NCBI GenBank assembly: GCA_021323775.1
Contig: JAJPKK010000051.1
Span: forward strand, 1 to 43,227
DNA: 43,227 nucleotides
Reading direction: 5' to 3'
Source: Hyphomicrobiales bacterium
Lineage (GTDB): Bacteria > Pseudomonadota > Alphaproteobacteria > Rhizobiales > Xanthobacteraceae
The stretch's first letter is position 1; the number at the start of each line of letters is the position of its first letter. Under the pieces are notes generated by a model. The model saw nothing but the letters and a program-made list of their open reading frames with translations. It did no database searches and had not been told where the DNA came from. This document shows positions 1 to 43,227 of this stretch, in pieces. The translations under genes and the position numbers were made by a program.

Positions 1-406
1 CGAATCGCCATTCATGAATCCTTGAATCGAAACGCGATTCCGCTGTCTAGAAAAATCTTACCGGCAGAACATCGAAAGGATGGCTATCCCACCTGGGCAG
101 TTACAAAAATTCCCAAATTCGCTGTTATTTTCCCTGTTCTCAGGGAAAATGGTATTTTAGTAGCGCGCTGCCGATCTTTGAACGATTGGCGGTAAAGGTG
201 TCGTTTTTGCCGCGATGCCATATGCAGATACGACAACCGTGTCGTTGCGATAACCACGATCGCCGGTTCGCGGTCTGGGAAATGGCTCAGTTAATGTCGC
301 CGCTTTCCTTAGTCCCATGGGAAGAATGGGTCTGCGCCGAAAATATCCGGGAATATCACAGCAACCGGGACGCCGACGTGCCGCGTGCAAGCGGCCGGAT
401 TTCTGA
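1..406. other. Intergenic stretch, no gene recognised
   Basis: I see no convincing coding region here; the open frames look like chance readings of the region and of the neighbouring gene's other strand. The first 180 bases are visibly more A+T-rich than the rest. The one clear structure is a perfect inverted repeat at 128-149, listed separately. The region lies downstream of the leftward gene ending at 407, so it may hold that gene's terminator and whatever follows beyond the window edge. Confidence 0.6.
128..149. repeat. Perfect inverted repeat TTTTCCCTG-ttct-CAGGGAAAA
   Basis: Nine-base arms at 128-136 and 141-149 are exact reverse complements with a 4-base loop. A T-rich tract follows (about 150-160). 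It could work as a factor-independent terminator on the plus strand. From memory, AGGGAA-rich units of this sort recur in Rhizobiales intergenic DNA, so a dispersed repeat is an alternative. Only this copy was seen in the window. Confidence 0.5.
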
Positions 407-1585
407 TCACTGCAACGGATCCTCCTCGGCGCCCGAAATGCCTGTGGCGCTGTCTCTTGTCGCGGGGTCGGGACCTCGTCCCTCTGCAAAGGCGCGCTCC
501 TGCATGCGCGCTCCCCGCATCAGCCCCGGAAGGGCGTAGTTTCCCTCGTTGCAGCGCGGCTCGTAATAAATCCTGTTCGCCTCGTCGCCCTGCCGGGTGA
601 ACTCCTGCGTGACCGTCCACGGCCTCGTCCACACGGTCGGATCCTCGATGGTGACCACGTATTCAAGCGTGGTCGGCGACGTCCGGGTCCAGCGCTCGAC
701 CAGATGCAGGTTTTCGCGCGAGCCCTGAAAATCCGTCTTCGCCGTGAAGTTCGTGACATCGATGACGAGCGCGTTGCCTTCCCAATGCCCGCGCGAATCG
801 CCATACCATTGGCGGATGCTGGACGGCAAATGCGGGCTCCCGTCCATCACGATGTTCCGCTGCCAGCCCTGTCCCTGGCCCACGTCATAGAACATCGCGA
901 CGCCGCCCGGCGTCTGCACGATCCGGTGCGTGCGTTGGCCTCCGATCCCCGGCAGCCCGGGGGTCAAGCAGCGGACCGACAACGGGGCGTCCTCCGGGCC
1001 ATCGTGGCGGTTGATCGATATCGTGTTGTAGCGGGGGGTGCGCTCCGCGAATCGCGGCGAGGGGGTCGGATCGTATTTGCCGCCGGCACAGCTGCGGTAC
1101 TCGATCTTGCAGGTCTCGGTCGATTGCAGCAAGGCAAGACGGAAGTCGCGCTCGGCGGCGGCAATTTTCTGAGCCTCTGGCGTGAATTGCGGAATCCGGC
1201 CATTGGGCGGATCGACAATCCGCGACGTGCGCACGCCAGTGTGCTTCCTGGAAATGAAAAGGTCGTTGTAGGAGCCGGTGACATCGAGCTCGGTCCCGCG
1301 CTCCCGGCGCCTGTCCTTGCCTTGCAGCGCCGCGCGTTGTGCATCCAATTCCGCCCGCTGCGCCTCGGTGAAAAATTCCTGAGCGGCATACTTGGCGGGG
1401 CGCTGCAAGGGCGTGTCGGTTTCATCCATCCAGATGCCCTGCAGATCGGGATCGCCCCAGGGGGTTTTCAGCGCCGGGGCCGGCGCCTGAGCTGCGGTCC
1501 GTGTAATCGGCACCGTAATGAGTGCGCTGACAGCAGCCCCAGCAATGGCCACCATTAACAGCGAGCCTGACAACCTGTCGCGCAT
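407..1585 (-). CDS. Secreted protein of unknown function, GHWEG-motif family
   Basis: The product is 392 residues from the ATG at 1585, which has a strong GGGAGGG Shine-Dalgarno at 1590-1596; an upstream in-frame ATG at 1753 lacks one. An N-terminal hydrophobic segment (about residues 8-30) ending in an Ala-rich stretch looks like a signal peptide, so the protein is probably exported. It then has a PWGDPDLQGIW motif and, near residue 266, a GHWEGNALVIDVTNF motif followed by a TLEYVVTIEDPTVWTRPW-type segment. I recognise this as a family of uncharacterised exported proteins common in soil bacteria but know no proven function. A diverged paralogue lies at 13182-14096, sharing the GHWEG and IEDP...PW blocks. 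No partner gene is adjacent. Confidence 0.8.
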   Translation of the reverse strand: MRDRLSGSLLMVAIAGAAVSALITVPITRTAAQAPAPALKTPWGDPDLQGIWMDETDTPLQRPAKYAAQEFFTEAQRAELDAQRAALQGKDRRRERGTELDVTGSYNDLFISRKHTGVRTSRIVDPPNGRIPQFTPEAQKIAAAERDFRLALLQSTETCKIEYRSCAGGKYDPTPSPRFAERTPRYNTISINRHDGPEDAPLSVRCLTPGLPGIGGQRTHRIVQTPGGVAMFYDVGQGQGWQRNIVMDGSPHLPSSIRQWYGDSRGHWEGNALVIDVTNFTAKTDFQGSRENLHLVERWTRTSPTTLEYVVTIEDPTVWTRPWTVTQEFTRQGDEANRIYYEPRCNEGNYALPGLMRGARMQERAFAEGRGPDPATRDSATGISGAEEDPLQ

Positions 1586-1898
1586 GATCCCTCCCTTGGC
1601 AATCTGGTGCAGATGATAGCGTTCCTTGGCATTCACCGATAGCCCGATCACTCTACCGTCGAACGACTCTGGGTCAGCCAATTCGGCGGGGACGGCGCCG
1701 CAAGCCTTTGAATACGCTTCGGAACGGCACCCCGTAAGACGGCTTGAGCGCAACCGAAACCCTCGACGGGCCGATCTCTGCGGACCTCCCGCTGATGGCT
1801 TTCGCTGGCGCCCTTCATCCTGCGAGAAGAGACACTCTCAGAGAGACTTTCGCCCCATTCGTGCGCCGCGTGCCGCGCTCCGGGGTCTGGGGCGCCTC
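1586..1898. other. Intergenic stretch upstream of hsp20
   Basis: This lies between two divergent genes. I see no coding region. A promoter for the leftward gene must lie here but I could not identify it with confidence. The hsp20 side continues into the RpoH-like promoter and structured leader listed next. Confidence 0.5.
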
Positions 1899-1929
1899 CT
1901 TGCGCGGTGAACGCCTATTGCCCATATTA
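1899..1929 (+). promoter_or_regulatory. Likely RpoH (heat shock) promoter of hsp20
   Basis: CTTGCG at 1899-1904 and CCCATATTA at 1921-1929 match the heat-shock sigma consensus (CTTGAA-type -35, CCCCATnT-type -10) at a spacing of 16 bases. Transcription would start near 1935, about 90 bases before the hsp20 ATG. The position in front of a heat-shock gene supports the call. This is a by-eye match only. Confidence 0.55.
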
Positions 1930-1934
1930 GCGCC

Positions 1935-2026
1935 AAGCCAGACGGGGGATGTCTCGGGTAGGACCTCCGGAGGGCCGGGGCGCCGACAGGGCCCCGACAA
2001 AGTCGCTGTTGTAGGGCTTTGAGATC
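1935..2026 (+). promoter_or_regulatory. Structured 5' leader of hsp20
   Basis: The inferred leader of about 90 bases holds a GC-rich hairpin, CGGGGC (1976-1981) with GCCCCG (1991-1996), and a hairpin CGAC-aaa-GTCG (1995-2005); they overlap by two bases, so they may be alternatives. The ribosome site is weak (TAGGG near 2012 or GAG at 2021). Leaders of rhizobial small heat-shock genes often hold RNA thermometers (ROSE type), but I cannot find the ROSE core pairing here. A thermosensor role is speculation. Confidence 0.3.
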
Positions 2027-2452
2027 ATGGCGCGAGTACCATCGTTATCGAGCCCGTTTCTGCTTGGCTTCGATGAAATCGAACGGGCGCTCGATCGTGT
2101 TGCGAAGGCTGCCGACGGGTACCCACCGTACAACATCGAACGCATGGCGCGTGAAAATGGGCAGCCCGAGAGGCTCCGCATCACGCTCGCGGTTGCCGGG
2201 TTCGCCCGCGAAGAGCTCGATGTTACAATTGAAGAAAGTCAGCTCGTGATTCGCGGCCGGCAGAACGACGAGCAGACGCGTCACTATCTGCACCGCGGAA
2301 TTGCCGCCCGTCAGTTCCAACGCACATTCGTGCTGGCGGACGGAATGGAGGTGCTGGGCGCCGATCTGAAAAACGGGTTGCTGTCGATTGACCTCGCGCG
2401 TCCCGAGCCTGAGCGCGTGGTTAAGACGATCGCGATCAACGATCACGGATGA
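2027..2452 (+). CDS. Small heat shock protein, Hsp20/IbpA type
   Basis: The product is a 141-residue cytoplasmic holdase that binds unfolding proteins under heat stress without ATP and hands them to DnaK/ClpB. The short N-terminus (PSLSSPFLLGFDEIERALDR) is the IbpA-like form usual in rhizobia. The alpha-crystallin domain runs from about residue 45 to 135, including the LRITLAVAGFAREELDVTIE strands and the GLLSIDLARPEPER strand. An RpoH-like promoter lies about 100 bases upstream. The stop overlaps the next start by four bases (ATGA), so the two genes are translationally coupled. Confidence 0.93.
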   Translation: MARVPSLSSPFLLGFDEIERALDRVAKAADGYPPYNIERMARENGQPERLRITLAVAGFAREELDVTIEESQLVIRGRQNDEQTRHYLHRGIAARQFQRTFVLADGMEVLGADLKNGLLSIDLARPEPERVVKTIAINDHG

Positions 2453-2775
2453 TGACGATCACGGATAATGACGGCCATGAGGAACTCGACAAGTTCACGG
2501 TCGAGGAGTCGCGCATCATGAACAAGGGCGTCCATTCAGCCAGCATCTCCCGGGAAGCGCTTGCGCAGCTCGGCGATGGCCAGATCGCCTATATCAAGAC
2601 AATCCGCTCCGAGGACGTGCCCGCCTTGTTTCCCCAGGCTCCGCAAATCGCGCCGGGACTGAAGCTGTTTGCCCTGCATGCGGCCGATGGCACGCCGATC
2701 ATGATTACCGATTCGCGCGAAGCGGCAGTCGCCAACGCCTGGAGCAACGAATTGCAGACTTTAAGCGTGCACTAG
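2449..2775 (+). CDS. DUF1150 family protein
   Basis: The product is 108 residues from the ATG that overlaps the hsp20 stop codon by four bases; a later in-frame ATG at 2518 (MNKGVHSASI) is an alternative start. It matches the DUF1150 family known from alphaproteobacteria, often placed just after an hsp20 gene. The sequence is soluble and has no signal peptide or membrane segment. The core from about residue 32 (ISREALAQLGDGQIAYIK) to 98 (DSREAAVANAWSNEL) is the recognisable part. Function is unknown; coupling with Hsp20 suggests a stress role and heat-shock control. Confidence 0.85.
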   Translation: MMTITDNDGHEELDKFTVEESRIMNKGVHSASISREALAQLGDGQIAYIKTIRSEDVPALFPQAPQIAPGLKLFALHAADGTPIMITDSREAAVANAWSNELQTLSVH

Positions 2776-2801
2776 CGGCGGGCGGTCGCATAGGGTTACG
2801 G

Positions 2802-3260
2802 TTACATCTCGCCCGATCCGGACATCAGTACCGCATAGAGCGCTTCAGCGTCTCGCGATTCGCGCAGTTTTTGGGCGATTTCGGGATCCCGCAACAGGCG
2901 GGCAATCCGCGCCAGCGCTTTGAGGTGATCGGCGCCCGCCGCCTCGGGCGCGAGCAAAAGGAACAGAAGGTCGACCGGCTGGCCATCCAGCGCGTCGAAG
3001 TCGATGGGCCGCTCCAGCCGGGCAAAGACGCCGAACAGGCGTTCCAGCTTGGCGAGTTTGCCGTGCGGAATAGCAATGCCGCTGCCGATGCCGGTGGAGC
3101 CGAGCCGCTCGCGCTGCATCAACACCTCAAGCACTTCGCGTTCACTGCGTCCGCATATTGCGGCCGCGCGGGTCGCAAGTTCCTGCAGTGCTTGTTTCTT
3201 GCTGTTGACCCTGAGCGAGGGAACGACCGCCTGCGGCACTACGAGGTCGGTAAGCGCCAT
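2802..3260 (-). CDS. ptsN: PTS IIA-like nitrogen regulatory protein PtsN
   Basis: The 152-residue protein is EIIA-Ntr, the last phosphoryl carrier of the nitrogen PTS (PtsP-NPr-PtsN), a regulatory system that does not transport sugar. The phosphorylated histidine is His66 in the IAIPHGKL motif, and GSTGIGSGIAIPHG is the family signature. I start at the ATG at 3260 (MALTDLVVPQ); the open frame extends upstream but that part is not family-like. In many proteobacteria ptsN sits next to rpoN and hpf; here neither is present. It converges on the hsp20-DUF1150 pair with only 26 bases between stops. Confidence 0.93.
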   Translation of the reverse strand: MALTDLVVPQAVVPSLRVNSKKQALQELATRAAAICGRSEREVLEVLMQRERLGSTGIGSGIAIPHGKLAKLERLFGVFARLERPIDFDALDGQPVDLLFLLLAPEAAGADHLKALARIARLLRDPEIAQKLRESRDAEALYAVLMSGSGEM

Positions 3261-3452
3261 AAAGATCGTCCAAGTCGCGAGCCCCCTGAGTCGCAGAGGG
3301 CTCAACTGGGGGGCGGAACATAAGGATGGGCCCAAAGCGCGTCAATAGGCGGATTGTAACGCTTCGGGCCCGATGCGATGACAGGCGCAATATGGTGGTT
3401 TAGTAACGCTGCGACCAGCCCCGCCCGAGCACCTGACCGATCGAGCCGCACC

Positions 3453-4343
3453 ATGACCAGCCAAGATACGCCGATGCACCCTCGCCAGCGCACCGAGTAT
3501 TCCGCCATCGTCGATCGGCCGCCACTCCGTTTGCCCAAGGGTGCGCGCCTCGTGCTGTGGCCGATCGTCAATCTGGAGGTCTGGGACATCAGCCGGCCGA
3601 TGCCGCGCCAAGTCCTGCCGGCCCCGACCGGCGCGTCGCTCCTTCCCGATGTGCCGCACTGGAGCTGGCACGAATACGGCATGCGGGTCGGTGTGTGGCG
3701 ATTCTTTGACCTGTTCCATAGCCGCGGCATCAAGCCGACGCTCGCCATCAACGCGCGGGTCTGCGAGGACTATGCGCGGGTCGCCGAAGAGGCGCGGCGG
3801 GAGGACTGGGAGTTCATGGGCCATGCCTACGACCAGATGCCGATCCACAAGCACGAGAACCAGCGCGATATGATCAACCGCTCGATGGATATTCTCGAGC
3901 GCTTCACCGGCAAGCGCCCGCTCGGCTGGCTCGGCCCCGGCCTGACGCAGACCTATGAGACGCCGGACCTGCTCGCCGCGGCCGGCGTCAAATATATCGG
4001 AGACTGGGTGTATGACGACGAACCGGACATCATCCGCACCGCCAACGGGCGGCTCGTGACGCTGCCCTACACGGTCGAACTCAATGATATCGCGATGATG
4101 ATCGTGCAGCACCACGAAAGCGACTATCTGTTAAGGCGCGCCATCGACGCATTCGACCGGCTCTATGCGGAGGGCGAGCGCCGCGCCAAGATCATGGCGG
4201 TGGCGATCCATCCCTATATCAGCGGCCAGCCGCATCGGATCAAATACCTCGAAGCGATCTACGACTATGCCGCAAAATTCGCTGGCGTGCTGCACTGGAA
4301 CGGCGAGCAGATTCTGGAGTGGTACCTAAGGGCAAAGGAGTAG
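3453..4343 (+). CDS. Polysaccharide deacetylase (NodB-like) family protein
   Basis: A 296-residue protein of the carbohydrate esterase 4/NodB fold, which removes acyl groups from N-acetylated sugars or acts on related amides; the PuuE-like allantoinase branch is a real alternative. Family features seen are the TLAINARVCEDYARVAEEAR strand-helix segment, a HAYDQMPIHKH metal-site region in the middle and a C-terminal AVAIHPYISGQPHR block. There is no signal peptide, which argues for a cytoplasmic small-molecule hydrolase rather than a cell-wall enzyme. I chose the ATG at 3453; 3474 is also possible. The stop codon TAG (4341-4343) is the first part of a palindromic repeat. Confidence 0.8.
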   Translation: MTSQDTPMHPRQRTEYSAIVDRPPLRLPKGARLVLWPIVNLEVWDISRPMPRQVLPAPTGASLLPDVPHWSWHEYGMRVGVWRFFDLFHSRGIKPTLAINARVCEDYARVAEEARREDWEFMGHAYDQMPIHKHENQRDMINRSMDILERFTGKRPLGWLGPGLTQTYETPDLLAAAGVKYIGDWVYDDEPDIIRTANGRLVTLPYTVELNDIAMMIVQHHESDYLLRRAIDAFDRLYAEGERRAKIMAVAIHPYISGQPHRIKYLEAIYDYAAKFAGVLHWNGEQILEWYLRAKE

Positions 4344-4368
4344 GGTGGGCGAAGCGCAGCGCGCCCAC
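4340..4368. repeat. Palindromic repeat, GTAGGGTGGGC...GCGCCCAC type
   Basis: GTGGGC at 4345-4350 pairs with GCCCAC at 4363-4368 around a gaagcgcagc-type loop. The unit resembles the gTAGGGTGGGCgaagcg repeat seen in many bacterial genomes. Its TAG is the stop codon of the deacetylase gene. A second, larger repeat follows at 4379. Confidence 0.7.
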
Positions 4369-4378
4369 GTCAGGCCCC

Positions 4379-4470
4379 TGTAGCCCGGGTTGAGCGGAAG
4401 CGAAACCCGGGGCCGGCGTTGCCATGTGGTAGGCCCTTCCCGGATTTCGCTGCAGTCAATCCGGGCTACA
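4379..4470. repeat. Family B palindromic repeat (GTAGCCCGGGTTGAGCG type)
   Basis: The left unit starts TGTAGCCCGGGTTGAGCGGA and the right unit ends TCAATCCGGGCTACA, so the whole is an imperfect inverted repeat. Each arm also contains its own small palindrome (CCGGGTT...AACCCGG). It fills the gap between two convergent genes. Related copies are near 7.9, 9.0, 9.2, 14.1, 17.1, 33.1, 38.6 and 40.6 kb. Confidence 0.85.
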
Positions 4471-4508
4471 GCCTACGACGCCGCGTGCAGCCCGGAGGCA
4501 GCCGATCG

Positions 4509-6791
4509 TCAAATCAGCCGCCCGGTCCACTCGCGCAGACCGGGAAACGCGTCGCCGAGAAGCGACGGCGGCCACGGCACGTGCAGCAGCTTCACGAACA
4601 GGATGTAAAATCCGATCCAGAACGTGATGGTGATGATGAGCGCCAGCGGCCACCGCGTCCTGCCGGCGGTCGACATGTAAGAGAACATATAAAGGCCCAA
4701 AGCGGGCATCAGCCCGATCAGCATCACGCCGGCCAGGAGCCCCATGAGCCAGAGCGCTTCAACGAGAAGGCGCGCATAGACGGTCGTCTCGGCCAGTTCT
4801 CCCAATGCGCCGGCGACCTCGTGCCCAGTCTTCTTCGCAAGAGCAGGCTTGCCTTGCAGCTTCCCCAAAGCAGCGGCGAGACCCGCACAGGCGATGACGA
4901 TGAGGCCCGCAGCGGCCGCGGTCTGCGGCATCAGCCGCGCCGAGAAGCGCCAGCCCGCGGCGCTCCAGAACGCCGCCGCAAGGGCGAGAAAAGCGAGCAC
5001 CCACAGGCCCGAGCCGACGACGCGGTCGATGGAGAAGGTGTTTGACCGAAAAGCAGCGGCCGCGACTCCCTCCCCCCTGTCGAAATCGGCTGTTGCCGAT
5101 TTCGATCCCTCGATCAATTGGCCGAAACCCGCGTATACGCGGTTTCGGCTGGGGGAGGGATGGGGTGGAGGGTCGGGCAGTTGTGGCGGCGTTGCGCCCC
5201 ATCGCCCGCCCCCCGCCCCTGGCCCCTCCCCGCAAGGGGGCGGGGCTGAGCCTGCGGCACGACCACGGCCCAAGCTCGCGCCAGTGAGAACGGGAGCCGG
5301 CCTCCACATCCGGTAAAATGCCCTGAACAGCGGACTTGCAAGCACCAGCACGGTGATGGCGAAGATCGCGATGACCCCCGGTCGCTGGAGCCATTCGAAC
5401 TGATAGCGGCCGACCGAGATGAAGAGATATTTCTCGATCAGCTTGCCGAGCACGAAGCCGAGGATCAGCGGCGCGCGCGCCCAGCCATGCCGCTTCATCG
5501 TCCAGCCGATGAGGCCGAACGAAACCAGCACTACAAGATCGCCGAAGCTGAGCGAGCCCTGATAGGCGCCCACAAAGCACACCGCGAATACGGTCGGAAT
5601 GAGGATGCCGGCCCGCAAGGTCGCGATCCGGGCGAGCGGATTGGCGGAGAGGAAGCAGACCCCGGCGCCCACCACATTGGCGAGCGCGAGGCTCCAAACC
5701 AGCGTGTAAGTGACGTCGAGCTGCGTATCGAGCAGTTTCGGACCCGGCGCAATGCCGTGGGCGAGAAAGGCGCCGAGCAGCAGCGCCATCGATGGCGAAC
5801 CCGGCACCCCGAACGCAAGCGTCGGGATGAGGGCGCCGCCCTCGCGGGAGCAGTTCGCGGATTCCGCCGCGATCAGGCCGCGCACGTCGCCCTTGCCGAA
5901 GGTCTCCGAGGCGCCTTTGACCATGCGCGCGGCCGATCCGTAAGCGATCCAGTCGATCACGGCGGCGCCCATGCCGGGCACCGACCCAAGCACAACCCCC
6001 AGAAACGAGGAATTGAGGATCAGCTTCCAGTTCTGGATGACGTCGCGCACGCCGCGCATCTGTTCGCGGAACAGGCCGTCTAATCGCTGCGTCGAGCCCA
6101 TATTGGTGCGCGCGATCGCCATGTCGATGAGTTCCGGCACCGCGAACAGGCCGAGCGCAATGCATTCGATCGGCACGCCGTCGTCAAGGTAAGTGCCGGC
6201 GATGTCATCGAAGGTCCAGCGCAACTGTCCTGACTGCGCTTCATCCCCGACCGCGGCAACCAATACGCCGAACAGCGCAACGATCAGCCCCTTGAGGATG
6301 TTGCCCTGGCTCACCGATGCGACGAGCGTAAGGCCGAGCACGCACACGGCGAGCAGCTCCGGCGTGCCGATCGCCAGCATGAATGGCCGCAGGATCGGGA
6401 TCGAGACCGCCAGCAGAACGGCGCCGAACACGCCGCCGACGATCGACGAGCTGAACGAGGCGCCAAAAGCGCGTCCGGCTTCGCCGCGCTTCGCCATCGG
6501 GTGGCCGTCGAGCACTGTTGCGGCCGACCCGACCGCACCCGGCACGCCGAACAGGATTGCTGGAATCGTATCGGAGGTCGCCGTGACCGCCCACATGCCG
6601 ATCAGGAAGGCGAGGGCCGTATGGGCGTCCATGGCATGGGTGAACGGGATCAGCAGAGCGAGGCCACCGAGGCCGCCGATGCCCGGCAGCATGCCGATGA
6701 CGAGCCCGAGCCCGATGCCGGAGCAGATGATGGCGAAGCGCGCCGGGTCGAGCACGACCGCGAGCGCGCTGAGCGCATTGTCAATCAGCAA
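4509..6791 (-). CDS. Fused TctA-TctB tripartite tricarboxylate transporter membrane protein
   Basis: This 760-residue inner-membrane protein joins the two membrane parts of a TTT carrier, which takes up carboxylates using an ion gradient and a periplasmic binding protein. Residues 1 to about 500 are TctA (GLVIGMLPGIGGLGGLALL and the repeated GSVPGMGAAVIDWIAYGSA signature, many membrane helices). Residues about 584-760 are TctB-like with four to five hydrophobic segments. These are usually separate genes. The linker of about 80 residues (505-583) is Pro/Gly-rich and encoded by palindromic repeat DNA (5043-5277). No tctC is adjacent; the nearest binding protein (7974-8987) is of TRAP type. A frame with no linker role, producing two proteins, cannot be excluded. 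Confidence 0.85.
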   Translation of the reverse strand: MLIDNALSALAVVLDPARFAIICSGIGLGLVIGMLPGIGGLGGLALLIPFTHAMDAHTALAFLIGMWAVTATSDTIPAILFGVPGAVGSAATVLDGHPMAKRGEAGRAFGASFSSSIVGGVFGAVLLAVSIPILRPFMLAIGTPELLAVCVLGLTLVASVSQGNILKGLIVALFGVLVAAVGDEAQSGQLRWTFDDIAGTYLDDGVPIECIALGLFAVPELIDMAIARTNMGSTQRLDGLFREQMRGVRDVIQNWKLILNSSFLGVVLGSVPGMGAAVIDWIAYGSAARMVKGASETFGKGDVRGLIAAESANCSREGGALIPTLAFGVPGSPSMALLLGAFLAHGIAPGPKLLDTQLDVTYTLVWSLALANVVGAGVCFLSANPLARIATLRAGILIPTVFAVCFVGAYQGSLSFGDLVVLVSFGLIGWTMKRHGWARAPLILGFVLGKLIEKYLFISVGRYQFEWLQRPGVIAIFAITVLVLASPLFRAFYRMWRPAPVLTGASLGRGRAAGSAPPPCGEGPGAGGGRWGATPPQLPDPPPHPSPSRNRVYAGFGQLIEGSKSATADFDRGEGVAAAAFRSNTFSIDRVVGSGLWVLAFLALAAAFWSAAGWRFSARLMPQTAAAAGLIVIACAGLAAALGKLQGKPALAKKTGHEVAGALGELAETTVYARLLVEALWLMGLLAGVMLIGLMPALGLYMFSYMSTAGRTRWPLALIITITFWIGFYILFVKLLHVPWPPSLLGDAFPGLREWTGRLI
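5043..5277. repeat. Composite palindromic element inside the tctAB reading frame
   Basis: Several palindromes are nested here. A hairpin TCGAAATCGGC/GCCGATTTCGA lies at 5080-5105 with a TGTT loop. A near-palindrome GCCGAAACCC...GGTTTCGGC lies at 5121-5149. Outer arms TCCCTCCCCC (5067-5076) and GGGGGAGGGA (5151-5160) pair across both. CCCCTCCCCGC-aa-GGGGGCGGGG lies at 5223-5245. On the coding strand it is read as Pro/Gly/Ser-rich linker with no stop. The same type of unit is in the EamA gene near 41 kb and between genes at 9.8 and 25.5 kb. Confidence 0.8.
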
Positions 6792-6851
6792 GGGCGCGTT
6801 CCGTCATGTGCTGAACGGGGGTCTGATGTCCCTCCGCGGGTCGTCGTCTCA

Positions 6852-6864
6852 ATGCATAATACAT
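6852..6864. promoter_or_regulatory. AT-rich inverted repeat ATGCAT-a-ATACAT
   Basis: This near-palindrome lies in the 112-base gap between the divergent tctAB and dehydrogenase genes, about 40 bases before the dehydrogenase start. It could be an operator serving both genes or part of a -10 region. Evidence is position and symmetry only. Confidence 0.2.
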
Positions 6865-6903
6865 AATCCGAAATGCCGACTCTACCGTCGAAGGCCTGAC
6901 GCA

Positions 6904-7887
6904 ATGAAAATCGTGATCCCCGACGACTACCAGGACATGGTCCACCTGCTGCCGAGCTACGCGCTGATCCGCCATCACGACGTGGTCCGCTATCGAACGC
7001 CCGCGCGCGACCTCGATCAGCTTCTGGAGCGACTGGAGGATGCAGACGTCGTGGTGGCGATCCGGGAGCGGGTGAATTTCTCCCGTGCGGTCCTGTCGCG
7101 CCTGCCGCGGCTCAGGCTCATCGCCCTCGTCGGCCGCAATGCCCGCACCATCGATTTCGCTGCGTGCACGGAGCTTGGCATTCCGGTCGCGACCGGCAAG
7201 AGCAACTCGCCGGTGGCGCCCGCGGAGCTGGCGATCGCCCTCATGGCGGCGTCGCGCCGCAACATCGCGCTCGAAGCCGAGCGCATGCGCCGGGGCGAGT
7301 GGCCGTGCACGCTGTCCCACCGTCTGCGCGGCTCGACGCTCGGCATTTTCGGGCTCGGCGCCATCGGCAGCCTGGTCGCGCAGGCAGGACGCGGCCTTGG
7401 CATGAACGTGCTGGTGTTCGGACAGGAGGGCTCGCGGGCGCGCGCCGCAACCGCAGGTTACGAAGCGGCGGCCGACAAGGCCGATCTCTTCGAACGGTCG
7501 GATGTGCTGTCGCTCCATGTGCGCCTCAATGCCGGCACTCGCGGCATCGTGGGCGCAGAGGACCTTGCCCGCATGAAGCCCACCGCGCTTCTCGTCAACA
7601 CTGCCCGCGCCGAACTCATCGCGCCGGGCGCTCTCGTCGCGGCGCTGAAAGCCGGCCGTCCGGGTTATGCGGCGGTTGACGTTTACGAGGAAGAACCGGT
7701 CACGGGCGGCAATCACCCGCTCTTGAAAATGCCCAATGCGCTCTGCGTGCCCCATCTCGGCTGGGCCGAATGGGACAATTTCGATCTTTATTTCGGCGAG
7801 GCCTTTGAGCAGATCGTCGCCTTCGAGAAGGGCGAGCCGTTGCGGCTTGCGAACCCGGAAGTGAAAGCGAGGTGCAGGATGGGTTGA
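6904..7887 (+). CDS. D-isomer-specific 2-hydroxyacid dehydrogenase
   Basis: A 327-residue cytoplasmic NAD(P)-dependent oxidoreductase of the D-2-hydroxyacid dehydrogenase family (D-3-phosphoglycerate dehydrogenase-like), interconverting a 2-hydroxy acid and a 2-keto acid. The nucleotide site is GIFGLGAIGSLVAQAGRGLG in the middle. The catalytic Arg (VNTARAELI), Glu (VDVYEEEPV) and His (CVPHLGW) are all present. The open frame runs far upstream, but family similarity begins at the ATG at 6904 (MKIVIPDDYQ). The last residues and stop overlap a family B palindrome. It diverges from tctAB, so it may act on the acid that carrier imports; substrate unknown. Confidence 0.9.
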   Translation: MKIVIPDDYQDMVHLLPSYALIRHHDVVRYRTPARDLDQLLERLEDADVVVAIRERVNFSRAVLSRLPRLRLIALVGRNARTIDFAACTELGIPVATGKSNSPVAPAELAIALMAASRRNIALEAERMRRGEWPCTLSHRLRGSTLGIFGLGAIGSLVAQAGRGLGMNVLVFGQEGSRARAATAGYEAAADKADLFERSDVLSLHVRLNAGTRGIVGAEDLARMKPTALLVNTARAELIAPGALVAALKAGRPGYAAVDVYEEEPVTGGNHPLLKMPNALCVPHLGWAEWDNFDLYFGEAFEQIVAFEKGEPLRLANPEVKARCRMG

Positions 7888-7962
7888 GCGAGAGCGAAAC
7901 TTGCCAGAGCCTTCCAACGACGGGACTGATGGTGGGTTCCGCTTCGCTCAACCACGCTACGA
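7876..7962. repeat. Family B palindromic repeat overlapping a stop codon
   Basis: Left arm GGATGGGTTGAGCGAGAGCG starts inside the 3' end of the dehydrogenase gene; right arm (GGTGGGTTCCGCTTCGCTCA then ACCACGCTAC) starts at 7931. The TGA of ggtTGAgcg at 7885-7887 is the gene's stop. It separates two convergent genes. Confidence 0.7.
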
Positions 7963-7973
7963 CGCTGCAAAAG

Positions 7974-8987
7974 TTACCCCAATTTCCCGACCTCCGCCTC
8001 AAGCAGCGTCCAGCACTTCGTCCCCAGCTTCTCCTTCCAGGTTGCGTAGACCTGCGTGAGCCGGGCGCGGAACGGCGCCTGGTCAACCTCATTAAAGATA
8101 AGGCCGGCGGCGGCGAGCCTGTCGCGGAGGCTTGCGTTGACATTACCCTGGTCGATGCGCTGCTGACGCACATATTTTGTTACGTTGCTCGTGATCACGT
8201 CCTTGATGTCGTCTCCCAGGCTGCGCCAAGTGGCAAGATGCGCCATCTGGTTGAAGCCGGACCACATGTGGTTCGTCATGCTGACGTATTTCACCACTTC
8301 GTAGATGCGGAAGTTCTCCAGGACGGCGAGCGGATTTTCCTGCGCCCCGACTTTGCCGTTTTTGAGCGAGTCGTAGATGAGATTGGCTGACGTGGTCACC
8401 GGCTCGGCGCCGAAAGCCTGGAAGGTGTCGAATATCATCTGTCCAGGCGGGACGCGGATTTTCACACCGGCAAGGTCGTCCGGCGTGTTGACCGGGCGCG
8501 CCACCGTGGTGACCTGGCGCATGCCGTTGTCGAAGCCCGCGACCGGGAAAAGATACATGCCCTTCGCGGCCATTTCCTCGCCCATATAGGCGCCGAGCGG
8601 GCCGTCGATCGCCTTGTGGGCCTCGGCCGCCGATCGGAACGCGAACGGCGCCTGCTGCACTTCCGCCATCGGCACCACCGTGCCGATAATGCCGCCCATC
8701 AAGGTGAAAAACTGGATCTCGCCGGCGATCAGCATTTTCAGCGCCGCCGGATCGCCGGCTGCGAGCTTGTTGTTTTCCGCGTAGACGGTGGTCTCCACGC
8801 GGCCGTTGGTCTCCTTACCGATCGCCTCCCACATGGCGACGAGATTCTTATGGAGCGTGCTCCTCTCCGACTGATTATGGTACTGCGTGAACTTGTAGTC
8901 GGCGGCCCGAACCGGCTTTACGATGATGGTTGTTCCGGCTGCCGCCGCTCCGGCGAGCAGCGCACGTCGCGTCCAGGGCGTCTTCAT
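7974..8987 (-). CDS. TRAP transporter solute-binding protein, DctP family
   Basis: The 337-residue periplasmic binding protein captures an organic acid for a TRAP carrier. It begins with a twin-arginine-like leader (TRRALLAGAAAAG), suggesting export in folded form. DctP features include LAGVKIRVPPGQMIFDTFQA with the conserved carboxylate-binding Arg, followed by FGAEPVTTS and the later NPLAVLENFRIYEVVKY block. The ATG at 8987 has an AGGAGG site seven bases upstream. No dctQ or dctM lies in the window; the adjacent carrier is a TTT-type TctA-TctB fusion that normally uses a TctC protein. Either it serves a TRAP carrier elsewhere or the pairing is unusual. Confidence 0.88.
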   Translation of the reverse strand: MKTPWTRRALLAGAAAAGTTIIVKPVRAADYKFTQYHNQSERSTLHKNLVAMWEAIGKETNGRVETTVYAENNKLAAGDPAALKMLIAGEIQFFTLMGGIIGTVVPMAEVQQAPFAFRSAAEAHKAIDGPLGAYMGEEMAAKGMYLFPVAGFDNGMRQVTTVARPVNTPDDLAGVKIRVPPGQMIFDTFQAFGAEPVTTSANLIYDSLKNGKVGAQENPLAVLENFRIYEVVKYVSMTNHMWSGFNQMAHLATWRSLGDDIKDVITSNVTKYVRQQRIDQGNVNASLRDRLAAAGLIFNEVDQAPFRARLTQVYATWKEKLGTKCWTLLEAEVGKLG

Positions 8988-9020
8988 CGCGGTTCCTCCT
9001 GATCCGGCCTCGCGGTGTCT

Positions 9021-9102
9021 TATAGCCCCGATTGAGCCAAGCGAAATCCGAGGCCGGCCCGTCCGTGCGGCAATGCCGTTCCCGGGGCGCAGCAGTGTAG
9101 CG
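9021..9102. repeat. Family B palindromic repeat, degenerate copy
   Basis: The unit reads TATAGCCCCGATTGAGCCAA then GCGAAATCCGAGG and ends in a partial opposite arm with CCCGGGGC...TGTAGC. It is a decayed relative of the copies at 4379 and 17066. Confidence 0.5.
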
Positions 9103-9180
9103 GAGGCGGCTGCAGTTGACGATAGGGCGACGAGCACGTGACGAGTATCATCGTCAAGGCGCGTTCTCACCTTTGCGGAT

Positions 9181-9248
9181 CGTAGCCGCATGTAGCGAAG
9201 CGAGATGCGGGGCCAACCGTTCCCGGATTTCGCTTCGCGCGCTACGGG
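9181..9248. repeat. Family B palindromic repeat
   Basis: CGTAGCCGCATGTAGCGAAG is followed by cgagatgcgggg and the opposite arm CCCGGATTTCGCTTCGCGCG then ctacggg. The two arms are partly reverse-complementary, as in the other family members. Confidence 0.65.
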
Positions 9249-9345
9249 ACGTTCGCAAAGCAATTTCCTTCGGAAACGCCCGCGAAAATTTGCTATGATT
9301 TTGCAGACCAAAAACAGGCACAGGGTTGGCGCAAAGGGGGAATCC

Positions 9346-9804
9346 ATGGGTTTGAGCGCAGTACGGCCGTTCCTCGCCTTCGCATTGATGGCGGCGGTGC
9401 TTCTGTCACCAGCCTTCGCCCAGCAAGCGTCTCCGCAGAAACAACCTGCGGTCAAGGATTACTACCAGCGTTCACTTGCGACCTACGAGTTTCGCAAGGC
9501 CGCACAAAGCGGACCGGAACGCGGCCGGGAGATCTTTTATTACAAGTGCTGGTTCTGCCACAATGAATTCACCAAGAACGCTCCGCAGCTTGCAGGGCTG
9601 TACCAGCGCGGCACGCTGCTCTCCGGCCTGCCGGTCAACGACGGCACCGTGAAGGATCGCATCCGCAACGGCGGCGCCGGCATGGCGGCCTACAAGTATA
9701 CCCTCAGCGAAGAGGATTTGAACGACCTCGTAAGCTTCGTGCGCGAGAAGTGCTGCTGGGATTCCGACGCTCCGCCGCTCAATCCCCGCTATCAGGCGCA
9801 CTAA
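9346..9804 (+). CDS. Periplasmic c-type cytochrome, single haem
   Basis: A 152-residue exported protein with a signal peptide (residues 1-25, ending AFA before QQ). The haem-binding motif is CWFCH (Cys68, Cys71, His72); Met113 in NGGAGMAAYKYTLSEEDLND is the likely distal ligand, followed by the C-terminal helix. It should carry single electrons in the periplasm. Two extra cysteines (EKCCWD) near the C-terminus are unusual and could form a disulfide. The ATG at 9346 has AAAGGGGGAA upstream. It is followed in the same direction by the haem-motif propeller protein, its probable redox partner. Confidence 0.88.
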   Translation: MGLSAVRPFLAFALMAAVLLSPAFAQQASPQKQPAVKDYYQRSLATYEFRKAAQSGPERGREIFYYKCWFCHNEFTKNAPQLAGLYQRGTLLSGLPVNDGTVKDRIRNGGAGMAAYKYTLSEEDLNDLVSFVREKCCWDSDAPPLNPRYQAH

Positions 9805-9820
9805 GATGGGGCCGCTTGTC

Positions 9821-9923
9821 CCCTCTCCCGCTCGCGGGGGGAGGGTTTGGGGGAGCGGGCACACAGCATGGCGCCGAACCGCCGCAGTGCCCCTCGCTGC
9901 CCTCCGCCGCGCGCGGGGAAGGG
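9821..9923. repeat. Family A GC-rich palindrome pair
   Basis: Two hairpins are seen: CCCTCTCCCGC/GCGGGGGGAGGG at 9821-9845, and CCCTCCGCC...GGGGAAGGG at 9900-9923. They lie in the gap between the cytochrome and the propeller gene and resemble the units inside tctAB and the EamA gene. The first could attenuate transcription between the two genes. Confidence 0.65.
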
Positions 9924-9987
9924 CACAAGAGGACAGGCCTGCGTAAACTAAACAAGATAGACGATGAGATTCATTGGGAGGAACATC

Positions 9988-11622
9988 ATGTCCACAGGCA
10001 CACGCGGCGCCGCCCGGCTGATCGCAATCTTTGGATTTGCGCTTGCCGCGCTTCCTCTCAACGCAGCGCCTGCGCGCATGACCGGCGGCCCCCAGGGCGT
10101 AGTAAAATCCGCCAAAGGCGAATTGCTCGAAGGCGTCATGGTGCAGCTCATCGCCGGGAAGAATGCGGTGCGCACCACCGTCTACAGCGATGCCGACGGT
10201 CGGTATGAATTCCCACTGCTCGAGCCCGGCACCTATACGCTGCGCATTGCGCGGCCGCGGGAGTTTCGTCCGTTCGTGAAGGAGGGCGTCGACATCAAGG
10301 GCGCAACGCCGCTCGCCGATATCGTACTCGATTATGTGACTGACCAGGACAACTTGCCGCCGCTGCCGGAGATTGCGGCGCAGATGACCGGATCGGAATG
10401 GCTGCTCAGCCTCTCCGGCACCGGCGCGGAAAAGAAGCTGCTCACGAACAACTGCAACTGGTGCCACTCCTACCAGCAGATCTTCCGCAACCGCTATGAC
10501 GAGGAAGGCTGGCGCAAGATCGTCTATCGCATGATCCACGGCGCCGGCTCGCCGCTGATCAACATCAACGAGCGCGGCCGCTGGGGCAACGACGAAGAGC
10601 CCCGCCTGGTCAAATGGCTCGCCTCAGTGCGCGGGCCGGACGCGAGCGACCCGCCATTCCTCATGCTGCCGCGTCCGCAGGGCCGCCAGACCCGGGTCGT
10701 CATCACCGAATACGAGTTGCCGCGGCTTGAGCCGGCGACCCACGACGTGACCGGCGATTCCAAAGGCAACCTCTGGTACTCGACGCACCGCAGTTCCTAT
10801 ATCGGCCGGCTCGATCCCGTGACTGGCGTCGTGAAGGAATTCCACATCCCGCCGGTCCCCGCCGGCGTTCTCCCCGGCACCCATTGGATCTATGCAGACA
10901 AGAACGACATCATCTGGGGTTCCGAGAACTGGGCCCACAGCATCTGGCGATTAGACCCCAAGACGGAGGAGTTCACCCGCATTCCCTGGAAGGTGCGCGA
11001 GCCGCTCAACACGCCGATGGGCGGCAATTATGCGATCGATCCCGAAGGCTTCATCTGGAAGGCGCGCGAGCGCAAGGTCACCAAGGTGGCGGCCCTCACG
11101 GGCGAGCCCGTGATAAGCTACGTACTCAAAAAATTCGCCGGCACCTATGGCAGCGCCATGAGCCGCGACGGCCGCTATTTCGGCGGCGGCGCCTGGCCGC
11201 GCGACGGGGTCGTGGTGGTGGATACGCAGACAGCGGAAGTGTTCGAGCCCGACACCTCGCCGCGCTCGGGCCCGGCGCGGGGCGAATTCGACCGCGACAA
11301 TAATTATTGGGCCGGCGGCCGCGGCGGGCAGCTCATCAAGTTCGATATCAAGGAGAAGCGCATTCACGAATACCCGCTGCCGACGCCCTATGCTTCCATG
11401 TATTCGGCTCAAACCGACAAGAACGGCGAGGTGTGGGCTGGCGAAATGCATTCGGGCCGCTATCTGCGCTTTGACCCGAAGACCGTGAGCTTCACCGAAT
11501 ACGTGCTGCCCGAGCCCTACGGCATCGACCGCGAAACCTGGATCGACAATTCGACCGATCCGGTGACGGTGTGGTATGTGGACCACGAGGGATGGCTGGT
11601 GCGCATTCAGCCGAAAGATTAG
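9988..11622 (+). CDS. Exported haem-motif beta-propeller protein (Vgb-like) with carboxypeptidase-regulatory-like domain
   Basis: A 544-residue periplasmic protein with three parts. After a signal peptide (about residues 1-28), residues 35-115 form a carboxypeptidase-regulatory-like beta-sandwich (GVVKSAKGELLEGVMVQL, DGRYEFPLLEPGTYTLRI). A CNWCH motif (Cys156, Cys159, His160) should bind one covalent haem. Residues about 225-540 are a beta-propeller like virginiamycin B lyase, with repeats such as GDSKGNLWYSTHRSSYIGRL and DKNGEVWAGEMHSGRYLRF. The ATG at 9988 has GGGAGGA upstream. Antibiotic lyase activity is not implied; the haem suggests a redox enzyme or electron acceptor paired with the preceding cytochrome. 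Substrate unknown. Confidence 0.82.
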   Translation: MSTGTRGAARLIAIFGFALAALPLNAAPARMTGGPQGVVKSAKGELLEGVMVQLIAGKNAVRTTVYSDADGRYEFPLLEPGTYTLRIARPREFRPFVKEGVDIKGATPLADIVLDYVTDQDNLPPLPEIAAQMTGSEWLLSLSGTGAEKKLLTNNCNWCHSYQQIFRNRYDEEGWRKIVYRMIHGAGSPLININERGRWGNDEEPRLVKWLASVRGPDASDPPFLMLPRPQGRQTRVVITEYELPRLEPATHDVTGDSKGNLWYSTHRSSYIGRLDPVTGVVKEFHIPPVPAGVLPGTHWIYADKNDIIWGSENWAHSIWRLDPKTEEFTRIPWKVREPLNTPMGGNYAIDPEGFIWKARERKVTKVAALTGEPVISYVLKKFAGTYGSAMSRDGRYFGGGAWPRDGVVVVDTQTAEVFEPDTSPRSGPARGEFDRDNNYWAGGRGGQLIKFDIKEKRIHEYPLPTPYASMYSAQTDKNGEVWAGEMHSGRYLRFDPKTVSFTEYVLPEPYGIDRETWIDNSTDPVTVWYVDHEGWLVRIQPKD

Positions 11623-11695
11623 GGGCGAGACTTCTCGGCAATAAGCCCGTGGGCGAAGGCGCGCTCACTCGAAATTGACAGCTTGGGAATTTTTC

Positions 11696-11796
11696 ACGGA
11701 TGACGACTTGGGTGCGCGGTTTCCATCGCACTGTCCCCGCCGTCACCGCGCCCGTCGCCTTGACGGACGACGACTTGGGTGCGCTGTCCCCATCGC
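11696..11796. repeat. Two-copy imperfect direct repeat, 67-base period
   Basis: ACGGATGACGACTTGGGTGC (from 11696) recurs as ACGGACGACGACTTGGGTGC (from 11763), each followed some bases later by CCATCGCAC. It lies after the propeller gene in non-coding DNA. Function unknown. Confidence 0.6.
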
Positions 11797-11875
11797 ACCC
11801 GGCATAATGTCTCAGCACTCATGGAGATTGCAGGCGGGCACGCTTCGCTCTGAGCTTGTCGAAGAGCGACCCGTC

Positions 11876-12082
11876 CTACGCGTGATTCGGGTCCGCTGAA
11901 CTCGACGTGAACGGCGGCGCAGATTCTCCCGGCTCAACGTCCCACCCGGCCTCCTCCTGAGCGAGTTCGACCCATCTCTTCGCGATCCGAACCAAATCGC
12001 CCCGGTATTGCTTGTCGATGTGCGCCGCCATAGCGAGACACCTGGCCGCACGATCAAGGTAGAATTCGCATTCCGATTTCAT
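11876..12082 (-). CDS. Small hypothetical protein, Cys/Ala helical type
   Basis: A possible 68-residue protein from the ATG at 12082. The pattern ECEFYLDRAARCLAMAAHID...YRGDLVRIAKRWVELAQEEA is typical of small helical proteins of unknown function that are frequent in Bradyrhizobium-like genomes. The upstream open frame is not family-like. The ribosome site is weak. It stands alone on the opposite strand to its neighbours. Confidence 0.5.
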   Translation of the reverse strand: MKSECEFYLDRAARCLAMAAHIDKQYRGDLVRIAKRWVELAQEEAGWDVEPGESAPPFTSSSADPNHA

Positions 12083-12558
12083 GTTCCACGCTTGTGCTTG
12101 TGGCAAGAGCTCAAAGCTGGATTCCAGTTTGCTCAACGCCAGCGCATTCCAGTTCAGCGTTCGAAAAGAGGAATGGCCGAGCCGGTGGGCGAGGCCAAGC
12201 GTTGGGCAGACGCATAGACAACTGGCCGACTCTTCCTTTGAACACAAGATTCCCGGCGAAATTGCGTAAGCGATACGCCCAATGTCGGCCGCAATCGGCT
12301 GCGGCGGAACCGGGCGGAACTGCGCCGCATGCGTGCGGCCGAAGGATCAACTGCGTGCGAGCGGCGCGGCTTTCTATGTCCGTTGCGTCGTTCGCTCGGT
12401 GGTCCTTGCATTGTGGCGGCTCAGGGGCCTTTAATCATGGCGAGGCGCCCCCTTCGCTGCAAGCAGGCGGGCGGTCGCCGAACAACACTCCCCGCTCGCG
12501 CGGGGAGCGCTCGAACCGCGCCCTCAAAGGGCAACGTTTCAACGGGAGGACTCAATTG
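12083..12558. other. Intergenic stretch before the GlcG-like gene
   Basis: I find no convincing gene. A GC-rich hairpin CTCCCCGC/GCGGGGAG lies at 12488-12507. The last bases hold GGGAGGA, the ribosome site of the next gene. Open frames here look like chance readings. Confidence 0.5.
12488..12507. repeat. GC-rich hairpin CTCCCCGCTCGCGCGGGGAG
   Basis: Arms CTCCCCGC and GCGGGGAG pair around a short loop. It resembles a half unit of the family A palindromes and sits about 50 bases upstream of the GlcG-like gene. Confidence 0.55.
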
Positions 12559-13053
12559 ATGCTCACAAAAGCCGGCTTCGTAGCGGGCGCCGTCGCGCTC
12601 GCTCTCACGCCCTGCGCGTCGAACGCCCAGGTCCAGATGCAGCGCGACATCACCTGGAAACTGGGGCTCGCGATTGCCGAGGGCGCCATCGAGGAATGCG
12701 CAAAGACAAACGTTCCCATCTCGGTGGCGGTGGTGGACCGCGCCGGCCGCGTGCGCATCTTCATTGCATCCGACAATCCATCCCCGCACAATTTCGAGCT
12801 GGCGCGGCGCAAGGCTTATACGGCGCGCACGTTCCGCCGGCCGTCGCTCGAATGGGCGCAGCGGACAAAGGACGGAGCGGATCTCGCGGCACAGCGCCAG
12901 CTTGCCGACGTGATCGCGCTGGGCGGGGGCGTTCCCATTAACGTCGGCGACGACACGATCGGAGCCGTGGGGGTGAGCGGATCGAGCCAGACCGGCGATG
13001 AGGCCTGCGCCAAGGCCGGCATTGCCAAGGTCGCCGACCAGCTCAAACCTTGA
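12559..13053 (+). CDS. Exported GlcG/HbpS-like haem-binding family protein
   Basis: A 164-residue protein with a signal peptide (about residues 1-23, CASNAQ end) followed by a GlcG/HbpS fold: ITWKLGLAIAEGAIEECAKT, ISVAVVDRAGRVRIFIASDN, then the Gly-rich ADVIALGGGVPI and DDTIGAVGVSGSSQTGDEAC segments. HbpS proteins bind or degrade haem; GlcG relatives also occur beside glycolate and other oxidation genes without known function. The ATG at 12559 has GGGAGGA upstream (12544-12550). It lies downstream of two haem-motif proteins, consistent with a shared periplasmic role, though about 0.9 kb separates them. Confidence 0.82.
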   Translation: MLTKAGFVAGAVALALTPCASNAQVQMQRDITWKLGLAIAEGAIEECAKTNVPISVAVVDRAGRVRIFIASDNPSPHNFELARRKAYTARTFRRPSLEWAQRTKDGADLAAQRQLADVIALGGGVPINVGDDTIGAVGVSGSSQTGDEACAKAGIAKVADQLKP

Positions 13054-13181
13054 GCGGCGTTCGCCTTGTTACATTGGCCTTGCGGTCATCGCCCTCTCCG
13101 AAGTCGCGGGAGGGCACTGACACGCACGGGTCAGTCTCAGTCGAAAACATCCGACAACCGGCGGCGCCCGGTTGGCCGCGG

Positions 13182-14096
13182 CTATTTCCTGGGCGGCAGC
13201 GGCATCGGGCCCAGCAGATAGCCGGGCGGATCATTGGGCAGGATGAATTGGGTCTGGCCGTTGATGATCGGACTATGCTGAGTCTCGGTGCAAACTGAGT
13301 CGCCGACGAAGGTGTCGGGCGGAAGACGCCGATAGCGGCGGTTGACATGCCATGGCGTCGCAAACGCGACCGGATCCTCAATCGTCATGTCGTTCTCCAA
13401 GGTGTCCCTGTCGATGAGGCGCATGCGCTCGATCAAGTGGACCTGGTTGCTGTGGGGCGCGCCGGTGCGGTCATAAGGCGTATCCCCGCGCATGCTCACG
13501 GTGTCGACCACCAGCGTGTCGCCTTCCCAATGTCCGATCGAGTGGCCGGTCCAGGTATCGAAGCGCTCCTCGACCGGCAGATGGTCCCGGCCGTCGGTAT
13601 AGATGCGGCGAAGCTGCGGCCCGTATTCCCAGATGATGTAGGTTATTTCCGGCGTTACGACAAATTCGAGCGGCCCGGGAATGCCGCCCATCAGGCGCGG
13701 CATGCCGTGGGGCAGGCAGTTGGTGATCGGGTCGGTGAAATAGCCAGCGAGCGTGTGATCGAGCTTGGCCTTGTAGATCGCCTCCCATTCGGCATTGTAG
13801 GGCGGATGTTCGCGGTCGCCCGGCTGCTGCGCGTTGTTGCCTTTGGGGTCGGCGGTGGCAGGGTCGAAGATCAATCCGCCCACCGGGTTCCACAGGCCCG
13901 ACCAGTTCGGCAAGGTCGCCATCACCTTGGCGCGCTCGGCCTGCGTCAGGCCAAAGGGAGTGACGCCGTACTGCTCGGAGAAGGCGGGCGCACTCAAGCA
14001 TGCCGTCAGCATGGCCGCCGAAATCAGCAGCGCAGCCGCCCGGCTGCGGCGGCGTCCCCGGTGCATCATGTGTCCGTTCGTCGCGTTCGCGATCAT
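13182..14096 (-). CDS. Exported protein of unknown function, GHWEG-motif family (paralogue)
   Basis: The product is 304 residues from the ATG at 14096, preceded by GGGGAGGA; the upstream in-frame ATG lacks this. An N-terminal segment after RGRRRSR is hydrophobic and includes LTAC, a possible lipoprotein cysteine site, as well as an AFS signal-peptidase-like end, so it is either a lipoprotein or soluble periplasmic. The GHWEGDTLVVDTVSM motif (near residue 190) and TLENDMTIEDPVAFATPWHV are shared with the product of 407-1585. Function is unknown. It converges on the GlcG-like gene. Confidence 0.8.
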   Translation of the reverse strand: MIANATNGHMMHRGRRRSRAAALLISAAMLTACLSAPAFSEQYGVTPFGLTQAERAKVMATLPNWSGLWNPVGGLIFDPATADPKGNNAQQPGDREHPPYNAEWEAIYKAKLDHTLAGYFTDPITNCLPHGMPRLMGGIPGPLEFVVTPEITYIIWEYGPQLRRIYTDGRDHLPVEERFDTWTGHSIGHWEGDTLVVDTVSMRGDTPYDRTGAPHSNQVHLIERMRLIDRDTLENDMTIEDPVAFATPWHVNRRYRRLPPDTFVGDSVCTETQHSPIINGQTQFILPNDPPGYLLGPMPLPPRK

Positions 14097-14411
14097 CGAA
14101 TCCTCCCCGGTCACGGTTGATGGGCGCCCGATCGTAGCCTGGATGGAGGGAAGCGCAATCCCGCTCACCCGGCGCCAGCCAGCCTAACTGGGCGGCCATC
14201 GAAGTGCGACGCCGCGAGCCCCGGATTGCCCTTCGCTCCATCCGGGCTACCAACGCGGCTGGTCAGTTCGCCGGCGCCGACGCAGGGATCAGGCCCGGCC
14301 GAGGGGTTGTACGCCGTCTCGATTACTTAAAACGCGTTCTCAAACCGCGGCGGCCGATCGGGCGAACCGTCGCAGCGGCGCGGGCTGCCGTTCTCGCGGG
14401 CGCGTATACGC
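14097..14411. other. Intergenic region dominated by a family B repeat
   Basis: Apart from the palindrome at 14133-14250 and the Shine-Dalgarno of the leftward gene, I see nothing coding. A short palindrome GCGTATACGC lies near 14401. Confidence 0.5.
14133..14250. repeat. Family B palindromic repeat, long-loop copy
   Basis: Left arm GTAGCCTGGATGGAGGGAAG (then cgcaatccc) at 14133-14161 pairs with the right arm CGGATTGCCCTTCGCTCCAT (then ccgggctac) at 14222-14250. Confidence 0.8.
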
Positions 14412-14813
14412 TCAGGCCTCATTCGATACGTTGATGATTGATCTCAAAAGTTCATACGCCACGTCGGCTTCATCCACGCGAGCAAGCAGAATTCTTTTCT
14501 CGTCGGCCACTTTACGGCCCGTGTCAGCAGCTTTTTCAGCGGCCCGCAGGGCTTGGCGCTGCAGCCGCAATTGATAGAGAAAAAAACCGGCTTCAACCGC
14601 AACAACGGTTAGAAATACAATGGTGAACAGCGTCACCCTGGGATCAAAATACTCCCCAGCCAATTGCAATATGTTTTTATATTGATGCACTGCATCGAGA
14701 GCGCCGGCGTCATTCACGCGCTGAACGGCTTCCCCTATTGCGAAGCCGTATCCGGCGAAGAAACATGCAAACAATGTGCGCCAAACGATCGGGCGGTCCA
14801 GCTTCTTCAGCAT
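14412..14813 (-). CDS. Hypothetical membrane protein with two hydrophobic segments
   Basis: A 133-residue protein from the ATG at 14813. Two hydrophobic stretches are seen, TLFACFFAGYGFAIGEA (about 13-29) and VTLFTIVFLTVVAVEAGFFL (about 60-79), followed by a charged, probably coiled-coil segment (YQLRLQRQALRAAEKAADTG). I do not recognise a family. Its base composition is more A+T-rich than its neighbours, as is the region to 15540. No obvious ribosome site. Confidence 0.5.
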   Translation of the reverse strand: MLKKLDRPIVWRTLFACFFAGYGFAIGEAVQRVNDAGALDAVHQYKNILQLAGEYFDPRVTLFTIVFLTVVAVEAGFFLYQLRLQRQALRAAEKAADTGRKVADEKRILLARVDEADVAYELLRSIINVSNEA

Positions 14814-15020
14814 GGATGGTTCTCAATGGAGCGCCGCAGCGGCCACAACCTCAAAGGCTTGCGCCGCGGACGTCTCGGCCCGTGCGCCTTCCCCCATGCC
14901 CACAAGAGCGGATTAAATCAGATTATCGGGACGCTGAAAGTGGCCCTCCGCTGATTGTCGCGAATGTGTGACAAACTTGGCACACATCGGTCCCTTTGAG
15001 GCCGCGAGCACGTTCCAAAA
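14814..15020. other. Intergenic part of an A+T-richer patch
   Basis: The stretch between the membrane protein and the doubtful gene at 15021 shows no recognisable feature. Together with 15021-15592 it leaves nearly 0.8 kb without a confident gene. Confidence 0.4.
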
Positions 15021-15530
15021 GTGGTATCAAAATGGCGCCGTTTGCCCTTTACGGGAAAATCATTGGGTCTGAGCGCATGGCATTTCGACGGATGCCCAAA
15101 AGAGGGCGGCGGCCCAACAGGTGCTAATCACAACCTGTCCCCGATTTCAGGGCTCGCCAAGGGTGCACCCGGCCACGCCCTAACTATCGGGATAACAAAT
15201 CATGCTGCATCGCAGGCGGGCCCCGGAGAGCTTCCGGTAGCACCCTGCACTTTTCTGGCCCCTTCACCGCTGGACACGAAGCCTGTGGAAGCACGATGGG
15301 ATTGTGTTTGCCCGCGAGATCGCATTTGCAGTTTTCAGTTCTCAGGCATGCCAGGGTCGGCCGGCGTATTGGAGGCATCGATCTTTATTTTGAAAGCAGG
15401 TTTGCAGAACCGCGCATTTGCTGCGTCCGTGAGGAATAAGGACGGAACCACATACTACTATACGGAAAATCCGCCAGAGTTTAGCTTGAGCGTTCAAAAT
15501 ATCACGCTGCAATGCAAGCCACAATTATAA
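15021..15530 (+). CDS. Doubtful hypothetical protein
   Basis: An open frame of 169 codons from a GTG at 15021. The N-terminal half looks like random translation. The C-terminal part, from about residue 100 (RICSFQFSGM...AGLQNRAFAASVRN...NITLQCKPQL), is more protein-like. A shorter gene from an internal ATG at about 15348 or a decayed remnant is equally likely. No family recognised and no clear ribosome site. Confidence 0.25.
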   Translation: MVSKWRRLPFTGKSLGLSAWHFDGCPKEGGGPTGANHNLSPISGLAKGAPGHALTIGITNHAASQAGPGELPVAPCTFLAPSPLDTKPVEARWDCVCPRDRICSFQFSGMPGSAGVLEASIFILKAGLQNRAFAASVRNKDGTTYYYTENPPEFSLSVQNITLQCKPQL

Positions 15531-15592
15531 ATTCACCTTGTCCTGCGATGACATGTATCGTCACGTGTCATTTCCCCGAATCCCGGCGCACT

Positions 15593-17011
15593 TCACATAT
15601 TCAGCACGCGCCCATAGGCGTCGAGCACGGCTTCCCCCATCGTTTCCGACAGCGTCGGATGGGGGAAGACCGTGTGCATCAGCTCTTCCTCGGTGGTTTC
15701 CAGGTTCATCGCCACCACGTAGCCCTGGATCAGCTCCGTTACTTCGACGCCGATCATGTGGGCGCCGATGAGCTGGCCGGTGACCTTGTCGAAGATCACC
15801 TTGACGAGGCCCTGGTCCTCGCCGAGCGCAATCGCCTTGCCGTTGCCCACGAAAGGAAAACGGCCGACGCGCACGTCGAGCTTTTTGTCTTTGGCGGCAG
15901 CTTCGGTGAAGCCGACTGAGGCGATTTGCGGGGCGCAATAGGTGCAGCCGGGAATCTTGAGCTTGTCCAGCGGATGCGGCTTGAGGCCCTTGATGGCCTC
16001 GACGCAGACGACGCCTTCATGCTCCGCTTTATGGGCCAGCATCGGCGGACCTGCAACGTCGCCAATGGCATAAATGCCAGGAACATTGGTACGGCCATAA
16101 CCATCGATCGCGATCGCGCCGCGGTCAATCTTGACGCCGAGCCTTTCGAGACCGAGATTTTCCACATTGCCGGTGACCCCGACCGCCGAAATGACGCGCT
16201 CGACGGTGAGCGTTTGCATGCCGCCTTTGCCGTCGTCGATGGTGGCGGTGACGCTGTCGGCCTTTTTGTCGAGCCGCGTCACCGTGGCACCGGTGAAAAT
16301 CTTGATGCCTTGCTTCTCGAACGCCTTGCGGGCGAGGCCGGCGATTTCAGCGTCCTCGACCGGCAGGATCTGCGGCAGCACCTCGACTACGGTGACCTCG
16401 GCGCCGAATGAGCGATAGAACGATGCGAACTCGATGCCGATCGCGCCGGAGCCGATCACCAGCAGCGACTTCGGCATGCGCTCCGGAACCATGGCTTCGA
16501 AATAGGTCCACACCAGCTTCTGGTCCGGCTCGAGGCCGGGCAGCATCCGCGGCCGCGCCCCGGTGGCGATGATGATGTGCTTGGCCTCATAGGCGCCTGG
16601 CCCGAGCGAACCTTTGGGGGCTTCGGCGCTGGCAGGCTTGACGGTCACCTTGCCGGGCGCGTCGATTGCGGCCTCGCCCCAGATCACCGACACTTTGTTC
16701 TTCTTCATAAGGAAGCCGACGCCGTCATTGAGGCGCTTCGATACGTTGCGTGAGCGTTTGACGACGGCTGTGGCATCGTAGGAGACGTTCTCCGCCGCGA
16801 GCCCATAGTTCCTGGCGTGCTGCATATAGTGGAAGATTTCCGCTGAGCGGAGCAGCGCCTTGGTGGGGATGCAGCCCCAGTTGAGGCAGACGCCGCCCAG
16901 ATAGGCGCGCTCGATGACCGCCGTCTTGAAGCCGAGCTGCGCGGCCCGGATCGCCGTCACATAGCCGCCGGGTCCCGAGCCGATGATGATGATGTCGAAG
17001 GATTCCGCCAC
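15593..17011 (-). CDS. lpdA: Dihydrolipoyl dehydrogenase (E3)
   Basis: The 472-residue flavoprotein reoxidises dihydrolipoyl groups of the pyruvate dehydrogenase E2 and passes electrons to NAD+. Seen are the FAD motif GSGPGG (11-16), the redox disulfide Cys42/Cys47 in GVCLNWGCIPTK, the NAD-binding GSGAIGIEFASFYRSFGAEV, the second FAD block GIYAIGDVAGPPMLAHKAEHEG and the C-terminal His451/Glu456 pair in HPTLSE. Translation starts at a GTG (17009-17011) with GGAG upstream. It is the last gene of the leftward eno-pdh run, separated from pdhC by a family B palindrome, which may modulate its expression. Confidence 0.96.
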   Translation of the reverse strand: MAESFDIIIIGSGPGGYVTAIRAAQLGFKTAVIERAYLGGVCLNWGCIPTKALLRSAEIFHYMQHARNYGLAAENVSYDATAVVKRSRNVSKRLNDGVGFLMKKNKVSVIWGEAAIDAPGKVTVKPASAEAPKGSLGPGAYEAKHIIIATGARPRMLPGLEPDQKLVWTYFEAMVPERMPKSLLVIGSGAIGIEFASFYRSFGAEVTVVEVLPQILPVEDAEIAGLARKAFEKQGIKIFTGATVTRLDKKADSVTATIDDGKGGMQTLTVERVISAVGVTGNVENLGLERLGVKIDRGAIAIDGYGRTNVPGIYAIGDVAGPPMLAHKAEHEGVVCVEAIKGLKPHPLDKLKIPGCTYCAPQIASVGFTEAAAKDKKLDVRVGRFPFVGNGKAIALGEDQGLVKVIFDKVTGQLIGAHMIGVEVTELIQGYVVAMNLETTEEELMHTVFPHPTLSETMGEAVLDAYGRVLNM

Positions 17012-17065
17012 TCTGATCTCCGCTCTCGTTTGGCCGTCCGGAAATGCTGCGCCGACCGCCGACGC

Positions 17066-17157
17066 TGTAGCCCGGATTGAACGCAGCGAAATCCGGGGTC
17101 AGGCTATCACATGGTTGCCGGCGCCCCGGGTTTCGCTGGCGCTCAACCCGGGCTACA
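17066..17157. repeat. Family B palindromic repeat supplying the pdhC stop codon
   Basis: Left arm TGTAGCCCGGATTGAACGCA (then gcgaaatccgggg) pairs with the right arm ending GCTCAACCCGGGCTACA. It lies between pdhC and lpdA. Read leftward, the edge gTAGcccgggttgagc gives the TAG that ends pdhC (17153-17155). Confidence 0.85.
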
Positions 17158-18532
17158 CAAGCATCGCGGTCGGACTCTCGACATAAATCTTGAACGCCGC
17201 CAGCAATTCTGCGCCGAGCGCGCCGTCGACAGCGCGGTGATCGGTCGACAGCGTCACCTTCATTTGCGTGGCAACAGCGATCTTGCCGTCGCGCACCACC
17301 GCGCGTTCAACGCCTGCGCCGACCGCGAGAATCGTTGCGTGGGGCGGGTTGATGACGGCTGAGAATTCCTCGATGCCGTACATGCCGAGATTCGAGACGG
17401 CCGACGAACCGCCCTGGTATTCCTCGGGCTTGAGCCTGCGCGCCCGGGCGCGTGCGGCGTAATCCTTCATCTCGGCTGAGATGGCCATCAGCGATTTGGT
17501 CTCCGCCTTGCGGACCACCGGCGTGATGAGACCGCCGGGGATTGCGACAGCGACACCGATGTCTGCGTGCTTGTGCTTGAGCATGGCGGTCTCGGTCCAG
17601 GTCACGTTGGCGTCTGGAACCTTGATGAGCGCCAGCGCCAGCGCCTTGATGACGAAGTCGTTGACGGAGAGCTTCCACGCCGGCTTGCCGTCTGGCCCTT
17701 TCGGCGCCGTCACGTTGATATCTTCGCGCGCCGACAGAAGCTTATCGAGCGTGCAGGAGATTGTGAGATAGAAATGCGGGATCGTCTGCTTCGCCAGCAC
17801 GAGGCGCTGGGCGATGATCTTGCGCATGTTGTCGTGGGGAAGGACCTCATAGGAGCCGGGCTCGAACAGCGCACGGATCTTCTCGTCTGAAGGCGCCTGC
17901 ACCGGCGCAATGCCGGGGGCAGCAGGGGCCGGAGGAGCAGTCGGAGGAGGCGCACGCAATGCGACCCCGCCTGCCTTCGCGGCTTCTACATCATGCGCGA
18001 TGATGCGGCCGCGCGGCCCGGTGCCGGCAATGCGCGCGATATCGAGGCCGGCCGCCTTGGCAAGGCGGCGCGCGAGCGGCGAGGCGAAGATGCGGCCCCG
18101 ACCATTGCCGGCAGGCGCTGGCGCGGCCTGTGCCGTAGGCATGGATGGACTTGGCGCCGGAGGCGGAGATGGCTGTGGCGGAGATGGCGGCGGCGCTGCG
18201 GCCGGCTTCGGCGCGGGCGCCGCTGGGCCTGATACACCCGGCTTTGCCGCAGGGGCGGGTGCGCCGGCCGCGGCCGCTTTCACATCCTCTCCTTCCGCGG
18301 CCAGCACCGCGATGGGCGCGTTCACGGCGACGTCCGCGGCGCCCTCGGGGACCAGAATTTTGGCCAATACGCCTTCATCGACGGCCTCATATTCCATGGT
18401 GGCCTTGTCGGTCTCGATCTCCGCCAGAATGTCGCCGGCCTTGACCTGGTCGCCCTCCTTCTTGAGCCACTTGGCGAGGTTTCCCTTCTCCATGGTGGGA
18501 GACAGCGCGGGCATCAGAATGTTGATCGGCAT
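17153..18532 (-). CDS. pdhC: Pyruvate dehydrogenase E2, dihydrolipoamide acetyltransferase
   Basis: The 459-residue core enzyme transfers the acetyl group from lipoamide to CoA. Order: lipoyl domain 1-77 with lipoyl Lys43 (ETDKAT); a long Ala/Pro-rich hinge (about 85-135); the E1/E3-binding domain around 143-185 ([20 protein letters not shown]-type); and the catalytic domain 220-459 with His432 and Asp436 in STDHRAVDG. The start at 18532 overlaps the DUF5076-like gene by 19 bases. The final MLV and TAG stop are at the edge of a palindromic repeat, but the length is normal. Confidence 0.96.
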
Positions 18533-18981
18533 CGATCCGCCTTTTGGGGTTTGGCACGCGCGCCCCTGCGTCGCGCGGCGTTTCTGGCAGAGGGTTTCGA
18601 TTTGGATTGCGACTGAACCTGCCGCTTGCTGCGCGACAGGGCCGATTTCGCTGGCCTGGCAGACTTGCTGCCTTTCCGCGTATGCCGTGCTGCGCTCGCC
18701 CCCAACCCGGGGAACGAGTGCATGAACGAGTCCACGATGGCGTCGGTCGCCTTGGCTTCCGTGAACTTACCCTCCGCTGCGTGGAGCGATGCAAGCCGCC
18801 GTGCAACATCGGCGAGCACCCATCCCCAAGGCCCCGGACCCGGGAAAGCGGCAACGCGCGCCATGATGAAAAGCTCTTCATCGACTACGGCGGCGCGCAG
18901 CAGCTCTACGCCGCCCTTGTCCAAAGCATCATTGGAAATCGGCAGGGCGTCATAGATCGGGTTATTGCTGATGGACGCCAT
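18514..18981 (-). CDS. DUF5076-like protein in the pdh operon
   Basis: A 155-residue soluble protein. The first 95 residues ([53 protein letters not shown]) match DUF5076, a family of unknown function that in Bradyrhizobium-like genomes sits between pdhB and pdhC. The last 55 residues form a Lys/Arg/Ser/Ala-rich tail ([20 protein letters not shown]), which would be strongly basic and disordered. I start at the ATG at 18981. It overlaps pdhC by 19 bases and follows pdhB by 72 bases, so it is part of the operon. Confidence 0.75.
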
Positions 18982-19053
18982 CAAGGATCTCAGTTCGCCC
19001 CCGCGCCGGCCACCCCGCAGGGCAACGCGTCCGGTCGGGCTTGAAGCCTCGCG

Positions 19054-20547
19054 TCACCGGTAACAAACCGCCTTCACGGCGGTGACCACCTCGGCCACCG
19101 AAGGCAGCGCCAGCTTTTCAAGGTTCGCCGCATAGGGCATCGGAACATCCTTGCCGGACACCCGGGCAACAGGGGCGTCGAGGTAGTCGAAGGCCTGTTC
19201 CATCAGCCGTGCGGAGATCTCGGCCCCGACGCCCGATTGCTGCCAGCCCTCCTCCACCACCACGCAGCGGCCGGTCTTCTCGACCGAGCGGATGATGGTC
19301 TCGGTATCCATCGGCCGCAGCGTGCGCAGATCGATGATTTCGACGCTGATGTTCTCCTTCTCAAGTTCTTCGGCAGCCTTAAGAGCGTAGGTCATTCCCA
19401 TCGACCATGCCACGATGGTGACGTGCTCGCCTGCCCGCGCGATCCGCGCTTTGCCGATCGGCACAAGAAAGTCCTCGTGCTTGGGCACAGGGAAGGAGTG
19501 GCCGTAGAGAATTTCATTTTCGAGGAACACGACCGGATTGGGATAGCGGACGGCAGACTTGAGCAGGCCCTTGGCATCGGCCGCCGTGAAGGGGGCAATC
19601 ACCGTGAGACCGGGTACGTGCGAATACCATGCCGAATAATCCTGGCTGTGCTGGGCGGCGACACGCGCTGCTGGTCCATTGGGGCCACGGAACACGATCG
19701 AGCAGGCCATCTGGCCGCCCGACATGTAGAGGGTCTTGGCGGCAGAGTTGATGATCTGGTCCATCGCCTGCATGGCGAAATTGAAGGTCATGAATTCCAC
19801 GATTGGCTTGAGGCCCGCCATCGCGGTGCCGACGCCAAGCCCGGCAAATCCGTGCTCGGTGATGGGCGTGTCAATCACGCGGGTGGGCCCGAACTCCTGC
19901 AACAGGCCCTGCGTCACCTTGTAGGCGCCCTGGTATTCGGCAACTTCCTCGCCGATAACGAAAACGTCAGGATCGCGGCGCATCTCCTCCGCCATGGCGT
20001 CGCGTAATGCTTCGCGCACTGTCATGGTGACCATTTCAGCGTCCGCCGGCACTTCGGTTTCGGGCGTGGCGACCGGCTGCCGTGGCGTTGCGAAGGCCTC
20101 TACGACCTTGGCTAAGGTCGCGGCTACCCCCGGCTTGGCCTGCTCCGGGAGCGCGGGTGCCTCGCCCGCCCTTATCGCAATGAAGGAGGAAGAAGCGGGC
20201 GACACGCCCGTGCTCCCAGGCGAAGGAGGGGGTGGGGGCACGGCATCCTCGGCCTTTGGCGGGACCGCGGCGGCGAGCGGTCCATTCAATGCCTTCGCGT
20301 CTTCGCCGTCAGACAGGATTACGGCGATCGGCGTATTCACGGCGACGTCGGCGGTGCCCTCGGGAACGAGAATCTTCCCCAGTGTCCCTTCGTCCGTCGC
20401 CTCGACTTCCATGGTGGCTTTATCGGTCTCGATCTCGGCTATGACGTCGCCCGATCTGATGCGATCGCCTACTCCTTTCACCCATTTGGCAAGGTTGCCC
20501 TTCTCCATCGTGGGGGAAAGCGCAGGCATCAACACCTGGATCGGCAT
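19054..20547 (-). CDS. pdhB: Pyruvate dehydrogenase E1 beta subunit with N-terminal lipoyl domain
   Basis: With PdhA, this 497-residue protein forms the thiamine-diphosphate E1 that decarboxylates pyruvate. It carries an extra N-terminal lipoyl domain (1-77; lipoyl Lys43 in [10 protein letters not shown]), an arrangement known in alphaproteobacteria. A hinge from about 80 to 170 follows, partly encoded by an inverted repeat (20147-20217). The E1-beta part starts near 172 ([20 protein letters not shown]) and includes [17 protein letters not shown] and the conserved [18 protein letters not shown] start at the ATG at 20547 because similarity to lipoyl domains begins there; the stop of pdhA lies 32 bases upstream. 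Confidence 0.96.
20147..20217. repeat. Inverted repeat inside the pdhB hinge (family C)
   Basis: Arms of 23 bases at 20147-20169 (GGGAGCGCGGGTGCCTCGCC...) and 20195-20217 (...GACACGCCCGTGCTCCC) are reverse complements with a few mismatches, around a 25-base loop. On the coding strand the unit is read without a stop as [20 protein letters not shown] then PALPEQ. I recall similar peptides (GVSPA...PALPG) translated from dispersed repeats in other genomes. Confidence 0.75.
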
Positions 20548-20579
20548 GGCTGTTCTCGGGATGGCTAACTCTGCAGGCT

Positions 20580-21641
20580 TCAGCGCACCACGTCGGTCCA
20601 AAGCTCAGCCGGATCGGGCTCCGGCTCATGGGCGGCAAATTCGGCCGCTTCGTTGATGATTTTGCGCACTTCCGCATCGGTTCGCTTGAGCTCGTCCTCG
20701 CTCGCCCGGCCGGTGGCGAGCAGGCGCGCACGCACTTGCTCGATCGGATCGCGTTCGGTCCGCACTTTTTCGACCTCTTCGCGGGTCCGGTATTTTGCCG
20801 GATCCGACATGGAGTGACCGCGGTAGCGGTAAGTCAACATCTCCAGAATGATCGGTCCGTTGCCGTCGCGGCACCACTTCACCGCCCTTTCGGCGGCCGC
20901 CTTGACTGCGCGTACGTCCATGCCGTCCACCTGCTCGCCCGGTATATTGAAAGACAGGCCGCGCTTGGAAAAATCGACCTGGGCGGATGCGCGGGTCACC
21001 GCCGTGCCCATGGCATAGCGGTTGTTCTCGATCACATAGACGACCGGGAGCTTCCACAGCTCCGCCATGTTGAAGCTTTCGTACACCTGGCCCTGATTTG
21101 CAGCGCCGTCGCCGAAATAGGTCACGCATACGTTGCCGTTCTGCCGGTAACGATTGGCAAAGGCAATGCCGGTGCCGAGCGAGACCTGGGCGGCGACGAT
21201 GCCATGGCCGCCGTAGAAATTTTTCTCGATGCTGAACATGTGCATCGAGCCGCCTTTTCCTTTGGAATAGCCGCTGCGCCGGCCCGTCAATTCGGCCATG
21301 ACGCCCTTCGGGTCCATCCCGCAGGCCAGCATATGGCCATGATCGCGGTAGCCGGTGATGACCTGATCGCCAGGTTTGAGCGCAAGCTGCGTGCCGACAA
21401 CCACCGCCTCCTGTCCGATATAGAGGTGGCAGAAGCCGCCGATCAGTCCCATGCCGTACATCTGGCCCGCCCTCTCTTCGAACCGGCGGATCATCAGCAT
21501 GTCGCGGTAGACGCGAAGCTCGACTTCCTTGGGAAGATCGGGAGGCGCTTGGGCGAAGCCGTCGCCTGACGGGCCGCTGACCCTCGTCTCGGACGTCGTG
21601 GCAGGAATGGCGGCTTGCTTCTTAGTCTTGGCGAGACCCAT
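20580..21641 (-). CDS. pdhA: Pyruvate dehydrogenase E1 alpha subunit
   Basis: The 353-residue subunit binds thiamine diphosphate with PdhB. The cofactor motif runs from GDG (177-179) in [20 protein letters not shown] to the paired Asn206/Asn207 ([10 protein letters not shown]). The conserved [15 protein letters not shown] loop follows. The N-terminal 35 residues are a variable leader. The ATG at 21641 has GAGGA upstream. It heads the compact pdhA-pdhB-DUF5076-pdhC stretch, with 32 bases to pdhB. Confidence 0.96.
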
Positions 21642-21721
21642 AAAATCCTCGGGCAGGAGTCTTGTTCACCTCCCCATAGCGTAAAATGCACGCTCGCGAA
21701 AGCGCCGCCCCACAACAACTT

Positions 21722-22039
21722 TCAGCGATGCTTAACCATGATGGTGACCTCATGCGGATCCAGATAGTTGAGTAGCTCTCGCGCGCGCTCGTCAAGCATG
21801 TCGGGGTCGATGCGGTCGGCCCTGAGGAGCGCCACTCGGCGCTCCCACCAGGCCCGCTCCGCCCTGACGCGCTCGACCTCGTTCGCCAGGTCGGCGATCT
21901 CATGCTCAAGTTCTTGGCGCGCGTTGATGCCATTCTTTCCCGTGTAGGCGTTGACGCCGAAATAACCTATGAACAGCGCCGCCACGGCGTAAAGGCCGAG
22001 CGCCGTCAAAAATGCGCGAATCCGCGGGCGAATAACCAT
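21722..22039 (-). CDS. FtsB/DivIC-like septum formation initiator protein
   Basis: A 105-residue bitopic membrane protein: a short basic cytoplasmic start (MVIRPRIR), one membrane helix (about 9-29) and a coiled coil (ARQELEHEIADLANEVERVR, about 41-70), then a C-terminal domain. This is the FtsB/DivIC layout; FtsB joins FtsL and FtsQ in the divisome. Location between eno and pdhA is the common alphaproteobacterial arrangement, as eno-ftsB is in many proteobacteria. Confidence 0.88.
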   Translation of the reverse strand: MVIRPRIRAFLTALGLYAVAALFIGYFGVNAYTGKNGINARQELEHEIADLANEVERVRAERAWWERRVALLRADRIDPDMLDERARELLNYLDPHEVTIMVKHR

Positions 22040-22125
22040 CGCCCATTTGTGCTGCCGGTGCGGTTAATGCGCTCCTAACGCGGGGGACGCAGAAAAGCCG
22101 CAGGAAAACAGGGCCTTGCTGTGAA

Positions 22126-23454
<1,329 letters not shown>

Positions 23455-23557
23455 CTACAGGATTAAGCCCAGAGCGAAAAGCGTGACCCGGCCCCTTGGT
23501 TCCCGCACGCGTCCCCTGCTGGGGCGCTACAAGCGCCGTCCGTCCAGCATTCCCTGC

Positions 23558-23658
23558 TGTAAGGGCGACCCATGTGGTCGCCCTGGCGCCCGTGGATGTT
23601 ACGGGCGGTTTAGATTTGGTTCTTGCTCCGGAGGCGACCACAAGGGTCGCCTCTACAA
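23558..23658. repeat. Paired opposite-facing palindromes (family D)
   Basis: Hairpin GGGCGACC-catgt-GGTCGCCC lies at 23563-23583. Hairpin GAGGCGACC-acaag-GGTCGCCTC lies at 23631-23653. The second, with flanks, is the reverse complement of the first unit (TGTAaGGGCGACCCaTGTGG against TGTAgAGGCGACCCtTGTGG). They form a larger inverted pair in the gap between eno and the copper chaperone gene. Confidence 0.85.
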
Positions 23659-23688
23659 CCTCCCTGCTTCTGCACGAATCTCCTCTCG

Positions 23689-24192
23689 TCAATGATGGTG
23701 CGTATCATGGTGCGCGTCGTGGGCGGACGCGGCTGACGTGGCGCCTGCGGCCTCGACCGCGAAATCCACATCGACGTCGCCCGCCTTCTCGAACTTCAGC
23801 GTTGCCTTGAACGGCTTGCCGCGTTGCACCGGCTGTTTGAGGTCCGTCATCATGATGTGGAGCGAGCCGGGCTTGAGCTCGACTGTTTCGCCGGGCTTTA
23901 TCTCCAATCCCGACGTAAGCGGCCGCATCTTCATGACGCCATTGTCCATGCTCATCTCATGAACCATGAACCCGCCTGCGACGGGCGTGGAGCCGCCGAC
24001 GAGCCGATCCGGCTCGCTGCCAGTGTTCCTGATTGTCATGTAACCAACCGCGACCTTCCCCCCTTTGGGGACGGCTCGCGACCACGGGCTGTCGATCTCG
24101 AGTGAACCCGCCTTGTAGTCGAGCGCGGTCGCGACGCCGCCCGATGCGGACGCCGCGATAAGGCTTGCGACGAGAATGCCGAGCTTCTTCAT
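23689..24192 (-). CDS. PCu(A)C-type periplasmic copper chaperone
   Basis: A 167-residue exported protein (signal peptide about 1-23) of the PCu(A)C family, which holds Cu(I) in the periplasm and delivers it to cytochrome oxidase. The copper-ligand pattern is seen: His and Met in VHEMSMDNGVMKMRPL and later His-x-Met in GSLHIMMTDL. A His-rich tail (HDAHHDTHHH) probably binds more metal. The ATG at 24192 has GGAGC upstream. A DUF2946-like gene lies 91 bases upstream in the same direction, a pairing that fits copper handling. Confidence 0.92.
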   Translation of the reverse strand: MKKLGILVASLIAASASGGVATALDYKAGSLEIDSPWSRAVPKGGKVAVGYMTIRNTGSEPDRLVGGSTPVAGGFMVHEMSMDNGVMKMRPLTSGLEIKPGETVELKPGSLHIMMTDLKQPVQRGKPFKATLKFEKAGDVDVDFAVEAAGATSAASAHDAHHDTHHH

Positions 24193-24283
24193 GGTGCTGC
24201 TCCGATATTGCGTGGTGATCACGCGGGACGCGGCGCCGTTGATCGGCCGTGCCCGCAAGCTTCCGATAAAGTGATGAGGCGGC

Positions 24284-24685
24284 TTACGGCCGCCGCGCGC
24301 TATGCGACCAGGGAGGACCGCGGGGCAGCGCGCTCGCGTTGACCGTGGCAGCGGGCAATCGCCACGCTTTGAATGACCACGACAGCATCGCGAACGTAAT
24401 CGTGTGAGATTGCAATGTCGCCGCCGGTGCGTCGATGTAGGCCGCACCGGCGAGGCAGAAAATGCAATGGCTGTCGGCGCCAGGGCTCTCCGGCGCGCTG
24501 CCCCCCGGCGTACCGCCATCGTGGCGGCACAATTCAAAGCCGGCGGCAGTGTCGGCGGGATCGGCTGCGGCGAGCCGGGCGCCCGCCAAAGTGAGCGCGA
24601 TGCCCTGCAGGATGAGCGCAAAGATGAGGACGCACGCGGCGAGCCGCTGCCGCCCGCTCCTCGTACACTTCGCCAACCGATCCAT
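24284..24685 (-). CDS. DUF2946-like small exported or membrane protein
   Basis: A 133-residue protein from the ATG at 24685. A hydrophobic segment ([20 protein letters not shown], about 16-35) is followed by CRHDGG and [10 protein letters not shown], the spaced His/Cys pattern of DUF2946 proteins, which are usually found with copper genes. Function unproven. It precedes the PCu(A)C gene in the same direction. The opposite strand is queF upstream, so the start lies close to that promoter. Confidence 0.62.
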
Positions 24686-24792
24686 GCCGGACCCCGTTTG
24701 CGGTAAAATACAGGCGTGACGACATGGGGCGCAAACGTTATTTGTGCAGAACCAGTATCGGCCCCTTCGCTTTGTATCGCCGTGTCGCGCAG

Positions 24793-25275
24793 ATGCCACA
24801 TAAGCCCGTCCGCCTTGAACAATCGAGCCGCAAGCCCGTCCACCTCGGCCAACCGAGCAAGATACCGGCTTCGCCGGAAGAAGCCGTGCTCGATCGCGTC
24901 CCCAACCCGCATTCCGACACCAACTACGTGGCGCGTTTCACGTTTCCAGAATTCACCACCATGTGCCCGGTCACCGGGCAGCCGGACTTCGCGATTCTTG
25001 TGATCGATTATGTGCCGAACCTGTTCCTCGTCGAGTCCAAGTCCTTGAAGCTTTATCTCAACAGCTTCCGCAATCACGCCGCGTTCCATGAAGATTGCAC
25101 GGTCACGATCGGCAAACGCCTGTTCGCGCACCTTAAGCCGCGCTGGTTGCGGATCGGCGGCTATTTCCATCCCCGCGGCGGCATGCCGATCGACGTATTC
25201 TGGCAGGCCGGCCGGCAGCCGCGCGATGTGTGGGCGCCCGACCAGGGCGTGCGCGGCTATCGGGCGCGGGAGTAG
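24793..25275 (+). CDS. queF: NADPH-dependent 7-cyano-7-deazaguanine reductase QueF
   Basis: The 160-residue cytoplasmic enzyme reduces preQ0 to preQ1 in queuosine (tRNA modification) synthesis. It is the short, single-domain YkvM-like form. The catalytic Cys is in [13 protein letters not shown], the QueF motif is [20 protein letters not shown] and the active-site Glu is in it. The ATG at 24793 (MPHKPVRL) gives the usual length. No other queuosine gene is in the window. Confidence 0.93.
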
Positions 25276-25641
25276 CAGAGACACTTGGGACCGGGAAGGT
25301 TAGGATGAGGAGCTAGTTGAGCGCTTCCGAAATTCGAAGCATATGGAGCCCGCCCGGAAGGCCGCGTTTACTGGCCCAAGTTGAGGTCTCCAATTGATAG
25401 GTTTCATGGAATCGCTGAACTAGGATTCGGTGAATAACAGGGATGGGGTCGTCTCACCGCACGGACTCGCGGCCCCTCGCCGCAAGCGGGGAGGGGAAGT
25501 TGGCTCCGCCTGCGTCCAATAATTGAAGCGATTATTTCGCGGAAGCCGGCGCTATTGAACCTAATCCGCGGCTGAACGACCAACTCGCAAGGCAAGGAGG
25601 GAGGGTTCACGCCGGCCCTTCCTGCCCCCCGGGAGCATTGA
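25276..25641. other. Intergenic region with one family A palindrome
   Basis: The stretch between queF and the peptidoglycan-binding protein holds the palindrome at 25473-25496 and the GGGAG ribosome site at 25631. No gene is seen. Confidence 0.5.
25473..25496. repeat. Family A palindrome, single hairpin
   Basis: CCCCTCGCCGC and GCGGGGAGGGG pair with one mismatch around a short loop. It is the same type as the unit in tctAB (5223-5245). Confidence 0.75.
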
Positions 25642-26631
25642 ATGCCGCTTCGGAACGTCATGATGGGCTCGACGGGACCGGACGTGAAGGCGGTCCAGCA
25701 AGGCCTGAACAAGCACTGTGGACGCACCGTATTGGTCGACGACGGAATTTTCGGCACAAACACAGACAGGGTGGTGAGGCGGTTCCAAACCGAAAAGAAG
25801 CTGGCGCCTGACGGAATTGTCGGCCCGATTACGCGGTCGGCGCTGTTTCCTCTGGTTGGGGCAACGATCAATTTCTGGGGGCAGCGCGCCCAGCGCGCGC
25901 CCGTGCCGAACACCCTGTCGATGCGAAATCCTGGCGGCGCGAACCTGATCCTTGGGTTCGGCATCCCGTTTCCGATCCCAATCCCGCTGCCGATTCCGCC
26001 TGGATTGTTGAGCGGCGACGTCGCGAACGATTCGATCACGCCGGCTGGAGCGACCGATCCGGTGCCTGTCCCCAAAGTTGCCACGCCGCCGGGCACCAGG
26101 ATCGTTGTCGAGTGGCAGCAGATCTCACAGACCCAAAGGCAGTTCGACGGATTATTCCGCAATCCGCAGGATTCGTTCGCCATCGGATTCCAGAGCGTAT
26201 TCAAACGCGAGCAGTTGCCAAACAGCACTCACCATCTGGAGATCGCGACCGGATGTCTGCTGCAATCGCCAATCGGTTTTCAGGACGCCCACGGCAACGA
26301 CTTCACTTTGGCTTGCTTCGCCCAGGCCACATGGGTCGAATCGCTGGGACAATCCGGAATCTTCGAATGGGCCCCGTATGCGCAGGCACAGGGACAAGGC
26401 AATTTGACCGGGCCCGCCAACGTCACCGCGACGGCGGGCGGGTTCCCGCTCAATTTCAACATTAACCTGAACAAAATAAGAATTCTGAACTTCGACGACG
26501 TCACGCTGCAGCTTGGCGCCGGTGTGGTCGGCGGCCTCAAGTTTGCGCCTACGGGCTTCAATTCGTCTTGGGGACCCCAGGTCGGGCTCGGTTTGAACGG
26601 GAAATTCTCCTTGTTCGGCGGCGGGCCGTGA
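25642..26631 (+). CDS. Peptidoglycan-binding-domain protein with novel C-terminal region
   Basis: A 329-residue protein. Residues 3-70 are a PG_binding_1 domain (GSTGPDVKAVQQGLNKHCGR, GIFGTNTDRVVRRFQTEKKL, DGIVGPITRSAL). A hydrophobic Pro-rich stretch (ILGFGIPFPIPIPLPIPPG, 103-121) follows, then a region of 170 residues I do not recognise. Its last part alternates polar and non-polar residues (FNINLNKIRILNFDDVTLQL, PQVGLGLNGKFSLFG), like beta strands. No signal peptide is visible, which is odd for a wall-binding protein. The ATG has GGGAG at 25631-25635. No related neighbour. Confidence 0.75.
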   Translation: MPLRNVMMGSTGPDVKAVQQGLNKHCGRTVLVDDGIFGTNTDRVVRRFQTEKKLAPDGIVGPITRSALFPLVGATINFWGQRAQRAPVPNTLSMRNPGGANLILGFGIPFPIPIPLPIPPGLLSGDVANDSITPAGATDPVPVPKVATPPGTRIVVEWQQISQTQRQFDGLFRNPQDSFAIGFQSVFKREQLPNSTHHLEIATGCLLQSPIGFQDAHGNDFTLACFAQATWVESLGQSGIFEWAPYAQAQGQGNLTGPANVTATAGGFPLNFNINLNKIRILNFDDVTLQLGAGVVGGLKFAPTGFNSSWGPQVGLGLNGKFSLFGGGP

Positions 26632-26671
26632 AATCGCGGGATACTGCGGGACGCCCTGGGCGGGCCCTGAA

Positions 26672-28240
26672 TCATTCCCACTCGATTGTTCCCGGAGGCT
26701 TGCTTGTCACGTCGTACACCACCCGGTTCACGCCCTTCACCTCGTTGATGATGCGCGTCGCTACGCGGCCGATGAACGCTGCGTCGAATGGATAGAAATC
26801 GGCCGTCATGCCGTCGGTCGAGGTCACGGCGCGCAGGGCCACCACGTAGTCGTAGGTGCGGCCATCGCCCATCACGCCCACCGTCTTGACCGGGAGAAGC
26901 ACGGCGAAAGCCTGCCAGATGTCGTCATAAAGGCCGGCGCGGCGGATTTCCTCGATGAAGATTTCGTCGGCGAGGCGCAGGATATCGAGCTTCTCTGACG
27001 TGATCTCGCCGGGGCAGCGGATCGCGAGGCCGGGCCCGGGGAACGGATGGCGGTTAACGAAAGCCTCCGGCAGGCCAAGCTCGCGGCCGAGCGCGCGCAC
27101 CTCGTCCTTGAACAGCTCGCGCAGGGGCTCGACCAGCTTCATGTTCATGCGTTCGGGCAGGCCGCCCACGTTGTGGTGGGACTTGATCGTCACCGACGGC
27201 CCGCCCGTGAACGACAGGCTCTCGATCACGTCGGGATAGAGCGTGCCCTGCGCAAGGAATTGCACCGGCGCCCGGCCGTCGGCGGCAATCTTCCTGGCTT
27301 CCGCCTCGAACACATCGATGAACAGCTTGCCGATGATCTTGCGCTTCGCCTCCGGCTCAGTGACGCCCGCGAGGGCCGCAAGAAACTGCGGCTGAGCCTC
27401 CACATGGACCAGCGGGATGTTGTAGCTGTCGCGAAACAGGGCCACCACCTTGCGGCCTTCGCCGAGCCGCAGCAGGCCGTGATCGACAAACACGCAGCTG
27501 AGCTGTTCCCCGATCGCCTCGTGGATCAGCACGGCCGCGACGGCGGAATCAACGCCGCCCGAAAGCCCGCAGATCACCCGCCCAGCGCCGACCTGGCGGC
27601 GAATCTTTTCAATCGCCTCGTCGCGGAACGCCCGCATGGTCCAGTCGCCGGCGCAGCCCGCAATGTTGCGTACAAAGTTGCGCAACAGCGCGGCGCCGTG
27701 CGGAGTGTGAGCCACTTCGAGATGGAACTGCGTGGCGTAGAATTTGCGCTTATCATCCGCAATGGCGGCGATCGGCGCGTTGGGCGATGTCGCAACCGGC
27801 CGAAAGCCCTCAGGCAGCCGCGTCACCCGGTCGCCATGGCTCATCCACACCGGATACCGCTCTCCCTTGCGCCAAACGCCATCGAATAAGGCGCAATCTC
27901 CGCTCACCTCAACTTCGGCGCGGCCGAATTCGCGATGGTGGCCGCCCTCAACTTCGCCGCCGAGCTGCTGCGCCATGGCCTGCTCGCCATAGCAGATGCC
28001 GAGCACCGGCACGCCAGCCTGATAGAACTCAGGCGGCGGCAGCGGCGCGCCGGCGTCGAGCACCGAGGCCGGGCCGCCAGAGAAGATCACGGCGCGCGGT
28101 TTCATCTCAGCAAAGGCGTCGCGCGCCTTCTGAAACGGCGCGATCTCGCAATAGACCCGCTGCTCGCGTACCCGCCGTGCAATCAGCTGGGTGACCTGGG
28201 AGCCAAAATCGACGATGAGGACCTTGTCGTGCATGTGCAT
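26672..28240 (-). CDS. guaA: GMP synthase (glutamine-hydrolysing)
   Basis: The 522-residue enzyme aminates XMP to GMP with glutamine and ATP. The N-terminal class I glutaminase has Cys83 in [11 protein letters not shown] and the [11 protein letters not shown] His; the ATP-pyrophosphatase loop is [12 protein letters not shown]; the C-terminal dimer domain ends in [11 protein letters not shown]. Start at 28240 overlaps the methyltransferase stop by one base (TAATG); an ATG two codons later is possible. GuaB is two genes upstream. Confidence 0.96.
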
Positions 28241-29541
28241 TACGTCCGCCGCATGACCGAAACGAAAAAGCCGTCAGTCCCGGTCCGGCGCGGCGTCATC
28301 AAGAGGCCTTCGGCCGACACCTTGACGGCCGCGAGGAACCGCGTTGCGCCGGCGCCAAGGCTGCCCGCGACCGCATCCGCCGGCACGACGGCAAACTCCG
28401 GATGCCGGCGCCTGAAAGCCCGCACCCGCGCGCCGTTCTCCTCGTCCAGCAGAGAGCATGTGATGTAGGCGATCCGTCCGCCTCCGCGCACCAGCCGGGC
28501 AGCGCGCTCGAGCGCCGCGTCCTGGGCCCTGATGCGTTGCTCCAGCGCGCCCGGGCGCACGCGCCACTTGGCGTCCGGATTGCGCCGCCACGCCCCGATC
28601 CCGGTGCAGGGCGCGTCGATCAGCACCAGGTCGACGGCTTCCGCAAGGTCGTCAAGCAATTCGGCCTCGCCGCGCGGCGTGCGCACCTCGACATTGCCCG
28701 CACCGGCCCGCGCGATCCGCGCATGGATCGGCGCGAGGCGCCGGATGTCCGCATCGGTTGCTACGATGCGGCCGGAATTCGCCGTCAGCGCCGCGAGCGC
28801 CAGCGTCTTGCCGCCGCCCCCGGCGCAGAGATCGACCACCGTCTCGCCTGGACGCGCTCCCGACAACTGGGCGGCTAGCTGGGAGCCCTCGTCCTGGACT
28901 TCGATGAGCCCATCGATGAAACTCGGCTCCGCATGCAGCGGCGGGCTTTTGGCATCGGCCGACAGCGCGATCCGCAGGCCGGCCGGCGACCACGGCGTCG
29001 GCGCGGCGCCGAGATGGGCCAGGGCCGCCGCGGCCGTGTTGCGGTCTGCCTTGAGCGTGTTGACGCGCAGATCGACCGGCGCGCGCCGCGACAGCGCCGT
29101 CCCCTCGTCGGCACGCTCCTCGCCGAAGACGGCGGCAAAATAGGGGTCAAGCCACTCCGGGTAATCGCCGCGCACATGCGCGGGCGCGTCATCGGAGAGG
29201 CCGGTCGCCGCAAGCGCGTCGGCCTCAGCATGATCGGGGGGCGGCGGCGCGTGGCGGACGCCGTCAGCCAGCCGCGCGATCGAATCAGCCGACATGCCGC
29301 GCTCGAGCCGCAATGCGCCGAACAGGATTGCGCGCGGCGTCGACGCCCCCATCAGATAAGCTGCCGAGCTGCGCCGCCGCAGCGCGTCAAACACCAATCC
29401 GCCGATGGCGGCGCGGTCGCCGGAGCCGGCAAAGCGGTGGGCGAGCCCCCAGTCCTTCAAGGCCTCGCTTGCGGGCCGGCGGCGATGCTGGATGTCTGTC
29501 AACACTTCGATGGCGGCGGAAAGCCGCGCTCCGGGAGTCAT
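28240..29541 (-). CDS. RsmB/NOP-family RNA (cytosine-5) methyltransferase
   Basis: The 433-residue protein should transfer a methyl group from SAM to C5 of cytosine in RNA, probably rRNA. The SAM site is [18 protein letters not shown]; the two catalytic cysteines are in [15 protein letters not shown] and [12 protein letters not shown]. The N-terminal part is divergent. It lies between guaB (8 bases upstream) and guaA (one-base overlap), so the three are an operon. The precise RNA target cannot be told from sequence. Confidence 0.88.
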
Positions 29542-29549
29542 GGCGGGCG

Positions 29550-31058
<1,509 letters not shown>

Positions 31059-31217
31059 TTAGGCGACGTCACTTTCGATAAAGATAATACCCACGGCCGC
31101 AGATGGAACCATCGGCCGGCGAATCAGGTCTGCGTTGAGGTTGACGAGGGTCGATATCACGGCGCGCCTGCGTTGGAAAGCTGGTTGCAAGCGCGATTTC
31201 CCGCCGCAGCGCGCGAG

Positions 31218-31466
31218 TCAACGTCCCCAGCCCGGCGGCGGTCCGTGGCGTTCGATCGCTTCAACGATCTCGCGATGGCGACGCTCTTCACGCTTCATAT
31301 AGACGGAAATGACGGCGTGCAGGGACGGCACCAGCCACAGGACGTTAAAAATGAACCCTAGCAGCGCGCAGGGCACGATCAGCCCCACATTGAGCAAGGC
31401 CGCGAAGAGTTGCCCGTTCAGCAGCAGCCCCAGCGGGGGAACGAAGATCGCCAGAAGATAGATCAT
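31218..31466 (-). CDS. YqaE/Pmp3-like small membrane protein
   Basis: An 82-residue protein with two hydrophobic helices (IYLLAIFVPPLGLLLNGQLF and ALLNVGLIVPCALLGFIFNV), matching the Pmp3/UPF0057 layout in which the first helix carries a PP-G motif. A charged C-terminal tail (KREERRHREIVEAIERHG) is longer than usual. Family members affect membrane potential or stress tolerance in some organisms. The ribosome site is weak. It is 180 bases downstream of the guaB start, same strand, so its transcript could read toward... guaB. Confidence 0.7.
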   Translation of the reverse strand: MIYLLAIFVPPLGLLLNGQLFAALLNVGLIVPCALLGFIFNVLWLVPSLHAVISVYMKREERRHREIVEAIERHGPPPGWGR

Positions 31467-31608
31467 TGGAGCGCCGGAGCTTTGAGGAATTCCGCTTTTA
31501 TGTAGATATTACGGGCGCGGGCGCAATGCAGGGAAGGGGCGACTGTTGCGGTCGCTCAAGCGCCGTCGCCCTGGTATTTTTCTTTATCAATGCTATGAAG
31601 TTGCCGGA

Positions 31609-33060
31609 ATGCCGCAGCGAGCCAGCTACCCGTTACCGATGACCCGTGAGCGCCTTGTGCCGCTGATCGTCGCGGTGGCGCTGTTCATGGAGAACATGGA
31701 CTCCACGGTCATTGCCACCTCGCTGCCGGCCATTGCGGCGGATATCGGCTCGAGGCCGCTGGAGCTTAAGCTCGCCATCACTTCGTACCTGCTGGCGCTC
31801 GCGATCTTCATTCCGGCGAGCGGCTGGATGGCGGACCGGTTCGGCGCCCGCACGGTGTTTCGCACCGCCATCGCAGTGTTCATGGTCGGCTCGGTCGGCT
31901 GCGCGCTGTCGCATTCGCTGTGGCATTTCGTGATCGCACGCTTCCTGCAGGGCACAGGCGGCGCCATGATGTCGCCGGTCGGCCGGCTTGTGCTCATTCG
32001 CACCGTCGGCAAACGCAAGCTGATCGGCGCGATGGCGCTGCTCACCATGCCGGCGCTCATCGGACCGATGGTCGGGCCCGCGCTTGGCGGCTTCATCACC
32101 ACCTATGCGACGTGGCATTGGATCTTCCTCATCAACATTCCGATCGGCCTGCTCGGCATTGCGCTGGCGAGCCTCTTTTTCGAGAACCTGCGCGCTGAAA
32201 TCAGCGAGCCGTTCGATCTCTTAGGTCTGGCGCTGGTCGGGCTCGGCGTCGGCGGACTCGCCTTCGGCCTGACGGTGACGGGCATCAGACTGGTCCCGGC
32301 CAGCGTCGCCATCGCCCTCGTGGCGGGCGGCGCGCTGGCCACTAGTGCTTATGTCGTGCGCGCGCGCGGCATGGCGGCGCCGGTGATCGACCTGACGCTG
32401 TTCCGGCTTGCGACCTTCCGGGCCGGCGTCATGGGCGGGTTCATCTTCCGGGTCGGCGCCGGTGCGCTGCCGTTCCTGCTGCCGTTGCTGATGCAGCTCG
32501 GTTTCGGCATGACGCCGTTCCAATCCGGCCTTGTCACGCTCTCGACGGCGGTCGGCGCCATGATGATGAAATCGGCGGTGCCGCCAATCCTGCGGCGGGC
32601 GGGATTCCGCAATGTGCTGACCTGGAACGCGCTCATCGCTTCGGCGATGATGTCCGCTTGCGCCGCCTTCACCCATGCGACGCCGGTAGCCGTCATGATC
32701 GCGGTGCTGCTCGGCGGCGGATTTTTTCGCTCGCTGCAGTTTACGAGCGTCAATGTCATCGCATATGCGGAAGTCGAGCCCGCCCGCATGAGCCGCGCTA
32801 CTTCGCTGGTCGCGGTGGCGCAGCAGCTCTCCCAATCGGTTGGCGTCGCCGTTGGCGCGCTGGCGGTCGAAAGCGTCCTGGCTTTGAAAGGAGAAACCGC
32901 GCTTCGGGCAGAGGATTTCCCGCCAGCCTTCGTGCTGGTCGCACTTGTGTCAGCCAGCTCGATCCTGCTGTTCGCCAGGATGCCCGCCGATGCCGGCGCC
33001 GAAATGGCCGACCGCGCGCCTCCCGTGTCCGCTCAGGACGACGAGCAAAAGGCGGCGTAG
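31609..33060 (+). CDS. MFS drug:H+ antiporter, DHA2 (EmrB/QacA) type
   Basis: The 483-residue inner-membrane protein has many hydrophobic helices consistent with the 14-helix DHA2 family. Seen are ALFMENMDSTVIATSLPAIA (helix 1 motif D-type), ASGWMADRFGARTVFRTAIA (motif A), and LQGTGGAMMSPVGRLVLIRT (motif B). It should export a drug or toxic compound by proton exchange. No emrA partner or regulator is adjacent. Start at 31609 gives a usual N-terminus; 31639 is possible. A family B palindrome starts five bases after the stop. Confidence 0.88.
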   Translation: MPQRASYPLPMTRERLVPLIVAVALFMENMDSTVIATSLPAIAADIGSRPLELKLAITSYLLALAIFIPASGWMADRFGARTVFRTAIAVFMVGSVGCALSHSLWHFVIARFLQGTGGAMMSPVGRLVLIRTVGKRKLIGAMALLTMPALIGPMVGPALGGFITTYATWHWIFLINIPIGLLGIALASLFFENLRAEISEPFDLLGLALVGLGVGGLAFGLTVTGIRLVPASVAIALVAGGALATSAYVVRARGMAAPVIDLTLFRLATFRAGVMGGFIFRVGAGALPFLLPLLMQLGFGMTPFQSGLVTLSTAVGAMMMKSAVPPILRRAGFRNVLTWNALIASAMMSACAAFTHATPVAVMIAVLLGGGFFRSLQFTSVNVIAYAEVEPARMSRATSLVAVAQQLSQSVGVAVGALAVESVLALKGETALRAEDFPPAFVLVALVSASSILLFARMPADAGAEMADRAPPVSAQDDEQKAA

Positions 33061-33064
33061 GTGC

Positions 33065-33153
33065 GTCGCCCGGGTGGAGCGCAGCGAAACCCGGGGTGGC
33101 GTGCCGCAAAGACAGCTCGGCGCCGGATTTCGCTGCGCTCAACCGGGGTGACA
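33065..33153. repeat. Family B palindromic repeat
   Basis: GTCGCCCGGGTGGAGCGCAG then cgaaacccgggg pairs with CGGATTTCGCTGCGCTCAAC then cggggtgac. It sits directly after the MFS gene stop (33058-33060). Confidence 0.8.
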
Positions 33154-33240
33154 AGGGCTACAAGGGCCGGCCCCACCGGCACGTTGCGGCATCGTCGCCC
33201 GTTGCCTTATGCTCATCACCGAGACACAGGGAGGACCGCC

Positions 33241-34005
33241 ATGACGATGGGAACGTCGATCGCCGCATGGGCGAAGCTTGGAGCCGTTGGCATTATCATG
33301 GCGGCCGGGATCGCCAACGCGGCCGAGATCAAGGTCATCGGCTCGCCCGGCACGCGCGCGCCCTATACGCTTCTCGTGCCCGGCTTCGAGCGGGCGACCG
33401 GACACAAGGTGACGACGACCTGGGGCGGCGTCAACGCCATCGCAAGACGGGTAGCGGACGGCGAGATTGCCGACGTCGTCATGCTTCCTGCCCCCCAGAT
33501 CGACGACCTCATAAAGCGCGGCAAGCTCGTCGCCGAAACACGCGTCAATGTCGCGACCTCCGGGGTGGGCGTCGCCATTCGCGCCGGCGCGACGAAGATC
33601 GACGTGAGTTCCTCTGAAGGCATCCGCAAGGCGCTGCTGGCGGCGAAGACGATTGCGTATTCGGCGGGCCCGAGCGGCGTCCATATGGAGCGCCTCATCG
33701 CCAGGTGGGGCCTGATCGATCAGCTCAAGGCGAAGATCGTGCCGCCGATCCCCGATGTGCCGATCGGCGAGATGGTGGCGCGCGGCGATGCCGAGATCGG
33801 CTTCCAGCAGGTGAGCGAGCTGTTGCCGGTCAAGGGCATCGACTATCTCGGACCGTTGCCGGCCGATATTCAGGAGATTACGGTGTTCTCCGCTGCCATG
33901 CACAGGGCTGCCGGCCAGACCGACGCCGCGCGGGCGCTGCTCAAGTTTCTCACCGCGCCCGAAGCGGCGCCCATCATCCGCAAGACCGGAATGGAGCCGG
34001 GGTGA
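33241..34005 (+). CDS. Periplasmic substrate-binding protein, ModA-like
   Basis: A 254-residue protein with a signal peptide (about 1-28, GIANA before AEIKVIG) and a type 2 periplasmic-binding fold: IKVIGSPGTRAPYTLLVPGF, TTTWGGVNAIARRVADGEIA, DVVMLPAPQIDDLIKRGKLV and a C-terminal ARALLKFLTAPEAAPIIRK. This is the ModA-like branch often annotated as molybdate binding, but members bind diverse ligands. GGGAGGA precedes the ATG. No ABC permease or ATPase is nearby, so it is an orphan. Confidence 0.85.
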   Translation: MTMGTSIAAWAKLGAVGIIMAAGIANAAEIKVIGSPGTRAPYTLLVPGFERATGHKVTTTWGGVNAIARRVADGEIADVVMLPAPQIDDLIKRGKLVAETRVNVATSGVGVAIRAGATKIDVSSSEGIRKALLAAKTIAYSAGPSGVHMERLIARWGLIDQLKAKIVPPIPDVPIGEMVARGDAEIGFQQVSELLPVKGIDYLGPLPADIQEITVFSAAMHRAAGQTDAARALLKFLTAPEAAPIIRKTGMEPG

Positions 34006-34082
34006 GCACGGCCATGTTCAACTCCTTCTATCGCAATGCGGCGATCTCTCGTCTTGTCTGGTCTACAATTTCGCGACAGAAA

Positions 34083-34826
34083 CTAGTCATTTGTTTGCTG
34101 GTCGCCTCCGTCGCCCCGGAACCCCAGCGCCAACACATAAAGCTCGGCCGAACCGCTCCGGCTAGCGGCCGGCTTGACGTGCTTGACCGTCGTGAAATCC
34201 CGCTTCAGGCCGGCCAGCAATTCGGCTTCGGCGCCGCCCTGCAGCACCTTGCATAAAAACGTGCCGCCGGGACGCAAGACCTCGCGCGCAAACATTGCGG
34301 CGGCCTCGGCGAGCGCCATGATCCGCAGGTGATCGGTCTTGCGGTGGCCGGTGGCATTCGCCGCCATGTCGGAGAGCACCACGTCGGCCGGTCCGTCGAG
34401 CAAAGCCTTGAGGCGATCTGGCGCCTCGGGGTTAAGGAAATCGAGCTGGAGAAATGCGACGCCGGGAATCGCCGGCATGTCGAGGAGGTCGATGGCGACG
34501 ACTCGTCCGCGCGCAGGCATGTTGGCTTGCCGGTCCCCCAACGATCCGACACGCTGCGCCGCGATCTGGCTCCAGCCGCCCGGCGCCGCGCCAAGGTCGA
34601 CTACTTTGGCGCCGGGCCTGAGGAAGCGAAACTTGTCGTCCATTTCTGCAAGCTTGTAGGCCGCGCGGGAGCGCAGCCCCTCCCGCTTGGCGCGCGCCAC
34701 GTAGGGATCGTTGAGTTGGCGCTCCAGCCATCTCTGTGAAGCGATGCTACGGCCTTTGTGGCTGCGGAGCCGCACTTTGAGATCGCGGCTGCCGCGGTCG
34801 GGTCTACCGCTGAGCTTGGACGTCAC
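34083..34826 (-). CDS. rlmE: 23S rRNA (uridine-2'-O-)-methyltransferase RlmE
   Basis: The 247-residue enzyme 2'-O-methylates 23S rRNA (U2552 in E. coli). The SAM motif is [20 protein letters not shown]; the K-D-K-E catalytic set is seen in [38 protein letters not shown] and [12 protein letters not shown] choose the GTG at 34826, whose GTGA overlaps the ppx stop by four bases; the earlier ATG lies deep in ppx. The basic N-terminus ([20 protein letters not shown]) is typical of alphaproteobacteria. Confidence 0.92.
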
Positions 34827-35938
34827 GTTGGCCCGCCGGGATGCGACCACACCCCGTCCTCGCGCATGAGTTTGACCAATATGCCCTCGCGCAATCCGCG
34901 GTCGGCAACCCGCAGCCGCGGACACGGAAAGGCGCGGCGGATCGCTTCCAGGATGGCGCAGCCCGCGAGCACCAAATCGGCGCGCTCCGAGCCGATGCAG
35001 GCGTTGGCGACGCGCTCCTCGTAGGTCATGGCGATCAGCTCTTCGATCACGCCAGTGATCTCGGTGTCGGAGAGCCAGCAGCCGTCCACGCGGCGACGAT
35101 CATAGCGCGGCAGGCGCAGATGAATGCCGGCGATGGTGGTGACGGTGCCGGAGGTTCCGAGCATGTGCACGCCGTCGAGGTTGCCGCCGTGGGCGGCCGT
35201 GAAGGGGGCCACATAGGCGGCCACCTCGTCCACCATCGCCTCGAACAGGGCGCGGTCGACCCGCACGCCGCCGTGGCGCTCCGCCAACGTGACGACGCCG
35301 ACCGGCAGGGAGACCCAGCTGCGCACCACCGGCCGCGGCGGTCCGCGCGCTGCAGGCTCCGATTGCGCAAGCGACACCAGTTCCGACGAGCCGCCGCCGA
35401 TATCGAACAGCAATACGCCGCGCGCTTCTGGATCAATCAAGGGCGTGCATCCGGTGGCAGCGAGGTCCGCCTCGGTCTTGCGGTCGACGATTTCCAGTTC
35501 GATGCCGACCTGGTCGCGGATGACAGTTAGGAACTCGGCGCCGTTGGCCGCCGCCCGGCAAGCTTCTGTGGCGATCAGCCGCGCCCGCGTCACGCCCCGA
35601 TTGGCCATCTTGTCGCGGCAGACCGCAAGCGCCCCGACCGCGCGGGCGATGGCCGCTTCGGACAGCCGCCCGGTGGCCGATAGTCCCTCGCCGAGCCGGA
35701 TGATACGGGAAAACGCATCGATAACGCGGAAGCCGTCGCCCGACGGCCGCGCGATCAACAGGCGGCAGTTGTTGGTGCCGAGATCCAGGGCCGCGTAGGT
35801 CGCGCGGCTCGGCGCACCCGCACTCGACGTGCGCCGATGCCGGAAATGGCGGCCTCGACCGCGGCGGGCGCGGTTATCGGCACGCGGCCGATGTGGCGCG
35901 GGCTCGAGGCCGCCAGTCCCCCGGCCCTCGTCGTCCAT
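34823..35938 (-). CDS. Ppx/GppA family phosphatase
   Basis: A 371-residue member of the ASKHA fold that hydrolyses polyphosphate or pppGpp. Seen are [20 protein letters not shown] (phosphate 1), [30 protein letters not shown] (phosphate 2) and [16 protein letters not shown]. It is the short form without the C-terminal HD-like domain. The first 45 residues are basic and atypical ([14 protein letters not shown]). It is translationally coupled to rlmE, a pairing usual in rhizobia. Confidence 0.9.
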
Positions 35939-36111
35939 CGCATGTCTCTCCGCCGCGCCAACGTCTGCCCCGGGCGACGTGCAGCGGCCTGATGTTTCGA
36001 AATCAGGCGGAGTGTATCAGCCCTGGGGGCGCTCGCAAGGAGGTTCGAGGAGCGTGGCTCTACGCCGCTTTAGATTAGCCGGCCATGCGCTAAGTCCCGG
36101 CCATCCGGGCC

Positions 36112-36132
36112 ATGCACATAGTATGCACATAG
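36112..36132. promoter_or_regulatory. Tandem direct repeat ATGCACATAG-t-ATGCACATAG
   Basis: Two exact 10-base copies one base apart, on the same face of the helix (11-base step), about 95 bases upstream of the CoxL-like gene. It could be a regulator-binding site. The 288 bases between ppx and this gene hold nothing else I recognise. Confidence 0.3.
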
Positions 36133-36226
36133 CTCGTATCCCTCCGGCCAGCTTGTGCCGCCCACCCGGCTCCATTATTGAGGCATTCAGGTCAACACAT
36201 CTGACGCTTCGCCTTAGCGAATTATC

Positions 36227-38590
36227 ATGAATATTCAAGACGATGCGAGTTCCTGGGCGGTGCAGAAGTTCGGCGTCGGGCAGCCCGTGCTGCGCACCGA
36301 GGATCCGATCCTGGTGCAGGGCCGCGGCAGCTACGCCGATGATGTGAACCTTGCGGGCCAAGCCTATGCGGCGATCGTGCGTTCGCGCCATGCCCACGGC
36401 GTCCTCAAGGGCATCGATACGGCGGCGGCGCTGGCGATGCCGGGCGTGCTTGCGGTCTACACGGGCGCTGACCTTCGGGCGGCCGGCTACGGCACGCTCA
36501 AATGCATACCGCCGCTGAACAACCGCGACGGCACGCCGATGAAGAAGCCGCCGCGGCCGGCGCTGGCCGTCGACAAGGTGCGCTTTGTCGGCGATCCGGT
36601 CGCCTGCGTGGTGGCAGAGACGCCGATTCAAGCAAAGGAAGCCGCCGAGGCCGTTGAGCTTGACGTTGCGCCGCTTCCCGCCGTCACGCTCGCGAGCGAA
36701 GCCGTCAAACCCGGCGCACCGCTCCTGTTCGATGACGTGCCGAACAACGTCGCACTCGACTACCACTATGGCGACGCTGCGCGGGTGAAGGAGGCGTTCG
36801 CCAAAGCGGCGCATGTGACCCGGCTCGAGCTGCGCAACACGCGCCTCGTGGTCAATGCCATGGAGCCGCGGGCGGCGGTTGCCGGCTACAATGCGGCGAG
36901 CGAGCGGTTCACGTTTTATGTCGGTTGCCAGGGGGTGTTCGGACTGCGCGCCCAGCTCGCTGAGATCCTGGGTATTGCTCCCACAAAGCTGCGCGTGCTC
37001 ACGCGCAATGTGGGCGGCTCGTTCGGCATGAAGGCGCAGGCCTACCCGGAATATGTCTGCCTTCTCCACGCGGCGAGACTGCTCGGGCGTCCGGTGAAGT
37101 GGACCGACGAGCGCTCCTCAAGCTTCCTCTCCGACAGTCACGGCCGCGATCACGAGAGGATCGCCGAGCTTGCGCTCGACGCAGATGGCCGGTTTCTGGC
37201 GATCCGCCTGACCGGCACTGCGAACATGGGCGCTTATCTGGGCGCGGTCGCGCCGCTGCCGCCGACCATCAATGCGGTCAAGAACATGGTCAGCGTCTAT
37301 CGCACGCCGCTGATCGAAGTCTCCACTCAATGCGTGTTCACCAACACCTCCTATGTCAGCGCCTACAGGGGCGCCGGGCGACCGGAGGGCAACTATTTCA
37401 TGGAGCGCCTGATCGATACGGCGGCGCGCGAAATGGGCATCGACCGGCTGGAGTTGCGCCGCCGCAACCTTGTTAAGCCTGCGGAAATTCCTTACGCGGC
37501 GGCCTCCGCTCAGATCTACGATTCCGGAGATTTCCCCGCCGTTTTCCGCCATGCGCTCGAACTCTCCGATTGGACGGGCTTTGCAGGGCGCAAGCGCGAG
37601 AGCAGGAAGCGCGGCAAGCTGCGCGGCATTGCCGTCGGCAGCTATCTGGAGGTGACGGCGCCGCCTAACAAAGAAATGGGCGGCATCCGTTTTGAGCCTG
37701 ACGGTGCCGTGACATTCATCACCGGCACGCTCGATTACGGCCAGGGTCACGCCACGCCGTTTGCGCAGATTCTGTCGAGCCGCCTCGGCGTGCCGTTCGA
37801 GCGCATCCGCCTGCTGCAGGGGGACAGCGACGAGCTGATCGCCGGCGGCGGCACCGGCGGCTCGCGGTCGGCCGCATCGAGCAGCATGGCCATGGTGGCG
37901 GCGATCGACAAGGTGATCGAGCAGGGGAAAGTGGTCGCCTCCCACCTGCTCGAAGCCGCCGTGGCGGACATCGAATTTGCCGACGGGCGATTCACCATTG
38001 CGGGGACCGATCGCTCGATCGGCTTGCTGGAACTCGCCGCGGAGTTGCGTGCGGGGACGAAGCTGCCTGACGATGTGGCCAAGACACTCGACGTCAAGCT
38101 CGCAAGCGAACCCGTGCCGTCCTGTTATCCGAACGGCTGCCACGTGGCCGAGGTCGAGATCGACCCTGAAACCGGCGTCGTCGAGGTGGTAAAATACGCC
38201 TCCGTCAACGACTTTGGCACGGTCATCAATCCAATGCTGGTGGAAGGCCAGATGCACGGCGGCCTTGTCCAGGGGATTGGCCAGGTGCTGATGGAGAACG
38301 TCGTCTACAACAGCGACGGCCAGCCCATTACGGGCTCGTTCATGGATTACGCCCTGCCGCGCGCTGGCGACGTGCCGAGCTTCGTTACCGAGCATCACCC
38401 GGTGCCGGCCGCCACCAATCCGCTCGGGATCAAGGGCTGCGGCGAGGCCGGCTGCGCCGGCGCGCTGGTGGCCGTGCCGAACGCGATCATCGACGCGCTG
38501 TCCGACTATGGCATCCGCCACATCGACATGCCGGTGACGCCGGAGAAGGTGTGGCGCGCGATTAATGCGGCGCGAGCGGGCAGCGCGTAG
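36227..38590 (+). CDS. Xanthine dehydrogenase-family molybdopterin-binding large subunit (form II CoxL-like)
   Basis: A 787-residue protein of the molybdenum hydroxylase large-subunit family. The N-terminal part (VLRTEDPILVQGRGSYADDV) and the molybdopterin domain (NVGGSFGMKAQAYPEY) are typical. The active-site loop is AYRGAGR (379-385), the form II signature, not the AYRCSFR of true CO dehydrogenase. The catalytic Glu740 is in GCGEAGC. It should oxidise an aldehyde, purine or aromatic heterocycle with water as oxygen source. The FeS (CoxS) and FAD (CoxM) partners are absent here. Weak ribosome site. The stop TAG at 38588 starts a palindromic repeat. Confidence 0.92.
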   Translation: MNIQDDASSWAVQKFGVGQPVLRTEDPILVQGRGSYADDVNLAGQAYAAIVRSRHAHGVLKGIDTAAALAMPGVLAVYTGADLRAAGYGTLKCIPPLNNRDGTPMKKPPRPALAVDKVRFVGDPVACVVAETPIQAKEAAEAVELDVAPLPAVTLASEAVKPGAPLLFDDVPNNVALDYHYGDAARVKEAFAKAAHVTRLELRNTRLVVNAMEPRAAVAGYNAASERFTFYVGCQGVFGLRAQLAEILGIAPTKLRVLTRNVGGSFGMKAQAYPEYVCLLHAARLLGRPVKWTDERSSSFLSDSHGRDHERIAELALDADGRFLAIRLTGTANMGAYLGAVAPLPPTINAVKNMVSVYRTPLIEVSTQCVFTNTSYVSAYRGAGRPEGNYFMERLIDTAAREMGIDRLELRRRNLVKPAEIPYAAASAQIYDSGDFPAVFRHALELSDWTGFAGRKRESRKRGKLRGIAVGSYLEVTAPPNKEMGGIRFEPDGAVTFITGTLDYGQGHATPFAQILSSRLGVPFERIRLLQGDSDELIAGGGTGGSRSAASSSMAMVAAIDKVIEQGKVVASHLLEAAVADIEFADGRFTIAGTDRSIGLLELAAELRAGTKLPDDVAKTLDVKLASEPVPSCYPNGCHVAEVEIDPETGVVEVVKYASVNDFGTVINPMLVEGQMHGGLVQGIGQVLMENVVYNSDGQPITGSFMDYALPRAGDVPSFVTEHHPVPAATNPLGIKGCGEAGCAGALVAVPNAIIDALSDYGIRHIDMPVTPEKVWRAINAARAGSA

Positions 38591-38686
38591 GATGGGTTGA
38601 GTGCAGCTAAAGCCCATCAGGCGGCGCCGTGCGGATAGCGAGCATGGGTTTCGCTTGCGTTTCATCGTCCCACGAACTCGTGGGAC
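38588..38686. repeat. Family B repeat followed by a perfect hairpin
   Basis: TAGGATGGGTTGAGTGCAGC starts at the stop codon of the CoxL-like gene and pairs loosely with AGCATGGGTTTCGCT. A perfect 9-base hairpin GTCCCACGA-ac-TCGTGGGAC follows at 38667-38686. The block separates two convergent genes and could end transcription from either side. Confidence 0.65.
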
Positions 38687-38741
38687 GAGCGAAGGCGCGT
38701 GCTGCACCTTCGCAGCGTTTCGGTCGTCGGGTCGGTCATTC

Positions 38742-40589
38742 TCACCGTCCGGACGGCGTGTCGGTTTGCGAAAGCCCCAGAGTGCCTCCGCGGAACCCGC
38801 CGGCATCCAGATAGCGGACATTGCCGACAGCCTGCACGTCGAGCACGGTCTGCAGCCCGTTGTCGGCCGGTGCGGAGGCGATTGACCAGCTCCTGACATC
38901 GGGCATCGCGCCGCCCGGCATCGCCTCCGTGATCACCCGGCCGGTGAGCGTGCCCCTGTCGTTAAGCTCAAGTCCCAGGATCGCCGCGACTGTGCGGCCC
39001 ACATCGGCATTGCTGACCGGGGCCGTGTCGACGAAGCCTGATTTGAAGTCAGGACCCGCGAGCGCCATGAAGTTCCAGGTATCGGCGCGGCTCAGACTGC
39101 CGTGCATGCCCTGGCCTTGCTGAAGACCCGCATCGGCGACTTCGACCGGGCAGCGCACCGGCTCGCCGCAGACGGTGTCGAAGGAGCGGAAATTGACCAC
39201 GATGGCAGGCTTGGGCGTCACTGCGGCGCCGTCGAGGTTGATATCCGCGAGCGACAGCGCGCCGGGAAAATTGCCGAGCCTGCGGTCGACAAAGAGCCCG
39301 CTTACATAATCCTGGGCGAGCAGCGCCTTGACGGTCTTGCCGGCCAGCTCCTTGTCGCCGTCCGGGATGTAGATCAGGTCCGCCCCGCCGTTGGCCGCAA
39401 TCACCACCTTCGGGTGATCCTTGTCGCCGCCGATCATGGCGTTGCCGAATCGCGGATGAGCGCCATCGTCAACCCTCGCGAAATTGCTCTCGTGGTCGAT
39501 CAGCGGCAGGCCCAGCGCTTTGGCAAGATCGATGGCGAGAAAGCCGGGCGGCAACAGACCAGCCGGCGTGTCGGCATAGCGCGCCTGGGCGGCGGCACTT
39601 GTTGCGCTCTGTTTGGAGATGGTCGAAAAACCGTGATCCGCCGTGACGATAATGTCGGTGTCCCGGGCAAGCGCCAGTTCGGCGAGAGCAGCGCGGATGC
39701 GGCCGAGATCATCATCGGCATTGCGGATGGCCGCGAGCGAACTCGGCCCGTTGATGCCGGGTATCAGGCTCTGCAGGCTGTCGCCCTCATTGTGCTGGGT
39801 GCCGTCGGGATCACGAGACCAGAACACGAGCAGGAACGGCTTGTTGCGCGCCTTAAACAGCGGCAGGACCGCGCGCGTGGCGACTGCGACGAGATAGTCC
39901 TGCTGGGCGACATTGGCCACCGTGGCGCCGGGCGTCGTCGCATTGCCCGCAGCGCCGTTGACGCCGCGGCCGGGCGTCGCGGGCGCGAGGCCGGCCGCCT
40001 TCAGGCGGTCGGCGAGCTCCGCGGAGAGCGGGATGCCCCGCGTGGAGCCGGTCGCATCGTCGATGACGATCGTTTGCGATCCGCTGCGTTCGGTGTGATC
40101 GAACAGCAGCGCTGGACCAAGCTTGCCGATGACCGCGGTGCTGAAGCCCTTGTCGCGGGCGAGCTTGACGATCGTGTCCTCATGCAAGAAGTTGCCGCCG
40201 AAATGCGCGTCGAGGTCGCCGAGAACGGCATCGTTCTCGATGAACCGCGTCGGACTGTCTGCGGCGCTCGGCGCCAAGCCCACAAACAGAGTGTTGCCGA
40301 ACACGCCGGTGTCGCCAAGGTGGTGGCCGGTGGCAATCGCCGAAGCGTTGGCCATCGTCAAGGTCGGGAATACCGCGTGGCTGTTGACAAGGAAAACGCC
40401 CTGCTGCGCAAGCGTCGCCAGATTCGGAGCGGTTTCGTGGTTGACCGAGCGGGAGCGCAGCCCATCGGCCACAAAGATCACGACGTTATGGGGGACCGCG
40501 CCGGGTCTGGCTTGTCCGTCTGGCGCTTGGGCAAGGACGGGGGTTGCCATCGCGATCAGGCCGACAGAGATAAGCGCCCGAATGTTCAT
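38742..40589 (-). CDS. Exported alkaline-phosphatase-superfamily phosphodiesterase
   Basis: A 615-residue protein with a signal peptide (1-20, VLAQ end) and the AlkP/nucleotide pyrophosphatase fold. Metal and catalytic motifs are VIFVADGLRSRSVN, the nucleophile Thr in AVFPTLTMANASAIATGHHL, FWSRDPDGTQHNEGD and IIVTADHGFSTI. It should cleave phosphate esters or diesters in the periplasm; the substrate is unknown. Start at 40589 has GGGAA upstream and the upstream open frame is repeat DNA. No Pho-type partners are nearby. Confidence 0.85.
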   Translation of the reverse strand: MNIRALISVGLIAMATPVLAQAPDGQARPGAVPHNVVIFVADGLRSRSVNHETAPNLATLAQQGVFLVNSHAVFPTLTMANASAIATGHHLGDTGVFGNTLFVGLAPSAADSPTRFIENDAVLGDLDAHFGGNFLHEDTIVKLARDKGFSTAVIGKLGPALLFDHTERSGSQTIVIDDATGSTRGIPLSAELADRLKAAGLAPATPGRGVNGAAGNATTPGATVANVAQQDYLVAVATRAVLPLFKARNKPFLLVFWSRDPDGTQHNEGDSLQSLIPGINGPSSLAAIRNADDDLGRIRAALAELALARDTDIIVTADHGFSTISKQSATSAAAQARYADTPAGLLPPGFLAIDLAKALGLPLIDHESNFARVDDGAHPRFGNAMIGGDKDHPKVVIAANGGADLIYIPDGDKELAGKTVKALLAQDYVSGLFVDRRLGNFPGALSLADINLDGAAVTPKPAIVVNFRSFDTVCGEPVRCPVEVADAGLQQGQGMHGSLSRADTWNFMALAGPDFKSGFVDTAPVSNADVGRTVAAILGLELNDRGTLTGRVITEAMPGGAMPDVRSWSIASAPADNGLQTVLDVQAVGNVRYLDAGGFRGGTLGLSQTDTPSGR

Positions 40590-40624
40590 GAAAATTCCCG
40601 ACTCGTAACGGTGCTGCTTGATTC

Positions 40625-40698
40625 GTAGCCCGGGTTGAGCGCGAGCGAAACCCGGGATCGGCGTTGCCGCACGCGAGGGTGACCCCGGACTTCGCTTA
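40625..40698. repeat. Family B palindromic repeat
   Basis: GTAGCCCGGGTTGAGCGCGA then gcgaaacccggg begins at 40625; a decayed opposite arm (CCCCGGACTTCGCTTA) follows. It lies between the divergent phosphodiesterase and EamA genes, just upstream of the former's start. Confidence 0.7.
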
Positions 40699-40871
40699 AG
40701 TTTGTCATCCGACCCACCCAGAGTCCCGGGTGGCTCAATCCGGCCCACGAACGACGCTCTGGCAGAGCAAAATCGACTGACAGTCTTGTGACAATCGCAA
40801 TAGCATTTTTTTTGCAATTGCGTACGGATGGCGGCGCCGGCTCGGCCGGATAATGCCGAAGGAGCAGCGGG

Positions 40872-42002
40872 GTGCAACAGCTTAACGGCGCCGCGGAGGC
40901 GGTCACCGCCCGCAAAGCGAGCGACGAGCCGCCCTCCTGCTCTCGCCCGCATGCGGGCAGGGCGGTTGCACGCGGCGCCGCCACGTCTCCGCTTGTGGGG
41001 GAGGGCCGGGGTGGGGGGGCGGGCAAGTTGGCCCGGAAATCGCCCACTGGCGCGACCCCCACCCCCGACCCCTCCGCACAAGGGGGAGGGGAGGAGTCCG
41101 CGGCAGCGTCGAATCTTAACTCAGCGCCTAAAAGCGGCGGGCAGAGGGTCGAACGAATCCCGCTGGGCATCGCCTGCATGCTCGCCGCGACGATTCTGTT
41201 CGCGGGCTCAAGCGCGCTGTCCAAGTGGCTCGTCGCCACCTATCCGATCGGCGAAATGCTGTTCATGCGCGCCGCGACGGCGCTCATCGGCGTGAGCCTC
41301 GTGATTCTGCCCGTTACGGGCTTCAAGGTGTTTCGCACCAAACGGCTGCGCGACCACTTGCTGCGCAGCGTCTCCCAGTCATGCGCGCAGACGTTTCTCG
41401 TCATCGCGTTCAGCCTGATGCCGCTTGCCAGTGCAGTCGCGATTAACTTTTCGGCGCCCCTTTTTGCCACGGTTGCGGCGTTCGTGTTCCTCAAGGAGAC
41501 CGTCGGCCCGGTGCGCTGGGGCGCGCTGATCGTCGGTTTTATGGGCGTGCTGCTGGTTACGTCGCCGGGTGCTGATACACTCCAGGCGGGATCGCTGTTC
41601 GCGCTCGCCAACGCGGTCCTGTTCGGCACCGTTACGGTCGGCGTGCGCCGCATGACGGCGACCGAGTCGGCCGAAACATTGACGATGTATCAGATGGTGT
41701 TCCTGACGGCCTTCTTCGCCGCAGCTTTGCCGTTCGGCTGGGTGACGCCGACCCTCGCGGACTGGGGCGCCCTGGCGGCAAACGGTCTCGCTAACGCGCT
41801 CGGCCAATATCTGTGGACGCGCGCGCTCCATCTCGCCCCCACCTCGGCCGTGGTGCCTTTCAATTACTTCTCACTCGTGTGGGCGATTATATTGGGATTG
41901 CTGGTGTGGGGCGACGTACCATCCGCCACACTGCTTGTAGGTTCGGCGGTCGTCGTGGGATCGGGCATGTTCTTGCTCTGGCACGAGTCGCGCGGGCGGT
42001 AA
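40872..42002 (+). CDS. EamA/DMT-family transporter with repeat-derived N-terminus
   Basis: A 376-residue inner-membrane protein. Residues about 96-372 are a ten-helix drug/metabolite transporter with two EamA halves (IACMLAATILFAGSSALSKW, MPLASAVAINFSAPLFATVA, LHLAPTSAVVPFNYFSLVWA). The first 90 residues are Pro/Gly/Ala-rich (TSPLVGEGRGGGAG, TPTPDPSAQGGGE) and are encoded by a family A palindrome. The start is a GTG at 40872 with AAGGAG seven bases upstream, which supports translation of the extension. An internal start near 41178 would remove it. Substrate unknown. Confidence 0.85.
   Translation: MQQLNGAAEAVTARKASDEPPSCSRPHAGRAVARGAATSPLVGEGRGGGAGKLARKSPTGATPTPDPSAQGGGEESAAASNLNSAPKSGGQRVERIPLGIACMLAATILFAGSSALSKWLVATYPIGEMLFMRAATALIGVSLVILPVTGFKVFRTKRLRDHLLRSVSQSCAQTFLVIAFSLMPLASAVAINFSAPLFATVAAFVFLKETVGPVRWGALIVGFMGVLLVTSPGADTLQAGSLFALANAVLFGTVTVGVRRMTATESAETLTMYQMVFLTAFFAAALPFGWVTPTLADWGALAANGLANALGQYLWTRALHLAPTSAVVPFNYFSLVWAIILGLLVWGDVPSATLLVGSAVVVGSGMFLLWHESRGR
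40945..41082. repeat. Family A palindromes inside the EamA reading frame
   Basis: A perfect palindrome GCCCGCATGCGGGC lies at 40945-40958. Then CTTGTGGGGGAGGGCCGGGG (from 40992) pairs imperfectly with ACCCCCGACCCCTCCGCACA then ag (to 41082). Both are read in frame without a stop. The composition and the encoded peptide (GEGRGGG...PTPDPS) match the element in the tctAB linker. Confidence 0.8.
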
Positions 42003-42083
42003 CGGGCGGAGAGGCCATTGTGGGACCGCGAGCGTCTCGCCCGCAGCGTCCATTGCATCGGCTTCAAGGATACGGACATGTAA

Positions 42084-42378
42084 GAGTCTGTCCGGAAACA
42101 TTAGCTGGGATTGCAAAGCTTTCGCAGCATGAGGCGAATTGAGGCGAGGCGCAAGAATGCGAGGCCCTTGCGATTGAGGTTCTCCCAGTCTTTGGCGAGC
42201 CTTCAATGGCGCAATCAGCGCCCATTCGTCGTCGGTCAGAATCGCTCGGATAGCGCAATTGGCTGCGGTCATAGCGTTTGCGGTTCTGTGGCGTCCACAT
42301 CGTGCCCCCACGAATCAGCCCGCTACTCTTGAACCACAACTGATTCAATGGATTCAATATCTTCCCGGACGGACACTC
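42084..42378. mobile_element. MITE-like internally deleted IS5-family element
   Basis: The left end GAGTCTGTCCGG (42084-42095) has a near match in reverse at the right end, CCGGACGGACACTC (42365-42378). Between them are the first 30 and last 30 codons of an IS5-family transposase (see next entry) with the middle missing. At about 295 bases it is too short to move itself but could be moved by a full-length relative. No clear target duplication is seen, so the right end is less certain. Confidence 0.7.
42101..42300 (-). pseudogene. IS5-family transposase remnant, N- and C-terminal ends only
   Basis: From the ATG at 42300 the start MWTPQNRKRYDRSQLRYPSD is typical of IS5-family transposases. After a frameshift it continues LTDDEWALIAPLKA. 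The last part, in a third frame, reads KDWENLNRKGLAFLRLASIR then LMLRKLCNPS and a TAA stop at 42101, the typical C-terminus. The catalytic DDE core is absent. It cannot make a working transposase. Confidence 0.85.
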
Positions 42379-42416
42379 AGGGAATCGGTCGACCAGAGTC
42401 CATGGGAGATTCCAAA

Positions 42417-42857
42417 TCAAATTGAAACAATTCGGATGAGTGGACGCTCGGCTAGCGGATCGACCTCCACCAGGGCCCCGTTGGGGATGACCTGCGTAAT
42501 ATCGCAATTGAAACCTGAGATCATCGTGAAATCCGCGAAAGCCGCGCCCTGGACCATGATGGGGTTGACGGCGTTGAGGACAAGGGCTGCCGGCACGACG
42601 CCGCGCGCCTTCATTTCGTAAAGCATCCACGCCGTTGCGACGCCGCCCTTGGCGGCGTCGAGGACCAGCACGCGGCCCACATAGCTCTCGCCGGCGAGCT
42701 TGTGTTCGGGCCGCGAAAAGACCCCTCGCACCCGGTCAAGATCATAGCGCGCCGAAAAACCGTCCTTGGCGACGAGGGCGCGACCCTGCCGCTTCGCGCC
42801 CATTCCGGCCGCGGCGCAGAAGACTTTGCCGCAGCCGCTGTCATTTCGGTTGGTCAT
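42417..42857 (-). CDS. Aconitase X swivel (DUF126) small subunit
   Basis: A 146-residue protein of the aconitase X small-subunit family (swivel domain). Known aconitase X enzymes dehydrate hydroxy acids, such as cis-3-hydroxy-L-proline or mevalonate 5-phosphate. Seen are GESYVGRVLVLDAAKGGVAT, ARGVVPAALVLNAVNPIMVQ, GAAFADFTMISGF and IPNGALVEVDP. The usual Gly-Arg-Gly-Ser-Ser stretch is AAKGGVAT here, so it is a divergent branch and the substrate is uncertain. The ATG at 42857 fits family length. The large subunit is directly upstream, about 100 bases away. Confidence 0.8.
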   Translation of the reverse strand: MTNRNDSGCGKVFCAAAGMGAKRQGRALVAKDGFSARYDLDRVRGVFSRPEHKLAGESYVGRVLVLDAAKGGVATAWMLYEMKARGVVPAALVLNAVNPIMVQGAAFADFTMISGFNCDITQVIPNGALVEVDPLAERPLIRIVSI

Positions 42858-42957
42858 GCCGGTGCTTCTTTCCGATGACGTTGGGCGAGCGCCGCGCACC
42901 TCTCTCCCGCCGGGTCCCCTGCCGGCAGAGGTGAAGGGCGACACAACGCTTCATGGT

Positions 42958-43227
42958 TCATGTCGCAATCCGTCCGCCAGCGCAGGCGGCATCGACGCAG
43001 GCCTCCATGGACAACAGCGCCGGCGTGTAGCCGTAGCCGCTGATGATGTTCACCAGCTTGGCGGAGTTCGTCGCCAGCCGCTTCCAGCCGTTCGCCTTCG
43101 CCATCTCGCGGGCGTAGCTTTGGTAGAAACACATGCCCGACAGCACCAGGCCGCCCGCCGCCTCGATCCGCGCCGTAAGGCCGATGCGGTCGGCGTCCGG
43201 CTTGACCTGCGGGCTGGTGACAACGAG
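42958..43227 (-). CDS. Aconitase X catalytic (DUF521) large subunit, C-terminal fragment
   Basis: The open frame enters from the right edge and ends at 42958; 89 codons are visible. GLVLSGMCFYQSYAREMAKA, TNSAKLVNIISGYGYTPALL and SMEACVDAACAG match the C-terminus of aconitase X large subunits, including the conserved N-S-A-K. It precedes the swivel subunit in the same direction, so both form one enzyme. The Fe-S or metal-binding part lies beyond the window. Confidence 0.78.
   Translation of the reverse strand, partial: LVVTSPQVKPDADRIGLTARIEAAGGLVLSGMCFYQSYAREMAKANGWKRLATNSAKLVNIISGYGYTPALLSMEACVDAACAGGRIAT

Follow-up and report, generated by a model that had tools for sequence, protein, structure and literature searches.

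A dispersed composite palindromic repeat, probably inserted in frame into the linker of an existing TctA-TctB fusion

In the window (the whole 43,227-nt stretch of DNA that was analysed) the reading frame of a TctA-TctB protein runs through a dispersed composite palindromic repeat that lies between its two domains, and we conclude, with a probability of about 0.8, that the repeat was inserted into the linker of a fusion that already existed and was kept there as a tolerated addition. The fusion gene (4512-6791, minus strand) is one open frame of 760 amino acids with Pfam matches to TctA (PF01970, residues 21-444) and TctB (PF07331, residues 597-741); the repeat is placed exactly between these domains, as the sequence-only reading had described. 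The extra linker stretch (residues ~506-583; 5043-5277, minus strand) was delimited by alignments, in which it is missing from fused relatives. Stops are absent from four of the six possible frames across 5043-5277, so that an open frame alone is unremarkable. The gene is predicted to yield a single full-length protein; AlphaFold2 run on five sequences gave a mean pLDDT of 38.6, too poor to place the insert within TctAB. The phrase 'TctA-TctB fusion' found no match in the literature searched.

Upstream of the fusion gene and on the same strand, a solute-binding gene (7977-8987) matches DctP (TRAP type, PF03480) and not TctC, the receptor family that is the expected partner beside tctA-tctB. 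Near the other end of tctAB, a short hairpin (4340-4369, starting with GTAGGGTGGGC and ending with GCGCCCAC) lies directly behind a polysaccharide deacetylase gene and faces the tctAB end; it is followed by a second palindrome-like stretch reaching ~4475.

The conserved core of the repeat (family F1; 5061-5246, ~186 bp) was defined by alignment with four other near-full copies. A left C-rich outer arm (5067-5076) pairs with a right G-rich outer arm (5151-5160) as inverted repeat I5; within these coordinates lie hairpin A (5080-5105, 26 bp, a perfect 11-bp stem with a TGTT loop) and hairpin B (5120-5149). The second half (5161-5246) consists of a G/C-rich imperfect hairpin and a terminal C-rich hairpin, and occurs also without the first half. 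The linker had been called palindromic in its entirety; it is mostly so, the core accounting for ~62 of 78 residues, and the wording was slightly overstated. The coding strand of 5043-5277 has a folding energy of -147.3 kcal/mol, while shuffled versions average -112.9 (z -6.8) and none of 200 of them came as low; its palindromic structure is beyond chance. When 42 distinct hairpin A variants were compared, pairing held in 93.1% of cells and both-side changes were found in 5 of 11 pairs; the covariation score was reached by 0 of 500 shuffles, and kinship among copies can inflate such counts. Across intergenic and intragenic copies pooled, the hairpin A core is under pairing constraint. Between 4 and 38% of dinucleotide shuffles, depending on the copy, were equally or more open, so a selected open frame in the repeat is hinted at only weakly.

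Near-full-length F1 copies number five in the genome, the window's included, the other four being 75-81% identical, and many partial copies occur elsewhere, which bears out the dispersal that had been proposed for the repeat. One partial copy (second half, 76%) was found by sequence match within the window itself at 40996-41105, close to the beginning of a gene for an EamA-type transporter (40872-41999); it covers residues ~42-78 of that gene product, in which the Pfam EamA match begins at residue 98. Two sites near 9.8 and 25.5 kb (9820-9845 and 25474-25495), which had been put forward as intergenic examples of the same type, are indeed C/G-rich hairpins like the element's 3' end, but as composite copies they were rejected, being simple hairpins only; 40996-41105 is the better partial copy. 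Hairpin B has 8 sites in its own genome (up to 3 mismatches) and none in the other 295 family genomes searched, so that, judged from these matches, the full composite looks confined to its own lineage.

For the age of the fusion, matches to the protein were sought in 61 genomes (own included) and in named genomes, the latter giving four MAG contigs, and a tree of the TctA part was calculated from the window and 36 sequences from relatives (loci L025 and L026 were left out). Sequences that continue for 130 residues or more beyond the TctA part were scored as fused regardless of a TctB match; by this length, 19 are fused (window included) and 17 unfused, and one (L103) was kept out of both counts because its contig ends inside the gene. 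A single branch with 100/99 support sets the 19 fusions apart, with the window nested among them. Profile scans of 11 of the 18 fused relatives (E up to 0.01) found TctA in 11 and TctB in 7; in the remaining 4 the extension after TctA matches no TctB profile. Past the TctA part the window's protein continues for 270 residues, those of 17 fused relatives for 170-207 and that of L045, which runs off its contig, for 140. The extra linker is missing in all 18 fused relatives, in 14 by alignment of the junction and in 4 (L046, L047, L048 and L049) by length alone. The window's neighbours in the tree, an uncultured Rhodospirillales MAG (L102) and an Acetobacteraceae MAG (L101), are ~70% identical to it over TctA and have 682-aa ORFs with a linker of ~20 residues. 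Since fused relatives lack the stretch and the nearest two have only this short linker, the repeat would have entered a fusion that was already present. No empty insertion site was found at the DNA level in close relatives, the nearest TctAB relatives being ~70% identical as proteins.

In-frame reading of the repeat is not confined to tctAB, and the likeness to Rickettsia palindromic elements (RPEs) drawn by the sequence-only reading holds for other conserved genes of this genome as well. Long ORFs traverse several copies in differing frames and in both orientations, the pattern to be expected of DNA that spreads regardless of the peptide it encodes. By comparison with solved proteins, residues 464-549 of an HrpB protein correspond to 458-476 of E. 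coli HrpB, which leaves unmatched inserted residues; residues 399-481 of an acyl-CoA synthetase correspond to 282-286 of its solved relative, again an insert; and a RibD protein with two hairpins has residues 288-396 against 280-286, the second matched piece being weak. Both Pfam and NCBIfam match the two flanks of the RibD insert, and, in a genome with a completeness rating of 100%, this RibD, encoded in contig C50, is the only match to score above the family cut-off; the other RibD matches are weaker and partial, one of them at a contig edge. A second AMP-binding enzyme carries only the second half of the repeat (165-248 against 106-116; the first piece is weak and Pfam spans the site). A 3-hydroxyisobutyryl-CoA hydrolase type enzyme has ~14 and CobN ~23 residues extra at the repeat, and in an ApbE protein, where the hairpin sits in arms of a second type (F2, defined below), the solved-protein match falls into two stretches that flank the hairpin. 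In an AddA-like protein the hairpin lies between the helicase and nuclease domains matched by Pfam; phmmer found no solved relative of it at E up to 1e-10, so the insertion there rests on these flanking domains. A long ORF across a further copy (L008) matches nothing in Pfam and is possibly no real gene, and a copy ahead of mutY (L005) may extend the start of MutY. The 47-kb contig C50 (L007, L055, L060) holds 6 of the 65 hairpin sites in the genome, two in ribD, one in the CoA hydrolase gene, one in apbE and two intergenic.

Parts of the repeat, in many cases the second half, were matched in 33 of 121 genomes, own included. Among 28 relatives' loci examined (of 29, with L090 left out), six matches lie in predicted genes. 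In IleS (L077, ~1430-1605) a C/G-rich palindromic stretch makes up ~54 extra residues directly after a conserved WFIAM; in GlyS beta (L083) the repeat lies within an unmatched stretch between two matched parts. It coincides with the point where a helix-hairpin-helix match is interrupted in a DNA polymerase III alpha type protein (L088), and in a DNA ligase (L082) it precedes the domain that is matched. The matches in L093 and L097 are short and may be due to chance.

Hairpin A was used for a census of its 65 sites in the genome (up to 3 mismatches), of which 12 lie in genes, 52 between genes and one overlaps a gene edge. Genes were called with a custom codon-usage script; such calls register only in-frame insertions as intragenic and therefore favour in-frame copies. 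Sites were typed by their flanks as F1 (the window's kind, C/G-rich arms) or F2 (GTAG-type arms and a second hairpin; several F2 copies start with GTAG); five sites could be assigned to neither type, none of these lying in a gene, and were excluded from the test. F1 sites were found in predicted genes in 9 of 15 cases and F2 sites in 3 of 45 (Fisher p 5e-5). Among the genes that host F1 are hrpB, ribD, the acyl-CoA synthetase gene and cobN, and one F1 site (C208) lies at its gene's end; of the F2 sites in genes, one is at the gene start and one behind the matched domain. The number of open frames out of six is similar (F1 4.1, F2 3.7; p 0.20), so stop codons alone fail to explain the contrast. 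Because an out-of-frame insertion is expected to leave two same-strand pieces of one gene, same-strand flanking pairs were compared (16 with a gap below 450 bases; C104, C172, C256, C49:9192 and C89 left out): none of 10 pairs (2 F1, 7 F2, 1 unassigned) shows one family twice, though five of these pairs include a partner that lacks a Pfam match. Of the four remaining F1 sites with an intergenic call, all but L171 are flanked by different genes. There (1-2954), an F1 copy lies between tandem Gcw_chp-type genes, two nearly complete copies of one family. These checks for broken genes lessen the in-frame bias and do not eliminate it.

The genome has one Y1_Tnp match. At this locus neither an F1 match nor GTAGGGTGGGC was found, and the inverted repeats beside the transposase have other sequences, among them a 28-bp inverted repeat near the match (L011, 1827-1882); mobilisation by this single Y1 transposase through shared repeats is unsupported, as the palindromes there differ. 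As to MITE features, the outer arms pair, and visual inspection of the sequence beside five copies, with no empty site for comparison, showed no target duplication. The F1 consensus has neither a GTAG nor a CGTC tag; of the five copies, one has CTAC and one has CGTC at the third base, outside the arms. The family was therefore not filed under the GTAG or CGTC REP superfamilies.

The sequence-only reading had held that the element removed the gene boundary and thereby made the fusion, and it had named as the case against this a fused relative with another linker. The position of the repeat exactly between the two domains speaks for such an origin, but comparison of the tctA/tctB relatives turned up that very case: 18 relatives are fused without the repeat, all 19 fusions share one side of the 100/99 branch and the nearest linkers are ~20 residues long, and we regard a replacement of the gene boundary by the element as highly improbable. 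A decaying gene, or an assembly error at the junction, is scarcely more credible: the genome is a draft of 353 contigs, but the frame is open, both domains match their profiles, further conserved genes carry inserts of the same type, and none of the flanking pairs that were examined consists of two pieces of one gene. A role in expression deserves somewhat more weight, while still being unlikely. The RNA hairpin would slow translation or mark a site of mRNA cleavage between the TctA and TctB parts, which would fit the folding of the coding strand far below its shuffles (z -6.8) and the pairing of hairpin A kept through compensatory changes; copies are, however, present in unrelated genes, and the pairing count pools intergenic with intragenic copies, so that it speaks for the element generally and not for a role in tctAB. 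A putative effect of the mRNA hairpin on translation may exist.

What is most likely is a tolerated, spreading repeat without function in this protein. A small hairpin repeat would spread as DNA, by whatever way of movement, and land in many places; inside a gene it would last only if its length, its frame and the place in the protein permit, and in TctAB the insertion site would be the variable linker between two domains. Two things probably let the repeat stay there: neither its length nor its frame closes the ORF, and the protein tolerates a Pro-, Gly- and Arg-rich stretch between the domains. The excess of F1 over F2 in genes, on the same core, is unexplained by a purely passive repeat alone. 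It could be that the arms decide the location, GTAG-type arms directing the element between genes and C/G-rich arms directing it, or letting it be better tolerated, in frame in coding sequence. We hold this to be tentative, a possibility with clearly better prospects than the alternatives above and still improbable: the counts (9 of 15 against 3 of 45) and the similar stop content argue for it, but the numbers are small and come from one genome whose genes were called with a custom script, one of the F1 sites falls at the end of its gene, five sites are unassigned, and differences in age or purging could yield the same pattern. If it is true, F1 would be a repeat that targets or tolerates coding sequence and that has a built-in control family in the same genome; given the shared core with differing arms and siting, targeting and tolerance can be tested against each other within one genome. 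Beyond tctAB, the results suggest that in-frame lengthening of conserved proteins by hairpin DNA, of the Rickettsia type, takes place in a large-genome bacterium and touches its only full-length RibD, a helicase, a chelatase and acyl-CoA enzymes. Selfish DNA that lengthens proteins in frame is a seldom noticed route.

The repeat was compared with known systems. Its genome (6.07 Mb, 64% G+C in the stretches read) does not fit Rickettsia, and the F1 core, at 186 bp, is somewhat longer than an RPE; the likeness is one of behaviour and size. According to two reviews, RPEs measure 105-146 bp (PMC2229807) or ~150 bp (PMC10969869) and share with F1 the palindromic structure, the similar size and the occurrence both between genes and in frame in unrelated conserved genes (PMC2229807, PMC10969869). 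The sequence-only reading knew of no equivalent of such insertion outside Rickettsia for this type of repeat, and this did not hold, since intragenic REPs (PMC3733652) and ERIC, Correia and Yersinia elements (PMC2229807) are reported. Intragenic GTAG and CGTC REPs are described from several species, alphaproteobacteria among them, often in DNA-repair genes and also in helicase and tRNA-synthetase genes (Di Nocera et al. 2013, PMC3733652); the hypothesised mobiliser of GTAG REPs is a RAYT gene with copies of these repeats on its flanks, and CGTC REPs are said to be without RAYT. F1 resembles these REPs as short hairpins in ORFs of similar gene kinds (PMC3733652), and differs in being longer, nested and composite, with an untagged consensus; its sibling F2 shows GTAG. 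In-frame and intragenic palindromes are already known; the literature search on coding palindromes found neither the composite family nor a contrast of arm types on one core. ERIC, Correia and Yersinia palindromic MITEs that are read in frame were reviewed by Delihas (PMC2229807), and they are like F1 in being small repeats with open frames that become fused in frame to genes. Correia elements come closest to the contrast described here, in that their two sizes differ in intragenic versus intergenic siting as F1 and F2 do; the review ties that difference to stop codons (PMC2229807), whereas the stop content of F1 and F2 is similar.
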